A DNA stretch of 64,000 nucleotides from Selenomonadaceae bacterium. GTDB taxonomy: Bacteria > Bacillota > Negativicutes > Selenomonadales > Selenomonadaceae. Numbering within the stretch: position 1 is the stretch's first letter; every line of letters begins with the position of its first letter. A program made the position numbers and the translations under genes. Below the pieces are notes generated by a model that searched no databases, was not told where the DNA came from, and saw only the letters and a list, made by a program, of their open reading frames with translations. Where the stretch lies: positions 1 to 64,000 of the forward strand of contig JAFRSO010000076.1 in NCBI GenBank assembly GCA_017427545.1, written 5' to 3'. Positions 1-64,000 of this stretch are shown here, piece after piece.

Positions 1-534
1 GCTCAAAGCTATTTGGAAAATCTCCGCAAAAAATACGGCAACTACGACTTCATCATCTCCAACGACATGGACGCCTCTAAGACGGTCGGCAGCACCAAGG
101 AATATTCCGTAATGTTCACGGCCGAAGAGATTGAGAAAATGGCAGCCGATGAGGATTACGCTCAAAAGGCTATGGGGCAAGTCAACAGTGCCGTCGATAT
201 GCTCAAAGATCTTTCAGAAAAAGATTTGGGCGAAGGCGTGAAATTCTCGCAACTCGGCGTTTCAATCGACGACGATGGCAACATGAAAGTTTGGGCGCAA
301 CTCGAAAAGCTTTCCGCCGAACAGCAAAAACGTTTGGAAGAGGCTAAGGAAAAGGCCGCTGAAAGACAACAAGCTGCAGAGGAGAAAGCTAAGGCTGAAG
401 CTGAGCCGCCCGAAGACGGTATGCCGATAGTCTTCAAGAGCGCGGACGTTGAAGCCTCGAACGCTGAAGAATTGCTCACAAAAATTTTCGGCATCAAGTG
501 GGATGAAATTCCCGAAGAGGAAGTTCTCATTTAA
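1..534 (+). CDS. C-terminal part of an unrecognised protein, cut by the window edge
   Basis: The reading frame is open from base 1 (A-Q-S-Y before a possible TTG at 13), so the gene very probably starts upstream. About 177 residues are visible. The N-terminal part contains LRKKYGNYDF and TKEYSVMFT, followed by a long acidic Lys/Glu/Ala-rich helix (about residues 95-135) likely to be a coiled coil, and an acidic end PEEEVLI. There is no signal peptide or membrane segment in the visible part. The style recalls uncharacterised Firmicute proteins of the DUF6033 type, but this is from memory and unverified. No function is assigned. A hairpin terminator follows. Confidence 0.7.
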   Translation, partial: AQSYLENLRKKYGNYDFIISNDMDASKTVGSTKEYSVMFTAEEIEKMAADEDYAQKAMGQVNSAVDMLKDLSEKDLGEGVKFSQLGVSIDDDGNMKVWAQLEKLSAEQQKRLEEAKEKAAERQQAAEEKAKAEAEPPEDGMPIVFKSADVEASNAEELLTKIFGIKWDEIPEEEVLI

Positions 535-558
535 TCGCGCAACAATTCACAAAAAATT

Positions 559-588
559 CCCCCGTCATTTTCGGCGGGGGCAACTTTT
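559..588 (+). terminator. Hairpin terminator after the first gene
   Basis: CCCCCGTC pairs with GGCGGGGG around a short loop, with an A-run before and a weak T-run after. It lies 25 bases past the stop codon. The rest of 535-763 holds only this hairpin, the next terminator and AT-rich spacer; I see no gene there. Confidence 0.7.
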
Positions 589-684
589 AAAAAGTTGACA
601 AACAGCGGTCGCGATTAATCGTTGAAATTTTTCAATTCGTCACCGCGCTCAAACGTTTTCGGAGAAAATTTCAATCGTTCGCAC

Positions 685-727
685 GCAAAAAAAATTCCCC
701 CGTCAATTTCGGCGGGGGATAATTTTT
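685..727 (-). terminator. Terminator of the mannitol operon, probably bidirectional
   Basis: Stem CCCCCGTC/GGCGGGGG is flanked by an A-run on one side (685-695) and a T-run on the other (721-728). It can therefore work for mtlD on the minus strand and as a second barrier for plus-strand transcripts. It is nearly the same hairpin as at 559-588. Confidence 0.75.
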
Positions 728-763
728 TTCAGGGTTGTGGTAAGGAAAAGTGTCGGAAAATTA

Positions 764-1897
764 TCAGAGGTTGGCTTTGATGAGCGCGAAAAGTTTTGAA
801 TCAGAAGTCGCGCCCGTGAAATGAGTTATCGCGGCGTCAATGCCATTCGCCTTGATGAAGTCTTGAACTTCGACGGCCTCTTTATCGTCGGCGTAATCGA
901 ACTTCAGAGCGGCGGCGATAACTTTTGCCAGGGCGTTGGGAGTTTTGCCACGTTCGAGGAGTTGAGTTGCCGGCGATACGAGACGATCTGCGGCAGAAAG
1001 TTTACGTTTCGGACCGCGAGCCACGCGTGTAACTTCGTCGCTCAAGTTAGGATTCTTGAAACGATTTTCAGTCGTCATGACGTACTTTTGATGAACGAAG
1101 GGATCGAAGTTGTACTTATCAATCAAAAGCGCAGACGTTTCAGCCCACACTGCGCGAGCCGCTGCAACAATTTCATCATCTTGCATGGCGGAGCTTATGT
1201 CGGGCAAGCCTTTTTGATAGGCAAGGTAAGCGATTGACGCGTGCCCCGTGTTGACGGTAAACAGTTTGCGTTCAATGTACGCGCCGAGATTGTCGACGAG
1301 CGTCATGCCTTTAATCGCGGGAATTTCTCCGACGACGCCTTTGGAGTCAACGTCCCATTCGGCGTAAGGTTCGACCTTGACCAAAAGTTTTTCGTCATTC
1401 TTTTGGAGCGGAACAATCCTGTCAACTGCCGCGTCAGGGAAGCCGATAAGCTTTGCAACTTCGGGTTTAACGTCGTCGGCGAGATTTTCATAGACGAAAT
1501 TTTTCAGCACGGTTGAGCCGCCGACCATGTTTTCGCAAGCAATGATGTTGAGCGGCGTTTTGTTGACGGCAACGCGTTTGGTGAGACCTTTGGCGATATT
1601 GGGTGCGATGAATTTTAAAATGTTCGGGCCGATAGCCGTCGTGACAATATCCGCCTCAACGATTGCGTCAAGCAGGGCGTCAAGATTTTCATTGCTGTTG
1701 ATTGCGCTGACGTTCTCGACGAGAGTTTTATCAGCCTCGCCGAAAATCTGAACGTTGTACTTGCCGAGCGTGTTAATGTCGTCGACGAGCGGTGCGGCCA
1801 CGTCAACAAAGCTCACATGATAGCCCGCCTGACTTAAAAGCAGCCCGATAAATCCGCGACCGATATTGCCCGCGCCGAAGTGTACAGCCTTTTTCAT
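764..1897 (-). CDS. mtlD: Mannitol-1-phosphate 5-dehydrogenase
   Basis: NAD-dependent oxidation of mannitol 1-phosphate to fructose 6-phosphate, the cytosolic step after PTS uptake. The N-terminus has the Rossmann signature HFGAGNIGRGFIG and a following acidic strand end (VSFVDV). KRVAVNKTPLNIIACENMVGG and the KLFTVNTGHASIAYLAYQKG block are typical of the long-chain mannitol dehydrogenase family. At 377 residues it is close to the usual bacterial MtlD length. It is the last gene of a minus-strand operon after mtlA and a cupin gene, 11 nt beyond the cupin stop, and a strong terminator follows. The assignment is secure by motif and context. Confidence 0.95.
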   Translation of the reverse strand: MKKAVHFGAGNIGRGFIGLLLSQAGYHVSFVDVAAPLVDDINTLGKYNVQIFGEADKTLVENVSAINSNENLDALLDAIVEADIVTTAIGPNILKFIAPNIAKGLTKRVAVNKTPLNIIACENMVGGSTVLKNFVYENLADDVKPEVAKLIGFPDAAVDRIVPLQKNDEKLLVKVEPYAEWDVDSKGVVGEIPAIKGMTLVDNLGAYIERKLFTVNTGHASIAYLAYQKGLPDISSAMQDDEIVAAARAVWAETSALLIDKYNFDPFVHQKYVMTTENRFKNPNLSDEVTRVARGPKRKLSAADRLVSPATQLLERGKTPNALAKVIAAALKFDYADDKEAVEVQDFIKANGIDAAITHFTGATSDSKLFALIKANL

Positions 1898-1908
1898 GTC
1901 AAGACCTC

Positions 1909-2424
1909 CTATTTGAGTTTCTTAAAAAATTTTTCGTCGACGGGTTCAAGCCATTCCGTCGAAACTTCCGAATTGGATTGCATTATTGATAAATGTTGCA
2001 TCATTTTACCGGGAGCCGCGCCGTGCCAATGTTTGACGCCTTCGGGTACCGTGAAGACTACGCCGGGTGTAAGCTCAACGGGATCTTGTCCCCAAATCTG
2101 AACGTAACCTGCGCCCGACTCCGTGACGAGAATTTGACAGCTGCCGTGATGAATATGCCAGAAAGTGTGCGCGCCGTCAATAAACGTGACATTGGCGACG
2201 CCCATTGATTGACCTGACGTGAGCGGCGCAAGGTAAGTTCTGCCGGTGAAATATTTTTCGTAGTTGACGTTGGGATTGCCGACGGGGAATATTACGCCTT
2301 CAACTTCGGTGAGCTTTTGAATGACTTCCGCTTCCGAAGGATAATCTGCAGCTTGAGCCTGTGCACCGAATGTTAAGCAAGTTACTGCTGCCAATGTTGC
2401 CAAAAATTTTTTGTACGAAATCAT
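1909..2424 (-). CDS. Exported cupin-domain protein in the mannitol operon
   Basis: A 171-residue protein. I chose the ATG at 2424 because AAAGGTGA lies 5 nt upstream; the GTG at 2433 is part of that ribosome-binding site. It starts with a signal peptide (KKFLATLAAVTCLTFGAQAQA, likely cut before ADYPS), so the product is probably periplasmic. The cupin barrel is seen as HIHHGSCQILVTESGAGY (metal-ligand histidines), ELTPGVVFTVPEGVKHWHGA and a final strand. This family covers many functions, and an exported cupin between mtlA and mtlD is not part of the classic mannitol pathway. Substrate unknown. It may have been inserted into the operon or may act on a periplasmic metabolite. Confidence 0.8.
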   Translation of the reverse strand: MISYKKFLATLAAVTCLTFGAQAQAADYPSEAEVIQKLTEVEGVIFPVGNPNVNYEKYFTGRTYLAPLTSGQSMGVANVTFIDGAHTFWHIHHGSCQILVTESGAGYVQIWGQDPVELTPGVVFTVPEGVKHWHGAAPGKMMQHLSIMQSNSEVSTEWLEPVDEKFFKKLK

Positions 2425-2438
2425 TTCAATCACCTTTT

Positions 2439-2495
2439 AGCTTTGAGCTTCTAGCTGTTAGCTTTAAGGAAAAATCCTAGCAGCTAACAGCTCAA
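2439..2495. repeat. 7-mer repeat hairpin between mtlA and the cupin gene
   Basis: TAGCTGTTAGCT on one side faces AGCAGCTAACAGCT on the other around a short AT-rich loop, giving a self-complementary pair built of TAGCTGT-type 7-mers. The right arm runs into the mtlA stop codon. It belongs to the family seen at many sites in this window. Confidence 0.75.
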
Positions 2496-4384
2496 CCCTT
2501 CGTGAACATGTCGAAGAGAACTTGCGGATCTTTCGTCGTGTAAGCTTTCTGCAAATCTTCCTCGGAATATTCCATTGTAATCGTCGCAAGGTTCGCGATA
2601 ATCGCCAAATGATCATCACCCTTGCCCGCGATACCGACAATCAAGTGCGCGGTGTTCTCGTCGGAGAATTTTACGCCTTGCGGATATTGCATGACGACCA
2701 AACCAGTTTTGATGACGTGCTTTTTAACAGCGTTTTCGCCATGAGGAATCGCAATGCCTTGACCGATATAGGTTGAAATGTCACGTTCGCGAGCCAACAT
2801 GCCCTCGATATATTCCTTTTCAACGTAGCCGCTCTTGAAAAGCAATTCGCCCGCAGCTTTGATGGCCTCTTCCTTAGAAACGGTCTTCAAGCCGACTTTG
2901 ACGTTTTCTTTGAGCAGGACGCCTTCTTTGAGAGTCGGACCGGCTTCTTCTTCAGCACCGCTGGCATCGGGAGCAGGTGCAGAAATTCCGCCGCCCTTAA
3001 GACGTTCGCTGATGACATCATAGACGTTGTTGTTGGTGAAGTCTTTAACCCAAATGTGTTCGGCTTGCGGAGAGTCAGCCCTTGCACGTTCGGCAAGTTT
3101 TTCGTGAGAGACGACGATTTGAGCGTCCTTGGGAATATTGCCGATTGCAAAGTTTTTAACCGTAATATTTTTGTAGCCGTCTTTGTGGAGTTTTTTACGG
3201 AGAGCAGCCGCGCCCAATGCACTTGAACCCATGCCGGCGTCGCAAGCGTAGACGATGAATTTAATGTCCTTGCCTTCGACCTGCTTTTCACCTTCGACAG
3301 CTTGACCCTTCGAGGCCGCCTTCATAGCTTTCATATTGGCTTGAGCCGCTTCGAGAGCATCTTCCTTTTCAGCGTCAGATTTAGCCGTCGCCTTGATGAA
3401 AATTGAACTGACTGCAAAACTTACACCTGCCGCCGCCGCAACTGCCGCAATGTTAGCGAAGTACGCGCCGGGAGCCGTCATAGCCATGATAGCGATAAAT
3501 GAACCGGGAGCTGCCGGAGCTACGAGACCGCCGTTGAGAAGCGTCAAGGTGAAAACGCCGGTTACGCCGCCCGCCATGACTGCAAGAATCAGCGCGGGTT
3601 TCATGAGGACGTAGGGGAAATAAATTTCGTGAATACCGCCGAAGAAGTGAATGATAACTGCGCCGGGGGCAGAACCTTTAGCGTTGCCGACGCCGAAGAG
3701 TGAATATGCAAGCAGTACGCCTAAGCCGGGGCCGGGGTTTGATTCAATCATGAAGAAAACCGATTTGCCGACTTCTTGAGCTTGCTGCATACCGAGGGGA
3801 GTGAATACGCCGTGGTTGATTGCGTTGTTGAGGAACAAAATTTTTGCAGGCTCAACCAGAATTGAAACGAGCGGTAAAAGTCCTGCGCTGACGATTGCAC
3901 CGACTGCCGAGGCAAGTCCGTCCGTGACAGAAGATACAATCGGGCCGACGAATACGACTGCGACGCAAGCCAAGATACCGCCGATAATGCCCGCCGAGAA
4001 GTTGTTGACGAGCATTTCAAAGCCGCCGGGGATTGAGTCTTGAGCGGCCTCATCAAATTTTTTAATCGCGATACCGCCGATAGGACCCATAATCATTGCG
4101 CCCATAAACATCGGGATATCTGTGCCGACGATAATGCCGGCCGTAGCGATTGCACCTACGACACCGCCGCGGTGACCGTTGACGACTTCGCCGCCCGTGA
4201 ATCCGATTAACAGCGGCAAGAGCCATTTTGCCATAGGTCCTACTAATTCCGCCAGAGTCTCATTTGGAATCCAGCCTGCCGGGATAAAGAGTGCTGTGAT
4301 AAAGCCCCAAGCAATGAACGCGCCGATATTTGGCATGACCATTGCGCTTAGGAAGCGACCGAATTTTTGCATCGCCTCTTGCAT
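2492..4384 (-). CDS. mtlA: Mannitol-specific PTS transporter, IICBA fused
   Basis: Membrane transporter that phosphorylates mannitol during uptake. I place the start at ATG 4384 because GGAGGTG lies 6 nt upstream, giving 630 residues. The IIC membrane domain is about residues 1-335 and carries the family motif GGIHEIYFPYV (about 249-259). A flexible Ala/Lys linker leads to IIB with the phospho-Cys motif YACDAGMGSS (Cys381). An Ala/Pro-rich linker then leads to IIA with GQGIAIPHG (His548, phosphoryl acceptor). The order C-B-A and the length match E. coli MtlA, so no separate MtlF is needed. First gene of a minus-strand operon with its own promoter upstream. Confidence 0.95.
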   Translation of the reverse strand: MQEAMQKFGRFLSAMVMPNIGAFIAWGFITALFIPAGWIPNETLAELVGPMAKWLLPLLIGFTGGEVVNGHRGGVVGAIATAGIIVGTDIPMFMGAMIMGPIGGIAIKKFDEAAQDSIPGGFEMLVNNFSAGIIGGILACVAVVFVGPIVSSVTDGLASAVGAIVSAGLLPLVSILVEPAKILFLNNAINHGVFTPLGMQQAQEVGKSVFFMIESNPGPGLGVLLAYSLFGVGNAKGSAPGAVIIHFFGGIHEIYFPYVLMKPALILAVMAGGVTGVFTLTLLNGGLVAPAAPGSFIAIMAMTAPGAYFANIAAVAAAAGVSFAVSSIFIKATAKSDAEKEDALEAAQANMKAMKAASKGQAVEGEKQVEGKDIKFIVYACDAGMGSSALGAAALRKKLHKDGYKNITVKNFAIGNIPKDAQIVVSHEKLAERARADSPQAEHIWVKDFTNNNVYDVISERLKGGGISAPAPDASGAEEEAGPTLKEGVLLKENVKVGLKTVSKEEAIKAAGELLFKSGYVEKEYIEGMLARERDISTYIGQGIAIPHGENAVKKHVIKTGLVVMQYPQGVKFSDENTAHLIVGIAGKGDDHLAIIANLATITMEYSEEDLQKAYTTKDPQVLFDMFTKG

Positions 4385-4401
4385 GGATAACACCTCCAAA
4401 A

Positions 4402-4424
4402 CTAGCTGTTAGCTGTTAGCTGAC
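4402..4424. repeat. TAGCTGT 7-mer array in the mtlA leader
   Basis: Three near-identical 7-mers (TAGCTGT, TAGCTGT, TAGCTGA) stand between the mtlA promoter and its ribosome-binding site. Only one arm is present here, unlike the paired arms at most other sites. Confidence 0.7.
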
Positions 4425-4453
4425 AACTGAAACATTGATTGATCCTATATTGA

Positions 4454-4482
4454 ATTGTAAATGCCGCTATGACTTTTGGCAA
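4454..4482 (-). promoter_or_regulatory. Predicted mtlA promoter
   Basis: On the minus strand TTGCCA (4482-4477) and TACAAT (4459-4454) are separated by exactly 17 nt, close to the vegetative consensus. This would place the transcript start near 4447, about 60 nt upstream of the mtlA start codon. Predicted from sequence only. No operator could be assigned in the rest of the 390-nt divergent region. Confidence 0.6.
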
Positions 4483-4705
4483 GAAAAACACCTTGCGCAG
4501 CGTCCGTTGTGTCTGCAGACAAAATTTTACAACGGCATAAATACGCGCCCGAAAATGTCCACAATGGAAAAAATTTTTTCTGCGCCGAGTGTGTGACAGG
4601 CAATCTTGCAAATCTGCAAAATCGCTGTTAGTTGCTCAAATGTGACAATCGAAAGGCGATTTTTATTTTTTTGCCTCAAAATCGGGCTTAATCTGCTCAA
4701 AAGTC

Positions 4706-4734
4706 TTGTCGCGCCACAAAATTTCTTTTACAAT
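4706..4734 (+). promoter_or_regulatory. Predicted promoter of the sorbitol operon
   Basis: TTGTCG and TACAAT stand 17 nt apart, about 45 nt upstream of the SorC-type regulator's start. The weak -35 element would suit an activator-dependent promoter, which is an inference. Confidence 0.45.
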
Positions 4735-4778
4735 CACGCCAACATAGGATAGAAAATTTTTTGGGAGGAGGAAATCAG

Positions 4779-5717
4779 ATGACACCGGTTGAGAGGAGAA
4801 TTTTAATCAAAGTCTCGACAATGTACTACCTCGAACACATGAAACAAACCGAAATTGCAAAACGTCTCGGCGTTGAACGCACGACTATCAGCAAACATTT
4901 AAAGCGTGCTCTCGACCAAGGCATTGTCACCATAACCGTTGCCAATGAAAATTTTGAGGACATTGAATCGGCTATGGAAAAACGTTTCGGGCTTAAGGAA
5001 TGTTTTATCGTTCCGCGAAGTTATGATCTCCTCGCCGTCAAACAGTCAATGGGTCGCGCGGGATTGCAACTTCTGCGCCGCATTGTCGACAACAATCAAG
5101 TTATCGGGCTGGCGTGGGGAACGTCAATTCGCGAACTCACTCGCCACGCTCAAAACTCCAAAGTTCCGCAAATAGACGCAGATTTTGTTCCGCTCGACGG
5201 CGGCCCCGAAAATATCGACAGTGAACTGCACGTCAACACACTCTGCTACGAATTGGCACGGGCATTCGGCGGACGTTGCCATTACATTTACGCCCCCGTC
5301 ATCACTCGCACGGCTGAAATCAGAAATGCTATCGTCCAGGACGCCAACTACGAAAAAATTTCAAACTTCTGGACGAAACTTGATATCGGTCTCGTCGGCA
5401 TTGGCGCACCGGTTAAATCTTCCAACTTGGTTTGGATGGGTGAATTTGGGCGTCAAGCGATTGAAAGTTTGTCGCGGACGGGAACCGTCGGTGAAATTTG
5501 TTCGGTCTTTTACGACAAGAACGGTCGCGAAGTCAAAACGGATTTCTCTGACAGGATTATCGGCGTCGACCTCGACACGCTCCGCAATTTAAATTACTCA
5601 ATCGGAATGGCGGCGTCGCGTGAAAAAGTTCCGGCGATTATGGGCGCGTGCAAAGGTCAAGCGATTAACGTCCTCATCACCGACGAACAAACCGCTAAAA
5701 TTATGCTCAACGAGTAG
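4779..5717 (+). CDS. SorC/DeoR-family sugar-responsive regulator of the sorbitol operon
   Basis: 312 residues from ATG 4779; the TTG at 4761 lies in the GGAGGAGG ribosome-binding site. The N-terminal 60 residues form a helix-turn-helix (MKQTEIAKRLGVERTTISKH). The rest is a sugar-phosphate-binding domain of the SorC family, with VIGLAWGTSIREL and KLDIGLVGIGAP, where a phosphosugar effector is expected to bind. It heads a plus-strand operon with gutM and all sorbitol PTS genes, so it is probably their regulator, sensing sorbitol 6-phosphate or a derivative. The domain call is firm; the effector and the sign of control are inferred. Confidence 0.85.
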   Translation: MTPVERRILIKVSTMYYLEHMKQTEIAKRLGVERTTISKHLKRALDQGIVTITVANENFEDIESAMEKRFGLKECFIVPRSYDLLAVKQSMGRAGLQLLRRIVDNNQVIGLAWGTSIRELTRHAQNSKVPQIDADFVPLDGGPENIDSELHVNTLCYELARAFGGRCHYIYAPVITRTAEIRNAIVQDANYEKISNFWTKLDIGLVGIGAPVKSSNLVWMGEFGRQAIESLSRTGTVGEICSVFYDKNGREVKTDFSDRIIGVDLDTLRNLNYSIGMAASREKVPAIMGACKGQAINVLITDEQTAKIMLNE

Positions 5718-5730
5718 GGAGGGCTTCGAC

Positions 5731-6135
5731 ATGTTGGGATATTTCGTAGCCGCCGCAGTCGTCGTTTGGATAGCGCAGACTGTTTTGGGCTTCCGGCAAT
5801 TTAAAAAGTTCAACAATCATATCAGGGAATTGCGGCAGGAAGGTCGCGTGGCAATCGGACGTGCTCGCGGACATTTTATGGCGGGAGTTTTAGTGCTGTT
5901 CATTATCGACGACGAGTGCAGAATCATTCGCGGCGAAATCATGGAAGGTCGAACAGTTTTTGCAGGCTTCAGCCCATTTGAACACTTCAACGGCTTGACG
6001 CTCTTTGAACTTAGCGAAGACCTCTGCAAGTCTATGAAACTTTCCAGACAGCAAACTACTGCGGTTATCTCCGCTCAACAGGAATATGAAAGCTATAAAC
6101 TCATGAAGGCCGAAGGAAATTTGGCGGCAGGTTGA
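5731..6135 (+). CDS. gutM: GutM-like glucitol operon accessory regulator
   Basis: 134 residues from ATG 5731, with GAGGG upstream. One N-terminal membrane helix (GYFVAAAVVVWIAQTVLGF) is followed by a basic stretch and a soluble part containing GRARGHFMAGVLVLFIIDDE and GRTVFAGFSPFEHFNGL, typical of the GutM family. In enteric bacteria GutM is an accessory activator of the glucitol operon. It lies 13 nt after the regulator gene and before the PTS genes, the usual position. The name rests on similarity as remembered plus context. Confidence 0.8.
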   Translation: MLGYFVAAAVVVWIAQTVLGFRQFKKFNNHIRELRQEGRVAIGRARGHFMAGVLVLFIIDDECRIIRGEIMEGRTVFAGFSPFEHFNGLTLFELSEDLCKSMKLSRQQTTAVISAQQEYESYKLMKAEGNLAAG

Positions 6136-6179
6136 GATTAACGGTTGAAGGCTAAGCGCGCAGTCTTCAATCTTAATCT
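6135..6179. other. Hairpin between gutM and srlA
   Basis: The left arm (6135-6153) and right arm (6162-6179) are an imperfect inverted repeat, AGATTA...TTGAAGGCT against AGTCTTCAA...TAATCT. No T-run follows, so it is not a typical terminator. It could be an mRNA-processing or stabilising stem that sets the ratio of regulator to transporter mRNA (inference). Confidence 0.5.
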
Positions 6180-6214
6180 ATAGATTTATTCAAGGTTTTT
6201 TAGGAGGGAATTTT

Positions 6215-6763
6215 ATGGACACAATGGTATCTTTCGCCCAAGCCTTTATCGGGCTTTTCAATCGCGGCGGTGAAACTTTGGCGGGCTGGGTCAGCGGAAT
6301 TATTCCGACGCTGATAGTCCTGCTCGTCGCCATGAACGCAATCGTTAAAATGATCGGTAACGAACGCATCGAAAAATTCGCAGGCGTCTGCGCGGGCAAT
6401 CCCCTTTCACGCTACATTGTCCTGCCGGTTATCGGAACATTCTTTTTCTGCAACCCGATGACACTTTCACTCGGAAAATTTTTGCCCGAATTCTACAAGC
6501 CCAGCTATTATGCAAGTGCCTCCGGAAGTTGCCACACGCTTAACGGCATGTTCCCGCACATCAACCCCGGCGAATTGTTCGTTTATCTCGGCGTTGCAAA
6601 CGGTATCACCACTCTCGGATTGAATCACATCGACCTTGCACTTCGTTACTTGCTTATCGGTATCGTGATTAACTTCCTGCGCGGCTGGGTAACAGACTTT
6701 TGCACGGCTTACGTCCAGAAGCAGCAAGGTATTTCGTTGAGCAAGACTTTAAAGACGGCTTGA
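6215..6763 (+). CDS. srlA: Sorbitol/glucitol PTS component IIC (IIC2-type subunit SrlA)
   Basis: 182 residues, ATG start with AGGAGGG upstream. It is a membrane protein with several hydrophobic helices and the family blocks [38 protein letters not shown] and [18 protein letters not shown]. Together with the C-terminal part of SrlE it forms the sorbitol channel that couples uptake to phosphorylation. Its length matches the E. coli subunit. It sits 20 nt before srlE. Confidence 0.92.
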
Positions 6764-6783
6764 TAGCTTGAGGAGGATTTGAA

Positions 6784-8220
6784 ATGGCTGATTATAAAGC
6801 AGTTGTCGTTAAGGCGGGCAGCGGCGGGTTCGGTGGACCTTTGACACTTATCCCCGACGGCAAAAGAAATAAAATCGTCAACATTACCGGCGGCGTCATG
6901 TCCAAAGTCGCGCAGACGCTCTCGGAAATGACCGGTTGCGAACTCGTCGACGGTTTCAAAACTCGCGTACCTGATGATGAAATTTTGGTAGTAGTCATTG
7001 ACTGCGGCGGCACTCTCCGTTGCGGAATTTATCCCCAGAAAAGAATTTTTACAATCAATTTGAATGCAACGGGACCTTCCGGCCCTCTCGCCGATCATAT
7101 TAAAGCCGACATTTACGTTTCCGCAGTCAAGCCCGATAACATTTCTTACGCGGAAGGCGTTTCGGTACCTTCGGCAAGTGCGGCACCTGCGGCCGGCGGC
7201 GGTTATAAATCTGTCGTCGTCAAAGCCGGCAGTGGCGGATTCGGCGGACCTTTAACACTCGTTCCTGACGCTAAACGCAATAAAGTCGTCAACATTACCG
7301 GCGGCGTCATGTCTCAAGTCGCCAAAACTCTTTCCGAAATGACAGGCTGCGAACTCGTCGACGGTTTCAAAACTCGCGTGCCTGATGATGAAATTCTCGT
7401 CGTCGTTATCGACTGCGGTGGTACACTTCGTTGCGGCATTTATCCCCAGAAAAGAATTTTTACTATAAACTTGAACGCTACGGGACCTTCCGGCCCTCTC
7501 GCCGATCATATCAAAGCTGACATTTACGTTTCCGCAGTCAAACCCGATAACATTTCTTACGCGGACGGCTCAGCGGCTCCCGCACCTGCACCGGCGGCAG
7601 CTCCCGCTAAAGATACTTCCGGTGATTCGGGCAGTGCTATCAAAAAGGGCGGCTATGATACCTCGAAGAAAATTACGGAGCAATCTTCGGGCAGCTTGAT
7701 GGCGAAAATCGGTCAGTTCATGGGCGGTATCGTCTCCGTATTCTATCAAGCCGGCCGCGATTCGATTAACACGATTATCCGCACGATTCTCCCGTTTATG
7801 GCGTTCGTCTCAATGTTAATCGGCGTCATTCTCGGTACCGGTATCGGCGACGTTATCGCTAACTTGCTTTCGCCTCTGGCAGGTAACATTGTCGGCCTCG
7901 TGATTCTGGCATGTATTTGTTCGTTCCCACTCCTGTCACCGTTCCTTGGACCTGGCGCGGTTATCGCTCAAGTTATCGGTGTTCTTATCGGCGTTCAAAT
8001 CGGTGAAGGCAACATTCCTCCGCACCTTGCATTGCCGGCACTGTTCGCAATCAACGCTCAATGCGCTTGCGACTTCGTACCTGTCGGACTTGGTTTGGCT
8101 GAAGCTGATGCTGAAACCGTCGAAGTCGGCGTGCCTTCAGTGTTGTATTCAAGATTTATCACCGGCCCCGTATCCGTTATCCTCGCATGGCTCGCAAGCT
8201 TCGGTCTTTACGAATCATAA
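6784..8220 (+). CDS. srlE: Sorbitol PTS IIB-IIB-IIC protein with a duplicated IIB domain
   Basis: 478 residues, about 160 more than E. coli SrlE. The extra length is a second IIB domain: residues about 4-125 recur at about 141-262, with only a handful of changes (for example [11 protein letters not shown] versus [11 protein letters not shown]). Each copy carries Cys at 52/189, 74/211 and 80/217; the Cys of [11 protein letters not shown] (74/211) is the probable phospho-cysteine. Ala/Pro linkers (about 126-140 and 263-285) join the domains. The C-terminal 175 residues are the membrane IIC part, with [18 protein letters not shown] and [13 protein letters not shown]. The two DNA copies differ mostly at synonymous sites. 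Confidence 0.93.
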
Positions 8221-8293
8221 TTACAGACAAAAAAATATGACGGGCGCATTTTAGACGCTCGCCGAAAAAAATATAAAGGCAGGTAATTATACA

Positions 8294-9502
8294 ATGGCGG
8301 AAAAGATTTATTCAAGTAAAATCGTCGAACTCGGCGGACAAGTCAGCGACTTTATCGCGGCGGCCAATATGATTATCATGTTCGATGAGGCAATGGCTCT
8401 GCCCGAATTGCGCGACGCTTGCGTTATGCACACCGGCAACGAACTTACCGGCATGATTAAACCCGGCGACATTTATAAAATCGCGGGCACTGAATTCAAA
8501 ATCCTCAAGGTCGGCAGCGAAGTCCAGAAAAATTTGATGAACCTCGGACACATCACGATTAAATTTGACGGCGGCGAAGGTGAACTCCTCGAAGGCTCCG
8601 TTCACGTCGAAAATAAACCCGTTCCCGCAATCAAGGCCGGCGACATGATCGAAATTTTCAAGGCGGAAGATAAAAAAGTTGCTGACGGCTCATGGCTCGG
8701 CCTCAAAGGCAAAACTGCAATCGTAACCGGCGCGGCATCAGGTATCGGCAAGGCTGTCGCTCAAGCTTTCCTCGACAATGGCGCAAATGTCGTCGTCTGC
8801 GACCTCAACCCCAACGAACCCGAATTTAACATTACGGAGAACAGCGGCAAAGTTAAATACGTCATCACGAATGTTTGCGAGGCGGCAAGCGTTGAGGCTA
8901 TGGTCAAGACGGCTCTCGAAACTTTCGACAAGATTGATATTCTCGTCAACAACGCGGGCATTAATATTCCTTGTCTGCTCATCGACCCGAAAGATCCTCA
9001 CGGCAAATACGAACTCAACGAAAAAATTTACGATAAAGTTACCGGCGTCAACATCAAGGGCGTTTACCTCGTCGCGCAGGCTGTCGGTCATGAAATGGTT
9101 AAGAAGGGCGGCGGCGTGATTATCAACATGAGCAGTGAATCCGGCCTTGAAGGCTCCGAAGGTCAAAGCATTTATGCCGCAACGAAAAATGCCGTCAACA
9201 GCTTCACACGCAGCTGGGCTAAAGAACTCGGCAAGTATAATATCCGCGTCGTCGGAATGGCTCCCGGTATCATGGAGGCGACCGGTCTTAGAACGTTGGC
9301 TTATGAAGAGGCACTTGCTTACACTCGCGGAATCACCGTCGACGATTTGCGCAAAGGCTACAGCTCAACCAAAACTACTCCTCTCGGACGCAGCGGCAAG
9401 CTCTCCGAAGTTGCGGACGCGGTTGTTTTCTTGGCAAGTGACAGGGCGTCTTACATTCACGGCGTCACCTACAACGTTGCGGGCGGCAAAACGCGCGGCT
9501 GA
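8294..9502 (+). CDS. Fusion of sorbitol PTS IIA and sorbitol-6-phosphate dehydrogenase
   Basis: 402 residues that join what are separate srlB and srlD genes in enteric bacteria. Residues 1-123 are glucitol IIA, with the likely phospho-histidine His46 in ACVMHTGNEL and the strand set KPGDIYKIAG and LGHITIKFDGG. After a short linker, residues 137-402 are a short-chain dehydrogenase: TGAASGIG (145-152, cofactor loop), NNAG (219-222), catalytic Tyr294 and Lys298 in YAATK, and AGGKTRG at the end. The dehydrogenase would convert sorbitol 6-phosphate to fructose 6-phosphate. There is one continuous frame and no internal ribosome-binding site is obvious. The SDR specificity is inferred from the operon and the fusion. 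Confidence 0.9.
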   Translation: MAEKIYSSKIVELGGQVSDFIAAANMIIMFDEAMALPELRDACVMHTGNELTGMIKPGDIYKIAGTEFKILKVGSEVQKNLMNLGHITIKFDGGEGELLEGSVHVENKPVPAIKAGDMIEIFKAEDKKVADGSWLGLKGKTAIVTGAASGIGKAVAQAFLDNGANVVVCDLNPNEPEFNITENSGKVKYVITNVCEAASVEAMVKTALETFDKIDILVNNAGINIPCLLIDPKDPHGKYELNEKIYDKVTGVNIKGVYLVAQAVGHEMVKKGGGVIINMSSESGLEGSEGQSIYAATKNAVNSFTRSWAKELGKYNIRVVGMAPGIMEATGLRTLAYEEALAYTRGITVDDLRKGYSSTKTTPLGRSGKLSEVADAVVFLASDRASYIHGVTYNVAGGKTRG

Positions 9503-9520
9503 TTCAAAGGAGAAGCAATT

Positions 9521-10192
9521 ATGTTTTGGAAAGGCAATAAATCCGAAATGCGAATTGCGGCGTCAATCTTGTCGGCAGACTTCGCACATTTGGCGGACGA
9601 AGTTAAACACGTCACTGACGCGGGCATTGAGCAAATCCACATTGAAGTTGGCGACGGAGTTTTCTCACCTGACATAACCGTTGGCGCGCATGTCCTCAAA
9701 AGTTTGCGCAAAGTCACTGACGCAATCCTCGAAGCACATTTGATGACCATTCAACCTGAACGGAAAATTGAGGAGTTCGCGCAGGCCGGTGCAGATTTAA
9801 TCACCTTCCACATTGAGGCGACCGATCAAGCGCAAAGCGTCATCCACAAAATCAAAGGTTCCGGCTCAAAGGCAGGTGTTGCCCTTAATCCCGCGACGCC
9901 CCTTTGCATGATTGAAGAACTTTTGTACGACGTTGATGTTGTTCTGCTCATGACGGCAATTCCCGGCGCATCAGGTCAACCTTTGCTCAAACATTCCCTC
10001 GACAAAGTTAAACGACTCCACGACATGATCCGCGAAAACGATTACGATTGTTTGTTGGAAGTCGACGGCGGCGTTACGATTGAAAATGCTCAAGCTCTTC
10101 GTGAGGCCGGCGCGAACATTTTAGTATCGGGCACAGCTATTTACGAGTCAACCGACGTTTGGGCATCAGCGGCCTTGCTCAAAGGCGAGTAG
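9521..10192 (+). CDS. Ribulose-phosphate 3-epimerase-like TIM barrel with an altered catalytic site
   Basis: 223 residues in the pentulose/hexulose-phosphate 3-epimerase family. Recognisable blocks are IAASILSADF, EAHLMTIQP (His73), PGASGQPLL (phosphate loop), EVDGGVTIEN (Asp182) and VSGTAIY. The signature that normally reads HLDVMDG is HIEVGDG here, so the first catalytic, metal-binding Asp is Glu42. It is the last gene of the sorbitol operon (18 nt after the dehydrogenase), which fits a side-path sugar phosphate rather than general ribulose 5-phosphate. It could be a hexulose-6-phosphate epimerase; substrate unproven. A terminator follows. Confidence 0.8.
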   Translation: MFWKGNKSEMRIAASILSADFAHLADEVKHVTDAGIEQIHIEVGDGVFSPDITVGAHVLKSLRKVTDAILEAHLMTIQPERKIEEFAQAGADLITFHIEATDQAQSVIHKIKGSGSKAGVALNPATPLCMIEELLYDVDVVLLMTAIPGASGQPLLKHSLDKVKRLHDMIRENDYDCLLEVDGGVTIENAQALREAGANILVSGTAIYESTDVWASAALLKGE

Positions 10193-10227
10193 CAACTTTT
10201 CCTTACCACTACCCCCCTGAATTTAAA

Positions 10228-10261
10228 TCCCTCAAGCAAATTGCTTTGGGGAATTTTTTTT
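10228..10261 (+). terminator. Terminator of the sorbitol operon
   Basis: CCCTCAAGC pairs with GCTTTGGGG over a five-base loop and is followed by eight T residues. It lies 36 nt after the epimerase stop. Confidence 0.85.
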
Positions 10262-10276
10262 GCGAAAATTAAACCG

Positions 10277-10305
10277 TTGAATATAAATCTGCCCTATGAT
10301 AAAAT
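10277..10305 (+). promoter_or_regulatory. Predicted accC promoter
   Basis: TTGAAT and TAAAAT lie 17 nt apart, placing a transcript start about 35 nt before the start codon of the biotin carboxylase gene. It is directly downstream of the sorbitol operon terminator, which supports an independent transcript. Confidence 0.6.
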
Positions 10306-10348
10306 AATCGCGCATAAGTTTTATTGCTTGATGTGAGGGGGAAATTTT

Positions 10349-11788
10349 ATGATTAGGAGAATCCTCATAGCGAATCGCGGCGAAATTGCCGTCCGAGTTA
10401 TTCGCACCTGTCAAGAGTTGGGCATTGAGACCGTCGCAATTTATTCGGACGCGGACAAAGAAGCTCTGCACGCTCAACTTGCCGACGTTCGCTATCGTGT
10501 CGGCACGGAAGACGCCTTCGACAGCTACCTCAACCGCGAGGCGATTATTGACGCGGCAAAAACTACCGAGGCTGATGCAGTTCACCCCGGTTACGGATTT
10601 TTGTCGGAGGACGCGGACTTTGCTCAAATGGTCGTTGATGCGGGCATGACGTGGATTGGCCCTTTGCCCGAAACCATTAAACTCGTCGGCGATAAGGACG
10701 CGGCGCGTGCCTCAATGGTTCCGGCAGGAATTCCCATGTCGAAAGGTTCCGAGCCGTTGACCAGCAATGCTATGGCGATTAAAGCTGCGGCGGAAGTCGG
10801 CTACCCCGTCATCTTGAAACCTGTAAGCGGCGGCGGCGGTAAGGGCATGTTCATTGTCCGCAACGAAAATGAACTTCCGCACGTGTTGGGGCTTGTCGAC
10901 GTGACGCAGAACAGATTTTATTTTGAGCATTATATCGAACATTCGCGGCACATTGAAGTTCAAGTCGTGGCGGATAATTTCGGCAGCGTGATTCATTTGG
11001 GCGAGCGTGAATGTTCAATTCAACGTCGCAATCAAAAACTTTTGGAGGAGTCGCCGTCTATCGCTTTAACGCCCGAAATGCGCGAACGTGTCGGCAAGCT
11101 TGCAGTCAAGGCGGCTAAGAGCGTCCACTATTCCAACATCGGCACGGTTGAATTTTTGCTTGACCTCAAGACGAACGAATTTTACTTCATGGAGATTAAT
11201 CCGCGTATTCAAGTTGAGCACGGCATAACCGAAGCCGTCACGGGCATTGATTTAGTTCGGACGCAAATTCGCGTTGCCTCCGGTGAACCTTTGAACTTAA
11301 CGCAGGAAGATATTAAATTCACCGGTCACGCAATCGAATGCAGAATCAACGCTGAAGATCCCGACCGTAAATTTATGCCGACGCCCGGTAAAATTGAATT
11401 CCTTCATGAGCCGAGCGGGCCTCGTGTCAGATTTGATAGCGGTGTCACGGCGGGCTTATCGATTGAGCCTTACTATGATTCGTTGATTGCAAAGCTGATT
11501 GTTCACGGGCGGACACGCGGTGACGCGATCAGAATTATGCGGCGGGCGTTGAATGAGTTCATGCTCAAGGGCGAAGGAAATTTTGTCAAGACGACCGTCC
11601 CGCTCCACCAACAAATCCTCGACGACGAATGGTTCTGCACGGGCAATATCGACACGCAATTTATCAAAAACCGTCTGCCGATTTATTCTGCTGCACCGAA
11701 AAAAATTACTCTTGAAGACAAAATGGATCCCGACCTTGCGGAAAGACTTGCTCGCGGCGGCGGACGTATCGACATAGATTACGCTTGA
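10349..11788 (+). CDS. accC: Biotin carboxylase
   Basis: 479 residues. ATP-dependent carboxylation of biotin on a carrier protein, the first half-reaction of acetyl-CoA (or another acyl-CoA or pyruvate) carboxylase. The sequence shows RILIANRGEIAVRVIRTC at the start, the ATP-grasp glycine loop KPVSGGGGKGM, HIEVQVVAD, the active-site segment MEINPRIQVEHGITE and RINAEDP. It is about 30 residues longer than E. coli AccC, with an extra C-terminal tail rich in charged residues. No accB, accA/D or other carboxylase subunit lies nearby, so its partner must be elsewhere. The family call is firm; the acyl acceptor cannot be told. Confidence 0.9.
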   Translation: MIRRILIANRGEIAVRVIRTCQELGIETVAIYSDADKEALHAQLADVRYRVGTEDAFDSYLNREAIIDAAKTTEADAVHPGYGFLSEDADFAQMVVDAGMTWIGPLPETIKLVGDKDAARASMVPAGIPMSKGSEPLTSNAMAIKAAAEVGYPVILKPVSGGGGKGMFIVRNENELPHVLGLVDVTQNRFYFEHYIEHSRHIEVQVVADNFGSVIHLGERECSIQRRNQKLLEESPSIALTPEMRERVGKLAVKAAKSVHYSNIGTVEFLLDLKTNEFYFMEINPRIQVEHGITEAVTGIDLVRTQIRVASGEPLNLTQEDIKFTGHAIECRINAEDPDRKFMPTPGKIEFLHEPSGPRVRFDSGVTAGLSIEPYYDSLIAKLIVHGRTRGDAIRIMRRALNEFMLKGEGNFVKTTVPLHQQILDDEWFCTGNIDTQFIKNRLPIYSAAPKKITLEDKMDPDLAERLARGGGRIDIDYA

Positions 11789-11837
11789 TTTGATTGATCT
11801 TTAGCGGTTAGGTTGTGTTGATGATGTGACTTTAAGA

Positions 11838-12054
11838 GGCCGTCAAGGATGACGGCCGTCGCGACCACGACGCAGGAAGCGTCGTTAGCGACACATTTAG
11901 TTTCGGGTAACCTTAACGTTGGAATTATGAGAACTTAACGCCCCTGCGAGGCGTCTTTTCTTTTGCTACTTTTCTTTGGACAAGCAAAGAAAAGTAGATA
12001 AAAAAATACAAAAGTCATTATCTGTCACGGGGGAGCGACAACTTATTCAACACA
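11838..12054 (-). repeat. Dispersed intergenic element, copy A (full length)
   Basis: This stretch aligns end to end with the reverse complement of 26480-26694. It begins with a GCCGTCA-TGACGGC hairpin, continues through AACGCCCCTGCGAGG and an internal hairpin CTACTTTTCTTTG/CAAAGAAAAGTAG, and ends near TTCAACACA. No open frame of note is inside, and no transposase. The rest of 11789-12153 holds only a few degenerate 7-mers and the cheB leader. It looks like a non-autonomous mobile or REP-like element. Confidence 0.75.
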
Positions 12055-12153
12055 CTCTAATCACTAATCACTTTTTTTGCGCGGCAATGAAGGAACTTTA
12101 GCAAGTCGGGCGAATAGTAGCTAATAATTGTTTTGAAAAGGGAGGCTTCCAAA

Positions 12154-13296
12154 GTGATTCGTGTTTTGATTGCTGATGACTCGGCTTTTATGCGAAAAGT
12201 CCTCTCTGATTTATTCAAAAGTCAAAGTGACTTCGAGGTTGTCGGCACGGCGGTAAACGGTCAAGACGCCATAGAAAAAGTTAAAAAATTTCAGCCGGAC
12301 GTATTGACACTTGATGTTATTATGCCGATTATGGACGGGTTGAGCGCGCTGGCGGTAATCATGGAGCAATGCCCGTTGCCGGTCGTCATGGTAAGTTCCA
12401 CGACGCAAAAAGGTACGAATGAAACGATTCGGGCATTGGCGTTGGGAGCGGTTGATTTCGTCAGCAAGGCGGGCGGAGCCATTTCAAAAATCGACACGAT
12501 TAAGGACGAAATTTTATCTAAGTGTCGAATGGCGGCAAAGGCTCGTGCCAGAAAAAATTTCGCGGCAAGTAAACCGCTCGTCTATCAGCCGAAAACTACA
12601 GCTGAATCTACGACGCGTCGAGTTGAAGTCAAGCGCAGGACGGGGCTTGTCCTTCCACAAAGACCGACGTTTGGTCGACCGACTGTGACAGCTGAACCCG
12701 TTAAAAGAATTATTCCCGGCACAGGGAAAAAACTTGTGGTTATCGGGACATCGACGGGCGGCCCTCAAGCATTGCAAGCGGTAATTACGCGCCTGCCACG
12801 CAATTTACCCTGCGGCGTCGTCATCGTTCAACACATGCCCGCGGGATTTACGAAGTCATTGGCGGAAAGATTAAATTCAATCAGCGAGATAGCAGTCAAG
12901 GAGGCAGAACACGACGAAATTATCAAGCCGGGGCAAGTGTACATTGCGCCCGGAGATTATCATTTACGCATTGTACCTGCGGGCGGCGGTGAAAGAAAAA
13001 TTGTCTTGAGCCAGGAGCCGCGTGTAGGCAATCTTCGCCCGACAGTCAATTACATGTTCGATTCGGCTTCGCAATTCGGCAGGGATTTAGTCAGCGTGAT
13101 TATGACGGGCATGGGTTCGGACGGTTGCGAGGGCATGAAAAAAGTTAAGGCGACGGGCGGTTATTCTATCGCGCAGGACGAAAACAGTTGCGTCGTCTAC
13201 GGTATGCCCAAAGCTGTAGTTGAAGCGGGGCTTGCCGACGAAATTCGCCCTTTAAATAAAATTGCCGAAGCTATTGTTGAGGCGGTAAGGAGATAG
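12154..13296 (+). CDS. cheB: Chemotaxis methylesterase/glutamine deamidase
   Basis: 380 residues from GTG 12154; GGGAGG lies 8 nt upstream, and the earlier TTG at 12133 precedes it. CheB removes methyl groups from chemoreceptors. The N-terminal receiver domain has the phospho-acceptor Asp54 in DVLTLDVIMP. A basic, Thr/Pro-rich linker leads to the methylesterase domain with the catalytic triad in VVIGTSTGGP (Ser), IVQHMPAGFT (His) and MTGMGSDGCEG (Asp). It is the first gene of a plus-strand chemotaxis/motility operon that shows no cheR or cheY in this window. Confidence 0.95.
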   Translation: MIRVLIADDSAFMRKVLSDLFKSQSDFEVVGTAVNGQDAIEKVKKFQPDVLTLDVIMPIMDGLSALAVIMEQCPLPVVMVSSTTQKGTNETIRALALGAVDFVSKAGGAISKIDTIKDEILSKCRMAAKARARKNFAASKPLVYQPKTTAESTTRRVEVKRRTGLVLPQRPTFGRPTVTAEPVKRIIPGTGKKLVVIGTSTGGPQALQAVITRLPRNLPCGVVIVQHMPAGFTKSLAERLNSISEIAVKEAEHDEIIKPGQVYIAPGDYHLRIVPAGGGERKIVLSQEPRVGNLRPTVNYMFDSASQFGRDLVSVIMTGMGSDGCEGMKKVKATGGYSIAQDENSCVVYGMPKAVVEAGLADEIRPLNKIAEAIVEAVRR

Positions 13297-13327
13297 GGAC
13301 TAGGAACTAGGAATTAGGAATTAGGAG
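13296..13327. repeat. 7-mer array, left arm beside the four-helix-bundle gene
   Basis: Consecutive units TAGGAAC, TAGGAAT, TAGGAAT and TAGGAGT run from the cheB stop codon to the ribosome-binding site of the next gene. The matching reverse-complement arm lies at 13711-13740, on the far side of that gene. Confidence 0.8.
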
Positions 13328-13336
13328 TTGAACGGT

Positions 13337-13687
13337 TTGCATTATAAGGATTTAATTGTTTGGCAAAAGGCAATGGACTTGACGACGGAAATTTATCGTC
13401 TGACTAAAAAATTGCCCAAAGATGAACTTTACGGTCTGACGAATCAACTTCGACGGGCGGCAGTCTCCATTCCTTCAAATATAGCGGAAGGCAACGAGAG
13501 AGCTTCCACGGGAGATTACTTAAGATTTTTAATCATTGCGCGTGGTTCAAATGCCGAAGTCGAAACTCAACTGTTACTCTGTGTCAGACTGAATTATTTA
13601 GCGCAAGAAGATATTGAAGCAACACTGTCCTTAAATGAAGAAATTGGACGAATGCTTAGCTCAATAATTACAAAGCTCAAGAACTAA
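13337..13687 (+). CDS. Four-helix-bundle protein (S23 / Avd-like family)
   Basis: 116 residues from TTG 13337, which has AGGAG at 9 nt; the TTG at 13328 is too close to that site. The sequence shows the family pattern LIVWQKAMDLTTEIYRLTKK, GLTNQLRRAAVSIPSNIAEG and a last helix LNEEIGRMLSSIITKLK. Members include proteins encoded in rRNA intervening sequences and are related in fold to the accessory protein of diversity-generating retroelements. The molecular role is poorly known. Its place between cheB and cheA is unusual, and it is bracketed by facing 7-mer arrays, so it looks inserted. No reverse transcriptase or variable repeat is nearby. Confidence 0.85.
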   Translation: MHYKDLIVWQKAMDLTTEIYRLTKKLPKDELYGLTNQLRRAAVSIPSNIAEGNERASTGDYLRFLIIARGSNAEVETQLLLCVRLNYLAQEDIEATLSLNEEIGRMLSSIITKLKN

Positions 13688-13710
13688 GAATCAGGAACCA
13701 TTATTTTCTA

Positions 13711-13740
13711 TTTCCTAGTTCCCAGTTCCTAGTTCCTAAC
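13711..13740. repeat. 7-mer array, right arm beside the four-helix-bundle gene
   Basis: TTCCTAG, TTCCCAG, TTCCTAG, TTCCTAA: the reverse complement of the TAGGAAC units at 13296-13327. The two arms could pair with the whole gene in the loop. Confidence 0.8.
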
Positions 13741-13755
13741 AAAGGAGGAAACTTT

Positions 13756-15882
13756 ATGGAAACCAATCAATACATGGATATGTTTCTCGACGAGTCGCAT
13801 GAACATTTGCAATCGCTCAACGACGGCTTGCTCGGCTTGGAAGATAACGCCGAGGATCTGTCCATACTTAATGAAATTTTCCGCAACGCACACACGCTCA
13901 AAGGCATGTCGGCGACAATGGGTTACAACAAAATTGCCGAATTGACGCACGAGATGGAAGACGTGCTCGATATGTTGCGCAAAGAACAGCTTGCGGTGAC
14001 CGGCGACATTATCGATACGTTGTTCAAATGTATCGATTCGCTGGAGCAAATGATTAACAACGTGGCTAACGGCGACCCTGAAGACCTTATCGATGTATCG
14101 GATTTGGTTGCGAAATTGACTGCGATAATGCGCGGCGAAGGTGCTCCCGCTGCCACTGCGACTACAGAAGTTGCCCCTGCCGAAAAATCCGCTGCACCTC
14201 AAACCGCTGCCGACTCTGCAGGTATCCCCGTCGAATTGACGGACACGGAAAAAAATCTTATAACCGAAGCTGAAAAAACCGGTATGCACGGCATTTATCT
14301 TAAAGTCACGCTGTCGGAATCTTGCCTGCTGAAATCTGCGCGGTCGTATATGGTTATGAACGCCCTGGAAGAACTCGGCGAAGTGATTCGGACAATCCCG
14401 CCCGCTGAAGATTTGGAGCAAGAATCTTTCGACCGTTCGTTTGAAGTCATATTGATTACCGGCTCCGAAGAAGAAGCTGTTCACGATGCGGTTATGGGCA
14501 TTTCGGAAATTGAAACGGCGGACACTCAAATTATCAAATTCGCAGCGGCCGCACCGCAACCTTCACCCGCTCCGACGCCTGCACCTGCCGTTGAACAAAA
14601 ATCTGAATCCACTTCGGCCGCAACAACTCCCGCACCTGCCCCGAAACCTTCCGTGCCCTCAAATAAAACTGCTACTCAACAAGGCGGCGGACAATCTTCG
14701 GCAGCAAATAATCCCGCCACTCAAAAGAAAAGTCATGCCGGACAATCCGTCCGCGTTGATATAGAAAAACTTGATACGCTGATGAATTTGATGGGCGAGC
14801 TGGTTATAAATAAAGTTCGCCTTGAGCAAATCGGACAAACTCACAGGCTTTCCGAACTCACCGAGACTTTGGAGCAAATGGACAGAGTGACGACCGATCT
14901 TCAAAATATCGTCATGAAAGTCCGCATGGTTCCCGTCAGCCAAGTCTTTAACCGTTTCCCGCGCATGGTTCGCGACGTTACCAAGGAACTCAACAAGGAA
15001 ATTAATTTGACGATTGAGGGCGAGGACACCGAACTTGACCGCACCGTTATTGACGAAATCGGCGATCCGATTATGCACCTCTTGAGAAATTCGCTTGACC
15101 ACGGAATTGAAATGCCTGACGAACGCGAAGCTAAAGGTAAGCCGCGTATCGGTGAAGTCGGACTTATCGCCCGCCACGAAGGCAATAACGTCGTCATCAT
15201 GGTTACCGACGACGGCAAGGGCATTGACGCCGATATTATCCGTCACAAGGCCGTTGAGAAGGGGCTTTTCACTCAAGAGGAAGTCGACTCAATGGATGAC
15301 GCGGACGCTGTAAGAATTGTTTTCTTGCCGGGATTTTCGACGGCGGAAAAAATCAGCGACATTTCCGGACGCGGCGTCGGCATGGACGTTGTTAAAAGCA
15401 AAATTGAATCTTTGAGCGGGCAAGTCGACGTTGAGACGCACGTCAACGAAGGCTCGATTTTCAAGATTAAGTTGCCGCTGACGTTGGCGATTATCCAGGC
15501 AATGCTCGTTCAAGTTCAAGCGGAAATGTACGCAATCCCGCTCGCCTCAATCGACAGTACGCTAAGCATTCAACCGAACGATATCAGCACGGTGCAAAAT
15601 AATGAAGTTATCGTTCTGCGCGGCGAAATCATTCCGATAATCCGCATGGAAGAATCTTTGATGGTTCCGCATGTGAAAGACACCAAAGAACTTTTCGTCG
15701 TCGTAGTTCATGCCGGCGACTCGAAGGCGGGTATTGTCGTTGATAAATTAATCGGTCAGCAAGAAATTGTTATTAAAACGCTGGGCAATCTGTTCATGGG
15801 CTTGAAGATGTTTTCAGGCGCGACAGTGCTCGGTGACGGCCGCGTAGCTTTGATTCTCGACGTGGCAACGATGTTGAACTAG
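13756..15882 (+). CDS. cheA: Chemotaxis histidine kinase
   Basis: 708 residues with the full CheA order. The P1 HPt domain carries His46 in RNAHTLKGMSAT. A P2-like domain spans about 170-260, between Ala/Pro-rich linkers (residues 130-155 and 265-325). The P3 dimerisation domain begins near SVRVDIEKLDTLMNLMGELVI. The P4 ATPase domain has DPIMHLLRNSLDHGIE (N box), VTDDGKGID and GRGVGMDVV. The P5 CheW-like domain (FKIKLPLTLAIIQAMLVQV onward) ends the protein. It couples receptors to CheB and CheY. A clean GGAGG precedes the ATG. Confidence 0.96.
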   Translation: METNQYMDMFLDESHEHLQSLNDGLLGLEDNAEDLSILNEIFRNAHTLKGMSATMGYNKIAELTHEMEDVLDMLRKEQLAVTGDIIDTLFKCIDSLEQMINNVANGDPEDLIDVSDLVAKLTAIMRGEGAPAATATTEVAPAEKSAAPQTAADSAGIPVELTDTEKNLITEAEKTGMHGIYLKVTLSESCLLKSARSYMVMNALEELGEVIRTIPPAEDLEQESFDRSFEVILITGSEEEAVHDAVMGISEIETADTQIIKFAAAAPQPSPAPTPAPAVEQKSESTSAATTPAPAPKPSVPSNKTATQQGGGQSSAANNPATQKKSHAGQSVRVDIEKLDTLMNLMGELVINKVRLEQIGQTHRLSELTETLEQMDRVTTDLQNIVMKVRMVPVSQVFNRFPRMVRDVTKELNKEINLTIEGEDTELDRTVIDEIGDPIMHLLRNSLDHGIEMPDEREAKGKPRIGEVGLIARHEGNNVVIMVTDDGKGIDADIIRHKAVEKGLFTQEEVDSMDDADAVRIVFLPGFSTAEKISDISGRGVGMDVVKSKIESLSGQVDVETHVNEGSIFKIKLPLTLAIIQAMLVQVQAEMYAIPLASIDSTLSIQPNDISTVQNNEVIVLRGEIIPIIRMEESLMVPHVKDTKELFVVVVHAGDSKAGIVVDKLIGQQEIVIKTLGNLFMGLKMFSGATVLGDGRVALILDVATMLN

Positions 15883-15958
15883 TTAGGAGTTAGGAGTGAG
15901 GAGGTAGGAGTTAAAACGCTCATACAACTCCTAACTCCTACCTCCTAACTTCTAACTG
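15883..15958. repeat. 7-mer repeat hairpin between cheA and cheW
   Basis: The left arm has TTAGGAG-type units starting at the cheA stop codon; the right arm has the complementary ACTCCTA/CTCCTAA units, with a 12-nt loop. The stem could be about 30 bp long and would sit in the operon mRNA. Confidence 0.8.
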
Positions 15959-15977
15959 ATAGAACGGAGGAATTTTT

Positions 15978-16454
15978 ATGGCTAAAGACAGCGCGGCAAA
16001 TAAACCTGTGGTTGACGATGATGAGCAAGTATACGCAATGCAAGTTGTCGCCTTCAAACTGCGCGACGAAGAATACGGCGTGAATATCTTTCAAGTGCAA
16101 GAAATTCACAATCTGGTTGACATAACCCGCGTACCGTTCGCGGCAAGTTTCATCAAGGGCGTTATCAATCAACGCGGCTCGGTTATGCCCGTCATCGATC
16201 TCAAAAAACGCCTCGGCATTGAGGAGACGCCTTACACTGAAACTACCCGAATCGTTACGGTTATCGTCGGTGATTTGCAAGTCGGTATGCTCGTCGACGC
16301 CGTAACCGAAGTTTTAACCATTCGTTCCAAGCTCGTCGATCCTAAAAAAACCGTCAGTGACAGGGCAATGGAAAAATTCTTGAGCGGTATCGGCAATATC
16401 GACGGGCGGCTTGTCACCATGCTAAACCTTGAGGAGATTGTCAACGCAAATTGA
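15978..16454 (+). CDS. cheW: Chemotaxis coupling protein CheW
   Basis: 158 residues, ATG with GGAGG upstream. It bridges chemoreceptors and CheA. After a short Lys/Asp-rich start it has the CheW fold with VVAFKLRDEEYGVNIFQVQEI, FIKGVINQRGSVMPVIDLKKR, and VGMLVDAVTEVL with the conserved end region. The length is typical. It lies between cheA and cheC in the same operon. Confidence 0.95.
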   Translation: MAKDSAANKPVVDDDEQVYAMQVVAFKLRDEEYGVNIFQVQEIHNLVDITRVPFAASFIKGVINQRGSVMPVIDLKKRLGIEETPYTETTRIVTVIVGDLQVGMLVDAVTEVLTIRSKLVDPKKTVSDRAMEKFLSGIGNIDGRLVTMLNLEEIVNAN

Positions 16455-16490
16455 GAATAAACTTTGAATAACTTTATGGAGATGATTTTA

Positions 16491-17105
16491 ATGGTTGATG
16501 AATTTGATTTGACACCGAATCAGCTTGACGCCATGCGCGAAATCGGCAACGTCGGCGCGGGTAATGCTGCAACGGCTCTTTCGCAAGTGCTCAACAAAAA
16601 GATTGATATGAACGTCCCGAAAGTTTCGATTATCCCGATTGAAGACGTTCCCGACCTCGTGGGCGGCCCCGATGCTTTGATTGTCGCCGTATTCCTTCGC
16701 GTTTACGGCAAGGCTCCCGGCAATATCCTCTTCCTCATGCCCAAAGAAAACGCTTTCTACATGGTTGATGATTTGATGGGCAGACCTCACGGCACAACTC
16801 AAGAACTCGGCGAAATGGAAGTTTCAGCCCTCAAAGAAGTCGGAAATATTTTGACAGGCTCCTACCTCAATTCGTTTTTCCACTTCACGAATATCTCAAT
16901 GATTCCGTCGATACCGTCTTTGGCTATGGATATGGCGGGCGCAATTTTAAATATCGTTCTCGTTCAGCTGGGGCAAATGGGCGATCATGCAATGGTTATC
17001 GAAACAAAATTCTTGGCAGAAGACGACAGCGTAAACGGACACTTTTTCCTTGTACCCGATCCCGGCTCGTTGGGAACTCTGGTCAAGGCTGTAGGAGTTG
17101 AATAA
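16491..17105 (+). CDS. cheC: CheY-P phosphatase CheC
   Basis: 204 residues from ATG 16491, chosen because GGAGATGA lies 5 nt upstream (a TTG at 16464 has no such site). CheC hydrolyses CheY-P and pairs with CheD. Two copies of the phosphatase motif are present: AMREIGNVGAGNAATAL and SALKEVGNILTGSYLNSF, each with the Glu and Asn expected for catalysis. CheC/CheD are typical of Firmicutes, Thermotogae and Archaea and are absent from E. coli, which supports the taxonomic reading. It is separated from cheD by 2 nt. Confidence 0.95.
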   Translation: MVDEFDLTPNQLDAMREIGNVGAGNAATALSQVLNKKIDMNVPKVSIIPIEDVPDLVGGPDALIVAVFLRVYGKAPGNILFLMPKENAFYMVDDLMGRPHGTTQELGEMEVSALKEVGNILTGSYLNSFFHFTNISMIPSIPSLAMDMAGAILNIVLVQLGQMGDHAMVIETKFLAEDDSVNGHFFLVPDPGSLGTLVKAVGVE

Positions 17106-17107
17106 TT

Positions 17108-17593
17108 ATGGCAGCTCTTATCAAGGTTGGTATGGCTGATTACAAGGTCGGGCGCAATCCCGATACTCTCATAAGTTACGGTTTGGGTTCATGCATTGGC
17201 GTTTCACTTTACGACCCGATTAAAAAAGTCGGCGGGCTGTTGCATATCATGTTGCCCGACAGCACTCAAGCAAGGGCAAGTGATAATCCCGCGAAATTTG
17301 CCGATACCGGTATTCCGCTCATGATTAATGATGTTGTAGCTCTCGGCGCAACCAAAGCTCGACTTGTCGCAAAACTTGCGGGCGGTGCGCAAATGTTCGC
17401 CTTTTCCAACGCAAGCGACATTATGAAAGTCGGCAACAGAAATGCTGAAACTTGCAAGCAAATCTTGAGGCGCAACGGCATTAAAATTGTTGCAGAGGAT
17501 ACGGGCGGCAACTACGGGCGCACAGTTTCAATCGACTTGGCGACCGGCTCTTATAAAGTCAAAACCATTGACCGCGGCGAAAAAAATATTTAA
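17108..17593 (+). CDS. cheD: Chemoreceptor glutamine deamidase CheD
   Basis: 161 residues, ATG two bases after cheC. It deamidates receptor glutamines and stimulates CheC. The catalytic Cys is in SYGLGSCIGVSLYD and the His in GGLLHIMLPDS, with a conserved Thr/Gly segment ARLVAKLAGGAQMF further on. The C-terminal part (RNGIKIVAEDTGGNYGRTVS) follows the family. Length is normal. A 7-mer hairpin follows, inside the operon. Confidence 0.95.
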   Translation: MAALIKVGMADYKVGRNPDTLISYGLGSCIGVSLYDPIKKVGGLLHIMLPDSTQARASDNPAKFADTGIPLMINDVVALGATKARLVAKLAGGAQMFAFSNASDIMKVGNRNAETCKQILRRNGIKIVAEDTGGNYGRTVSIDLATGSYKVKTIDRGEKNI

Positions 17594-17604
17594 GATTTAA
17601 GGTA

Positions 17605-17650
17605 ACAGGGATTAGGGATTAGGGATTAGAAAAATCTTTTCCCTAATCTG
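17605..17650. repeat. 7-mer repeat hairpin after cheD
   Basis: GGGATTA appears three times in tandem, then a short AT loop and the complement CCCTAAT. The unit differs from the TAGGAAC form seen near cheB, but the design is the same. Confidence 0.75.
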
Positions 17651-17670
17651 CCGCCGAGGTGGTGAAAACT

Positions 17671-18072
17671 TTGACAGGATTTTACGGTTATCTTGAAAGC
17701 GTCATGCCCATCAAAAGAATTTTAATCTCACTGGCGGTCGGCATGGTCTCATTCTTTATCGTACTCATTTCGGGGCTGACAAGCGATTTCGTGCGCGGAG
17801 AAACTGTTGCGTCGCGGACTTTTTCAGCCTTTTCTTTTACCAGTTTGATGAGTTTTATTTTTTTGATGAGTTGCGAGGAATACGCGATTTTCAAGACGAA
17901 GCGCGAGCTTGAACATTTCATTGACGACGCGCCCATTGCCGAGACCGGTGAAAATTTTAATCGTGCGGAATATCTTCATGTGGAAGTGAAGCCTGCAACG
18001 GAGCCTGAACCCGTCGCGGAAAATTCTTTCCGGCCGATGAATTTTGAACAGCCATTGGGAGTTAGGAATTAG
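17671..18072 (+). CDS. Small membrane protein upstream of fliA, not recognised
   Basis: 133 residues if it starts at TTG 17671, with GAGGTGGTGA 6 nt upstream (GTG 17659 is within that site). Two hydrophobic helices (RILISLAVGMVSFFIVLISG and FTSLMSFIFLMSCEE) are followed by a charged cytoplasmic tail rich in Glu and Pro that runs to the C-terminus. No enzyme motif. The position between cheD and fliA recalls other small genes found there in Firmicute motility operons. The last codons (GVRN) and the stop overlap a 7-mer array, so the true C-terminus may have been altered. Confidence 0.6.
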   Translation: MTGFYGYLESVMPIKRILISLAVGMVSFFIVLISGLTSDFVRGETVASRTFSAFSFTSLMSFIFLMSCEEYAIFKTKRELEHFIDDAPIAETGENFNRAEYLHVEVKPATEPEPVAENSFRPMNFEQPLGVRN

Positions 18073-18094
18073 TGGTTAGTTAGTACTTAGGTAG
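18057..18094. repeat. Degenerate 7-mer array, left side of element copy B
   Basis: GAGTTAG, GAATTAG, TGGTTAG and TTAGTAC-like units run from the end of the membrane-protein gene into element copy B. The complementary arm is at 18253-18284, beyond the element. Confidence 0.6.
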
Positions 18095-18248
18095 AGTTCA
18101 ATAACTATTCCGTAGCGTGTGATGTTTTTTATATTTATGTCTACTTTTCTTTGCTTGCCCATTTAGCGTGAGAGCTGTTAGCTAGTAGCTGGTAGCTAAC
18201 AGCTAAAACCCTCAGTGCGCGGGCGGGGCCGTCATCCATGACGGCCTC
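18095..18248 (+). repeat. Dispersed intergenic element, copy B (internally altered)
   Basis: It shares with copy C the start (TTCAATAACTATTCCG versus TTGAATGACTATTCCG), the CTACTTTTCTTTG arm and the end CTCAGTGCGCGGGC...GCCGTCAT-ATGACGGC. The middle of copies A and C is missing and a TAGCTGT-type 7-mer hairpin (about 18170-18204) stands in its place. Confidence 0.7.
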
Positions 18249-18252
18249 TAAA

Positions 18253-18284
18253 AAACTAGTTCTAGTTCCTAGTTCCTAGTTCCT
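18253..18284. repeat. 7-mer array, right side of element copy B
   Basis: Four TTCCTAG units in tandem just before the fliA ribosome-binding site. They are complementary to TAGGAAC-type arrays elsewhere and, less perfectly, to the arm at 18057-18094. Confidence 0.75.
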
Positions 18285-18303
18285 ACAAGGACGGTGATAA
18301 GCT

Positions 18304-19056
18304 GTGGAAAATGACGCGAAAATCAAAGACATGACGCCGTTGTGGATAAAGTATCGCGAGACAAAATCCGTGGAGATACGCAACGCAATTGCCGAATATT
18401 ATTTGCCGCTCGTTAGGATTGTCTGCGGACGGTTGGCAGTCAGTTTACCGCAACATTTGGACAAGGACGACCTTTTGAGCAGCGGCTTTTTCGGACTGCT
18501 CGACGCGATTGACCGTTTCGACATCACGCGCAACATAAAATTTGAAACTTATGCGGGCGTTCGGATTCGCGGCGCAATGATTGATTATCTTCGCTCAAAA
18601 GATTGGATACCCGTTTCAATGCGCCAAAAAATTCGCAAGTACGAACAAACGGTTTCGCGCTTGGAAAATGAATTGGGGCGTTCGGCGACCGATAAAGAAT
18701 TGGCGGAGGCGTTGGAAATTTCGATTGAGGAATTGCAAACGCTCGTCAATCAGTGCAATTCGGCAACGGTCATTCCGCTTGAAGATTATCTCAAAACTGA
18801 CGCCGCTGAAGCAGTCGACACTAACCCGACGAACTCAACGGAGCTTTTTGAGATAAAGGAAACTCTTGCAAAGGCGATTGAACGTCTGCCGGAAAAAGAA
18901 CGGATTGTCGTGTCGCTGTACTATTACGAAGAGATGACGTTAAAGGAAATCAGCTTGATTTTGCATTTGACGGAGGCGCGAATCTCTCAACTTCACACGA
19001 AGGCAATTTTCAGGATGCGCGGTTATTTGGCGCAAAACAAAGAAGACTTACTTTAG
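18304..19056 (+). CDS. fliA: Flagellar/chemotaxis sigma factor (sigma-28/sigma-D)
   Basis: 250 residues from GTG 18304, with AAGGACGGTGA upstream. It directs RNA polymerase to late flagellar and chemotaxis genes. Region 2 is seen in GFFGLLDAIDRFDITRNIKFETYAGVRIRGAMIDYLR, region 3 in the middle (ELGRSATDKELAEAL), and region 4 in EKERIVVSLYYYEEMTLKEIS with the recognition helix LTEARISQLHTKA. Lack of an N-terminal region 1.1 fits this class. The TAG stop lies inside the first unit of a 7-mer array, so the array abuts or has trimmed the reading frame. Confidence 0.95.
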   Translation: MENDAKIKDMTPLWIKYRETKSVEIRNAIAEYYLPLVRIVCGRLAVSLPQHLDKDDLLSSGFFGLLDAIDRFDITRNIKFETYAGVRIRGAMIDYLRSKDWIPVSMRQKIRKYEQTVSRLENELGRSATDKELAEALEISIEELQTLVNQCNSATVIPLEDYLKTDAAEAVDTNPTNSTELFEIKETLAKAIERLPEKERIVVSLYYYEEMTLKEISLILHLTEARISQLHTKAIFRMRGYLAQNKEDLL

Positions 19057-19128
19057 GAACTAGGAACTGGGAACTAGGAACTAGTTTTTACTATTCCCTA
19101 ACCTCTACTAGTTCCTAGTTCCTAATTG
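19054..19128. repeat. 7-mer repeat hairpin after fliA
   Basis: TAGGAAC, TAGGAAC, TGGGAAC, TAGGAAC, TAG, then an AT-rich loop, then CTAGTTCCTAGTTCCTAA. The fliA stop codon is the first TAG. Confidence 0.8.
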
Positions 19129-19147
19129 ATAGAAAGGAGGACGCGGG

Positions 19148-20809
19148 ATGAGCGAAAATCTTATCTTGGGCGGCCCAGCCTCCGGTTATAAATACGAATT
19201 CAGACCGGACGGCGTGTATCTTACGGTTTATCCCAACGTGGATGGCGAGCGGCTTTTTGAGCTGTCCGACATGCGCCAAATTCTGCGCGATTGTAAGGTT
19301 TTAGATTATGATGTCGGAATTCTTTCGCGGACGATGCGTGAGGCAAATGGTCGGCCGCAAAAAATTGCCGAACCCGTAAATATCACCAAGGAAGAGTTGG
19401 AAGCTGTAGTCGGCGGCGAAGATATTTTTACGGGCAATGAGGAGGAGGAACCTTACGCCCGACTTATCGTTGAAATGCCTCGCGACAAAATGAAGGCGAC
19501 AATTCGTTACGATACGCGCGAAGGTGCACGCCTTCCGACGAAAGAAATGGTTATGGCGGCATTGGCGGACGCCGGCGTTGTTTACGGCATTAATGAAGAT
19601 TCTATCGATAACGGAATCAGAAGCTTGACGCCTTTTGTAGCGGCGGAAGGTCTTATGCCTATTCCCGGTGAAAATGCTTACATCGACAGAAAATTTAATT
19701 TGGGCACGCAGGGCAAGCCGATTATCGACGAATACGGCAAGGCCGATTATAAGGATTTGAATTTGTTCGTGCTCGTCAAAGAGAATCAGACGCTGGCAAT
19801 CCGTATTCCGCAGACGAAAGGTACGCCCGGTAAAAATATTTTAGGTGAACCTGTTCCCGCGCAGAACGGCAGACCGATTCCCATGCCTGAAGGAAAAAAT
19901 ACCAAAGTCGTCGGCGAACACAGATTGATTGCTACGGTAAACGGTCAGATTGTCGACAAAGGCTCGCGGATAAGTGTCGACCCGCGGCTTGAAATTAAAG
20001 GCGGCGTCGGAGTTCAGACGGGCGATATTGATTTTGACGGCACTGTTCAGATTAGAGGCGACGTTGAGCAGGGTTTCAAGGTCAAGGCGACGGGCGATAT
20101 TGAAATTAAAGGTTCCGTCAATGGCGCGGAAGTCAGCGGGCGCAATGTTTACATAAGCGGCGGCGTCACCGGTGCTGACAGGGCAAAAATTTTCGCGGAA
20201 CATGACGTGCGCACTGCCTTTGCGGAAAATGCGTTGATTGAGGCGGGCAACGACGTTTTCATTGCCGATATCGCGTTGCACTCTCAAATTCGCGCGGGCA
20301 AAAGATTAATCATGGAGGATAAGCACGGTCAAGTTACCGGCGGGCATATCGTAGCCGGCGAAATGATCAGCGTCAAAATCATCGGCAACACGTCATTTGT
20401 CGTTACTAAAGTTTCAGTCGGTGTCGACCCGAACCTCCAAAAAGAATATCAAGCGTTGCGCAAGGCTTACAAAGAATCCAAGCGGCGGTTGACTCACATA
20501 ACTCAAACACTCAACACGCTGTCGAAGATTGACATTAACAAATTGCCGAAAGCCCGCGTCGAGTCGATAAACGCGCTGACACGTTCGCAATTTCCGTTGG
20601 CAGGGCAAATTAAACGTGATGAGAAGAGAATTTTGGAGATTGAAACGCAACTTACCAACATGAAGAACGGCAAGATTCGAGTGAGCGGGACGATTTATCC
20701 CGGCACGCGTCTTTCCGTCAACAACATTTTGAAAAGCATTCAGTCCGAGTATAAGCACTGCTCAATTTCGCTCAATGAAAATGGTGAAGTTGATGTCGGG
20801 CCGTATTGA
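19148..20809 (+). CDS. FapA/DUF342-type polymer-binding protein
   Basis: 553 residues, ATG with GGAGGA upstream. The N-terminal third is a mixed domain; the centre has the DUF342 blocks GTPGKNILGEPVPAQNGRPI and the glycine-rich beta-helix RISVDPRLEIKGGVGVQTGD, IKGSVNGAEVSGRNVYISGG and DKHGQVTGGHIVAGEMI. A C-terminal coiled coil (YQALRKAYKESKRRLTHI to about 505) follows. Such genes regularly sit beside fliA in Firmicute and Vibrio motility loci; the role is not settled (cell-surface or polar organisation has been proposed). The protein is cytosolic by appearance, with no signal peptide. Confidence 0.85.
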   Translation: MSENLILGGPASGYKYEFRPDGVYLTVYPNVDGERLFELSDMRQILRDCKVLDYDVGILSRTMREANGRPQKIAEPVNITKEELEAVVGGEDIFTGNEEEEPYARLIVEMPRDKMKATIRYDTREGARLPTKEMVMAALADAGVVYGINEDSIDNGIRSLTPFVAAEGLMPIPGENAYIDRKFNLGTQGKPIIDEYGKADYKDLNLFVLVKENQTLAIRIPQTKGTPGKNILGEPVPAQNGRPIPMPEGKNTKVVGEHRLIATVNGQIVDKGSRISVDPRLEIKGGVGVQTGDIDFDGTVQIRGDVEQGFKVKATGDIEIKGSVNGAEVSGRNVYISGGVTGADRAKIFAEHDVRTAFAENALIEAGNDVFIADIALHSQIRAGKRLIMEDKHGQVTGGHIVAGEMISVKIIGNTSFVVTKVSVGVDPNLQKEYQALRKAYKESKRRLTHITQTLNTLSKIDINKLPKARVESINALTRSQFPLAGQIKRDEKRILEIETQLTNMKNGKIRVSGTIYPGTRLSVNNILKSIQSEYKHCSISLNENGEVDVGPY

Positions 20810-20844
20810 TTAGGAACTAGGAACTAGTAGCTAACAGCTAGCAG
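20810..20844. repeat. Mixed 7-mer array after the FapA-like gene
   Basis: TAGGAACTAGGAACTAG is followed directly by CTAACAGCTAGC, so two unit types (TAGGAAC and TAGCTGT) are joined in one array. It ends just before the next ribosome-binding site. Confidence 0.7.
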
Positions 20845-20859
20845 AAGGGGGTTTTGAAA

Positions 20860-21183
20860 ATGGTACTTGCACCGGTCGGAGTACAAATGACATATGCGAA
20901 CGCAAATAACGCGGCTCAAGTTCAGCACGACATGAACAACGCGTCGGCTTTGCAAAATGCATTTCAAACCGTGCGTGAAAAAGAGGACGCTCAACTTAAG
21001 CAAAAGCAGGTTCGCGATAAGGAAGAGGCGGAAGGTCGTTTGATTAAGGACGATCCTGACCGTCGCAGCAGGCAGGGCGGTTATTATTACCGGAGTCAGC
21101 AACGCGAAGAGGATTTTGAGGACGAGGACGAAAATTATGCAGTCGATCCCAGGCGCGGGCATTTCTTGGATATTTCCTTGTGA
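20860..21183 (+). CDS. Small charged protein in the motility operon, not recognised
   Basis: 107 residues from ATG 20860, with AAGGGGG 7 nt upstream. The first 45 residues are Asn/Ala/Gln-rich and may form a helix; the middle is a Lys/Glu coiled coil; the end is very acidic (EEDFEDEDENYAV) and finishes with RRGHFLDISL. No signal peptide or membrane helix, no known domain. It lies 6 nt before the next gene, so the two are likely translated from one message. I cannot give a function. Confidence 0.65.
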   Translation: MVLAPVGVQMTYANANNAAQVQHDMNNASALQNAFQTVREKEDAQLKQKQVRDKEEAEGRLIKDDPDRRSRQGGYYYRSQQREEDFEDEDENYAVDPRRGHFLDISL

Positions 21184-21189
21184 GGCGTC

Positions 21190-22458
21190 ATGATTATTGA
21201 ATTAATGCTGTTGCTGATTGCAGTCGGCGCGGGAATTGTTTTCGTTGCATGGTCGAACACTCGAAGGCGTAAGCAAGATGTCCGCGAACGTCGGGAAGTC
21301 GAAGAGTCAACCGGCAAACTCAAAAGTGAACTTGAGCGGACGGCTAACGAAATTATCGGGCGCATGGAAAATCACGTCACGCACCTTGAAAACGTTTTGG
21401 ACGAATCCGAACGCAATCGGACGCAACTTGAAGGGCGCGTCACCGAGCTGAAAAAATTGCTCAAGAAAAGCGAAGGTCAATCCGGCGAAATACGCGACTT
21501 GTTGGCGAGGCTTGATGATGCCGGCGAAGAAGTCAACGCAATGCAACGGAAAATGGATGTCATGGAGCGGCGATTGAATATCGCAATGACGACGCCGATA
21601 CCAATGCAACAGCACGTCACAATCCCGCAAATGCCGCCGCTCGTCACGCCGGTAATCCCGCAATCACCGCCGCCGATAACTCAACCGATTGCGCCGATAA
21701 AAACCGCTCCGCCTCCGCAACCAACTCAACCAATTCAATCGGCTCAACCTCCTCCGCAAATTCAGCAACCTCCACCGCCTCCGCAGCCGAAAAAAATTCC
21801 CGTGGAGACAGTCACGCCTCCCGCCGCACCAATCAATCCTTTGGGGCCGATAACTTTACCGACACTCCGTCAGCAAAAAGTCGAACCGCCTGTTGAAAAC
21901 GCGTTTGATAAAATTTTGGAAGAGTCAATCGCCGAATCACCCAAAATTATTAAGCCGGACGAACCTCCGAAACCTCGAAAGTCAATCGTCCTCTCGCCGG
22001 AAAATAAACAGCCGGTTACGGTCGTTGAGGCAGATCCGGTCAAAATTGAGGCGACACGCAGGCGTTTAACTGAAGCGTCAGCGGAAATGGCAAAACATTC
22101 ACAGGAAGAATCGGACGTCGAACAGTCAAGGGCTTTGCAAAAGCGGCGTCGCACAAAAGATGTCAGGAAGGCGGCACTTGATGCAATACGGGCGGCTCAA
22201 GAAAGTTCTGCGCCTAAACCTGTCGAAAGACAGCCGGTAAAACCTCAACCTGTCAGAACGACGCCGATTAAACCGCCCGATAAAAAAATATTGCCCGAAC
22301 GTCGCGACCTCAAACTTGAAACTACGGACTCGTCGATAGTCAAGGAAATGTTGTTGTCGGGAATGTCAATCGAAGAAATTTCGCGTGAGACGGGACTTGG
22401 ACGCGGCGCAATAGAATTGATTCAGGAAATGACACGGAGGCAACTTGACAGAAGATAA
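21190..22458 (+). CDS. Membrane-anchored coiled-coil protein with C-terminal helix-turn-helix-like end (DUF6115-like)
   Basis: 422 residues. It starts with one membrane helix (IIELMLLLIAVGAGIVFVAW), then a long coiled coil (residues 35-135), a very Pro/Gln-rich segment (140-215), a charged linker and a C-terminal motif MLLSGMSIEEISRETGLGRG that resembles a short helix-turn-helix. This architecture matches proteins next to fliA in Selenomonas-like genomes, annotated as DUF6115 as far as I recall. Last gene of the motility operon; a terminator follows at once. A cell-pole or flagellar placement role would be speculative. Confidence 0.7.
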   Translation: MIIELMLLLIAVGAGIVFVAWSNTRRRKQDVRERREVEESTGKLKSELERTANEIIGRMENHVTHLENVLDESERNRTQLEGRVTELKKLLKKSEGQSGEIRDLLARLDDAGEEVNAMQRKMDVMERRLNIAMTTPIPMQQHVTIPQMPPLVTPVIPQSPPPITQPIAPIKTAPPPQPTQPIQSAQPPPQIQQPPPPPQPKKIPVETVTPPAAPINPLGPITLPTLRQQKVEPPVENAFDKILEESIAESPKIIKPDEPPKPRKSIVLSPENKQPVTVVEADPVKIEATRRRLTEASAEMAKHSQEESDVEQSRALQKRRRTKDVRKAALDAIRAAQESSAPKPVERQPVKPQPVRTTPIKPPDKKILPERRDLKLETTDSSIVKEMLLSGMSIEEISRETGLGRGAIELIQEMTRRQLDRR

Positions 22459-22462
22459 CGAA

Positions 22463-22489
22463 CCGCTCCTCGGTGAGCGGAATTTTTTT
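22463..22489 (+). terminator. Terminator of the motility operon
   Basis: CCGCTC and GAGCGG form a short GC stem closed by CTCGGT, then a run of seven T. It lies four bases after the preceding stop codon and closes the cheB-to-DUF6115 operon. Confidence 0.85.
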
Positions 22490-22506
22490 ACGGAAGGTGA
22501 TTTCTC

Positions 22507-23520
22507 TTGAACGCTCCAAAAATTTCAGTGATTATCCCGCTGTACAATTCCGAAAAATATATTCGTCAATGTTTGGTAAGCGTGCTTGCCTCGAAGTTCA
22601 CGGATTATGAATTGCTCGTCGTTGATGATCACTCGACGGATAACAGCCTTGCCGAAGTCAAAAAACTTTTGCCGCATTTCAACGGCCGTATGAAAATTTT
22701 ATCCACGGAAAAAAATTCGGGAGGTCCCGGTCTTCCACGCAACGTCGGTATCGAAAATGCTGCCGGCAAATACGTTACCTTCATAGACCACGATGATATA
22801 ATTTTGCCGGACGCGCTCGAACTTTTTTATAACACCGCGGAAATTTATAATGCCGATGTCGTTCACGCGGAAAGATATTTTATTTTCATACGTGAATTCA
22901 ACGGAAAAAATTTTATAGTTCAGCCTGATGAGCCTGGCAGAAATTTCGTTGATAAGCCGACGTTAGAGCCTGTTGATCTCGGTGCAAGAATGAATCATTT
23001 CGTAAGCAATTTTCATTGTATGCCGTGGAGTAAATTTTTCCGCCGCGATTTTCTGCTGGAAAATAAACTTCGCTTCCCGCACGGAATGCAAATGGGCGAA
23101 GATGTTTGCTTTTGCTTCAAATGCCTGTGCCTTGCAAAAAATTATATCCTCGTCCCCTATATCACAAATGCTCAAAGAGTCGGCACGCCTTCCGCCTCAC
23201 GTGTTTCTGTCAAAAACAAATCGGACGGCACCAGATTATTCTTGAGTATTTTGTTCTCTAAAGTAGGCGTCTTTGATGAATTCATGAACGGGCTTGAATT
23301 TTTCAAAAATAATCCCGCATATCACCGCAAAATTTTGAAATATATCATAGAAAACCATTTGAAATTCTTAAATCTTTTTAACGATTCGGAGCCGCACGCG
23401 ATACAAAAATTTTTCTTCGACGGGCTTCAAAATCCTCAATGGAATTCTGCCGCAAAAGACATTGTCGCTGCGCATTTTTACACCGAGTACCTTTTAAGAA
23501 TGTATCGTCGCCAAGATTAA
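22507..23520 (+). CDS. Family 2 glycosyltransferase
   Basis: 337 residues from TTG 22507, with AAGGTGAT upstream. GT-A fold: KISVIIPLYNSEKYIRQCL at the start, LLVVDDHSTDNS, GGPGLPRNVGIENAAGKYV and the nucleotide-metal motif DHDD (about residues 95-98). The rest is less conserved, with SKFFRRDFL and QMGEDVCFCFKC typical of family 2 enzymes that build surface glycans. Donor and acceptor sugars cannot be told. It follows the motility operon terminator; a link to flagellin glycosylation is only a possibility. Confidence 0.85.
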   Translation: MNAPKISVIIPLYNSEKYIRQCLVSVLASKFTDYELLVVDDHSTDNSLAEVKKLLPHFNGRMKILSTEKNSGGPGLPRNVGIENAAGKYVTFIDHDDIILPDALELFYNTAEIYNADVVHAERYFIFIREFNGKNFIVQPDEPGRNFVDKPTLEPVDLGARMNHFVSNFHCMPWSKFFRRDFLLENKLRFPHGMQMGEDVCFCFKCLCLAKNYILVPYITNAQRVGTPSASRVSVKNKSDGTRLFLSILFSKVGVFDEFMNGLEFFKNNPAYHRKILKYIIENHLKFLNLFNDSEPHAIQKFFFDGLQNPQWNSAAKDIVAAHFYTEYLLRMYRRQD

Positions 23521-23564
23521 CATGGCGCGTCCCGAAGCCGAAAAAAATTTTTTTCAAAAAGTAC

Positions 23565-23593
23565 TTGCCAAAATCAAAGTTATGTGCTATATT
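23565..23593 (+). promoter_or_regulatory. Predicted promoter of the tRNA cluster
   Basis: TTGCCA and TATATT are exactly 17 nt apart, 16 nt before the tRNA-Lys gene, a normal distance for a stable-RNA promoter. Confidence 0.7.
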
Positions 23594-23609
23594 ACGTCCT
23601 GTTGATTCT

Positions 23610-23685
23610 GATTCGCTAGCTCAGTCGGTAGAGCACCTGACTTTTAATCAGGGTGTCCCGGATTCGAGTTCCGGGCGGATCACCA
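23610..23685 (+). tRNA. tRNA-Lys (anticodon TTT)
   Basis: Cloverleaf of 76 nt with acceptor arm GATTCGC/GCGGATC, D arm AGCTCAGTCGGTAGAGC, anticodon loop CTTTTAA, T arm GGATTCGAGTTCC and encoded CCA end. Confidence 0.97.
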
Positions 23686-23689
23686 TCAT

Positions 23690-23764
23690 GGCGCCATCGT
23701 CAAGAGGTTAAGACACCGCCCTTTCACGGCGGGTTCGTGGGTTCGAATCCCGCTGGCGTCACCA
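23690..23764 (+). tRNA. tRNA-Glu (anticodon TTC)
   Basis: 75 nt, acceptor GGCGCCA/TGGCGTC, anticodon stem CCGCC/GGCGG with loop CTTTCAC, T loop GGTTCGAATCC and encoded CCA. It lies 4 nt after tRNA-Lys. Confidence 0.97.
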
Positions 23765-23770
23765 TATTGC

Positions 23771-23847
23771 GGCCCGGTAGTTTAGTTGGTTAGAATGCCG
23801 CCCTGTCACGGCGGAGGTCGTCGGTTCAAGTCCGATCCGGGTCGCCA
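23771..23847 (+). tRNA. tRNA-Asp (anticodon GTC)
   Basis: 77 nt, acceptor GGCCCGG/CCGGGTC, anticodon loop CTGTCAC, T loop GGTTCAAGTCC, encoded CCA. It lies 6 nt after tRNA-Glu. Confidence 0.97.
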
Positions 23848-23883
23848 TTTTATTTTCCCGAAAAAGTTTTGAGGTGTCGTATC

Positions 23884-24303
23884 ATGAAAAAAATTTTTGC
23901 GATAATGTTTTTGGCTGGCGCACTGATTTTAATCGGTCGATGCAATTCGGTTGAAGCGGCTGATTACTATATGGGCGTTTATCACAACGGTCAAGAAGCA
24001 TATCTGGACAGCTCATCAATTAGAACCAAAAATGAATATGTTAATGGCTATCACGACGGCGACACCCACACATGCACGGTGAAAGCGGTTTGGCCGGGAA
24101 GTAACAGCTATGATGTTGTGCGATATGAGATTTATGTCGGGCAGACGGTTGCTTTATATAAAAACGGCGAAAAGGTTTATCAAACGATTCGCGCGAAAGA
24201 TCCCAACTACCTGAAAAATAATCCCGTCGAAAACAACATTGTCAGATATTTTGAAAAGCTCACCACTCAAAATTGGAATTCGGTACCTGAACGCATACGC
24301 TGA
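23884..24303 (+). CDS. Small secreted protein, paralogue 1
   Basis: 139 residues from ATG 23884, with GAGGTG upstream. The signal peptide (KKIFAIMFLAGALILIG then RCNSVEA) is probably cut before ADYYMGVY. The Cys precedes no good lipobox, so secretion rather than lipidation is likely. The mature part has YHNGQEAYLDSSSI and a beta-rich run with Tyr and Val; no known domain. It lies inside a tRNA cluster and is followed by a second copy with an almost identical signal peptide, which points to tandem duplication. Function unknown. Confidence 0.7.
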   Translation: MKKIFAIMFLAGALILIGRCNSVEAADYYMGVYHNGQEAYLDSSSIRTKNEYVNGYHDGDTHTCTVKAVWPGSNSYDVVRYEIYVGQTVALYKNGEKVYQTIRAKDPNYLKNNPVENNIVRYFEKLTTQNWNSVPERIR

Positions 24304-24338
24304 ACATTTCCGCTTTGAAAATGATTTGAGGTAGTATC

Positions 24339-24713
24339 ATGAAGAAAATTTTTGCGATAATGTTTCTGGTTGGAACGCTGATTTTAATCGGTCAATGCAA
24401 TTCGGTTGAAGCTGCTGATGTTTATGTCGGAACGTATGACAGCGGCTATGATGCTTACTTGATGACGGAAAGTATACGCGGCGATTATAATTCCAGGTTC
24501 AATGTATACGGCGCGTACTATTGCACGATAAAAGCTGTGAGTGGCGGCGATGTTATTTATGTCGATTACAGTTTCCATAACGTCAGGCGAGAAACAGCGT
24601 TGCAAAGTGCGGCGTGGCGTTTCAAAAATTCGCAGGGCTTCGATGGTGTAGTCGGTGCCGGTACGCCGATTGAACGGACAATACTCAATTATTTGCTTAG
24701 AAATTATCGTTAA
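24339..24713 (+). CDS. Small secreted protein, paralogue 2
   Basis: 124 residues, ATG with GAGGTA upstream. The first 29 residues match paralogue 1 except for four changes; the DNA is also nearly the same there. The mature part keeps the VGTYDSGYDAYLMTESI pattern (compare MGVYHNGQEAYLDSSSI) but has diverged afterwards. It ends one base before tRNA-Phe. The DYDAYL-like start recalls periplasmic proteins common in Selenomonas genomes, from memory and unverified. Confidence 0.7.
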   Translation: MKKIFAIMFLVGTLILIGQCNSVEAADVYVGTYDSGYDAYLMTESIRGDYNSRFNVYGAYYCTIKAVSGGDVIYVDYSFHNVRRETALQSAAWRFKNSQGFDGVVGAGTPIERTILNYLLRNYR

Positions 24714-24714
24714 T

Positions 24715-24790
24715 GCCTCGGTAGCTCAGTTGGTAGAGCAGGGGACTGAAAATCCCCGTGTCAGTGGTTCGATTCCGCTCTGAGGCACCA
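24715..24790 (+). tRNA. tRNA-Phe (anticodon GAA)
   Basis: 76 nt, acceptor GCCTCGG/CTGAGGC, anticodon stem GGGGA/TCCCC with loop CTGAAAA, T loop GGTTCGATTCC, encoded CCA. It is separated from the Lys-Glu-Asp trio by the two secreted-protein genes, and a terminator follows. Confidence 0.97.
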
Positions 24791-24803
24791 TAAAGAAAAT
24801 TAC

Positions 24804-24829
24804 AAAGCTCGTCGAGAGGCGGGCTTTTT
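24804..24829 (+). terminator. Terminator after tRNA-Phe
   Basis: AAAGCTCG pairs with CGGGCTTT across an eight-base loop, followed by T residues. It would end the tRNA/secreted-protein transcript. Confidence 0.75.
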
Positions 24830-24876
24830 GCGTTGGAGAGATGAAAAATTTTCCGAACAATTTTTATGAAAAATAT

Positions 24877-24904
24877 TTGAATAAACCTTCGCGCATGATA
24901 TAAT
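24877..24904 (+). promoter_or_regulatory. Predicted promoter of the tatA-like/tolC genes
   Basis: TTGAAT, 16-nt spacer, perfect TATAAT, 29 nt before the start codon at 24934. Confidence 0.6.
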
Positions 24905-24933
24905 GGCGGCGAAAAATTTTTGGAGTGATTAAA

Positions 24934-25344
24934 ATGTTTGGGATAGGTGCGGGAGAATTCATAGTAATTTTAATCGTCGGGCTGATAGTATTCGGGCCGA
25001 GTAAATTGCCGGAAGTGGGACGGGCAATCGGCAAGGGCTTAAGGGAATTTCGCAAGGCGCAAGCGGCACTTTCCGCAACGCTCAACGAGCCTTTGGAGTC
25101 CGAAAAAAAATCTTCGTCCGCTGAAAAAATTTCCGAGGAAAAAAATACAACTACTCCAACCGTGACGGCCGATGATGTTATAAATCTGGCCAAAGAAAAA
25201 CCGCTTGTCAAGGAGAGCCATCATGAGAAAGTTTTTAACGACAATCCTAACAACGCTGCTGCTAACGACGCCGGCGCAAGCAATGCCGGTACATCAAGCA
25301 GTTCAAACGGCACTGACAAACAATCCAAGCCTGCAGCGAACTGA
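24934..25344 (+). CDS. tatA: TatA/Hcf106-type translocase subunit with a long polar tail
   Basis: 136 residues from ATG 24934, with GGAG at a good distance. The first 50 residues are classic TatA: a short N-terminus FGIGAGEFIVILIVGLIVFGPSKLPE with the membrane helix and the FGP-K-LPE hinge, then an amphipathic helix GRAIGKGLREFRKAQAAL. The remaining 85 residues are polar and low in complexity (Lys/Glu/Ser, then Asn/Ala/Gly). The last 41 codons overlap the start of the tolC gene in another frame, so the tail may be a read-through past a lost stop. No tatC is present in the window. Confidence 0.85.
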   Translation: MFGIGAGEFIVILIVGLIVFGPSKLPEVGRAIGKGLREFRKAQAALSATLNEPLESEKKSSSAEKISEEKNTTTPTVTADDVINLAKEKPLVKESHHEKVFNDNPNNAAANDAGASNAGTSSSSNGTDKQSKPAAN

Positions 25345-26476
25345 ACAGTCAATCCGCGTCGCCGAAGAGTCATTAAAATTTGCACGAGGTCGAAAGGGCG
25401 TATCGTTGAATGCGTCGGGAGGAATGAGCGCGTCGAAGACTGAAGGCGTCGAAACTTCCGAGCGGGTGTCGACGGGATTAAGTGCGTCGTTGCCATTGTA
25501 TTCGGGCAGGCGGCTTGAGTCGGCGATAAAGGCGGCGGAGTTGGACATTGCAATTTCAAAACTGACTTTTTCGCAGGCGCAGGACGATTTGATTTATCAG
25601 GTGGTCACGGCTTACGTCAACGCGCTGGAAAATTTAGCAACGTCGCGGGTCGATTTGGAGACTGAAAAAAATTTATACGAGCATGAACGAATGATAACCG
25701 CACAATTTGCCGCGGGAGCTAAGGCGAAGTTGGATTTGCTCCGTGCGCAGGTTGAGACTAGTAATGCCCTTCAAACCGCTGCACGTTCGCAAGCCTCCTA
25801 CGAAGTTGCGTTGACGACTTTGGCGGCAATCATGTCAACGGATTCAATCGCGAACTTGACGGTTGAAGATTTTGAGATTCACCCGACACTTGACGACGTG
25901 GAAAAATATTTGACTGAAGCGGACGAAAATCGGCTTGACTTGCAGGCGGATGCGCTTAGAATTGAGCAAGGTGAAGTCAACGTCACGAACGCAAAATCCG
26001 GTTGGTTGCCGGAACTTTCAGCGAGCGTCGGGACGAATTTAAATGCGCAGTCGCATGAATGGCACTTCACGCCGGACGCTTCAGCGGGAATTTCTGCGTC
26101 GTGGAACATTTTTGACAGCGGCATAACGCGTGCGGAAGTTGAATCGGCAAAAGTCGAAGTCGAACGGCTCAAGCTTGCAATGGACGCCGATATTGACGCG
26201 ATTCACGAGGACGTTGTCACGGCTTATAAAAATTTGCGGATTGCCCTGTTGAGATTTTCGACGACGCAAAAAATTGTTGACATTGCCGAGGAGCAACGCT
26301 ACATTGCCACGGAAAAATATAATGCCGGCGAAGGGATTTTGCTTGACGTGCTGGACGCGGAACTTGCCCTTTCGACCGCCAAGAAAAATAATGTCAGTGC
26401 TCGTTACGACGTGATGCGTTATAGTTTCGATCTTGCCCATGCTGTCGGCGACACGATGAAAGCAATTAGGGGTTAG
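25223..26476 (+). CDS. TolC-family outer-membrane efflux protein
   Basis: 417 residues from ATG 25223, with AAGGAGAG upstream. The signal peptide RKFLTTILTTLLLTTPAQA is followed by the typical first helix AVQTALTNNPSLQRTEQSIR. Two TolC repeats follow, each with long helices and beta segments (GVSLNASGGMSASKT and GWLPELSASVGTNLNAQ), and a last helix NAGEGILLDVLDAELALSTA. It should form the outer-membrane channel of a tripartite pump. Because of the overlap, 122 nt of its 5' end are also the tatA-like tail. It is likely to serve the adaptor gene downstream and perhaps the AcrAB pump. Confidence 0.9.
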   Translation: MRKFLTTILTTLLLTTPAQAMPVHQAVQTALTNNPSLQRTEQSIRVAEESLKFARGRKGVSLNASGGMSASKTEGVETSERVSTGLSASLPLYSGRRLESAIKAAELDIAISKLTFSQAQDDLIYQVVTAYVNALENLATSRVDLETEKNLYEHERMITAQFAAGAKAKLDLLRAQVETSNALQTAARSQASYEVALTTLAAIMSTDSIANLTVEDFEIHPTLDDVEKYLTEADENRLDLQADALRIEQGEVNVTNAKSGWLPELSASVGTNLNAQSHEWHFTPDASAGISASWNIFDSGITRAEVESAKVEVERLKLAMDADIDAIHEDVVTAYKNLRIALLRFSTTQKIVDIAEEQRYIATEKYNAGEGILLDVLDAELALSTAKKNNVSARYDVMRYSFDLAHAVGDTMKAIRG

Positions 26477-26735
26477 GGGCGTGTTGAATGACTATTCCGT
26501 GGCGGGTAATTTCTTTTGTATTTTAGATCTACTTTTTCTTTGCGTGTCCAAAGAAAAAGTAGCAAAAAGAAAAGACACCTCGCAGGGGCGTTAGTACTCA
26601 TGATTCTAACGTTACGATAACCCGCAAGGTAAAGTTGCCCGCAGACTTCGCGTCACGCTCAGTGCGCGGGCTTAGCCGTCATCCTTGACGGCTTCAAAAA
26701 AACTACTCCCTAATCCCTGTTCCCCAATCCCTACA
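26466..26735 (+). repeat. Dispersed intergenic element, copy C (full length), with flanking 7-mers
   Basis: The core, 26480-26694, is the reverse complement of copy A. It contains a near-perfect internal hairpin CTACTTTTTCTTTG (26529-26542) / CAAAGAAAAAGTAG (26549-26562) and ends with GCCGTCAT-CTTGACGGC. Outside the core, the left side has ATTAGGGGTTAGGGG and the right side CCCTAATCCCTGTTCCCCAATCCC, again facing 7-mer arms. It fills the 271-nt gap between the tolC and adaptor genes. Confidence 0.8.
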
Positions 26736-26747
26736 AAGGAGTTAATT

Positions 26748-27887
26748 ATGAAGTGGAAAATTTTAATTGTTGCGGTTCTGATAATCGGCGCGGCGGTCGG
26801 CTACAACTTTTACAACGAGAAAATTGTTGCCGAGACTACGAAAACTTATGAGACAGAAAAAGTTGTGCGCATGGACTTGACTAAAACCGTTTCGGCGACG
26901 GGCACGATTCAGCCTCGCGACAGCGTTGAAGTCAGCGGCAAAGTTACTGCTCGAATTCAAGAAATTTTGGTTGAGGAAAATGATCACGTCACGGAAGGTC
27001 AAATCGTGGCGATTCTCGACGGCAAGGATTATCAGGCGCAACTCGATCAGGCGAATTTTACGTTGACGAACGCTAAGCAAAAACTTACGCGGACGGAACG
27101 ACTTTATCAAATCGGCGCAAAGTCTTTGGAGGAATTGCAGGACGCGCAGTACGAATACGACCGTGCGAAATCTGCGGTGGATCTTGCCGAAGATAACGTC
27201 AATCAAACCGTGATAACTGCCCCGATGGACGGCGTGGTTGTCGGTGAGCCGAAGACGCCCGGTACAATGGCGGTTCAAGGTTCGACAAATCCGACAGTCA
27301 TCATGCGCATTGCCGACTTGAGTGAAAAGCTTGTCAAGGCGAAAGTTGATGAGACAGATATTGGAAGTGTCAGGGTTGGTGAGCGGGCGACGTTCACGGT
27401 TGACGCTTATCCCGACAAAACTTTTCGCGCGGAGGTTATGAAAATTTCTCAAACCGATACCGCAAATTCATGGGACACGAATTCTACGACGACGAGTTCA
27501 TCAAACTCAAGCAACGCCGTAATTTATTATTACGTGACGTTCAGTGCTCCCGACGAAGAAAATCTTTTGCTGCCCGCCATGACTGCGCGATTGGACATCA
27601 TTACCGGTCAAGTTCAAGACGCGCTGTGTGTGCCGATTGACGCGCTCAAAACTGACGCTCAAGGTTCCTACGTCGAACGAATCACTAAGGACGCTCAAGG
27701 TAAAGACGTTGCCGAAAAAGTTTACATAACGGTCGGGCTTTACGGTGAGGAATTTGTCGAGGTCACGGGCGGCAATTTAAATCCCGGCGATGACGTTTCC
27801 ACGACCTATGAGGCCGCTGAAAAGAAACCTGCTACTCAAGGCGGTATGATGGGTGGCGGAAGGCGCATGGGGCCTCCTCCAATGTAA
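26748..27887 (+). CDS. MacA-like periplasmic adaptor (membrane fusion protein)
   Basis: 379 residues from ATG 26748, with AAAGGAG upstream. An N-terminal membrane anchor (ILIVAVLIIGAAVGYNFY) is followed by a barrel-sandwich/lipoyl part (GTIQPRDSVEVSGKVTARIQ), a helical hairpin (about 105-165) and beta-barrel domains, with an insert rich in Ser/Thr/Asn near residue 245. The end is Gly/Met/Pro-rich. Adaptors of this type normally pair with an ABC transporter MacB and TolC. Here tolC is upstream but the next gene is a ClC protein, and no MacB is present in the window. The transported substrate is unknown. Confidence 0.88.
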   Translation: MKWKILIVAVLIIGAAVGYNFYNEKIVAETTKTYETEKVVRMDLTKTVSATGTIQPRDSVEVSGKVTARIQEILVEENDHVTEGQIVAILDGKDYQAQLDQANFTLTNAKQKLTRTERLYQIGAKSLEELQDAQYEYDRAKSAVDLAEDNVNQTVITAPMDGVVVGEPKTPGTMAVQGSTNPTVIMRIADLSEKLVKAKVDETDIGSVRVGERATFTVDAYPDKTFRAEVMKISQTDTANSWDTNSTTTSSSNSSNAVIYYYVTFSAPDEENLLLPAMTARLDIITGQVQDALCVPIDALKTDAQGSYVERITKDAQGKDVAEKVYITVGLYGEEFVEVTGGNLNPGDDVSTTYEAAEKKPATQGGMMGGGRRMGPPPM

Positions 27888-27891
27888 GGGC

Positions 27892-29277
27892 GTGAAAATT
27901 TTGTTGAGTACAAGGCGGCTCCTGCGAGTCCGATTATTTTTGGAAGGCGCAGCAGTCGGAATTTTTACGGGCGTAATTGTTGCGGCTTTGAGATTTTTAT
28001 TGGACGAGGCGGACATTTATCGCCCGATAATTTTTTCATACGTCGACAGCTGGGGAAGATTTTTTTTGGCAATCGGCGTGATGATTTTGCTTGCAATGAT
28101 TTTGTCGCGGGCAGTGAATTTCGACGCACAAGTTGCGGGCAGCGGCATACCTCAACTGAAAGGAATTTTGCAGGGGCGCGCTAAAATGGTTAAGCCGTTC
28201 AGATTGTTGGCGGTGAAATTTTTCGCAACGGTAATGGCAATCGGCGCGGGCATGAGTTTGGGTAGAGCGGGAATCAGCGTACAATTCGGCGCGGCAATCG
28301 GAAATTTTTTCTCGAAGATAATTTACCCGAAGAATCATCATCACGAGGCGGTTGAGGGAAATTTTTTGCTGACAGCGGGAGCCGGTGCAGGTTTGGCAGC
28401 AATATTCAACGCGCCGCTTGCAGGAGTGATTTTCTGCATTGAGGAACTTCGCAAAAGATTTTCGCAAGAAATTTTAATCGCGGCAGTGACGGCGGCAATC
28501 ATGGCGTCATTCGTCGTGAAAATGGTATTCGGCGTGCGGCCGGTCTTCGAGACAATCACAGCGACGCCGCTCAACATTCCAATCGTAACAACCATGCCGA
28601 CATTGGAAATGATTATAAGTTTATCGGAAGCTCCGCTGAAATTCGCCGCGTTATTCCTATTGCTCGGAGTACTTTGCGGGGGATTGGGCGCATTTTTCTC
28701 GAAGGCGTTAATTTTCGCGCTCAACACTTACGACCGATTGAAAATTTTCGGCGTGAAAAAATTCGCGATACCGCTACTGCTTGCGATACCGCTCGGCGTT
28801 GAATTGCCGCAAGTACTCGGTTGCGGAAATGTTTTGGTCGACGAAATTTTAATCTCGCACGCCGCGTTGAGTATGCTGATAATTTTAATCGCGGGAAAAA
28901 TTTTATATACGCTGATTTGTTTCGGGACGAATGCACCCGGCGGATTATTTTTACCGGTACTTGTTATCGGCGCATTATTCGGAAATATTTTCGCGCGAGT
29001 CGGCAACAGCTTACATCTTTTCACGGCGGATTGGACGACGCTTTTTATAATCTTCGGCATGGCGGCATTTTTCGCGGCAGTTGTCAAAACTCCCGTAACC
29101 GGCTCGATTTTGATTATGGAGCTGACGGGGCAATTTGAACACCTCGTCGGCTTGATAGTCGTTTCGGGCACGGCGTTTTTAATTTCGGATTTATGCGGCG
29201 GCGAACCGATTTTTTCGGCACTGCTTGAACGTTCGCAAAATAAAAAAATCGCCGAGCATTTTCAGCCCGACGATTAA
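27892..29277 (+). CDS. ClC-family chloride transporter/channel lacking the gating glutamate
   Basis: 461 residues if GTG 27892 is used; TTG 27901 or 27904 is also possible since AAGGGCGTGA is the only ribosome-binding site. The multi-helix membrane protein has ClC motifs GSGIPQLKG (83-91), GMSLGRAGISVQFGAA (about 120-135) and GGLFLPVLVIGALFG. The second motif is normally GREGP with the external gating Glu; here it is GRAGI with Ala126. The inner proton Glu is kept (IEEL, Glu185), and the central Tyr appears as Phe in EPIFSALL. No CBS domains follow. This pattern suggests uncoupled, channel-like chloride movement (inference). Confidence 0.9.
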   Translation: MKILLSTRRLLRVRLFLEGAAVGIFTGVIVAALRFLLDEADIYRPIIFSYVDSWGRFFLAIGVMILLAMILSRAVNFDAQVAGSGIPQLKGILQGRAKMVKPFRLLAVKFFATVMAIGAGMSLGRAGISVQFGAAIGNFFSKIIYPKNHHHEAVEGNFLLTAGAGAGLAAIFNAPLAGVIFCIEELRKRFSQEILIAAVTAAIMASFVVKMVFGVRPVFETITATPLNIPIVTTMPTLEMIISLSEAPLKFAALFLLLGVLCGGLGAFFSKALIFALNTYDRLKIFGVKKFAIPLLLAIPLGVELPQVLGCGNVLVDEILISHAALSMLIILIAGKILYTLICFGTNAPGGLFLPVLVIGALFGNIFARVGNSLHLFTADWTTLFIIFGMAAFFAAVVKTPVTGSILIMELTGQFEHLVGLIVVSGTAFLISDLCGGEPIFSALLERSQNKKIAEHFQPDD

Positions 29278-29283
29278 AATTTT

Positions 29284-32200
29284 TCACATGTAATCGATTG
29301 AAGATTTCTGCTTCTCTTGCTTCATGAAACCGAGTTTCTTGGCGAACCATTCGGTTATGACGAACAGCACGGGGATAACGAAAATTCCCAACGTCGTGGC
29401 AAATAACATTCCTCCGACGACAGCCACGCCCATTCCGTTACGAGCCGCCGAACCTGCACCCGTCGCCACTGCCAACGGTAAGCAGCCGATTATAAATGCA
29501 AACGACGTCATCAAAATTGGGCGAAGTCGCAAGCCTGCCGCCGCGATTGCCGCCTTAACCGGTGTCATGCCTCTGTCAACGCGAACTTTTGCGAACTCGA
29601 CGATTAAGATTGCATTTTTCGCCGCGAGACCAATTATCATGATTACTCCGATTTGCATATAAACCGAATCTTGCAGCCCCGCATTTTGTTGACCGTTGTT
29701 GAGCAATGCCTCAAGCCACGCCATGAAATATTCCGAGAAGACTGCTCCGAAAAGTCCTGTCGGAACGCTGAGCAAGACTGCATACGGCACGCTCCAACTT
29801 TCATACAGCGCGGCGAGCATCAAGAATACGAATACCAATGCCAGTGCCAAGACTTGTCCCGTGGAGCTGGCAGCTTTTTTCTCTTCACGAGACTGCCCCG
29901 ACCACTCGATATTGAATCCGACGCCGGCCTCCTCATTGACGATTTCCTCAATGGCATTCATCGCTTGACCGGAAGAATATCCCGCGCCCGCGTTACCCTG
30001 AATCGTCACTGCGCGAGCAGCATTGAATCTTGAAATTTGCGTCGGGCCGGTAGAAAGTTTCGGCGTGATTAAACTCATGAGCGGAACCATTTGCCCGCCC
30101 GAACCTTTTACGAAAACGAATCTTGCGCAGTCAGCCTCCGAACGATAAAGCACGTCCGATTGAAGCATAACTTTGTAAGTGCGCCCAAATTTATTGAAGT
30201 CATTGACTTGCATACCGCCGAAGTTGACTTGCAGAGCCGTGAACACGTCCGCCAAATTTACGCCGAGAAGTTTAACTTTTTCGCGGTCAATTTCATACTC
30301 GACGGTTGGCGAGGCAATGTTAAAAGTCGTGCGGACGCCTTGCATTTCGGGACGCTGATTAGCCTTGCCGACAATTTTTTTCGTCAGCGCGTCAAGTTCC
30401 TCATCCGTGTGACCTGCCATGTCTTGAAGTTGCATTGACCAGCCGCCGACGTTGCCGAGTCCGGGGAGTGCCGGCGGGTTGAAGGCGATAACCTGCGCCT
30501 CGGGAACAGTCATTGCGCCGAGCCTGAACATCGTCCTGATACACGCGTTGACGGACGCATCTTTACCGCGTTTAGTCCAATCCTCAAGGCCGCAAACGAT
30601 AATGCCCGCGCTGGGTTTCGCGCCGAATGACAGAATATCAAAGCCCGTGACCATCATGCAGTTTTTCAAGCCGGGCATTTCCTTCATAACCGCGCCGCCG
30701 AGTTTATCAATCGTCTCGACGGTGTGATTCATCGAAGTACCTTCGGGCAAGTTTATCGACGTGAAGAAATAACCTTGATCCTCTTCAGGCACGAATGTCG
30801 ACGGGAGCCGCTGATAAATCATCCACGTGCAGCCGAGGATAATCACCAGGAAAATTACTGCGAGCTTGGAGCGTTTGATAAATGCCGCGACGATTCCGAC
30901 GTAAGAATTTTTCGTGCGGTCGAACCAGTTGTTGAAGCCATCAAAGAATTTATCGAAGAAGCCTTTCTTTTTATTGGGATCTTTCGGCTTGAGAATCATG
31001 GCGCAAAGTGCCGGCGTTAACGTCAATGCGACGAATGCCGACAAGCCCATTGAGATTGCGATTGTCAAGGCGAACTGTCGATACAAAACGCCCATCATGC
31101 CGCCCAAAAATGCGACGGGTACGAACACTGCCGCCAATACAAATGCAATCGCGACGACCGGCCCTTGAACTTCGTCCATAGCGCGTTCAGTTGCGTCGAC
31201 AGGTTGAAGCCCCTCTTCCATGTGGTGTTCGACGTTTTCAATGACAACTATTGCGTCGTCGACGACAAGTCCGATTGCCAACACCATTGCGAAAAGCGTC
31301 AGCGTGTTGATTGAAAAGTCGAGGACGATAAATGCCGCGAATGTTCCGATTAATGATACCGGCACTGCCAGCAGCGGAATTAACGTTGCCCGCCAACTTT
31401 GCAGGAAGACGAAAATTACCAATACGACGAGCAGTAACGCTTCAATGAATGTGTGAGCAACCTCTTCGATTGAGGCGCGGATATAATCTGTGCTGTCGAA
31501 AATTTCGCTGATGAAAAGATTCGGCGGGAGATTCGGGCGTTGACGTTCGATAATGTCTTGTACGCCGCGGACAGTCGTCATAGCGTTGGCGTCGGAGGTG
31601 AGCTGAATGCCGAAACCTACAGCCGGATAGCCGTTGAACTTCGCGACGATATTATTGGCACGCTGCCCCGATTCAATTCGCGCAACATCTTTCATGTAAA
31701 CGAAAGTGCCGTCACTATTCGACTTGAGGATAATATTTTCAAACTGATCAATTTCAGTGAGACGCCCCTGAACTTTGCCGGTAAATTGTTTTTCCTGACC
31801 TTGAGCGAGAGGCATTGAACCGATTGTACCTGCCGCCGCTTGAAGGTTTTGTTCATTGATGGCGGATGAAACGTCGGAGACAGTCAAGTCATATTCGGCA
31901 AGTTTATCGGGATTGAGCCAAATGCGCATTGAATAATCCGAGCCGAAAATTTGAACATCACCGACGCCGCTGACGCGTTTAATTTCGTCCATGAGGTAAA
32001 TATCGGCGTAGTTTTTCATGAAGGCGCGGTCATATTCGCCGGTGGGAGAATACATTGACAGGAACAGTGCCATTTCATTTGACGCCTTGCGAGTGGTGAC
32101 GCCTTGACGCTGAACATCAGCAGGCAAGCTGGGACTTGCAATGGCGACGTTGTTTTGAACTTTAACGGAGTCCATATCGCCATCTGTGCCGACTTCAAAG

Positions 32201-32478
32201 ACGACCTGCAAGCTGTAACGCCCCGTGTCGTCGGAGTTGGAACTCATGTAGTCCATGCCGTCAGTACCGTTGACTTGCTGCTCAATTACCTGCGCGATTG
32301 TCTCATTGACGACGCTGGCATTTGCGCCCGTGTAAGTCGTGCTGACTGAAATTGTCGGCGGAGAGATTTGAGGATATTGCGCGATTGGAAGTTGAATTGC
32401 CGCGAGAATTCCGACGAGGGTAATTATCAAGGCAATGACTATCGCGAATATCGGTCGATGGATAAAGAATTTTGCCAA
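29284..32478 (-). CDS. AcrB-type RND multidrug efflux pump (HAE1 family)
   Basis: 1064 residues, the usual length for this class. Inner-membrane trimeric pump driven by protons. It starts with the standard FFIHRPIFAIVIALIITLVG and has 12 membrane helices in two halves with large periplasmic loops. The proton relay is intact: Asp407 and Asp408 in AIGLVVDDAIVVIENVEHH, in the same positions as E. coli AcrB. PVKAAIAAAGLRLRPILMTS marks the second half. It is 12 nt after the adaptor gene, in one operon on the minus strand. It converges with the ClC gene with only 6 nt between stops and no visible terminator. Confidence 0.95.
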   Translation of the reverse strand: MAKFFIHRPIFAIVIALIITLVGILAAIQLPIAQYPQISPPTISVSTTYTGANASVVNETIAQVIEQQVNGTDGMDYMSSNSDDTGRYSLQVVFEVGTDGDMDSVKVQNNVAIASPSLPADVQRQGVTTRKASNEMALFLSMYSPTGEYDRAFMKNYADIYLMDEIKRVSGVGDVQIFGSDYSMRIWLNPDKLAEYDLTVSDVSSAINEQNLQAAAGTIGSMPLAQGQEKQFTGKVQGRLTEIDQFENIILKSNSDGTFVYMKDVARIESGQRANNIVAKFNGYPAVGFGIQLTSDANAMTTVRGVQDIIERQRPNLPPNLFISEIFDSTDYIRASIEEVAHTFIEALLLVVLVIFVFLQSWRATLIPLLAVPVSLIGTFAAFIVLDFSINTLTLFAMVLAIGLVVDDAIVVIENVEHHMEEGLQPVDATERAMDEVQGPVVAIAFVLAAVFVPVAFLGGMMGVLYRQFALTIAISMGLSAFVALTLTPALCAMILKPKDPNKKKGFFDKFFDGFNNWFDRTKNSYVGIVAAFIKRSKLAVIFLVIILGCTWMIYQRLPSTFVPEEDQGYFFTSINLPEGTSMNHTVETIDKLGGAVMKEMPGLKNCMMVTGFDILSFGAKPSAGIIVCGLEDWTKRGKDASVNACIRTMFRLGAMTVPEAQVIAFNPPALPGLGNVGGWSMQLQDMAGHTDEELDALTKKIVGKANQRPEMQGVRTTFNIASPTVEYEIDREKVKLLGVNLADVFTALQVNFGGMQVNDFNKFGRTYKVMLQSDVLYRSEADCARFVFVKGSGGQMVPLMSLITPKLSTGPTQISRFNAARAVTIQGNAGAGYSSGQAMNAIEEIVNEEAGVGFNIEWSGQSREEKKAASSTGQVLALALVFVFLMLAALYESWSVPYAVLLSVPTGLFGAVFSEYFMAWLEALLNNGQQNAGLQDSVYMQIGVIMIIGLAAKNAILIVEFAKVRVDRGMTPVKAAIAAAGLRLRPILMTSFAFIIGCLPLAVATGAGSAARNGMGVAVVGGMLFATTLGIFVIPVLFVITEWFAKKLGFMKQEKQKSSIDYM

Positions 32479-32490
32479 GTCGTCGCCCCC

Positions 32491-33771
32491 TTACTTACTG
32501 CGCAAATTGTCGGGAGCATTGGGATTTTTATTTGGAGCGGTGAGACCTGCGTCCGCGTTATAAGTGCTGGTGACATTCGCCAAAGTGAAGCCCATTTCGC
32601 CCGGCGTGACAGTCTTAACGTCAAGTTCGACACCTTCGCGCAGATTCGTCAAGCCTTCGACAATGACGGTATCATTTGTGTTAATGCCGCTGTTGACGAC
32701 GAAATAACTGCCGACTTGATCGCCAAGCTCAACAGTTCTGGCTTCGGATTTATTTTCTGCGCCGACGACCATAACGAACGATTTGCCCAAAAGTTGTTGA
32801 ACGGCGCGTTGCGGAACTAAAATTGCGTTGGGAATAATTTCACCGGTTAATTTGATACGGGCGAACATGCCGGGCATCAAAAGTCCGCTGGGATTCGGAA
32901 AAATTGCTTTCATGATGAGTGAACCGGTACTGTTGGCAAGTTCGCGGTCAACTTCGACGATACGCCCCTCAAAAGGATATTCTTTACCGTCGGCAAGCGT
33001 TATCGTTACGTCAATCGGATTATGTTCGGATTGCATGTTCTGCACCGTCATGAAGTGCAGATAATCCGATTCACTGATTGAAAATTGCGCGAAGATTGGA
33101 TCCGGCGCTCCGAGTGTTACCAAAGTCGTTTGTCCTTGAGATACGAAAGTCCCGACTGCCACATCATCAACGCCGAGTTGCCCCGACATTGGCGCGTAAA
33201 TTCTCGTGTCTTCGAGATTTTCTTGCGCAGTCTTTAAAGCAGCTTGACAGGCATAAATCGCCGCCTCGTTAGCCTCGCATGTTGCCTCGTCAGCGCGAAC
33301 TTTTGCCGCTTGATTCGTAACGGCCTGTTCAGCAATCGCCGCCTCACTGAACAGTTGCTCATTGCGCCGCAAGTCCGTTAAAGAATTGTTGTAAGTTGCT
33401 ATCGACTGATTGAGCACAGCTTCAGCTTGAGCTAAATCGGCCTGCGCGCGAAGTACGGCGGATTGATATTGCCGCGCGTCAATTTGATAGAGGAGCTGCC
33501 CCGCCTCAACATATTGTCCGCCGACGATATATTTTTCCACGACGTTGCCTGAAACTTTCGATTGAATTTTGACTTCCTCCGTGCCGACCAAATGCCCTGC
33601 GTATTCACTGGCCAGCGGTGTATCGCGCTGAATAACTTTCATGGCTTTGACTTGCGCTTTTTGAACTTGCGCCTGCTGTTGACCTTTATCGCCGCCACAA
33701 CCGCCGAACACTATCGAAGACGCGGTGAAAATCGCCGCTATTGTCATCAATTTGGCTCTCGATAAAACCAC
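32491..33771 (-). CDS. AcrA-type periplasmic adaptor lipoprotein
   Basis: 426 residues from GTG 33771, with GGGAGGGG 5 nt upstream. The signal peptide ends in a lipobox VFGGC, so the protein is an inner-membrane-anchored lipoprotein. It has the lipoyl half-motifs (VKIQSKVSGNVVEKYIV and DTRIYAPMSGQLGVDDV), a long alpha-hairpin between them, and the beta-barrel segment FEGRIVEVDRELANSTGSL. It links AcrB to a TolC-like channel. No TetR-type regulator is adjacent, unlike many acrAB operons. Confidence 0.93.
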   Translation of the reverse strand: MVLSRAKLMTIAAIFTASSIVFGGCGGDKGQQQAQVQKAQVKAMKVIQRDTPLASEYAGHLVGTEEVKIQSKVSGNVVEKYIVGGQYVEAGQLLYQIDARQYQSAVLRAQADLAQAEAVLNQSIATYNNSLTDLRRNEQLFSEAAIAEQAVTNQAAKVRADEATCEANEAAIYACQAALKTAQENLEDTRIYAPMSGQLGVDDVAVGTFVSQGQTTLVTLGAPDPIFAQFSISESDYLHFMTVQNMQSEHNPIDVTITLADGKEYPFEGRIVEVDRELANSTGSLIMKAIFPNPSGLLMPGMFARIKLTGEIIPNAILVPQRAVQQLLGKSFVMVVGAENKSEARTVELGDQVGSYFVVNSGINTNDTVIVEGLTNLREGVELDVKTVTPGEMGFTLANVTSTYNADAGLTAPNKNPNAPDNLRSK

Positions 33772-33837
33772 TTCGACCCCTCCCGTTTCTTATAAAATTA
33801 CAAAAGAATTTTAAGGTTTTGTTAGCTAAATGTCAAT

Positions 33838-33866
33838 TTGAACTTACGCGAACAATGCGTTATAAT
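33838..33866 (+). promoter_or_regulatory. Predicted promoter of the folate operon
   Basis: TTGAAC, 17-nt spacer, TATAAT. The site decides the folP start: any codon upstream of about 33873 would lie before the transcript start. Confidence 0.75.
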
Positions 33867-33885
33867 GCGGGCGGGAGATGATGTC

Positions 33886-34710
33886 TTGAAGAAGTTTTTT
33901 AAATTGCGCGGCAGACGAAAGCTTGAAGTCGGAGAAAAAACTTTGGTGATGGGAGTTTTGAATTTCACGCCCGATTCATTTTCGGACGGCGGGAAATATT
34001 TTAACCGTGATGCGGCGATGGCTCATGCGGCTCAAATAATTGAATACGGCGCGGATATTATTGACGTTGGCGCGGAATCTACTCGACCGGGCGCGACGCC
34101 GATTAGTGCTGACGAGGAATTTGATCGCCTCAAAAAAATTTTGCCTGCTATAAAAAAATTCGGCGTGCCGTTTTCCGTCGACACTTACAAACCCGAAGTT
34201 GCCGAACAAGTCCTCAAACGCGGCGCGAGTATTATTAACGACGTTCACGGTCTGGAAGATTTGCGCATGATTGACGTGGCAAAAAAATTCAACGCGCCCG
34301 TTATCGCCATGCACAACGAGAAATGTTCGGACGGCGATATTGTCGACGACGTGAAGAAATTTTTTCTTCGGACGCTGGAAAATTGCGCGGCTCGTGACTT
34401 CGACACGAATAAAATTATTTTCGACCCCGGCATTGGTTTCGGCAAGACGACTGATGAGGATTTGACAATCTTGCGCCGCCTTGACGAGCTGAAAAATTTG
34501 GGCGGCAAGAAAATTTTTCTGATGGTCGGTGTCAGCCGCAAAAGTGTTATCGGACACGTGACGGGGCTTAAACTTGATCAACGCGACGAGGCTACGGGCG
34601 CACTTTGCGTTCACGCGATTAATAAGGGCGTCGATATGGTGCGCGTCCACAACGTCAAGCTGGTTTCGCGAATGTGTTTGATGACTGACAGATTGCTTAG
34701 GAGGGCATGA
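33886..34710 (+). CDS. folP: Dihydropteroate synthase
   Basis: 274 residues from TTG 33886, with GGGAGATGA 5 nt upstream and a promoter just before it. Joins p-aminobenzoate to the pterin pyrophosphate in folate synthesis. The TIM barrel shows LVMGVLNFTPDSFSDGGKY (pterin site), DIIDVGAESTRPGATPI (PABA loop), INDVHGL, FDPGIGFGKT and the end MVRVHNVKL. It leads an operon folP-folB-folK/folA. Confidence 0.95.
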   Translation: MKKFFKLRGRRKLEVGEKTLVMGVLNFTPDSFSDGGKYFNRDAAMAHAAQIIEYGADIIDVGAESTRPGATPISADEEFDRLKKILPAIKKFGVPFSVDTYKPEVAEQVLKRGASIINDVHGLEDLRMIDVAKKFNAPVIAMHNEKCSDGDIVDDVKKFFLRTLENCAARDFDTNKIIFDPGIGFGKTTDEDLTILRRLDELKNLGGKKIFLMVGVSRKSVIGHVTGLKLDQRDEATGALCVHAINKGVDMVRVHNVKLVSRMCLMTDRLLRRA

Positions 34711-34713
34711 ATT

Positions 34714-35076
34714 ATGACGGATAAAATTATCTTGAAGGGTATCGAAGTCAAAGGGCGTCATGGTTGTTCGGAGGAAGAGCGCAAGAAATTGCAGCCGTTC
34801 GTTGTCGACGTGGAACTTTACTTGGATTTGTCGCGGTCGGGAAAGTCAGACGATCTCGGAGATACGATTGATTACGTGGCAGTTCTCGACGACATCAAAA
34901 AAATTATCGGCGGGACTTCGCGCAATTTGATTGAGACCGTCGCGCAGGAAATTGCCGACTTCCTCTTGAGGCGATATTTGCTTTTGGAAGGCGTGAAAAT
35001 TACACTGCATAAACCGTCGCCGCCGGTCAAAGAAAAATTTGGCGGCGCGGCAGTCGAAATTTTCCGCAGCAGATGA
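34714..35076 (+). CDS. folB: Dihydroneopterin aldolase
   Basis: 120 residues. Splits dihydroneopterin to the hydroxymethyl pterin used by FolK. Starts DKIILKGIEVKGRHGCSEEE, with the substrate Glu and Tyr/Lys positions in the usual places (GDTIDYVAV, LLEGVKITLHKP). Its stop overlaps the start of the next gene by 4 nt, and it begins 3 nt after folP, so the three are translationally linked. Confidence 0.95.
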   Translation: MTDKIILKGIEVKGRHGCSEEERKKLQPFVVDVELYLDLSRSGKSDDLGDTIDYVAVLDDIKKIIGGTSRNLIETVAQEIADFLLRRYLLLEGVKITLHKPSPPVKEKFGGAAVEIFRSR

Positions 35077-36005
35077 TTTGTTATATCGGACTCGGCTCCA
35101 ATCTCGGCGAATCAAAACTTACACTTCGGCGGGCGATTGAACTTATAAAAAAAATTCCCGCAGTCAAACTTTTGCGGGTGTCATCATTTTACGAAACGGA
35201 GCCTTGGGGCGTCGAAGGTCAGCCGAATTACCTCAACGCCGCGATAAAAATTTCAACGGAACTTGAGCCGCTCAAACTGCTTGACGAGTTGCAGCGGATT
35301 GAATTTGAGCTGGGCAGAATTCGCCTTGAGCATTGGGGCGCGCGGACGATTGACTTGGATATTTTGCTGATTGAGGGGCGAGAAATTTTTTCGGAGCGGT
35401 TGACGGTGCCGCATAAATTTTTATTCGCGCGGGATTTTGCATTGGTGCCGCTGAAAGAAATTTTCCCGCAACTGAATTGCAAACTTCACGGCGACAAAAT
35501 TATTCGCGTAGCCGGTTCGCCGATAGATTTCAAGTTCAAGCTGATTGCCTGCGTCGATAAAAATTTTGGTCTCGGCAACAAAGGCAAGCTGCTCTTCCAC
35601 ATTTCCGAAGACTTGAAAAATTTTCGACGACTCACGCTGGGTCACACGATAATTTTCGGGCGCAAGACACTTGAAACTTTCCCGAATCAAAATCCGCTGG
35701 ACGGTCGAAGAAATATTCTATTGAGTTGCTCACATGAAAATATTTCGGGCGCGGAAGTCGTCGGCAGTATCGAGAAACTATTTGACGTTTTGAACACGGC
35801 TGAGGATAATTTCGTCATAGGCGGCGAGCAAATTTTTAATGAACTCATTCCATATGCGGCGGAAATTTTTTTGACGGTCGTCGACGCCGAAGTTGACGCG
35901 GACGCTTACTTTCCCAACGTTGATGAATTTATTTTGGCTGAATCAAATTCATTACGCATTACGCATTGCTCATTACGCATTGCCTTCAGGAGATATACAC
36001 GATGA
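35073..36005 (+). CDS. Fused HPPK (FolK) and dihydrofolate reductase (FolA)
   Basis: 310 residues. Residues 1-150 are 6-hydroxymethyl-dihydropterin pyrophosphokinase: [11 protein letters not shown] at the start, [13 protein letters not shown], and [13 protein letters not shown] with the metal-binding Asp94 and Asp96. Residues 156-290 are [22 protein letters not shown], catalytic Asp180 in [22 protein letters not shown] (NADPH loop) and [12 protein letters not shown]. The usual Pro-Trp before the catalytic Asp is Leu-Phe here. The last 15-18 residues are coded by a CATTACG 7-mer array. Fusion of FolK with FolA is uncommon; I see no frameshift. Confidence 0.9.
35950..35984 (+). repeat. Five tandem 7-mers inside the 3' end of the folK/folA gene
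   Basis: Units CATTACG, CATTACG, CATTGCT, CATTACG, CATTGCC follow each other without gaps. They code part of the tail after the last DHFR strand. Unlike the other arrays there is no complementary arm nearby. They end just before the ung ribosome-binding site. Confidence 0.85.
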
Positions 36006-36679
36006 GAAAAATTTTTAGAAACGATTGGGCGGAACTTTTGGACGACGAGTTGAAGGAGCCGTATTACCTGGAGTTGCGGAAATTTTTAATCGACGAGTAC
36101 AGCACGAAAAAAATTTTTCCGAACATGTACGACATTTTCAACGCGCTGCACTTCACGAGTTACGCCGATACCAAAGTTGTAATTTTGGGGCAAGATCCGT
36201 ATCATGAGCCGGGTCAAGCGCACGGGTTGAGCTTTTCAGTTTTGCCGAATGTACCGCCGCCGCCGTCACTGATGAATATTTTCAAGGAACTGCGCGACGA
36301 CCTCGGCTGTTTTATTCCGAACAACGGTTGCTTAAAACCTTGGGCGGATCAAGGCGTTTTGCTGTTGAATGCGGTTTTGACTGTCAGAGCACATGCGGCG
36401 AATTCTCATCGCGGACACGGCTGGGAAATTTTCACGGACAAAATTATTCGCCTGCTCAACGACCATGAACGCCCGCTTGCGTTTATCTTATGGGGCAATC
36501 CTGCGCGTCGCAAAAAAAATATGATAACGAACTCGCGCCATTTTATTGTTGAGTCGGCGCACCCAAGTCCGTTATCGGCAAGCGGCGGATTTTTCGGAAG
36601 TCGTCCGTTTTCCCGCGTAAATAAATTTCTCGAATCTGTCGGCGAATCTCCGATAGATTGGCAAATTCCCAACATTTGA
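36002..36679 (+). CDS. ung: Uracil-DNA glycosylase, family 1
   Basis: 225 residues from ATG 36002, with AGGAGA upstream; the start overlaps the previous stop (ATGA). Removes uracil from [25 protein letters not shown] holds the catalytic Asp and water-activating loop, [21 protein letters not shown] the uracil pocket, and [21 protein letters not shown] the DNA-intercalating His loop. Length is standard. Confidence 0.96.
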
Positions 36680-36692
36680 AAAGGAAATCATT

Positions 36693-37055
36693 ATGGATAA
36701 AAAAATTCTTTCCCGAATAATTTTGGCAGTTATGATTATCATGAATATTTATTTGATTTGGCGCGTCAACTCAAACACGATGTCGATTGCTGCATACGAC
36801 GCGGGCATTAATCAGCGGACGGGCGTCGGACGTTTGGAAAGTTTTTGGACGAAATATATCGGCGGCTCAAAAAATTACAGCACTTACGAGGATAGGCAAC
36901 GTGCCGAAGCTGACAGCAATACGACGATTGCCGTACTGTTCGTTGCGGATATTGTTTTTGTGGCCGTGCTTTACGTCTTGAATAGAAAACCTAAGCCCGC
37001 GCCCGTGAAAAATGATGACGATTGGAGAACTCCGCGCCGTTCCAGAAGACGCTGA
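36693..37055 (+). CDS. Small two-helix membrane protein, not recognised
   Basis: 120 residues, ATG with GGAAA upstream. Membrane helices at about 8-25 (IILAVMIIMNIYLIW) and 78-96 (IAVLFVADIVFVAVLYVL) enclose a polar loop of about 50 residues with Tyr and Gly; the C-terminus is Pro-rich then strongly basic (RTPRRSRRR). No domain known to me. Likely co-transcribed with ung. It faces the amidase gene with 7 nt between the two ends. Confidence 0.65.
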   Translation: MDKKILSRIILAVMIIMNIYLIWRVNSNTMSIAAYDAGINQRTGVGRLESFWTKYIGGSKNYSTYEDRQRAEADSNTTIAVLFVADIVFVAVLYVLNRKPKPAPVKNDDDWRTPRRSRRR

Positions 37056-37062
37056 TAAACTT

Positions 37063-37644
37063 TCAGTGAAAATCGCGGCAATAATATCTTATATCGTCGA
37101 GTTTCTTGTAAAGATTGTCGCCGGGACAAGCCGTGTCGTTTAAATTTCTGTGTCCGACAATAACGCCCTTGCCCAAAGGGTTGAGATGATATTTTTGACA
37201 AAGCCACGCCGTCAAAAGTTTCAGCGAATCCATTTGCTTATGATTTGGCTTGGCGACATCGAAATTTCCCGCAACGCAAATGCCGACGGAATTTTTGTTG
37301 TGATGATAGGCATGTGCCCCGACCGCCAAAGGTTTTCGACCCTGCTCAATCGTGCCGTCCTTGCGAATCACATAATGATAGCCGATACCCGCCCAGCCGT
37401 TTACCTCTTGATGAAATTTATGGATTTCTTCGGCGGAAGAATCTTTATCGCCGTCAGGAAAGCCCGCGTGATGAATCACAATCATTTCAGTTGTCGGACG
37501 CTCCTCGTATTCCGTGAAGTTCAAAAATAATTTTCTAATCGGCGGCTCCCATGTCTCCAAGATATAGGCGGCCGCTTTTTCGTCGCCCAAAAGAATATTC
37601 GCCGCGCCATATGCCATGATGCTCAAAAATTTTCTCCTGTCCAT
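37063..37644 (-). CDS. N-acetylmuramoyl-L-alanine amidase (PGRP/amidase_2 type)
   Basis: 193 residues. Cleaves the bond between muramic acid and the peptide stem. Zinc ligands are visible in MIVIHHAGF and VGHRNLNDTACPG; GIGYHYVIRKDGTIEQGR carries the catalytic-loop Tyr, and VGAHAYHHNKNSVGICVAGNF the core strand. The N-terminus MDRRKFLSIMAYGAANILLG looks like an export signal with a basic start. The enzyme is short with no binding repeats, like those of prophage or recycling type, but no phage genes are near. Confidence 0.88.
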   Translation of the reverse strand: MDRRKFLSIMAYGAANILLGDEKAAAYILETWEPPIRKLFLNFTEYEERPTTEMIVIHHAGFPDGDKDSSAEEIHKFHQEVNGWAGIGYHYVIRKDGTIEQGRKPLAVGAHAYHHNKNSVGICVAGNFDVAKPNHKQMDSLKLLTAWLCQKYHLNPLGKGVIVGHRNLNDTACPGDNLYKKLDDIRYYCRDFH

Positions 37645-37739
37645 TTTTCATTCTCCCTTGAATTTTTTAGCCTCATGTGTAATTATATCAAAAATACGCA
37701 GTCTTGAACACGCGCTTAAAATTATCCGAGGTGAGGAAA

Positions 37740-40700
37740 ATGGAATCCGAACAGAAAAACCTTATGAAGGAAATTATAGTCGGTGCCCTTATAGTCGTAA
37801 TAATTCTTATAGCCGGGACGTTCGGCATGGGTGTAAGCGTCAATGATGACAATGCCAACGCCGTCCGAACCGTCAGCCTTTTATATCTCGATGAACTTGC
37901 CGGCCGCCGTGAACAAGTCGTCGCCGGAAAATTGACTGATTATATGAACGACATGGATATTGCAATGGGACTTTTGACGAAAGATGATTTGGGCAGCGTC
38001 GAAAAATTGCAAGCTTATCAGGCGCGCATGAAACAACTTTACAGCCTGGAAAAATTTGCCTTCGTCGATAAGGACGGCGTGATTTATACTTCGCGCGGAA
38101 CTCGTGACGATATTGGCGAATATAATTTTGATTACAAGAACCTCACCGAAACGAATATATCAATCAAAAATCTCAACGGCAGCAATAAAAAAATCGTCAT
38201 TGCCAAGCCCGCGGATAATCTTCCGTTCATGGGAAAAAGTCTCGTCGTCTGCTTCATGGAAATTGATATGAATCACATGTTGGAAAGCATTTCACTGCAG
38301 ACGACCGGCAACAATACGACCTTTTGCAACCTTTACACTCACGACGGCATTGCGCTGACAAATATCGTACTCGGCGGACGTTCGGGCGAGAAAAATTTAT
38401 TTACGGCAATGGGGCGTGCGGAGTTTGAAAGAGGTTATTCCATCGACAAGATTAAACGCGACTTCGACAACGGCATTAAAGGTTTCGTCGCCTTCAATTA
38501 CAACGGTATTCAAGAAACGCTGTATTATGTTCCCGTTCACGGTACGGATTGGGTTTTAACATATCTGATTCGCGAGAGCATTATCACGGAGCAAATCGCC
38601 TCAATCACCGACGGAATTATTTTCCGCAGTTTGATTCATTCCGCCGCGACGGCACTCGTCCTGCTGATCATGTTCGTAATCGTCATCGTTCAGTTGAGGA
38701 AGGCGGCTAAGGCTCGTCTTGAAAAGGAAACTGCCGACGCTGAAAATCGTGTTAAGCAGCAGGAGTTGGAAGAACAGCTTGCACTTCAGGAAGAGCTTTT
38801 GGCGCAGGAGCAATATAAAACTCAACAGGACAATATGATTAAAGCCCTTGCCTCGGATTATCGCAGCGTGTATTATATCAACCTTTCGGAGGATAACGGC
38901 GTTTGCTATCGAGCCGACCCCACGCTTGATATTGCTGTCGGGGAGGGCGAACATTTTACCGTAAGCGAACTTTTCACGAAATATGCAAATCATTACGTCA
39001 CGGAAGAATATCGCGCAGACTTTTTGAAATTCATCAACCCTAAGTCAATCCGCGAGGGTCTCAAGAAAAATCCTGTCATCACGTATCGTTACCTGTCGAC
39101 GAGGAGCGGTAAAGAAACTTATGAGATGATTCGCATGGCGGGCGTCAAAAAATCCGACGACGAATCGGCAAGTTCAATTCATATCGTCGGCGTGGGATTC
39201 ACGGATATTGATGCGGAAATGCGCGACGCTCTGGCGAAAAGTCAAGCATTGAGCGATGCCCTCAAGACTGCTGAAGAGGCCAGTAAAGCTAAAACGGTTT
39301 TCCTTTCCAGCATGAGTCACGAGATCCGCACGCCCATGAACGCCATTATCGGACTAGACAGCCTTGCACTTCATGAGCCGGGCATTTCGGACACGACCAG
39401 AAGTTATCTTGAAAAAATCGGCACGTCCGCTCAACATTTGCTAAGCTTGATTAATGATATTTTGGATATGTCGCGGATTGAATCGGGCAGAATGACGATC
39501 AAGAATGAGGAGTTTTCCTTCTCCAAGATGATTGAGCAGATTAATACGATTTTCAGCGGTCAATGCAATGAAAAGAAACTTGAATATAATTGTCACATTA
39601 ACGGCGCGATTGATGAATATTATATCGGCGACAGCATTAAGTTGCGGCAGGTGCTGATTAATATTCTCGGCAACGCGGTTAAGTTTACTCCCGAAGGCGG
39701 CAAGGTTGATTTGATTGTCGAGAAGACCGCCGATTTCGACAATAAATCCGCGATTCGATTCACCATTAAAGACACGGGCATTGGTATGAGCAAAGAATTT
39801 CTCCCGAAAATTTTTGAGACGTTCAGCCAGGAAGATTCAAGCTCCACCAGTAAATACGGCTCGTCGGGATTGGGCATGGCGATTACCAAAAGTATCGTCG
39901 AGATGATGAACGGCAAAATTGAAGTCGATTCGGAAAAGGGCGTCGGCACAACTTTTATCGTCACCGTAACTTTGATGAACTCCGACAGGAAAGATAATAA
40001 TGATAACGATATCGAAATCCGCCCGCATGAGATGAACGTTTTGATTATCGACGACGACCCGATTGCCTGCGATCATGCAAAGTTGGTTTTGGAAAAGACC
40101 GGTATAGCCGCTGAAACTGTCATGAACGGTAAAGATGCCATTGAACGCGTCAAACTCCGTCATGCTCGCCGCGAACCCTACAATTTGATTATCGTCGATT
40201 GGAAAATGCCGGAAATGGACGGCGTCGAAGTTACGCGGCGGATTCGTGAAATTATCGGCAACGAGACGGCAATTATAATTTTGACGGCGTATAACTGGGA
40301 TGACGTGATTGAAGAGGCGATTGCGGCCGGCGTCGACAGTTTCATTTCCAAGCCGCTGTTCTCCGGAAATTTAATTGACGAATTTAAAAACGCTCTCCGC
40401 AAAAAAAATCTCGGCTCTCCGAGACAAAATCAGAAAGCCGATTTGAAGGGGCGGAAAATTTTGTTGGCGGAAGATATGCCCGTCAACGCCGAAATTATGA
40501 TGATGGTTTTGCAAATGCGGGAGATTGATGCCGACCTCGCCGAAAATGGGAAAATCGCGCTTGATATGTTCGCGAACTCGCCCGAAAATTATTACGACGC
40601 AATTTTAATGGATATGCGAATGCCGGAAATGGACGGTTTGGAGGCGACGCAGAGGATTAGGGCTTTGAATCGTCCTGACGCGAAAAAAATTCCGATAATC

Positions 40701-40829
40701 GCGCTGACTGCCAATGCCTTTGACGAGGACGTTCAGCGCAGTTTGCAGGCGGGCTTGAATGCGCATTTGAGCAAGCCGGTTGAGCCTGACGTTTTATTCG
40801 AGACGCTGGAAAATATGATTAGGAACTAG
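37740..40829 (+). CDS. Membrane hybrid histidine kinase with two receiver domains
   Basis: 1029 residues from ATG 37740, with GAGGTGAGG upstream. A membrane helix (IIVGALIVVIILIAGTFGMG), a Cache-like extracytoplasmic domain to about residue 290, a second helix (AATALVLLIMFVIVIVQL), a coiled coil and a PAS-like region precede the kinase. HisKA has His527 in SMSHEIRTPMNAIIG; the HATPase has ILGNAVKFTP and GLGMAIT. Receiver 1 has Asp820 (LIIVDWKMPEMDG) and receiver 2 Asp958 (ILMDMRMPEMDG). No HPt domain is fused and none is adjacent. Its last codons and stop come from a 7-mer array (ATTAGGAACTAG). The signal sensed is unknown. Confidence 0.92.
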   Translation: MESEQKNLMKEIIVGALIVVIILIAGTFGMGVSVNDDNANAVRTVSLLYLDELAGRREQVVAGKLTDYMNDMDIAMGLLTKDDLGSVEKLQAYQARMKQLYSLEKFAFVDKDGVIYTSRGTRDDIGEYNFDYKNLTETNISIKNLNGSNKKIVIAKPADNLPFMGKSLVVCFMEIDMNHMLESISLQTTGNNTTFCNLYTHDGIALTNIVLGGRSGEKNLFTAMGRAEFERGYSIDKIKRDFDNGIKGFVAFNYNGIQETLYYVPVHGTDWVLTYLIRESIITEQIASITDGIIFRSLIHSAATALVLLIMFVIVIVQLRKAAKARLEKETADAENRVKQQELEEQLALQEELLAQEQYKTQQDNMIKALASDYRSVYYINLSEDNGVCYRADPTLDIAVGEGEHFTVSELFTKYANHYVTEEYRADFLKFINPKSIREGLKKNPVITYRYLSTRSGKETYEMIRMAGVKKSDDESASSIHIVGVGFTDIDAEMRDALAKSQALSDALKTAEEASKAKTVFLSSMSHEIRTPMNAIIGLDSLALHEPGISDTTRSYLEKIGTSAQHLLSLINDILDMSRIESGRMTIKNEEFSFSKMIEQINTIFSGQCNEKKLEYNCHINGAIDEYYIGDSIKLRQVLINILGNAVKFTPEGGKVDLIVEKTADFDNKSAIRFTIKDTGIGMSKEFLPKIFETFSQEDSSSTSKYGSSGLGMAITKSIVEMMNGKIEVDSEKGVGTTFIVTVTLMNSDRKDNNDNDIEIRPHEMNVLIIDDDPIACDHAKLVLEKTGIAAETVMNGKDAIERVKLRHARREPYNLIIVDWKMPEMDGVEVTRRIREIIGNETAIIILTAYNWDDVIEEAIAAGVDSFISKPLFSGNLIDEFKNALRKKNLGSPRQNQKADLKGRKILLAEDMPVNAEIMMMVLQMREIDADLAENGKIALDMFANSPENYYDAILMDMRMPEMDGLEATQRIRALNRPDAKKIPIIALTANAFDEDVQRSLQAGLNAHLSKPVEPDVLFETLENMIRN

Positions 40830-40899
40830 TAATTAGGAACTAGGAACCAGTAGGGATTAGGGAATAGTAAAAACTAGTTCCTAGTTCCCAGTTCCTAAA
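40827..40899. repeat. 7-mer repeat hairpin between the hybrid kinase and phosphatase genes
   Basis: The left arm (TAGGAAC, TAGTAAT, TAGGAAC, TAGGAAC, CAGTAGG, GATTAGG) starts in the kinase stop codon; the right arm is CTAGTTCCTAGTTCCCAGTTCC and ends in the phosphatase stop. Nearly the same sequence is at 44281-44366. Confidence 0.85.
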
Positions 40900-43113
40900 C
40901 TACCCTTTGAACCTCAACGCAAACATTGTGATATCGTCGGATTGTTCAGCCTCGCCGACATGATCCGCCAAATCGCCGCGTATATTTTTCAGCAGAGTTT
41001 CCAAATCAACCGTGCAGTCCGTCGAGTTCATGAACGCTATCAAACGCTCCGGCAAATATTCTTCCTCCGCCACGTTCAATGCCTCCGTTACGCCGTCGGT
41101 ATAAATGAACAGCAAATCGCCGCGCTTGAGGAAAATTCTTTGCTCAATGAAAGGAATTTCGTCCATCGGGCCGAGAACAAAATTTTTTTCCACGTCGAGA
41201 AAGTCGCAATGATTTTCTTCCGCGTGATAAATTACGGGCGGATTGTGCCCGCCGTTGACGTAAACGAATTCGCCCGTCTCCAAATCCAACACTCCGACAA
41301 ATGCCGTCACGAACATCATAGCTTCGTTATTGGCGCAGAGTTGATCGTTAGCTGCGGCCACGACCGGTGCAAGTCCGTTTTGCGTATAAAAAGTTTGCGC
41401 GAAGTTGTTCAGGATAGTTTTTGAAATGACCATGAACAGCGCAGCGGGAATACCTTTGCCCGAAACGTCAGCGACCGTTATCGCCAAATGCGTCTTGTCG
41501 ATAAAGTAAAAATCGTAAAAATCGCCGCCGACTTCTTTGGCAGGTTTCATCGTCGCCAAAAGCTCAAAGTCCTCACGCGTCGGAAAATCTTTCGGCAACA
41601 TTCCGTTTTGAATTTCCGTGGCAACATCAAGCCCCGTGGCAATGCGTTCCTTGTCAGCAGTCTCCTGCTCCAAATTCGTCATGTAATTTTTCAGCTCGGC
41701 AGTCATGTGGTTGAAACTTTTCGCAAGCTCCTCAATCTCGTCGCCCGTATGAATATTAATTTTTTTGTCGAGATTATTTTCTATGTCATTCGTAATTTTT
41801 CGCGCACCGTTGCTCAATTCTTCAATCGGTCTAACGAATCGCCGCGAAAGATTCAAGCTCATCAAAATCAAAACTATCAGCAGGGCAATTAAAACTTTAC
41901 CGGTTATGTCGTTGAGGTAATTATATTCTTCCTGCATTTTCTCTTGAGATTTGGCGACGCGTTTCAAAAAATAATCGTCGGTATCTTCAGTGGCCGCCCA
42001 AATCTCATTTTCCGAAACAACCATGCCGAAACTCCAACCGGTATCTGTCATCGGCGCGAAGGCAAGATAATAATTTTCTTCGTCCACAGTGATAGGAACA
42101 ACGCCCTGTTCACCGGCGATCATTTTTATTGCCGCCGACACCAAAGTTTCTTCTTCGGATTGACGCAGGTCGAAGGCTCTCACGGCAAAGTGACCTTCAG
42201 CTTGCGAAGAAAAAATTATTTCACCGTTCTTATTGAGGACAAAATTTATACTATCCTTGTCGAAATTGAACTTGTCGATATTTTTGTACAGGTCGATGTT
42301 GGAAGAATCCAAGCCTGCGACGCCAATCATCTTGCCCGCCGCGTCATAAAATGGTGCGGACGCGCCGATTTGCTGATAACCACCGTCCGAATCAATCGTT
42401 CGATAAAGTTCGGAGAAAACCGGAGCATTCGCCGTTTTGGCATGGATATACCACGGACGTTTACGCGGGTCGAATTCGTAAATTCTCTCGTAGGAAAAAT
42501 GAATTGGGGTATCAAAATTCGCCTTGCCTTTATCGTCGAGAACAAGACGTGCGCAAATATACCAGCCCTTTTCGCCGCCGACAAAAGCCGTCGAATTGTA
42601 TTCCGTGTAATTTCTTAGCAGTTCGCTCAAAACGTCTCTGATGTTCGAGGCAAGTGCAAGTTCGTTTTGAATTTCGGGAGTAACGTTGTTGCGGATATCC
42701 GGCGCGTAAATCCTGTAAGGTTCGGCATTTTTGATTGTGTCGGTACGCGGGTCGGGCAAAGTTTTCGGAAAATAATTTTCGGGGTGTGACATTATTTCCG
42801 TCATCGCCGACGCTAAAATTTCTGCGTCATCTCGCGTGAGTGCCATTTCGTGATCGACAAATTGTGCGTTTGCTTCAGCCAACTCTCCCAGCGTATGTTT
42901 GAGTTGCGCGATTAAAAGATCTTCGCTGAATTGCGCACTTTTCGTGCCAAATTCGACGCTCATTGTTGCCATATCGCGCTGAACGGCATTTCGCCCGTAA
43001 TAAGAAAAAATTCCCAGCACGAGAAATGTCGTAAATCCCGCGCCCAAAACGAGCATCAAAACTTTTTTGTGAATGTCGAGCCGCCGTAATTTTTTGGGAA
43101 TAATAGACTTCAC
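40900..43113 (-). CDS. Membrane Cache-HAMP-SpoIIE (PP2C-type) phosphatase 1
   Basis: 737 residues if GTG 43113 is used (GGGAG 8 nt upstream); TTG 43119 would overlap the previous stop. It has a membrane helix, a double-Cache sensor with WYIHAKTANAPVFSELYR and APFYDAAGKMIGVAGLD, a second helix (GKVLIALLIVLILMSLNL), HAMP (RRFVRPIEELSNGARKI) and the SpoIIE domain with KPAKEVGGDFYDFYFID, ADVSGKGIPAALFM and EQSDDITMFALRF (metal Asp residues). It should dephosphorylate the STAS protein encoded in the same operon in response to an outside ligand. Its last 250 residues are nearly identical to those of the paralogue at 44368-46533. Confidence 0.92.
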   Translation of the reverse strand: MKSIIPKKLRRLDIHKKVLMLVLGAGFTTFLVLGIFSYYGRNAVQRDMATMSVEFGTKSAQFSEDLLIAQLKHTLGELAEANAQFVDHEMALTRDDAEILASAMTEIMSHPENYFPKTLPDPRTDTIKNAEPYRIYAPDIRNNVTPEIQNELALASNIRDVLSELLRNYTEYNSTAFVGGEKGWYICARLVLDDKGKANFDTPIHFSYERIYEFDPRKRPWYIHAKTANAPVFSELYRTIDSDGGYQQIGASAPFYDAAGKMIGVAGLDSSNIDLYKNIDKFNFDKDSINFVLNKNGEIIFSSQAEGHFAVRAFDLRQSEEETLVSAAIKMIAGEQGVVPITVDEENYYLAFAPMTDTGWSFGMVVSENEIWAATEDTDDYFLKRVAKSQEKMQEEYNYLNDITGKVLIALLIVLILMSLNLSRRFVRPIEELSNGARKITNDIENNLDKKINIHTGDEIEELAKSFNHMTAELKNYMTNLEQETADKERIATGLDVATEIQNGMLPKDFPTREDFELLATMKPAKEVGGDFYDFYFIDKTHLAITVADVSGKGIPAALFMVISKTILNNFAQTFYTQNGLAPVVAAANDQLCANNEAMMFVTAFVGVLDLETGEFVYVNGGHNPPVIYHAEENHCDFLDVEKNFVLGPMDEIPFIEQRIFLKRGDLLFIYTDGVTEALNVAEEEYLPERLIAFMNSTDCTVDLETLLKNIRGDLADHVGEAEQSDDITMFALRFKG

Positions 43114-43115
43114 TT

Positions 43116-44264
43116 TCAATTCTCCCAGCCGAGTTGCTTAGCCTTGACGAAATCTTCTTGCGATTTTTTAACGTCACCGCGGGCTTTATAACATTCGCCG
43201 CGCGATCGAAACGTCAACGCGTTGGCATGAAACGGACTGAACTCAACCGCCTTGCTGAAATAAGTAATCGCCTTATCGTAATTGCCCAAATTCATGTAAG
43301 CATGCCCCAGCCCGTTATAAGCCTCGCCGATTTTCGGATTGAGATCAATCGCCTTGAGGTAGTAAAAAGTTGATTTGTCGTATTCTTTCTTGCCGTTGTA
43401 AATGTTGCCGAGAGTCGACCACGCCCACGCGTTATTTGCATTCAACGCCAGAGAATCACTCGCCAAAGGTAATGCCGCGTCAAATTTTTCATCGTTGCAG
43501 AGTTTCCGAGCTGCGCGAATTTTTTCTTGCGCGGAAGAAATATTCTTTGCCTGCGAAAAATCAGCGCGGGCTTTATTTTTGTTGCCGAGAGCCTGATAAC
43601 ATTCGCCGCGCCCGTTAAAGGCCTGACTGTTATTCGGGTCGAGTTCAACGGCCTTGCTGAAATTTACAATCGCAGTTTCGTAATCCTGTTTGATGCTGTA
43701 AAATTTTCCGAGCTTTTCATAAATCGCCGAATTATTCGCGGCCAACTGAATTGCCTCGTTCAAAAGGGACATGGCATTATCAAGCCTGCCTTCGCCGATA
43801 AGATTATTGGCCTCCTCAACCTTCCTGTTCGACAGGTAAAGATTTTCGTTATCCTTATCGACGGGCGGCGGCGGAATATTTTTCGGACTGCTGTTTTCCG
43901 AACCTTGCAGACGGCGATTTAAATCTTCGGGATCAATGTCAACTTTAACCGTCGCACGCACAATCAAATCCGCCCGCTCATAGACGACCTCACGAACTTG
44001 CAAGACTGCGCCCGTCCGCGAAGTTATCACGTCCTCGACGAGTTCCAAATCTTCCACGCGGGAGCGGCTGGTCACTAAAACGCCGGCTTTTTCCAGAGCA
44101 TTACGCATAGCTTTTTCCTTAGCACCCTGCTTGGCAATTTCCAGCGTATCGCGTTCACCAATCATGTATTCGCCGACGCCCGTATAAGTTTTAACTTCGG
44201 CGTTAATCGTCGGCATGACCAGCAAGCTGCCGATAATCATCGCGCCGATCAAAAATTTTCTCAA
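43116..44264 (-). CDS. Exported TPR-repeat protein
   Basis: 382 residues from TTG 44264, with AGAGGTGA 6 nt upstream. A signal peptide (KFLIGAMIIGSLLVMPTINA) leads to a domain of about 95 residues, VKTYTGVGEYMIGERDTLEIAKQ...VRATVKVDI, similar in style to the FlgT/LPP20 N-terminal fold. After a Pro-rich linker come at least five TPR units, for example NSAIYEKLGKFYSIKQDYETA and GEAYNGLGHAYMNLGNYDKA. It is likely periplasmic and may present a ligand or partner to the Cache domains of the neighbouring phosphatases (inference). It sits between the two paralogous phosphatase genes. Confidence 0.85.
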   Translation of the reverse strand: MRKFLIGAMIIGSLLVMPTINAEVKTYTGVGEYMIGERDTLEIAKQGAKEKAMRNALEKAGVLVTSRSRVEDLELVEDVITSRTGAVLQVREVVYERADLIVRATVKVDIDPEDLNRRLQGSENSSPKNIPPPPVDKDNENLYLSNRKVEEANNLIGEGRLDNAMSLLNEAIQLAANNSAIYEKLGKFYSIKQDYETAIVNFSKAVELDPNNSQAFNGRGECYQALGNKNKARADFSQAKNISSAQEKIRAARKLCNDEKFDAALPLASDSLALNANNAWAWSTLGNIYNGKKEYDKSTFYYLKAIDLNPKIGEAYNGLGHAYMNLGNYDKAITYFSKAVEFSPFHANALTFRSRGECYKARGDVKKSQEDFVKAKQLGWEN

Positions 44265-44280
44265 TTCCCGTCACCTCTTG

Positions 44281-44366
44281 TAGGAACTAGTAATTAGGAA
44301 CTAGGAACCAGTAGGGATTAGGGAATAGTAAAAACTAATTCCTAGTTCCCAGTTCCTAGTTCCTAA
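44281..44366. repeat. 7-mer repeat hairpin, second copy
   Basis: Same left arm, loop and right arm as 40827-40899, but the right arm has one extra TTCCTAG unit: exactly 7 nt longer. Found at the 3' side of the other phosphatase gene. Confidence 0.85.
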
Positions 44367-44367
44367 A

Positions 44368-46533
44368 CTACCCCTTGAACCTCAACGCAAACATTGTGAT
44401 ATCGTCCGATTGTTCAGCCTCGCCGACATGTTTAGCCAAATCGCCGCGCATATTTTTCAGCAGAGTTTCCAAATCAGCTTTGCAGTCCGTCGAATTCATG
44501 AACGCTATCAATCGGTCGGGCAAATATTCTTCCTCCGCCACGTTCAATGCCTCCGTTACTCCGTCCGTGTAAAGGAAAATCAAATCGCCGCGCTTGAGGG
44601 AAATTTTCTGCTCTTTGAAAGGAATTTCGTCCATCGGGCCGAGAACAAAATTTTTTTCCACGTCGAGAAAGTCGCAATGATTTTCTTCCGCGTGATAAAT
44701 CACCGGCGGATTATGCCCCGCGTTGACGTAAACGAATTCGCCCGTCTCCAAATCCAACACTCCGACAAAAGCCGTCACGAACATCATAGCTTCGTTATTG
44801 GCGCAGAGTTTATCGTTGGCGGCGGCAACAACTTCGGCAAGGCCGTCGCGATTGTGCGTCGATATGGCGAAATTTTTCAGCACAGTTTTTGCAATGACCA
44901 TAAACAATGCGGCGGGAATACCTTTGCCCGAAACGTCTGCGACAGTTATCGCCAAATGCGTCTCGTCGATAAAGTAGAAGTCGTAAAAATCTCCGCCGAC
45001 TTCTTTGGCAGGTTTCATCGTCGCCAAAAGCTCAAAGTCCTCACGCGTCGGAAAATCTTTCGGCAACATTCCGTTTTGAATTTCCGTGGCAACGTCAAGT
45101 TCGGTCTCAATGCGTTGCTTCTCGGCAGTCTCCTTTTTGAGCTTCTCCATGTAAATCTTAATGCCGTCCGTCATCGTGTTGAAGCAAGCCGCAAGGTGAT
45201 CAATCTCGTCGCCCATTCTAATATCAAATTTTTTGTCGAAGTTGCCGCCCGCAATCTCCTTGACGCCTTCAGTCATATCTTTAATCGGTCTGACGAAACG
45301 CTCCGAAATTTTATTGCCGGACAGGAACAAAATGTAAAGCAAGCCGAATGCTACCTGCGCGGCAAAAAACGTCATGAAAATATAGTCGTCTTGAAGGTGT
45401 AAGCTGTAAGTTTCAATTTGATTGAAAAAATAATCACGGCTCTTTTGAGCGGCGGCAACAATGTCCTTGCGCAAAGTCAGCGTGCCGAAACTCCAGCCGA
45501 TAGTTTTCATTGGCGCGTAAGCAAGAAGATATTCCTCGCCGTCAATCGTCACCGCCATAGTCCCGCTTTTGCCTTCGACCATTTGAGTTGCCGCATAAGC
45601 CAAAGTTTGACCGGGAGACTTGCGTAAATCCCTGCCGCCCTCAACCGCAATGAGACTGCCTTTCTTGAGTGAGGAGAAAATAACTTCGCCGTCCTTGTTC
45701 AGGATAAAGCTGAAGCCGTTTTCGCCGATAGTCGTATCATCAATCGCCTTGTAAATGTCGATATTCACAATGTCAATACCGACGACGCCCGCCACATTTC
45801 CCGACGCGTCGTAATATGGTGCCGAACAGCCCAGCAACTGATAATCGTTGATGTTGAAATGGTTGTAGAGGTCGGACAAAACCGGACCGTTCGCCGCAAT
45901 CGCAGTTTTGTACCAAGGACGCTCGCGCGGGTCATAATCAAAATATTCACTTTCCTCAAAAGGCAGTGCGCCGTCCACGTTGGGAAAAACACTGCTGCAA
46001 ATGAACCAGCCGTCCTTTGAGCCGACATAGCAGGAGCATTTGTAATTTATCAAAGATTTTGTAATCGGCTTCAAGAGCGTGCGAATATTTCCGGCAATGG
46101 CAATCTCGCGTTCAATTTCGGGACTCAAGCCGTATCGTTTAACATCGGGGCCGTAAGTAAAATAAGTTTCGGTATTAAAAACCGGATCGAATTGCGGATT
46201 GAGGAGTTTGACGGGCTTATAGTCTTCAGGGTGCGAAGCAATTTTAGTCATGGTTTGTGACAAAATTTTTACCTTCGAGAAAAGCAAAGCCGTTTCCCTG
46301 TCAATGAATTCAGCGCGCGCCTTCGCCACTTCGCCGAGAGTTTTTTTCAGGTAATCCATAACCATGCTTTGAGTAAGATTCGCGCCCGCCCTGCCCAAAT
46401 CGTCGCCCAACTTTTTCATTTCGTCACGAACATTTGACAGGCCGTAAAAAGAAAGACCGCTCATCGTCAGGAAAGACAATATCCCCGCCGCCAAGACGAG
46501 GACGAGCAGCCTCTTTTGAATGTTCCACTTCAT
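44368..46533 (-). CDS. Membrane Cache-HAMP-SpoIIE (PP2C-type) phosphatase 2
   Basis: 721 residues, ATG with GAGGTC upstream. Same plan as phosphatase 1: membrane helix, Cache sensor (RPWYKTAIAANGPVLSDLY, APYYDASGNVAGVVGID), second helix, HAMP (RFVRPIKDMTEGVKEIAGG) and SpoIIE with EVGGDFYDFYFIDETH and AEQSDDITMFALRF. The sensor part differs clearly from phosphatase 1 (for example Cys residues in YKCSCYVGS), while the catalytic part is almost unchanged, so the two likely feed different signals into one target. It lies 9 nt after the ATPase gene. Confidence 0.92.
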   Translation of the reverse strand: MKWNIQKRLLVLVLAAGILSFLTMSGLSFYGLSNVRDEMKKLGDDLGRAGANLTQSMVMDYLKKTLGEVAKARAEFIDRETALLFSKVKILSQTMTKIASHPEDYKPVKLLNPQFDPVFNTETYFTYGPDVKRYGLSPEIEREIAIAGNIRTLLKPITKSLINYKCSCYVGSKDGWFICSSVFPNVDGALPFEESEYFDYDPRERPWYKTAIAANGPVLSDLYNHFNINDYQLLGCSAPYYDASGNVAGVVGIDIVNIDIYKAIDDTTIGENGFSFILNKDGEVIFSSLKKGSLIAVEGGRDLRKSPGQTLAYAATQMVEGKSGTMAVTIDGEEYLLAYAPMKTIGWSFGTLTLRKDIVAAAQKSRDYFFNQIETYSLHLQDDYIFMTFFAAQVAFGLLYILFLSGNKISERFVRPIKDMTEGVKEIAGGNFDKKFDIRMGDEIDHLAACFNTMTDGIKIYMEKLKKETAEKQRIETELDVATEIQNGMLPKDFPTREDFELLATMKPAKEVGGDFYDFYFIDETHLAITVADVSGKGIPAALFMVIAKTVLKNFAISTHNRDGLAEVVAAANDKLCANNEAMMFVTAFVGVLDLETGEFVYVNAGHNPPVIYHAEENHCDFLDVEKNFVLGPMDEIPFKEQKISLKRGDLIFLYTDGVTEALNVAEEEYLPDRLIAFMNSTDCKADLETLLKNMRGDLAKHVGEAEQSDDITMFALRFKG

Positions 46534-46542
46534 CGAAAGACC

Positions 46543-46950
46543 TCAGAAGAATTTTTTCATGCGCAGAATATTTTTTCCGTCCGCATATTCGTAAGAAATT
46601 TCGTCGACATTTTTTTTGACCAGGAAAATGCCCAATCCGCCAATTTCGCGCTCATCAATGTCAAGCGTCGTGTCGGGATCAGTTTGTTTGAGCGGGTCGT
46701 AAGGTCTGCCGCCGTCAATGAAAGTCATCAATACGGCAGAAGGATTTTCCTCAAACTCCATGCAAAAAGTCGCCGGGCCGATTTCGGGATTGTAAGCGTA
46801 GCTGGCGATGTTGACAAAAACTTCCGCAATAACAAGTTCCGTTTGCATGACGACTTTCATTGAGCAATCACGCGCTTCGAGGTGTTCCGTTGCGAAGTCA
46901 ATAACCGTTTGCAGATTTTCAAGCACTGCTTTAACAGTAATCTTTTCCAT
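46543..46950 (-). CDS. RsbW-like ATPase/anti-sigma regulatory factor
   Basis: 135 residues. A GHKL-fold ATPase of the anti-sigma/serine-kinase type: N box ELVIAEVFVNIASYAYN, G1 box FIDGGRPYDP and G2 box GGLGIFLVKKNVDEI. Such proteins phosphorylate a STAS partner and hold a sigma factor or other target. The STAS gene is 12 nt upstream and two phosphatases follow, giving a complete partner-switching cycle. No sigma factor is adjacent, so the final target is open; it may be an adaptor or enzyme rather than a sigma factor. Confidence 0.9.
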   Translation of the reverse strand: MEKITVKAVLENLQTVIDFATEHLEARDCSMKVVMQTELVIAEVFVNIASYAYNPEIGPATFCMEFEENPSAVLMTFIDGGRPYDPLKQTDPDTTLDIDEREIGGLGIFLVKKNVDEISYEYADGKNILRMKKFF

Positions 46951-46962
46951 GTGAATTCTCCG

Positions 46963-47259
46963 TCAAGCAATCGTCATCAGGCTGGCAAAACCTGTCATAT
47001 CCAAAACTTCCATGACCGCTTCGCTGACATTGATGAGTTTCATCGAGCCTTGCTTATTCATGCGCTTTTGAGCGACGAGCAAAACTCTCAAGCCCGCCGA
47101 CGCGATATATTTCAGTTCGGCGAAATCGAAAGTCAAATCCTCCACGCCGTCAAGAGCGGTCGTAAGTTCCTTGGAAAGTTCCGGCGCAGAACCCGCGTCG
47201 AGCCTCCCGATAACTTTAATCGTCAATGCGTTTCCATTTTGTTCCTTTTGAATTTCCAT
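46963..47259 (-). CDS. STAS-domain anti-anti-sigma factor
   Basis: 98 residues. A single STAS domain: TIKVIGRLDAGSAPEL, LTFDFAELKYIASAGLRVLL with the phosphorylatable Ser in ASAGLR, then LINVSEAVMEVLDMTGF. It should shuttle between a phosphorylated form (made by the ATPase) and a free form (made by the phosphatases). First gene of the minus-strand operon, with a leader of about 95-150 nt that contains a 7-mer array and two copies of a promoter/operator motif. Confidence 0.93.
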   Translation of the reverse strand: MEIQKEQNGNALTIKVIGRLDAGSAPELSKELTTALDGVEDLTFDFAELKYIASAGLRVLLVAQKRMNKQGSMKLINVSEAVMEVLDMTGFASLMTIA

Positions 47260-47281
47260 TTTTCAATCTCCTTTTTATCAT

Positions 47282-47313
47282 TTAGGGATTAGGGCTAGGG
47301 AACAGGGATTAGG
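47282..47313. repeat. TAGGGAT 7-mer array in the leader of the STAS operon
   Basis: Four units (TAGGGAT, TAGGGCT, AGGGAAC, AGGGATT-like) in one direction only. They lie between the predicted promoters and the STAS start codon. Confidence 0.7.
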
Positions 47314-47356
47314 TTTTTAACTTGTTCCTTTCAAAGCTCTTTCCTTGCGGTAATGT

Positions 47357-47461
47357 CGATAATAATATCACATTCCACCGATTTTGTACAAAAAATTTTC
47401 CGATATGTCAACACCGATAATAATATCACATCTCGCCGATTTTGTACAAAAAATTTTTCGG
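47357..47461 (-). promoter_or_regulatory. Two direct repeats, each with a TTTTGTACAAAA palindrome and TATTAT box
   Basis: Units at 47357-47402 and 47415-47461 (period 58) are nearly the same. Read toward the STAS gene, each has the palindrome (47382-47393 and 47440-47451), TTGTAC as a possible -35, exactly 18 nt, then TATTAT (47367-47362 and 47425-47420). Two tandem promoters with a shared operator are the simplest reading. The same arrangement is found once upstream of the PAS hybrid kinase (50566-50596). Confidence 0.65.
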
Positions 47462-47490
47462 CCGCCCGCTCAAAAATTTTTATAAAAAAC

Positions 47491-47522
47491 TTGACAATGA
47501 GCATGTGGGGGGAGGGTATACT
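47491..47522 (+). promoter_or_regulatory. Possible promoter of the zinc-ribbon gene
   Basis: Consensus TTGACA is present, but the best -10 (TATACT) is 20 nt away, longer than usual. It stands about 70 nt before the start codon. Weak prediction. Confidence 0.35.
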
Positions 47523-47589
47523 AAGCGAGAAGTTTTTTTGTTTTGTAGACATGATGAAACTAATGATTTTTAAAAGGAGACGATTAATT

Positions 47590-47775
47590 ATGTGTTGGGA
47601 CGATAAACACCCTTGCCCGAATTGCGGCAAAGAGCATGAAGAGCGCGAAACCTTGAACAAATGCACTAATTGCGGACAAGTTTACTGCGGCTCTTGCAGT
47701 TACGGTTGTCCGAAGTGCGGCAACATGGGTTCTACACCCGTGACGTGGAATTCTATTCAAGGTAAATGGTGCTAA
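47590..47775 (+). CDS. Small zinc-ribbon protein
   Basis: 61 residues from ATG 47590, with AAAAGGAGA upstream; there is no such site for longer versions. Four CxxC pairs are present (CPNC, CTNC, CGSC, CPKC), enough to bind two zinc ions. Outside these it is Lys/Glu/Gly-rich and ends GSTPVTWNSIQGKWC. It may be a structural or nucleic-acid-binding mini-protein; no function is evident. A strong terminator follows, so it is a single-gene unit. Confidence 0.7.
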   Translation: MCWDDKHPCPNCGKEHEERETLNKCTNCGQVYCGSCSYGCPKCGNMGSTPVTWNSIQGKWC

Positions 47776-47796
47776 GTAAATAATCGTAGAAATTTT

Positions 47797-47832
47797 GCGG
47801 CGTGACCCTTTGAAAAGTTGCGCCGCTTTTTT
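47797..47832 (+). terminator. Terminator after the zinc-ribbon gene
   Basis: GCGGCG pairs with CGCCGC over an 18-nt loop that itself has an AT stem; seven T residues follow. Confidence 0.8.
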
Positions 47833-47846
47833 CAGGAGAATTTGAA

Positions 47847-48345
47847 ATGGACATAAACGACATCAATTCAAATTCCAAATTCCGTTACTTCTATTGGCAT
47901 CTTGGCTTTTGCCGGTTGCAAGTCGTTGACATCAATTCAAATCCCAAATTCAGTTACAACTATTAACTATGCTTTTACTGAATGCAAGTCGTTGACATCA
48001 ATTCAAATCCCAAATTCGGTCAAAACTATTGGCGAAGGGGCTTTTTACGCTTGTACTTCGCTGACTTCAGTCAAAATCCCTGATTCAGTCACGACCATTG
48101 GCGAAGAGGCTTTTAGAGATTGTGAATCGTTGACATCAATTCAAATCCCCGAATCAACCATTCTTGGTGAAGATGTTTTCAAAGGTTGTAAACCGTCACT
48201 CCAAATTTTGAGGGTGCCGAATACGAAAAAGGCTCGTAAAGCTAAAAATTCCGTTGCCAATACGGGTTGCATAGTTCCTTCGGTGATTTTTGTGTACGAC
48301 ATATATTGGATTACAAAAAGTATAGGAAATTTTCTGTTTGGCTGA
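47847..48345 (+). pseudogene. Broken BspA-like leucine-rich-repeat gene
   Basis: The ATG at 47847 has AGGAGA upstream but opens a frame that stops at 47966. The leucine-rich repeats run in the next frame (+1) to 48345, with units such as SLTSIQIPNSVTTI and FRDCESLTSIQIPES of about 23 residues. The repeat frame has a stop (TAA) just after the ATG, and its first possible start is a TTG at 47902 with no ribosome-binding site. So a 1-nt shift or loss near the start has separated the repeats from their start. At least five repeats remain, fewer than in normal BspA surface proteins, and no signal peptide is left. Confidence 0.7.
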
Positions 48346-48382
48346 CGAATGAATTCTTGTTTAACTTTGAGGAGGAAGCTTA

Positions 48383-48829
48383 ATGGACTTAGAAAGACTT
48401 ACACAAAAAGTGGATTCATTAACAGAGCATGTGACTACAGGAACCAAATACCTTAAGCAAAACAATTACTACTCAGCCATTGCAGAGTTCGGTAAGGTTG
48501 CCGATAATCTCCCTGAAGCAATGGATTTGGCAACAAAGACTGAATCATATCCGCCGGTGGTAATTGGTTTGTATCTTCAGACCGTAAGTCAAGCCTTGAC
48601 AGCGCGTCAACTTGCTTATCTGTCTATAGGCGAGAAAGAAAAAGCTCCCGCCGATGAAGAAAAGGTCGATACGATAAATACCTACATTTCCGCCATAAAT
48701 GCTCAATCAGATATGAAATCGACGCTCGACAGAATCAAAGCAGAAGAGAAAAAGGAAGAAGGGGCGTCTTTAGGAGGATGTCTGATTATCATAGTCATTA
48801 TTGTCATCATTTTTATGTTCCTCAAGTAA
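48383..48829 (+). CDS. Tail-anchored protein, not recognised
   Basis: 148 residues, ATG with GAGGAGG upstream. Helical cytosolic part (LTQKVDSLTEHVTTGTKYLK, then a TPR-like LKQNNYYSAIAEFGKVADNL), a Lys/Glu stretch, and a single C-terminal membrane helix GGCLIIIVIIVIIFMFLK that ends the protein. No signal peptide. The design suggests a protein held to the inner membrane by its tail. It stands alone before a terminator and next to the leucine-rich-repeat fragment. Function unknown. Confidence 0.7.
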   Translation: MDLERLTQKVDSLTEHVTTGTKYLKQNNYYSAIAEFGKVADNLPEAMDLATKTESYPPVVIGLYLQTVSQALTARQLAYLSIGEKEKAPADEEKVDTINTYISAINAQSDMKSTLDRIKAEEKKEEGASLGGCLIIIVIIVIIFMFLK

Positions 48830-48840
48830 TTAACAGCAAA

Positions 48841-48879
48841 AAGCCGGGAGTACTCTGCGGAGTAACTCTCGGTTTTTTT
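48841..48879 (+). terminator. Terminator after the tail-anchored protein gene
   Basis: CCGGGAGTACTC pairs imperfectly with GGAGTAACTCTCGG, followed by seven T. It may also help end the minus-strand kinase transcript, as an A-run lies on the other side. Confidence 0.75.
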
Positions 48880-48897
48880 ATTTTTCTTATGTTATCC

Positions 48898-50529
48898 TTA
48901 AAGCTCTTTCCTTGCAGCAATATATTTGTTGACGGCGGCGATAAGTTGCACCACGTCAAACGGCTTGGCAATGTGATAGTTCATGCCGCTTTCCATGCTC
49001 ATGCGTTTATCCTCGTCGCGAGAATTGGCACTTAGCGCGATAATCGGCAAAACTTTAGCGTCGGGGCGATCAAGTGCGCGGATTGCACGCGTCGCCTCAT
49101 AGCCGTTCATTATCGGCATTTGTATATCCATCAAAACTAAATCGTAATAGCCGGGCGGGTGCTTGATGAAAACTTCCACAGCTTCAACGCCGTCGGAAAC
49201 CGTTTCGACTGAAAATCCCGACTCCTCCAAAATCGTTTCGGCGAGCATTCGGTTGAGTTCAATGTCATCAACCAAAAGTATTCTGTGATTGCCGGTGGAA
49301 ACAATTTCTTTGACCTCTTCGATAAAAGTTTTGTTGTCGTCGTCGTGATAAATTTTAAACGGAATCCCGACGGTAAAAGTCGTACCCTTGCCCTTTTCGC
49401 TGACGGCCTCAATCGAACCGCCCATTGCGTCGAGAAGTTTTTTCGTTATCGCAAGACCCAATCCCGCGCTAAGATAGCCCGTCTTAGTCGAAGTCTCTTC
49501 GCGCTCAAAAGTTTCATACATGCGCATCATAAAATCTTCGTTCATGCCGACGCCGTCATCAGAAATCACGAATTCGCAACGAATATAATTTGCGTCCTCG
49601 GAAACTTTTTTCTTCTTGGCGGAAAGTTTGACGTGACCGCCCGGCGGAGTGAATTTAATCGCGTTGTCGACCAAGGCTGAAAGAATTTTGCGGAAGTTCA
49701 CGTCGTCGGTATAAACCATTTCTCGCGGCAAGTTGATTACGCTTTCAAGCGAAACATTTTTTTCAGCCGCCCGCTGTTTGAAGGCATGAACGACTACCAA
49801 CACTTGCTCTTCCAAGTCGCAAACCTCGGAGCGCAGTTGCGTCTTGCCGTAAGTTATTTTGCTCATGTCCAAAAGGTCGTTGACGAGTGTAAGCATTTGA
49901 CGGCTGCTTTCGTCGACTTTGGCCAGATAATTTCTCAAAAGTTCAGGCTCGTTGAGGTGCCGCCGCGCTAAATCTGTAAATCCCATTATTGCGTTAAGCG
50001 GAGTCAAAATGTCGTGCGAGATGTTAAACAGGAATGCCGCTTTGACTTCGCTGGCTTGACGTTCCCTTTCCAATTCCATTTCCATGCGCAACTTCTCCTC
50101 TTGAATAAGTCGCCTTTCTGTAATGTCGCTGATAAAAACGTAAAACGCGTCGCCGTGTTCGGGAAAATTGGCGAAGTGCCCGTAATCGTCAATCCAACGA
50201 ACTGCACCGTCTTTGCGGGTGATTCGATATTCCACGTGGTCGAGATGATCATTATCGGGATCGGCAATTTGCTCTTCGATTGACTCTTGAATAGCGGCGA
50301 AGTCGTTGGGATGAACCATCCCTTGAAAAGTGTAGCCGGTCAGCTCCCGGAATTCGTCGAGATTTTTGCAACCGTAAATATCCAAAACCGCGCTGTTGAC
50401 GTAAAAAATTTCGTAAGGCTCTTTGGCGGAGTAGACGAAAAATCCGCCCGGAACTTGTTCGGCGACCCACTTCAACATAGGCAATACCTCATACAAATAC
50501 TTCTTGCCAAAAAAGTTATCCTTGCCCAT
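48898..50529 (-). CDS. Cytosolic PAS hybrid histidine kinase with receiver domain
   Basis: 543 residues from ATG 50529, with GGGAGGG just upstream. A PAS domain (GGFFVYSAKEPYEIFYVN to VFISDITERR) with a PAC-like end is followed by a coiled coil, HisKA with FNISHDILTPLNAIMGF (phospho-His), HATPase with DNAIKFTPPGG and GLGLAITKKLLDAMGG, and a receiver with the acceptor Asp in LVLMDIQMPIMNG. There is no membrane helix. Its promoter region carries the same TTTGTACAAA motif as the STAS operon, hinting at shared control. Confidence 0.92.
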   Translation of the reverse strand: MGKDNFFGKKYLYEVLPMLKWVAEQVPGGFFVYSAKEPYEIFYVNSAVLDIYGCKNLDEFRELTGYTFQGMVHPNDFAAIQESIEEQIADPDNDHLDHVEYRITRKDGAVRWIDDYGHFANFPEHGDAFYVFISDITERRLIQEEKLRMEMELERERQASEVKAAFLFNISHDILTPLNAIMGFTDLARRHLNEPELLRNYLAKVDESSRQMLTLVNDLLDMSKITYGKTQLRSEVCDLEEQVLVVVHAFKQRAAEKNVSLESVINLPREMVYTDDVNFRKILSALVDNAIKFTPPGGHVKLSAKKKKVSEDANYIRCEFVISDDGVGMNEDFMMRMYETFEREETSTKTGYLSAGLGLAITKKLLDAMGGSIEAVSEKGKGTTFTVGIPFKIYHDDDNKTFIEEVKEIVSTGNHRILLVDDIELNRMLAETILEESGFSVETVSDGVEAVEVFIKHPPGYYDLVLMDIQMPIMNGYEATRAIRALDRPDAKVLPIIALSANSRDEDKRMSMESGMNYHIAKPFDVVQLIAAVNKYIAARKEL

Positions 50530-50565
50530 TTTCCCTCCCAAGAACTGCTAAAAATTTTTTCTGTC

Positions 50566-50596
50566 ATAATAACACAGCTTGTCAAATTTGTACAAA
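50566..50596 (-). promoter_or_regulatory. TTTGTACAAA palindrome with TATTAT box upstream of the PAS kinase
   Basis: Read toward the kinase gene: TTTGTACAAA (50596-50587), TTGTAC, exactly 18 nt, TATTAT (50571-50566), then 36 nt to the start codon. Spacing and both boxes match the two units before the STAS gene. A second candidate -35 (TTGACA) lies within the spacer. Confidence 0.65.
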
Positions 50597-50631
50597 GTTT
50601 TTTTTGCACGGGAAGAAATTTTTTATCGAAG

Positions 50632-52608
50632 TCAAAAGTGCTCTTCCAATTTTAAAATCACGTCGCGAAGTTCAGCGGCTCGTTCAAATTCCAAATTCCT
50701 CGACGCCTCCCGCATTTCAGCCGTCAAACTTTTTACCAGGTTGCGCTTTTGAGCAGGCGTCAATTTTTTTATCAGCTCGCTTGCAGACTTAGATTTTTTG
50801 TCGGATTTTTTCAGCGGCAATTCTATCAGCGGCGCAATCGGCTTTTCAATCGTCCGCGGTGTCACGTGGAATTTTGCGTTGTAAGCCTCCTGAATTTTTC
50901 GACGTCGCGCAGTCTCGTCCATTGCCCGCCGCATTGAATCCGTCACCCGTTCCGCGTATAAAATTACTTTCCCGTGAACGTTTCGTGCCGCCCGACCGAT
51001 TGTTTGAATCAGTGACGTATCCGAACGCAAGAACCCTTCCTTGTCCGCGTCCAAAATCGCAATCAGTGAAACTTCCGGCATGTCCAAACCCTCGCGCAGT
51101 AAATTTATTCCGACGAGCACATCAAATTTCCCCGCGCGCAAGTCGTGAATTATTTCCGCCCGCTCCAATGTCACCACGTCCGAATGTAAATATTTCACGC
51201 GAATTTTTACGCCGCTCAAATAGTCTGTCAACTCCTCGGCGAATTTTTTTGTCAGCGTCGTGATTAAAACTCGTTCGTTCATTTGGACGCGCTGATTGAT
51301 TTCCGAAATTAAATCGTCAATTTGATTTTCAATCGGGCGCACTTCGACTATCGGATCAAGCAGCCCCGTCGGTCTGATAATTTGTTCGACCGTGTTTTGA
51401 GATTCGGCAAGTTCGTATTCTGCGGGCGTCGCCGATACGCAAATTATCTGCGAAATTTTTTCGTTAAACTCGTCAAAAGTCAGCGGCCGATTATCCCTCG
51501 CGCTCGGAAGCCTGAAGCCGTTTTCGACCAAAGAATTTTTCCGCGATTGATCGCCGGCGTACATTGCTCGAAGTTGCGGAAGCGTTACGTGCGATTCGTC
51601 CACGACCGTCAAAAATTTTTCGGGGAAATAATCAATCAGCGTGAACGGCGGCTCACCGGCATTTCGTCCCGTCAAATGCCGCGAATAATTTTCGATTCCC
51701 GAACAATAGCCCATTTCCGCTATCATTTCCAAATCAAAACGCGTCCGCTGTTCGATTCGTTGAGCCTCGATTAATTTTCCCTGCGCCGTGAAATTTTCGA
51801 CTTGCTCGGCCATTTCCGCCCGAATAGCTTTTTCAGCACGCTCCAAGTCGTCAACGTCCGTCACGTAATGCGACGCGGGGAAGATAAAAATTTCATCTCG
51901 ACGCCCGATAACCTTGCCCGTCAAAATTTCAAACTCGGAAATTTTATCTACCTCGTCGCCGAAAAGTTCAATCCTCAAAGCTCGACCGTTATAGCCCGCT
52001 GGCGTGACTTCGATAACGTCGCCGCGCACTCGAAATTTTCCGCGCTCAATGATGATGTCGTTGCGTTCGTAGCGAATTTCAATCAGCCGCCGCAAAATTT
52101 TTTCCCGCGAAATGATTTGTCCAACTTTCAAGTGCAAGAGCAATTTATAATAACTTTCCGGCGAACCTAAACCGTAAATGCATGAAACGCTTGCCACAAT
52201 AATCACGTCGCGCCGCTCAAATAAACTGCACGTCGCGGAGTGGCGCATTTGATCAATCTCGTCATTAATCGACGCGTCCTTTTCGATGTAAGTATCAGTC
52301 GCGGCAATGTAGGCTTCGGGCTGATAATAATCGTAGTAGCTGACGAAGTAGCCGACGTAATTTTCCGGAAAAAAACTTTTGAATTCGGCGGCAAGCTGCG
52401 CGGCTAAAGTTTTATTATGTGCAATGACGAGTGTCGGCAACTGAACCTGTTCGATGACTTTTGCAATCGTGAAAGTTTTTCCGGTACCCGTCGCGCCCAA
52501 TAAAACTTGCGCCCTCAAGCCCGCGTCCAATCCCGCCGACAATGATTCTATCGCTTGAGGTTGATCGCCCGTCGGCTGAAATGTCGAGACAACTTTAAAT
52601 TTTTTCAT
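50632..52608 (-). CDS. uvrB: Excinuclease ABC subunit B
   Basis: 658 residues. Helicase-like damage-verification subunit of nucleotide excision repair. [14 protein letters not shown] and the Walker [11 protein letters not shown] are at the start; the beta-hairpin region [20 protein letters not shown], helicase motifs [20 protein letters not shown] and QTIGRAARN, and the C-terminal UVR domain for UvrC binding ([13 protein letters not shown]) are all present. uvrA is not in the window. No damage-inducible operator was recognised upstream. Confidence 0.97.
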
Positions 52609-52644
52609 TACAAGTTCCTCATGATTCGCCGAGGTTTTCTATAG

Positions 52645-52890
52645 TTATGCCAATGCCGCATTATCAAGTTCAAAACGATTTCCTTCAATATACTTTTTAT
52701 GACGTTCTTTCATTATTTCTAATGCCTTACTTGCAACCTTCATATCTTGACGATTAAAAATTCCTTCATCACCTTTCGCAGGATACCAACCCGGCTGATC
52801 AACTATGATTTTTTGCTCTTTATAAGTATATTCTACCTGTCTAACGTCACGATGAAGAATTTCGCCTGTTTCAGGATGAATTTTTTCCAT
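52645..52890 (-). CDS. MqsA-like antitoxin without zinc cysteines or DNA-binding domain
   Basis: 81 residues from ATG 52890, with AGAGGTG 7 nt upstream. The body VEYTYKEQKIIVDQPGWYPAKGDEG follows the N-terminal MqsA pattern, where the two CxxC pairs would normally bind zinc; here those places read HPETGE and YPAKGD, with no Cys at all. A last helix (KVASKALEIMKERHKKYIEG) ends the protein and the helix-turn-helix half of MqsA is absent. It follows the toxin-like gene by 12 nt. The call rests on the toxin neighbour plus the YTYK-GWY pattern. Confidence 0.7.
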   Translation of the reverse strand: MEKIHPETGEILHRDVRQVEYTYKEQKIIVDQPGWYPAKGDEGIFNRQDMKVASKALEIMKERHKKYIEGNRFELDNAALA

Positions 52891-52902
52891 TTTCAAACAC
52901 CT

Positions 52903-53193
52903 CTATTTTTCTTTGAACGACAGCAGAGTAAATTCCGAAATTATATTCTGCGTAAATTTTATGTAGATAATTAAATCTTCATATGGAACGTGATAAACGT
53001 CTTGCCAAATTTTGTGATTGGCATATGAAGTCATTGATTTATAAAAATGTTTTAACTCCATAGTAGAAATAACTTTATCGATTCCCTCGTCGTTAAATCC
53101 TAAATCCAATGCATTTTTTTGAGCGGTTTTGGTGATTTCAAAATCTGAATTTTTGAATTCGGTCAAACTGTAAGTCGGATTAAATTTCTCCAT
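52903..53193 (-). CDS. MqsR-family toxin (mRNA interferase)
   Basis: 96 residues, about the size of E. coli MqsR (98). The C-terminal half carries the family signature ELKHFYKSMTSYANHKIWQD followed by VYHVPYEDLIIYIKF and ends LLSFKEK, as MqsR does. The N-terminus PTYSLTEFKNS also fits. MqsR cleaves mRNA at GC-rich triplets in E. coli; activity here is not shown. Toxin-first gene order is the same as in E. coli mqsRA. Confidence 0.85.
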   Translation of the reverse strand: MEKFNPTYSLTEFKNSDFEITKTAQKNALDLGFNDEGIDKVISTMELKHFYKSMTSYANHKIWQDVYHVPYEDLIIYIKFTQNIISEFTLLSFKEK

Positions 53194-53225
53194 TCAATCA
53201 TCTCCACGTTTAATCGAAAGAATTT

Positions 53226-54314
53226 TTAGGTCGCCTCGTGAGCGGTGAGCAATGCGTCAACTTTTATATCGGTGCGGCGGTTGAGGTCGATGAATTCGCC
53301 CTTAGTCGTCTGAACAATCGGTAAGGCCGTAACCCTCGAATCATCCAGATAAACAATTTTGCCGCGTTGACCGTCACTAAGTCCAACCCAATTTCCGTTA
53401 ATCGCCTGCAAAAGTTTTTTCATGAAAACGACACCGAATCTGGTATCAAGCTTGCCGGCCAAAACGTCGTTGTATAAAACTCTGATGATGTCGAAGGGCG
53501 AATTTCTCTTTGCATAGGCGCGATTTGTCGCCATAGCGTCGTAAATATCGAGTATCGCAATAATTTTCCCGAAGTCACTGATTTTATCGCCCTTGAGCTT
53601 GCTGGGATAACCGCTGCCGTCGCAACGTTCGTGATGATGTAAAACTCCGAGCAAAACATTTTTCAAACTCCTAAGCGGCGATTCCATTAGCAGAGCATAT
53701 CCGAAAACTACATGCTTGCGGACTTCGACAAGTTCTTCATCATCGAGCTTATCGGCTTTGTTGAGAATGCCCTTGGAAATTTTCATCTTGCCGATTTCAC
53801 TCAAAAGCCCCGCCATAACCAATTCGCCGACCTGCGTCGCTTTAAAGTCAAGCCAATGCGCCATAATTCCCGCCAAAATCCCGACGTTTAGCGCGTGATG
53901 AATTATATAATCTCCGTCGCGTTTCATGTTGTGAATTTGCGTGACGGCCTTAACTCCGTCGTCACACAGCTCGGAAATATTATCGGCGCGAATGAGTTCA
54001 ACCAATGACGTCCTGTCAAGCTTGCCGGTGTTGGCAAAACCGTAGTAAAGATTTTGCGTTATGGAAAAACATTTTTTATAGCAGCTGATATAATCGTCGT
54101 CAAGCAAATGTTCTTGACCGGCCTCAGTCGGCGCGTATTCTTCGGGGGTCACGTCGATATAGACAGAAAAAATATTTTTGCCGCGCAATCGGTCAAGCAA
54201 CTCACTCGTCAGTTTGACATTAGCCGGAATTAAAACTTTGCCGTCAAAATCTTTCACGGCGCGTCCGACTTTCATACCCGCGCGCAATTCTGTCACGTCG
54301 TAAGATTTCAGCAT
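53226..54314 (-). CDS. Degenerate HD-GYP-domain protein
   Basis: 362 residues. An N-terminal helical domain (1-125) precedes an HD-GYP domain with IHHALNVGILAGIMAHWL, AGLLSEIGKMKISKGILNK, HHHERCDGSGYPSKLKG (226-242) and ILDIYDAMATNRAYAK. The GYP loop and later His residues are kept, but the HD pair is Ser172-Glu173 (normally LLHDIGK). A C-terminal beta region of about 60 residues follows. HD-GYP enzymes hydrolyse cyclic di-GMP; loss of the HD pair suggests an inactive sensor or receptor, or altered metal use. Minus-strand single gene. Confidence 0.85.
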   Translation of the reverse strand: MLKSYDVTELRAGMKVGRAVKDFDGKVLIPANVKLTSELLDRLRGKNIFSVYIDVTPEEYAPTEAGQEHLLDDDYISCYKKCFSITQNLYYGFANTGKLDRTSLVELIRADNISELCDDGVKAVTQIHNMKRDGDYIIHHALNVGILAGIMAHWLDFKATQVGELVMAGLLSEIGKMKISKGILNKADKLDDEELVEVRKHVVFGYALLMESPLRSLKNVLLGVLHHHERCDGSGYPSKLKGDKISDFGKIIAILDIYDAMATNRAYAKRNSPFDIIRVLYNDVLAGKLDTRFGVVFMKKLLQAINGNWVGLSDGQRGKIVYLDDSRVTALPIVQTTKGEFIDLNRRTDIKVDALLTAHEAT

Positions 54315-54391
54315 CTTATATCCTCCTCGATTGAAGCTTTGAATTTTATTTGCCGCGGCGGGAAAAAATCCTGCGTTGGTTGCAAATTTCG

Positions 54392-54420
54392 TTGCGAAGA
54401 TTCGACAAGTGCTCTATAAT
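54392..54420 (+). promoter_or_regulatory. Predicted yitT promoter
   Basis: TTGCGA, 17 nt, perfect TATAAT; start codon TTG 54439 follows 18 nt later. This excludes the longer open frame from 54376 as the real start. Confidence 0.65.
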
Positions 54421-54438
54421 TGCGGCGAGGTGATTCCT

Positions 54439-55305
54439 TTGGCAGATAAAAAAATTCCGCGCACAAGCATTTCGGCTTACATCAGAAAATATTTTCAGCT
54501 TTGTATCGGCGCGGTAATTGCGGCATTAGGTTTGGAACTGTTTTTGATTCCCAACGAAGTCATTGACGGCGGCGTTGTCGGATTGTCGATTATGGCGCAG
54601 TACGTAACGGGCTTGCCGCTGGGAACATTTTTGATTGCGTTCAATATCCCGTTCCTGTGGCTGGCGTATAAACAAATCGGCAAGGATTTTGTCATCGCGA
54701 CGATTGTTGCGATAATTTTCTTGAGCGTATGGTCGGAGGTCGTCGGGGAATATCCGAAAGTTACAAACGATCCGTTCTTAGCCGCGATTTTCGGCGGGAT
54801 AATTGACGGCTTGGGCGTCGGCTTGATTATGCGAGCGGGCGGCTCACTCGACGGCACAGAAATTGTTGCTATCATCGTCGACAAGAAAACAATTTGGTCG
54901 GTCGGCGAAGTCGTCATGTTTATAAATCTGTTCATCTTGAGCGGCGCAGGACTTCTCTTCGGCTGGGATAAGGCAATGTATTCTCTCTTCGCTTACTTCG
55001 TGATTTCCAAAATGATTGATGTCGTGATTAAGGGTCTCGACGAAATGTACGCGGTGATGATTGTCTCGAATATCCCCTACGAATTAACCGACGAACTCAA
55101 CACTAAACTCGGACGCGGCGTCACACTTCTGCACGGTGAAGGCGGCTACACTCGTCAGAGCAAAGAAATTTTGTATTGCGTCGTTACTCGTCTAGAGGTC
55201 GACAAACTCAAGCAAATTGTTCACGGCATGGACGATCACGCGTTCATTACGATTTATCCCGTCAATGATATTGTCGGCGGGCGATTCAAAAAATCCAGGC
55301 ATTGA
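54439..55305 (+). CDS. YitT-family membrane protein (DUF161/DUF2179)
   Basis: 288 residues from TTG 54439, with GAGGTGA upstream. Five or so membrane helices, with GAVIAALGLELFLIPNEVIDGG and the internal LRAGGSLDGTEI-like motif (MRAGGSLDGTEIVAIIV), are followed by the soluble C-terminal DUF2179 domain (TLLHGEGGYTRQSKEILYCV). This family is broad and lacks a proven common function; transport has been suggested. Widespread in Firmicutes, where several paralogues per genome are normal. A terminator lies at 55475. Confidence 0.9.
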   Translation: MADKKIPRTSISAYIRKYFQLCIGAVIAALGLELFLIPNEVIDGGVVGLSIMAQYVTGLPLGTFLIAFNIPFLWLAYKQIGKDFVIATIVAIIFLSVWSEVVGEYPKVTNDPFLAAIFGGIIDGLGVGLIMRAGGSLDGTEIVAIIVDKKTIWSVGEVVMFINLFILSGAGLLFGWDKAMYSLFAYFVISKMIDVVIKGLDEMYAVMIVSNIPYELTDELNTKLGRGVTLLHGEGGYTRQSKEILYCVVTRLEVDKLKQIVHGMDDHAFITIYPVNDIVGGRFKKSRH

Positions 55306-55314
55306 GTGTTGAAT

Positions 55315-55456
55315 AATTTTTATGTTTAAAGCTACTTTTGTTTATTGAACTACTTTTTCTTTGTGCGTCAATTTAGCGGGAGAGCTGTTAGCTACTAGTT
55401 GTTAGAATTCTATTCAGCTAGCAGCTAACAGCTAGAAGCTAATCCTTGACGGCCTC
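55315..55456 (+). repeat. Dispersed intergenic element, copy D (degraded)
   Basis: Start GTGTTGAATAAT, then CTACTTTTTCTTTGTGCGTC as in copy C, then GCGGGAGAGCTGTTAGCTAC with a TAGCTGT-type 7-mer hairpin (55380-55441) in the middle as in copy B, and the end ATCCTTGACGGC. The outer hairpin has lost its left arm. The gap 55306-55683 holds this element, a terminator and two short tandem repeats; I see no gene in it. Confidence 0.65.
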
Positions 55457-55474
55457 AAGTTTTCCGCAAAAAAA

Positions 55475-55509
55475 TTCCCGACAGATTTTTTCCGTCGGGA
55501 TAATTTTTT
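55475..55509 (+). terminator. Terminator downstream of yitT
   Basis: CCCGAC pairs with GTCGGG; an A-run precedes and TTTTTTA follows, so it may work in both directions. Confidence 0.75.
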
Positions 55510-55537
55510 ATAAACTATTGGAGGTTAGCTTCATGTC

Positions 55538-55579
55538 GTGAGGGTTTTGGGAGGGGAGTTTGTGAGGGTTTTGGGAGGG
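55538..55579. repeat. Tandem repeat of GTGAGGGTTTTGGGAGGG
   Basis: Two identical 18-nt copies at a period of 24 nt. The G-runs give four or more GGG blocks within 45 nt. Confidence 0.7.
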
Positions 55580-55634
55580 TGGTTGTTAGAAATTTCTTTC
55601 TGCCCTTTATACGAACGCCGCGACGATTTGTTAC

Positions 55635-55665
55635 AAAAAAATTCCCAAAAATTTTTTCGGGGAGA
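55635..55665 (-). terminator. Probable clpB terminator
   Basis: On the minus strand CCCGAAAAAATTTTTGGG can form a stem that is followed by a T-run (the A-run at 55635-55641 in plus orientation). AT-rich stem, so moderate confidence. Confidence 0.5.
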
Positions 55666-55683
55666 AAAATTTTTTATGGCTGA

Positions 55684-58305
55684 TTATTTTTCAAGCTTGA
55701 CGGGAGTTTTGGCGTTGAAGACGAAATCTTTTCCGTCAAAATCGAGTTCAACGGTGTCACCGTCTTTAACGTCGCCCGAAATAATTTTCTTGCTGAGTTC
55801 AGTTTCGACCGTGTGAGTTAAAAGTCTCTTGAGCGGACGCGCCCCGTAATTGGCATCAAAGCCTTTTTCGGAAAGTGCGCTGACTGCCGAATCAGTCCAC
55901 GTGAACTGAACGTTGATTTGCTTTTCAAGACGTGCGCCGAGAGTCTTCAACAAAATTTCTGCAATGGCTTTGACTTGCTCCTTGGCCAGCGACTTGAAAA
56001 CAATGATGTCGTCAATGCGGTTGAGGAATTCGGGACGGAAATAATCCTTGAGCAGATTTTTGATAATACCTTCCGCTTCAGCAAAAGCCTTGTTCGTGAT
56101 GAAACCGATTTTGGCACGCTGCAAAATTTCCTGCGAACCCAGATTGCTCGTCATGATGATAACCGTGTTTTTGAAGTTGACGACGCGACCTTTACCGTCA
56201 GTCAAGCGGCCGTCATCGAGAATTTGCAGGAGCACGTTGAAAATATCGCGGTGAGCCTTTTCAATCTCGTCAAGCAAAATCACGCTGTAAGGTCTGCGGC
56301 GAACGGCTTCGGTAAGTTGCCCGCCCTCATCGTAACCGACATATCCGGGAGGCGCGCCGATTAACCTTGCGACGGTATGCTTTTCCATGTACTCCGACAT
56401 ATCGACGCGGATAATGCTGCGTTCGTCGTCGAAGAGAGCTTCCGCCAGAGCCTTTGCAAGTTCAGTTTTGCCGACACCTGTCGGGCCTAGGAATATAAAT
56501 GATCCGATTGGGCGATTGGGATCTTTGATACCTGCGCGGGCACGCAAGATTGCTTCGCTGACGACCTTAACGGCCTCATCTTGACCGACAACGCGTTCAT
56601 GCAAAGTGTCTTCAAGGTGCAAAAGTTTTTCACGTTCGCCCGTCAACATTTTGGCAAGCGGTATGCCCGTCCACCTACTCACGACCCTTGCAATATCCTC
56701 TTCGCCGACCTCTTCCTTCAAAAGGCGATCATCTTTCGATTGCGCGGCAATTTCTTCCTCGAACTTTTTAAGCGTGTTCATCAGCTGCGGAAGTTTGCCG
56801 TATTTCAGCTCCGACGCCTTCTGCAAATTGTACGCACGCTGCGCTTCCTCAATCTCGTTGTTGACCTCATCAATTTCCTTTTTGATTGCACGCACGCGCA
56901 GGATTGATTGCTTTTCAGCCTCCCACTTGTCGCGCAGAACTTTTTCCTCCGATTTGAGCTTTGAAATTTCTTCGACGGTTGAGCCAAGTTTTTCCTTCGA
57001 CGCATTGTCGGATTCTTTCTTCAACGCTTGCTCTTCAATTTCAAGCTGCATGATTTTGCGGCGAATTTCATCAATCGGCGCGGGCAATGATTCAATTTCC
57101 GTCCGAAGTTTAGCGGCCGCCTCGTCCATTAAATCAATCGCCTTGTCCGGTAAAAATCTGTCGGAAATGTAACGGTCTGAAAGCGTCGCCGCACTCACCA
57201 ACGCCGCGTCACGAATTCTCACGCCGTGATGAACTTCGTAACGTTCCTTGATTCCGCGCAGAATCGTAATCGTATCCTCAACGCTGGGTTCGCCGACCAT
57301 GACGGGTTGAAAACGTCGTTCAAGGGCAGTATCCTTCTCGATATATTTGCGGTATTCGTTAAGCGTCGTCGCGCCAATGCAACGCAACTCTCCGCGCGCC
57401 AACATCGGCTTCAAAATATTTCCGGCATCCATTGCACCTTCAGCCTTGCCGGCACCAACTACCGTGTGAACTTCGTCGATAAACAGCAGAATTTGTCCGT
57501 CAGATTTTTGAATCTCCGTAAGCACTGCTTTAAGACGCTCCTCGAATTCGCCGCGGAATTTTGCGCCGGCAATGAGCGAGCCCATATCCAGTGCGTAAAG
57601 AGTTTTATTCTTGAGTGATTCGGGAACATCTCCCGCCACGATTCGCCTTGCAAGACCTTCGACGATTGCAGTTTTGCCGACGCCCGGTTCACCAATCAGC
57701 ACAGGATTATTTTTCGTGCGCCGACTCAAAATTTCAATCGTCCTGCGAATTTCCTCATCACGCCCGATAACCGGATCAAGTTTGCTTGCACGAGCCATTT
57801 GCGTTAAATCCCGTCCGAACTTCGACAAGCTCTGATAAGTCTCTTCGGGATTGTCGCTGGTAACATTTTGCTTGCGATATTTTTTAATCGCCGCGTCAAT
57901 TTTATCCTTGCTCAACGAATATTCCCGCGCAATGTCTTGAAGTTCTTTCTTGCCGTCACTGACCAGCGCAAGCAATAAATGTTCCGTGCTGATGAATTCA
58001 TCCTTCATTGACGCTGCATATTCTCGCGCCTTACCTATGACGCGCGCCAAATCTACGCCCATTGCAAGCCGCTCTTGACCTTTGACTTGCGGAATTTTAT
58101 TCAGCTCCGCTTCAAGTCGCACTTTGAACATCGGCAAATCCGTTTGACATTCTTGGAAAATCGTCGCCAATAATCCTTCCGGCTCCTTCGCCAACGCCAA
58201 CATCAAATGCACCGAATTGAATTCTTGATGATATTTCATTGCCGCAAGCTGTTGAGCTGCCTGCATTGCCTGTTGAGCTTTCGCCGTATATTTTTCTCCT
58301 GCCAT
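55684..58305 (-). CDS. clpB: ClpB disaggregating chaperone
   Basis: 873 residues, ATG with AGGAGTGA upstream. Hexameric AAA+ machine that pulls proteins out of aggregates together with DnaK. It has an N-terminal double-repeat domain (to about 145), the first AAA+ module with Walker [14 protein letters not shown], the M-domain coiled coil (about 400-525), and the second module with [16 protein letters not shown] and [20 protein letters not shown], then the C-terminal domain. The presence of the long coiled coil separates it from ClpA/ClpC. A plausible promoter lies 72 nt upstream; I found no convincing CIRCE or CtsR box. Confidence 0.96.
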
Positions 58306-58320
58306 GATTTATCACTCCTG

Positions 58321-58367
58321 TTTAGCTGCTAGTTGTTAGCTACTAGCTACTAGCTACTAGTTCTTAA
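58321..58367. repeat. TAGCTAC 7-mer array in the clpB leader
   Basis: TAGTTGT, TAGCTAC, TAGCTAC, TAGCTAC, TAGTTCT in tandem. They lie between the clpB promoter and its start codon, so they would be in the mRNA leader. Confidence 0.75.
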
Positions 58368-58376
58368 GCGTTGCTT

Positions 58377-58405
58377 ATGATAAACTCAAATAATCAAAAA
58401 GTCAA
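58377..58405 (-). promoter_or_regulatory. Predicted clpB promoter
   Basis: On the minus strand TTGACT and TATCAT are 17 nt apart. Further upstream are more TTGA repeats (TTGATTGACG), possibly operator half-sites, but they do not fit a known heat-shock box well. Confidence 0.55.
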
Positions 58406-58439
58406 TACGTCAATCAAAAAATTTAATTCCTAACTCAAA

Positions 58440-58478
58440 AACACCCTCCGCCATTTTCGACAGAAGGTGTCTTTCAAT
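58440..58478 (-). terminator. Terminator of the redox operon
   Basis: On the minus strand ACACCTTC pairs with GGAGGGTGT, then TTTTT. It lies 17 nt after the gpx stop. Confidence 0.75.
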
Positions 58479-58494
58479 TTGATTCGCCGTGAGT

Positions 58495-59040
58495 TTATAA
58501 AAGTTTCTCAATATCTTTGGCGATTGAAGCGGGCGTAGTCGTCGGCTCAAAGCGTGCAACAACTTCACCGTCGCGGTTGATTAAAAATTTCGTGAAGTTC
58601 CACTTAATGCCGTCGCCTTCGAGATATTCGGGGAAATTTTTCTGCAGAGCGTCGAGGAGCGGTTTTGCAACGGGGTGATTCATGTCGAAGCCCTCAAACT
58701 TTTTCTGCGCGGTGAGATACTTGAACAGCGGTTGAGCCGTCTCGCCGCGAACGTCGCCCTTGGCAAAAATCGTGAATGTCACGCCGTAATTGAGCTTGCA
58801 GAACTGCTGAACCTCATCATTCGTACCCGGCTCTTGACCGGCAAATTGGTTGCAGGGGAATCCGAGAATTTCAAGCCCTTTATCCTTGTAATCGTCGTAG
58901 AGTTTTTGCAACTCCTTCAGTTGGCTCGTAAATCCGCATTTGCTCGCCGTGTTGACGACCAGCAGAACTTTGCCCTTGTAATCGGCCAGCGATTTATCCT
59001 CGCCGCGTTTAGTCTTGACAGTGAAATCGTAAATACTCAT
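58495..59040 (-). CDS. Glutathione peroxidase-like thiol peroxidase
   Basis: 181 residues. Reduces hydroperoxides with thioredoxin or a similar donor. [18 protein letters not shown] holds the peroxidatic Cys (the Sec place in animal enzymes), [14 protein letters not shown] the Gln and a second Cys, and [20 protein letters not shown] the Trp-Asn pair. It is the last gene of the minus-strand redox operon; with trxB and two glutaredoxin-like genes in front it likely draws electrons from them. Length is normal. Confidence 0.93.
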
Positions 59041-59054
59041 GAAAATTATCCTCC

Positions 59055-59291
59055 TTAAGCCGACGCAAGCAGCTCTTCAATCTTGCGCTTATCGAAGCCG
59101 ACGACGTAATTTTTGCCGTCAATCGTCGTGACGGGAACCGCCAAGTCGCCCGAAATCCTTTTGCACTCGGCGGCAGCCTCTTCGTCAAGTTCAATGTCGC
59201 GCACTTCATATTCCACGCCGCGAGCCTGAAGAAAACGCTTCGTCTTCTGGCAGAAAGGACAATCCTCAAATCCAAATACGGTTACTTTCAT
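59055..59291 (-). CDS. Glutaredoxin-like protein 1 (CPFC)
   Basis: 78 residues. Thioredoxin-fold disulfide reductase with the active site CPFC in [16 protein letters not shown], a cis-Pro in [12 protein letters not shown] and an end [13 protein letters not shown]. It is like small glutaredoxins of the YruB/NrdH kind, which can be reduced by TrxB. Its ATG overlaps the stop of the GIY-YIG gene (ATGA), so translation is probably coupled. It resembles glutaredoxin 2 in the same operon, most clearly around VPVTTID. Confidence 0.9.
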
Positions 59292-60334
59292 AAAAATTCC
59301 TCCTTATACAACAGATATTCTATCGGTTTGTTGAAAATCTCAACGAGTTTGGCTTTGTCTTTCGCCGTAAAATTTTTCTTGCAACGCATTTTACTGGAGA
59401 ATGTCTGCTGTGCTAATCCCATAAGTTCTGCGAGTGACGTGTACGAGAAGCCCTGTTCGATTATTGCGTTGAGTAAATTCTTGAACGGGGTTTGGTGGCG
59501 CCTTGAAAGCCTTGTCGGTAATCCGTCATCACGTGCGAGCAAATACTCTGCGGGCTTATTAAAAAATTCAACGAGTTTGGCGGCTTCAATTTCTGTAAAT
59601 TTCAATTCACCGCGCATTTTGCTAAAAAGGGTGGAATGAGTTAATTTCAGAAGCTTCGCGATATCGGGACCCAATATACTATTTGCATCCATTTCGGCTA
59701 TCAAATTTTTAAACGGACTAAAGCCGCGATATTTCACAGGCAATTTTGCGAAACCTTTCACTCCAGATATCGCTGTCGGCAATCCATCATCGCGTGCCAG
59801 CAAATACTCAGCAGGCAACTCAAAAACTTTAACGAGCTTATCAACATCTTTCGCCGTGAAATTCTTTCTGCCGCGCATTTTTTCGGAAAGCGTTTGCTGT
59901 ATCATCCCCAGCAGTTGCGCGAGTGCAGTACCCGGCATCTGCCTTGCGTCCATTTCGAAACGCAAATTTTTGAACGGGCTATCCTTACGGTGACGCACGG
60001 CGTGGTTAAAGCATTGTTCGGGCGTGCGTTCCAAGCTGCTAGTTCCTTCGCCGCCGTCAGTCAAATTATAACCGTTCGGGCTTTTGGTGTTAAGCAGGAT
60101 GATGAAAAATTTTTCCCACTTGTCCATTTCAGCTTTTGACGCGCAATTTTTTATGACGATACAGCGAAAATTTTCCCAGCCGTACTTGCGAATAGCCGCG
60201 TCCACGCCGACTTTTCTTTTTTTACTGTCGCGTTTATGTTCAGCAATTCGCCTTTTAAAAGCCTGCTTCGTTTGCCCGACGTACATTTTGCCATTAATCG
60301 TGTTGAGCATGTAATAAACTACGCCATAAGCCAT
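59288..60334 (-). CDS. GIY-YIG endonuclease with three helix-turn-helix-like repeats
   Basis: 348 residues. Residues 1-97 are a GIY-YIG nuclease domain: GVVYYMLNTINGKMYVGQT, Arg in FKRRIAEHKRDS, Glu in DKWEKFFI and NGYNLTDGGEG. Then come three similar blocks of about 65-70 residues (about 120-189, 207-276, 282-346), each with PFKNL, a helix-turn-helix-like core (for example LAELMGLAQQTFSSKMR) and FxxPAEYLLARDDGLPT. This is the plan of a free-standing homing-type nuclease: cutter plus DNA reader. It lies between two glutaredoxin genes, 12 nt after one and overlapping the other. Target site unknown. Confidence 0.85.
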   Translation of the reverse strand: MAYGVVYYMLNTINGKMYVGQTKQAFKRRIAEHKRDSKKRKVGVDAAIRKYGWENFRCIVIKNCASKAEMDKWEKFFIILLNTKSPNGYNLTDGGEGTSSLERTPEQCFNHAVRHRKDSPFKNLRFEMDARQMPGTALAQLLGMIQQTLSEKMRGRKNFTAKDVDKLVKVFELPAEYLLARDDGLPTAISGVKGFAKLPVKYRGFSPFKNLIAEMDANSILGPDIAKLLKLTHSTLFSKMRGELKFTEIEAAKLVEFFNKPAEYLLARDDGLPTRLSRRHQTPFKNLLNAIIEQGFSYTSLAELMGLAQQTFSSKMRCKKNFTAKDKAKLVEIFNKPIEYLLYKEEFL

Positions 60335-60346
60335 AAAAATCCCTCA

Positions 60347-60580
60347 TCAAAGGCAAAGCAATTTATCCAACGCCTCTTTGTCGTAGTCGATAACGTAATT
60401 TTCGTTGTCAATCGTCGTGACGGGAACCGCCCAATCCATACCCGTCAACTTCTTGCAAGCTTCACGGGCGGCAGGGTCTTTCTCAAGGTCGAATTCCTCA
60501 AACTCAACGTCTTTGGACTTGAGATATTTTTTCACTTTGGCACAATAGGGACAAGTTGCCGTTGTGTAAACTTTGACCAT
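60347..60580 (-). CDS. Glutaredoxin-like protein 2 (CPYC)
   Basis: 77 residues. Active site CPYC in TTATCPYCAKVKKYLK, cis-Pro in [14 protein letters not shown] and end DYDKEALDKLL. It lies 5 nt after trxB and is likely reduced by it. It shares the VPVTTID-NYV segment with glutaredoxin 1 but differs elsewhere, so the two arose by an old duplication or are distinct family members. Confidence 0.9.
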   Translation of the reverse strand: MVKVYTTATCPYCAKVKKYLKSKDVEFEEFDLEKDPAAREACKKLTGMDWAVPVTTIDNENYVIDYDKEALDKLLCL

Positions 60581-60585
60581 TTCAA

Positions 60586-61515
60586 TCAGCCTTTCAACTT
60601 CGCCAAATATTTTTCCGCCAAAAGTGCTGCAGTAGTGCCGTCGGAAGCGGCAGTCGTCAGCTGGCGAATTTCCTTTTCACGAACGTCACCGGCCGCAAAT
60701 ACTCCGTCAATTTCCGTCCGACAATCTTCGCCCGCAGATATCCGACCGCTTGCCGTCAATGTCAATTCGTCCTTGAAAAGCGCAGTATTCGGTTCGACGC
60801 CGATATTGACAAAAATTCCGTCAATCGCCAGCGTTTTAGTCTCGCCCGATTTTTTGTCGAAGATTTCAACTTCCTCAAGCCTTTTATCGCCGCGCAGAGC
60901 CTTGATCTCGGTTTGAAGCATGATCGTAACTTTGTCGTTGGCGCGAAGTCTTTTCTGCGAAACTTCATCAGCGCGAAATTCCGAACGATGAATCAGATAG
61001 AGTTTCTTGGCGTACTTTGTCAGGAAATTTGCCGCGTCGACAGCAGCATTTCCGCCGCCCATGACAGCGATAATTTTTCCGTCGTAAGCGTGACCATCGC
61101 AAAGCTCGCAGTAGTGGACACCACGTCCGGCAAATTTTTTCTCCTCCGGCAACGGCAACTTCCTGCGATTCATGCCCGACGCGATTATCACAACGTCCGC
61201 CTCATAAATTTTTTCCTGCGTCTCAATAATTTTCGGCGAAGTCTTCAGCGTGACTTTTTCTATCTCGTCGAACTCGTCAATCACCGCGCCGAAATTTTCA
61301 GCCTGCGTCTGAACAGTCGAAATCAAATCGCCGCCCTTTACACTCACGAAGCCGGGATAATTTTCAATGTCCGTCGCATTGGCAATCTGCCCGCCGATAA
61401 TCCCGTTTTCCAAAACCAGCGTGTCAAGATTCATGCGTCCGCAGTAAAGAGCCGCCGTCAATCCAGCCATGCCCGCGCCGATAATCACAACGTCCTTGTG
61501 AAGTCTTTCCTTCAT
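60586..61515 (-). CDS. trxB: Thioredoxin reductase
   Basis: 309 residues from ATG 61515, with GGAGGTGGTGA upstream; the frame is open further up but without a better start. NADPH- and FAD-dependent. FAD loop VVIIGAGMAGLTAALYCGR, redox pair CELC in GVHYCELCDGHAYDG, NADPH loop AVMGGGNAAVDAANFL, and the FAD-binding end GVFAAGDVREKEIRQL. The redox pair is CELC rather than the common CATC. First gene of the operon trxB-grx-nuclease-grx-gpx. Confidence 0.95.
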   Translation of the reverse strand: MKERLHKDVVIIGAGMAGLTAALYCGRMNLDTLVLENGIIGGQIANATDIENYPGFVSVKGGDLISTVQTQAENFGAVIDEFDEIEKVTLKTSPKIIETQEKIYEADVVIIASGMNRRKLPLPEEKKFAGRGVHYCELCDGHAYDGKIIAVMGGGNAAVDAANFLTKYAKKLYLIHRSEFRADEVSQKRLRANDKVTIMLQTEIKALRGDKRLEEVEIFDKKSGETKTLAIDGIFVNIGVEPNTALFKDELTLTASGRISAGEDCRTEIDGVFAAGDVREKEIRQLTTAASDGTTAALLAEKYLAKLKG

Positions 61516-61609
61516 GTCACCACCTCCGCCGCCAATTTTACAATCAATGAGAGATTTTTTCAAGGCGACCGCGCTTAACAATTGCCGCAGAAAGTCAAAA
61601 TAAATATAC

Positions 61610-61638
61610 TTGACACGAAAAAACGCCTCGTCTATAAT
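61610..61638 (+). promoter_or_regulatory. Strong predicted promoter of the rpmH operon
   Basis: Perfect TTGACA and TATAAT at a 17-nt spacing, the best match to consensus in the window, 35 nt before the rpmH start. It fits a ribosomal-protein gene. Confidence 0.85.
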
Positions 61639-61673
61639 CGGCATTGTTATCTTATTGCAAGGAGGTGAGCGGT

Positions 61674-61808
61674 TTGAAGCGGACATTTCAACCGAACACA
61701 CATTGGCGCAAAAAAACTCACGGTTTTCGTGAACGCATGAAGACTAAAGGCGGGCGGCTTGTCATCAAGAGACGCCGTCAGCGTGGCAGGAAAGTGCTTA
61801 CTGCTTGA
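61674..61808 (+). CDS. rpmH: Ribosomal protein L34
   Basis: 44 residues from TTG 61674, with GGAGGTGAG upstream. [20 protein letters not shown], then [19 protein letters not shown] and end VLTA: the standard L34 sequence, very basic. It lies just ahead of rnpA as in nearly all bacteria. Confidence 0.97.
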
Positions 61809-61873
61809 GGGTGTGACAGGTCACTAATCGAAGTGGCCTTTTTTTTAGCTTATCGGCGGGTGGAGGATTGCAA

Positions 61874-62221
61874 GTGTTTACCTTAAGCAAGAGTGAAATT
61901 TTTCGTGACAAACGTGATTTTAATGCGTTGCACTCTCGCGGACGGTCGTTCGCCAATCATGCACTGGTTTTGCTCGTCGTCCACAGTGAACGTTACAACG
62001 GCAAAGTCGGATTTGCGGCGGGCAAAAAATTAGGCGGCGCAGTCGTTCGCAATCGTGTCAAACGTTTGATGCGTGAAGCTTATCGGCTCAACAAAAATTC
62101 TCTCCGCCGTGATTGCGGAATGATTCTTGTCGGGCGAAAGTTTCTTGTCAACGCCAAATTCAAAGACGCTGAAAAAGCTTTCCTCGACCTGTGCAAGCGT
62201 GCCAAACTTTTCAACTCATGA
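61874..62221 (+). CDS. rnpA: Ribonuclease P protein component
   Basis: 115 residues from GTG 61874, chosen because GGTGGAGG ends 7 nt upstream (TTG 61868 is too close). Helps the P RNA process tRNA 5' ends. [20 protein letters not shown] at the start and the RNA-binding signature [19 protein letters not shown] are typical. Its stop overlaps the next start (ATGA). Confidence 0.96.
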
Positions 62222-62427
62222 CAAAATTTTTAATAGCTATCATAAAATTTTATCAACGGTGGTTATCGCCGCTCAAAGCCCCATGCTGTCGATTCGTGCC
62301 GACGTGTTCAAATTATGCCGTCGACGCGCTGAAAAAATACGGCTGGGCGCGTGGAGGATGGTTGACGCTCAAAAGAATTTTGCGTTGCAATCCCTTCAGC
62401 AAAGGCGGCTACGACCCCGTAAAATAG
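62218..62427 (+). CDS. yidD: YidD membrane protein insertion factor
   Basis: 69 residues from ATG 62218, overlapping rnpA by 4 nt. [20 protein letters not shown] at the start, [16 protein letters not shown] with the conserved Cys residues, and [16 protein letters not shown] at the end match YidD. Works with YidC at the membrane; amphipathic N-terminal helix. Confidence 0.95.
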
Positions 62428-62489
62428 TTAGGAGTTAGGAGGTAGGAGTTAAAACCTAATCCCTGTTCCCTAATCCCTGCTCCCTAAAA
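62426..62489. repeat. 7-mer repeat hairpin between yidD and yidC
   Basis: Left GTTAGGAGTTAGGAGGTAG, right CCTAATCCCTGTTCCCTAAT. The arms use different unit types (TTAGGAG and ATTAGGG) and pair only in part. It interrupts an operon that is otherwise tightly packed. Confidence 0.75.
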
Positions 62490-62501
62490 GGAAGTGATTT
62501 T

Positions 62502-63179
62502 TTGGAAGAACCCGGACTTTTTGGCGGAATATTTGAACCGATAGAAAAATTAATGAACGCCGTATTGACCGCGCTCTATTCGCTGACAGAAATGCTCGGC
62601 GTGCCCAGCTACGGTCTGGCGATAATTCTTTTGACGATACTGATTAAAATTTTGGTCTACCCGCTGACGAAAAAACAGCTCCAATCGATGAAGGCCATGC
62701 AACGTATTCAACCGCAAATGAAAAAGTTGCAGGAGAAGTATAAAAATAATCCGCAAGTCATGCAACAAAAATTGATGGAGCTTTATCAAAAAGAGGGCGC
62801 AAATCCCATGTCGGGGTGCTTGCCCATGCTGATTCAAATGCCGATATTGATGGGCATGTATTACACGCTTTACAGCTTCGATTACGGCGGGGCACCTCCG
62901 TCATTTTTGTGGTTGCCGAGTTTATCTGAAACCGACCCGCTGTACATTTTGCCGTTCCTGTCAATGGCGACGACTTTTCTGCAGCAAAAAATGATGTCCA
63001 ACACGAGCGAAGCCAATCAGCAAATGCGCATAATGATGATAGTAATGCCGCTTTTTATCGGCTGGATAAGTTTAAATTTCCCCGCAGGGCTGGTGCTCTA
63101 TTGGGTGACGATGAACGTCGTGCAGATTGTTCAGCAGTGGTGGACGAATAGACAGGACGACGGTAAGGAGGCTGCTTAA
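62502..63179 (+). CDS. yidC: YidC/Oxa1 membrane protein insertase
   Basis: 225 residues from TTG 62502, with AAAGGAAG upstream. Inserts membrane proteins. The first helix region is SYGLAIILLTILIKILVYPL; the cytosolic hairpin is KQLQSMKAMQRIQPQMKKLQ; GCLPMLIQMPILMGMYYTLY and LNFPAGLVLYWVTMNVVQIV are the later helices. The short form without the large periplasmic domain of E. coli is usual for Firmicutes. No lipobox is seen. Confidence 0.95.
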   Translation: MEEPGLFGGIFEPIEKLMNAVLTALYSLTEMLGVPSYGLAIILLTILIKILVYPLTKKQLQSMKAMQRIQPQMKKLQEKYKNNPQVMQQKLMELYQKEGANPMSGCLPMLIQMPILMGMYYTLYSFDYGGAPPSFLWLPSLSETDPLYILPFLSMATTFLQQKMMSNTSEANQQMRIMMIVMPLFIGWISLNFPAGLVLYWVTMNVVQIVQQWWTNRQDDGKEAA

Positions 63180-63980
63180 ATGGCGAATGTGATTGAAAAG
63201 ACCGGCAAGACGGTTGACGATGCAATTAACGCGGCGGCAGAAGAGCTTGGCGTTACGCGTGACGATTTGGACGTTGAAATTTTGGAGATGCCGACTAAAA
63301 GATTATTCGGTTTGTTTGGAGAGACGCCCGCAAAAATTCGCGCTTCAATTAAGGAACTGCCCGTCGTTGCAGAAAAACCTGTCGTTGTCGCAGAACCTGC
63401 AAAAGTTGAAGAACCTGTCGTCGAAGAAGTGCCCGTCGAAGAACCCGCGATTGAACCGATATTGGAGCCGTCACCGGTAGTAGAAGATCCTTCCGAACCT
63501 GAACCTTTTGACCGTGATAAAGTCATTGACGCGGCGGAAGATTTTTTGCACGAGGTCTTTGAGGCGATGAAACTTGATGTTATCATGAAGATTGACGACG
63601 ACCCTGAAGAAGGCTGCCTGATTGAATTGAGCGGCAAAAGTTTGGGCGTTTTAATCGGCAGGCGCGGTCAAGCTCTCGACGCCCTGCAATATCTGCTGAA
63701 TTTGGCGGTCAATCGCAAAAATGCTGACGAGAAAGTTCACTTCATACTTGATGTTGAGGATTATCGCCGTCGCCGCGAAGATACCCTCAAAAAACTTGCA
63801 AAGAGTGTTGCCGAACGTGCGATTAAAACTCGTCGTGATGTTCGCCTTGAGCCGATGAATCGTCATGAACGGAAAATTATTCATACCGTCTTGCAAGATA
63901 ATGATCGCGTCGAAACTCACAGCGCGGGCGAAGAGCCTTATCGTTACGTCATTGTTTCACCCAGGCGCGGCAGAAGATAA
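63180..63980 (+). CDS. jag: Jag (KhpB/EloR-type) RNA-binding protein
   Basis: 266 residues, ATG directly after the yidC stop. A Jag-N domain (VIEKTGKTVDDAINAAAEEL, with FGLFGETPAKIRA), a Val/Glu/Pro-rich linker (about 65-110), a KH-type domain (SGKSLGVLIGRRGQALDALQ) and an R3H domain (ERAIKTRRDVRLEPMNRHER with RxxxH) are all present. Binds RNA and affects cell elongation and division in Gram-positives. Ends 20 nt before the window edge. Confidence 0.95.
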   Translation: MANVIEKTGKTVDDAINAAAEELGVTRDDLDVEILEMPTKRLFGLFGETPAKIRASIKELPVVAEKPVVVAEPAKVEEPVVEEVPVEEPAIEPILEPSPVVEDPSEPEPFDRDKVIDAAEDFLHEVFEAMKLDVIMKIDDDPEEGCLIELSGKSLGVLIGRRGQALDALQYLLNLAVNRKNADEKVHFILDVEDYRRRREDTLKKLAKSVAERAIKTRRDVRLEPMNRHERKIIHTVLQDNDRVETHSAGEEPYRYVIVSPRRGRR

Positions 63981-64000
63981 TTTGCAATCAAAAAGCGCGA

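Follow-up and report, generated by a model that had tools for sequence, protein, structure and literature searches.

A free-standing GIY-YIG homing-endonuclease-like gene family beside rewritten gene ends in Selenomonadaceae

The nuclease gene lies within a redox operon

The window, a 64,000-nucleotide stretch of a Selenomonadaceae genome (GCA_017427545.1, contig JAFRSO010000076.1), carries a minus-strand gene cluster with the order trxB-grx1-X-grx2-gpx. Gene X encodes a 348-residue protein, P0001, with a GIY-YIG nuclease domain followed by three helix-turn-helix (HTH) repeats. Its 3' end reaches 4 nt into grx2; the initial annotation had given this gene order and overlap, and both were confirmed with the gene at 59288-60334 (-). 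The end coordinate of that annotation, 61515, is the ATG of trxB. The features are:

58495..59040, minus strand: gpx, glutathione peroxidase-like
59055..59291, minus strand: grx2, downstream neighbour and presumed target gene
59226..59282, minus strand: recoded segment of grx2, residues 4-22, differing from the empty-species consensus KVYSFEGCPWCDKVKKYLK
59288..60334, minus strand: free-standing GIY-YIG homing-endonuclease-like gene X (P0001), 348 aa, ATG start
59292..59306, minus strand: right junction TAAGGAGGAATTTTT, the grx2 Shine-Dalgarno, doubling as the last codons of the nuclease gene
59294..59494, minus strand: HTH repeat 3, residues 281-347
59510..59719, minus strand: HTH repeat 2, residues 206-275
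59771..59983, minus strand: HTH repeat 1 (CI/BetR type), residues 118-188
59984..60046, minus strand: short linker after the GIY-YIG domain, from the family alignment
60047..60334, minus strand: GIY-YIG nuclease domain, residues 1-96
60335..60349, minus strand: left junction, grx1 stop codon and TGAGGGATTTTT, the ribosome-binding region of the nuclease gene
60347..60580, minus strand: grx1, upstream neighbour
60586..61515, minus strand: trxB, thioredoxin reductase, annotated from its ATG

Divergent from trxB, window positions 61670-63980 (+) encode rnpA-, yidD-, yidC- and jag-like genes and an rpmH-like frame that is below the length of the ORF list. The set beside trxB is the usual oriC-near cluster.

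Protein architecture and predicted structure

The GIY-YIG domain of P0001 matches Pfam PF01541 (E 9e-11), and the protein also matches the group I intron endonuclease model TIGR01453 (E 9e-20) and the homing endonuclease family PHROG_314 (E 1e-26). Profile alignment to I-TevI (1ln0/1mk0) indicates that the catalytic Arg (R28/R29), Glu (E74) and Asn (N90) are kept, and these positions fall in invariant columns of the family alignment. The domain that had looked complete at first reading is thus borne out by curated models, catalytic residues and the I-TevI fold described below.

Curated HTH models (Pfam BetR, HTH_3 and Phage_CI_repr) match P0001 as well. The three repeats score 102-112 bits each with an HTH model that was built from the family, so that these scores serve as description only; Pfam and the predicted structure provide the independent evidence. 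The best E-values of the nuclease part and the HTH part are both 1e-10 or lower and are therefore not due to chance. The end PAEYLLARDDGLPT is found in two repeats and the third carries a different 11-residue version, in line with the earlier description of a shared end that is degenerate in the last repeat.

AlphaFold2, supplied with an 18-sequence family alignment, predicted a GIY-YIG fold and three five-helix bundles joined by flexible linkers (mean pLDDT 78.5, pTM 0.32). All three repeats, for which structure prediction had been proposed as a check, are predicted to fold as lambda/CI-type HTH domains. Foldseek aligned the nuclease domain with the catalytic domain of I-TevI (1mk0, 1ln0; probability 1.00, E about 2e-3) and the HTH domains with CI-type repressors (6tri, SinR, DdrO). 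P0001 has no clear NUMODs, and same-site relatives carry NUMOD3-like SPEHCAKIGETLRGVPKT repeats at the position of its linker. In a tree of HTH repeats, repeat 3 clusters with the C-terminal repeats from five other proteins at the grx site.

Occupied and empty grx operons

The grx search covered 66 congeners, from which candidate loci were then fetched. The nuclease gene lies directly before grx2 in 11 species and is absent in 30 with grx2. It follows grx1 in the window genome (G000), G010, G015, G041, G043 and G047, and follows trxB in G053, G054, G011 and G051, where grx1 is absent; in G026 the contig ends upstream of the gene. The usual empty junction reads grx1-TAAGGAGGAATTTTT-ATG, with the same bases directly after grx1. 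The occupied right junction reads ...CTGTTGTATAAGGAGGAATTTTTATG, so that the grx2 Shine-Dalgarno also serves as the final codons of the nuclease gene. Both kinds of junction are intergenic, and no duplicate grx2 start that could represent a displaced native terminus was present in the occupied grx operons.

Occupancy requires at least 8 changes (gains or losses) on the trxB+gpx DNA tree, at least 5 of which are forced by well-supported branches. The copies in G015 and G051 are broken. The comparison of operons with and without the gene that had been suggested therefore returned sporadic occupancy, and the proposal that a mobile gene had entered the operon is well supported by a site that is filled in some congeners and vacant in others, by HTH repeats that do fold as such and by lineages that track sites rather than hosts (see below).

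The empty operon of G045 (L088) has a tandem repeat exactly at the insertion point, in the grx1-grx2 interval at about 2908-3022 (operon orientation). The unit comprises ~85 nt of the grx1 3' end plus TAAGGA, with ~13 nt of filler. It is possibly a repair scar.

The 5' end of grx2 is rewritten in occupied operons

In occupied operons the first ~20 codons of grx2 are rewritten, including the CxxC active site, and the remainder of the gene is normal. Most occupied species have CPFC, CPYC or CGWC in place of the nearly constant CPWC of empty species, which in most of these sits within KVYSFE-CPWC-KVKKYL. CPWC is absent in 8/11 occupied and 4/30 empty alleles (Fisher 6e-4). Amino-acid divergence between occupied alleles and their nearest empty neighbours is 0.41 in the 5' segment and 0.18 in the rest, compared with 0.23 and 0.21 among empty species. 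With neighbours defined by trxB+gpx, the difference in 5' divergence has p = 5e-5, and with neighbours picked by the 3' part of grx2 the same effect has a permutation p of 2e-4; the rewriting was first noticed by eye and the segment was delimited and tested afterwards, so the p-values for rewriting, here and at the other sites, are optimistic. No occupancy effect was detected in the rest of grx2 (p 0.85), nor a significant one at the gpx start (p 0.08).

Measured in nucleotides, the excess divergence drops sharply beyond about 60 nt. Synonymous codon change in occupied alleles is 0.476 in the 5' segment and 0.345 in the rest; the corresponding values in empty alleles are 0.385 and 0.350. Occupied G011 and empty G002 share 93% identity in the 3' part of grx2 and 73% in the 5' part. 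In G010 and G047, both occupied, the 3' parts are 96% identical, yet neither 5' part is one of the three nearest to the other. A single rewritten haplotype that spread with the gene is not supported, as the occupied 5' ends differ among themselves (0.43).

The association has exceptions in both groups. G015, with its broken gene, and G041, with one HTH and a seemingly intact nuclease, retain a near-consensus CPWC start, and G010 has CPWC within a start that is changed elsewhere. G050, G100 and G016 have a rewritten grx2 start yet an empty site, and in the empty G024 the active site alone is changed, to CPYC. When only independent pairs on the tree are counted, 4.2/5 show the effect together with occupancy, too few for 0.05. 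The start of the paralogue grx1 is also unusually divergent in the occupied G010, G015, G043 and G047 (L078, L079, L081, L082); this may be a clade effect and was not used as evidence.

Gene ends at other insertion sites

A similar pattern occurs at ilvN-X-ilvC. Divergence in ilvC codons 2-41 is 0.23 in the 12 species with the gene and 0.04 in the 20 species with adjacent ilvN and ilvC and an empty site (Mann-Whitney p = 2e-4). The changed segment includes the GxGxxG dinucleotide-binding stretch, where GYGSQGHAHA becomes GYGSQGAGQA. Past codon 80 the two groups are nearly level except for codons 100-130 (0.19 vs 0.06). The ilvC start is also changed in several species in which ilvC lies away from ilvN, G000 among them, and is changed in a different way in the adjacent-empty G014, G017 and G036. 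Independent tree pairs give 2.0-2.4/4, in the same direction and too few. In the window genome, ilvC (L203, G000:C53) was not found beside ilvN and has the rewritten 5' end GYGSQGAGQA, and a short GIY-YIG gene (129 aa) lies behind ilvN (L007).

A weak third case is an aldo-keto reductase gene convergent with the nuclease gene, in which the affected region is the 3' part. Both Fe-S Cys motifs are more divergent in 4 occupied species (window p 0.003-0.017), and no difference was seen between the motifs or upstream of them. Rewriting of gene ends was also looked for at the NCS2/PTS site, where none was seen.

A site-specific family in one uncultured genus

The family sits at fixed spots by conserved genes in uncultured gut and rumen Selenomonadaceae. 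The window genome encodes ~11 GIY-YIG genes, about 10 besides P0001, and 47/60 genus genomes first searched have relatives. In a class-wide sample the family profile (E 1e-15) matched 21/25 congeners and 4/275 other genomes, the latter over the first half only. In total the family has ~120 members in ~45 species and ~20 recurrent sites, each found in two or more species by neighbour clustering. These sites include ilvN-ilvC, the interval between an NCS2 permease and PTS genes, ppaC, an aldo-keto reductase and an RND pump. Sites were set by clustering neighbours on greedy ORFs, with gene names outside the window read from translations; the genomes are mostly MAGs, in which contig ends hide some neighbours. 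Among 126 GIY-YIG ORFs in the fetched loci, 58 have no HTH repeat, 34 have one, 25 have two, 8 have three and one has five. The last of these, a 495 aa relative in G053 (L146, G053:C1), is the largest array found.

Site labels on the tree of GIY domains require 38 changes against a shuffled mean of 66 (0/200 as low), whereas host labels require 70 against 72 shuffled. On the HTH-repeat tree, site labels require 29 changes against 68 shuffled. Thus, lineages follow the site across hosts, as those of free-standing homing endonucleases do. Heads and tails of the family proteins recombine: at the grx site, the G053 and G054 proteins have 91% of the final HTH in common but 47% of the GIY domain, and the head of the G053 protein clusters with ilv-site heads.

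Matches in phages and plasmids are below 42% identity among the matches listed and lie mostly in the nuclease part. A phage or plasmid origin of the whole architecture was rejected: just one pair of equal-length Vibrio phage records aligns over 80% of the query, at 26% identity, and alignments beyond this pair cover mainly the GIY part.

HTH arrays and site recognition

Three tandem readers had been suggested to mean a long target or a modular code. Proteins at the same site have from one to three HTH repeats, and at other sites the family relies on NUMOD3-type repeats without any HTH. A site code based on the number of HTH repeats is thereby ruled out, and the three repeats of P0001 do not form a fixed code. 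The data do not single out the tail alone as the site determinant. Tails are much more alike than heads in 20 same-site pairs and the reverse holds in 28, and the AUC difference includes zero. Given this decoupling in both directions, we make no claim that HTH arrays by themselves determine the site.

The recognition site had been tentatively placed at the grx junction. The recognition region is probably not the grx-grx junction as such, because the gene also precedes grx2 without grx1 in four species (a fifth lies at a contig end) and because the segment that varies with occupancy is the first ~60 nt of the grx2 coding sequence.

Comparison with known systems

Most known free-standing homing endonucleases come from phages and organelles, in which their co-conversion shapes the adjacent genes. 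The open-licence papers searched contained no description of the bacterial family analysed here.

GIY-YIG homing endonucleases (the HEase cluster, PMC1564403) have the catalytic Arg, Glu and Asn that P0001 also has, and C-terminal DNA-binding modules that are orthodoxly NUMODs; P0001 has three predicted DNA-binding HTH domains. Occupied and empty versions of one site (here 11 vs 30) and site-specific lineages common to several hosts are further shared features. The changed stretches adjoining the gene in grx2 and ilvC would be consistent with protection of the occupied allele.

The free-standing GIY-YIG enzymes of T4 type (Seg family, intronless homing), as portrayed in PMC2988022, likewise combine a GIY-YIG domain with C-terminal DNA-binding modules and are encoded by stand-alone genes between host genes with present/absent polymorphism. 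Flanking co-conversion around the cut is established for them, and their cleavage sites lie hundreds or thousands of bp from the gene (PMC2988022). Here, in contrast, the changed, target-like stretch directly adjoins the nuclease gene, and the family is chromosomal in bacteria, lies at metabolic genes and bears CI-type HTH arrays.

The mobile endonuclease ORFs of fungal mitochondria, reported in PMC3630166 for Allomyces atp6 and Glomus atp6, atp9, cox2 and nad3 (with Glomus atp9 the GIY-YIG case), also combine an endonuclease gene with a divergent end of the conserved gene that it adjoins. In fungi the foreign end carried by the element is C-terminal, and the displaced native terminus often stays behind as a duplicate (PMC3630166). 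The strong cases here are 5' ends without a duplicate, and the protein architecture and organism differ. The family nevertheless resembles these fungal ORFs.

I-TevI has the same catalytic fold and residues as P0001, but pairs them with a Zn finger, minor-groove helix and HTH instead of CI-type HTH arrays. Unlike group I intron endonucleases, the P0001 gene is not intron-encoded; no intron family was found within the 64-kb window. Each P0001 repeat has the fold of CI/BetR phage repressor HTH domains (TP901-1 CI repressor, SinR, DdrO), which act as the single domain of a dimeric repressor, whereas the family has one to five tandem copies behind a nuclease.

Proposed mechanism and alternative explanations

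We conclude that P0001 is very likely a free-standing mobile homing endonuclease. The HTH array, joined in relatives by NUMOD3 repeats, would direct the I-TevI-like nuclease to conserved coding sequence next to the insertion point. In the grx case this target, in an allele or species without the gene, would be the initial ~60 nt of grx2 with the CxxC codons at its centre. We infer that the nuclease cuts the empty allele there and that recombinational repair templated by an occupied copy leads to insertion of the gene and co-conversion of its flank. Alleles with the gene could survive because their conserved stretch is rewritten, which would confer immunity. The rewritten gene ends are thus, in our somewhat favoured reading, an escape of the target from the resident nuclease or a trace of co-conversion by it.

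A mobile homing endonuclease could also be present while the ends of grx2 and ilvC were reshaped by selection on translation start or mRNA folding, as the insert parts the gene from its old leader and, for example, altered translation coupling could change the first codons. In favour of this explanation, the two strong cases concern 5' ends that immediately follow the insert, and the insert ends on the grx2 Shine-Dalgarno. That Shine-Dalgarno is retained, however, and the changes extend to codon ~22 in grx2 and ~41 in ilvC, go beyond codon choice to nearly invariant active-site and cofactor-binding residues (CPWC to CPFC or CGWC) and, in the weaker aldo-keto reductase case, affect the 3' part of a convergent gene. 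We regard selection of this kind as rather unlikely. Far less probable is a domesticated DNA-binding regulator or nuclease that serves the redox operon, an option raised in the initial annotation: the shared strand, tight spacing, 4-nt overlap with grx2 and CI-type HTH domains typical of regulators would suit it, but most congeners have the operon without the gene, paralogues adjoin unrelated genes and the catalytic residues are intact. Sporadic presence and the broken copies in G015 and G051 leave domestication unsupported. An anti-phage or addiction element has, at most, a marginally smaller chance than domestication; weak matches to HTH and homing-endonuclease models of a defence library point toward it, but these concern only generic HTH and GIY-YIG parts, there is no partner gene and the distribution follows the insertion site.

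With homing as the preferred reading, the rewritten grx2 start beside the nuclease gene in occupied operons is the new observation. If the grx2 and ilvC ends reflect target escape, selfish endonucleases alter conserved active-site residues of housekeeping enzymes. We tentatively raise the possibility, which we consider somewhat doubtful, of a genus-wide cleave-and-replace system in bacterial chromosomes, in which dozens of lineages would each be aimed by an exchangeable HTH/NUMOD array at the active-site codons in a single conserved housekeeping gene and be inherited together with a rewritten, resistant end of it; selfish genes would then drive repeated rewriting of enzyme active sites. Within a single uncultured genus of bacteria the family is now widespread on the chromosomes, with up to ten or more copies per genome and repeated presence and absence at metabolic operons. 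Its many same-site and different-site proteins provide natural material on how HTH arrays set a nuclease address.

Some relatives are joined to other coding sequences. In the window genome, a pyrF-like gene is followed by a GIY-YIG gene in one frame with a pyrE-like gene, giving a putative 447 aa nuclease-PyrE fusion (L012, G000:C82), and a GIY-YIG domain is fused in frame to a GntR-type-like regulator (337 aa; L010, G000:C8). In G002 (L035, G002:C144; also G011:C44), a GIY-YIG gene and an alpha-galactosidase-like gene share one open frame of 1013 aa.
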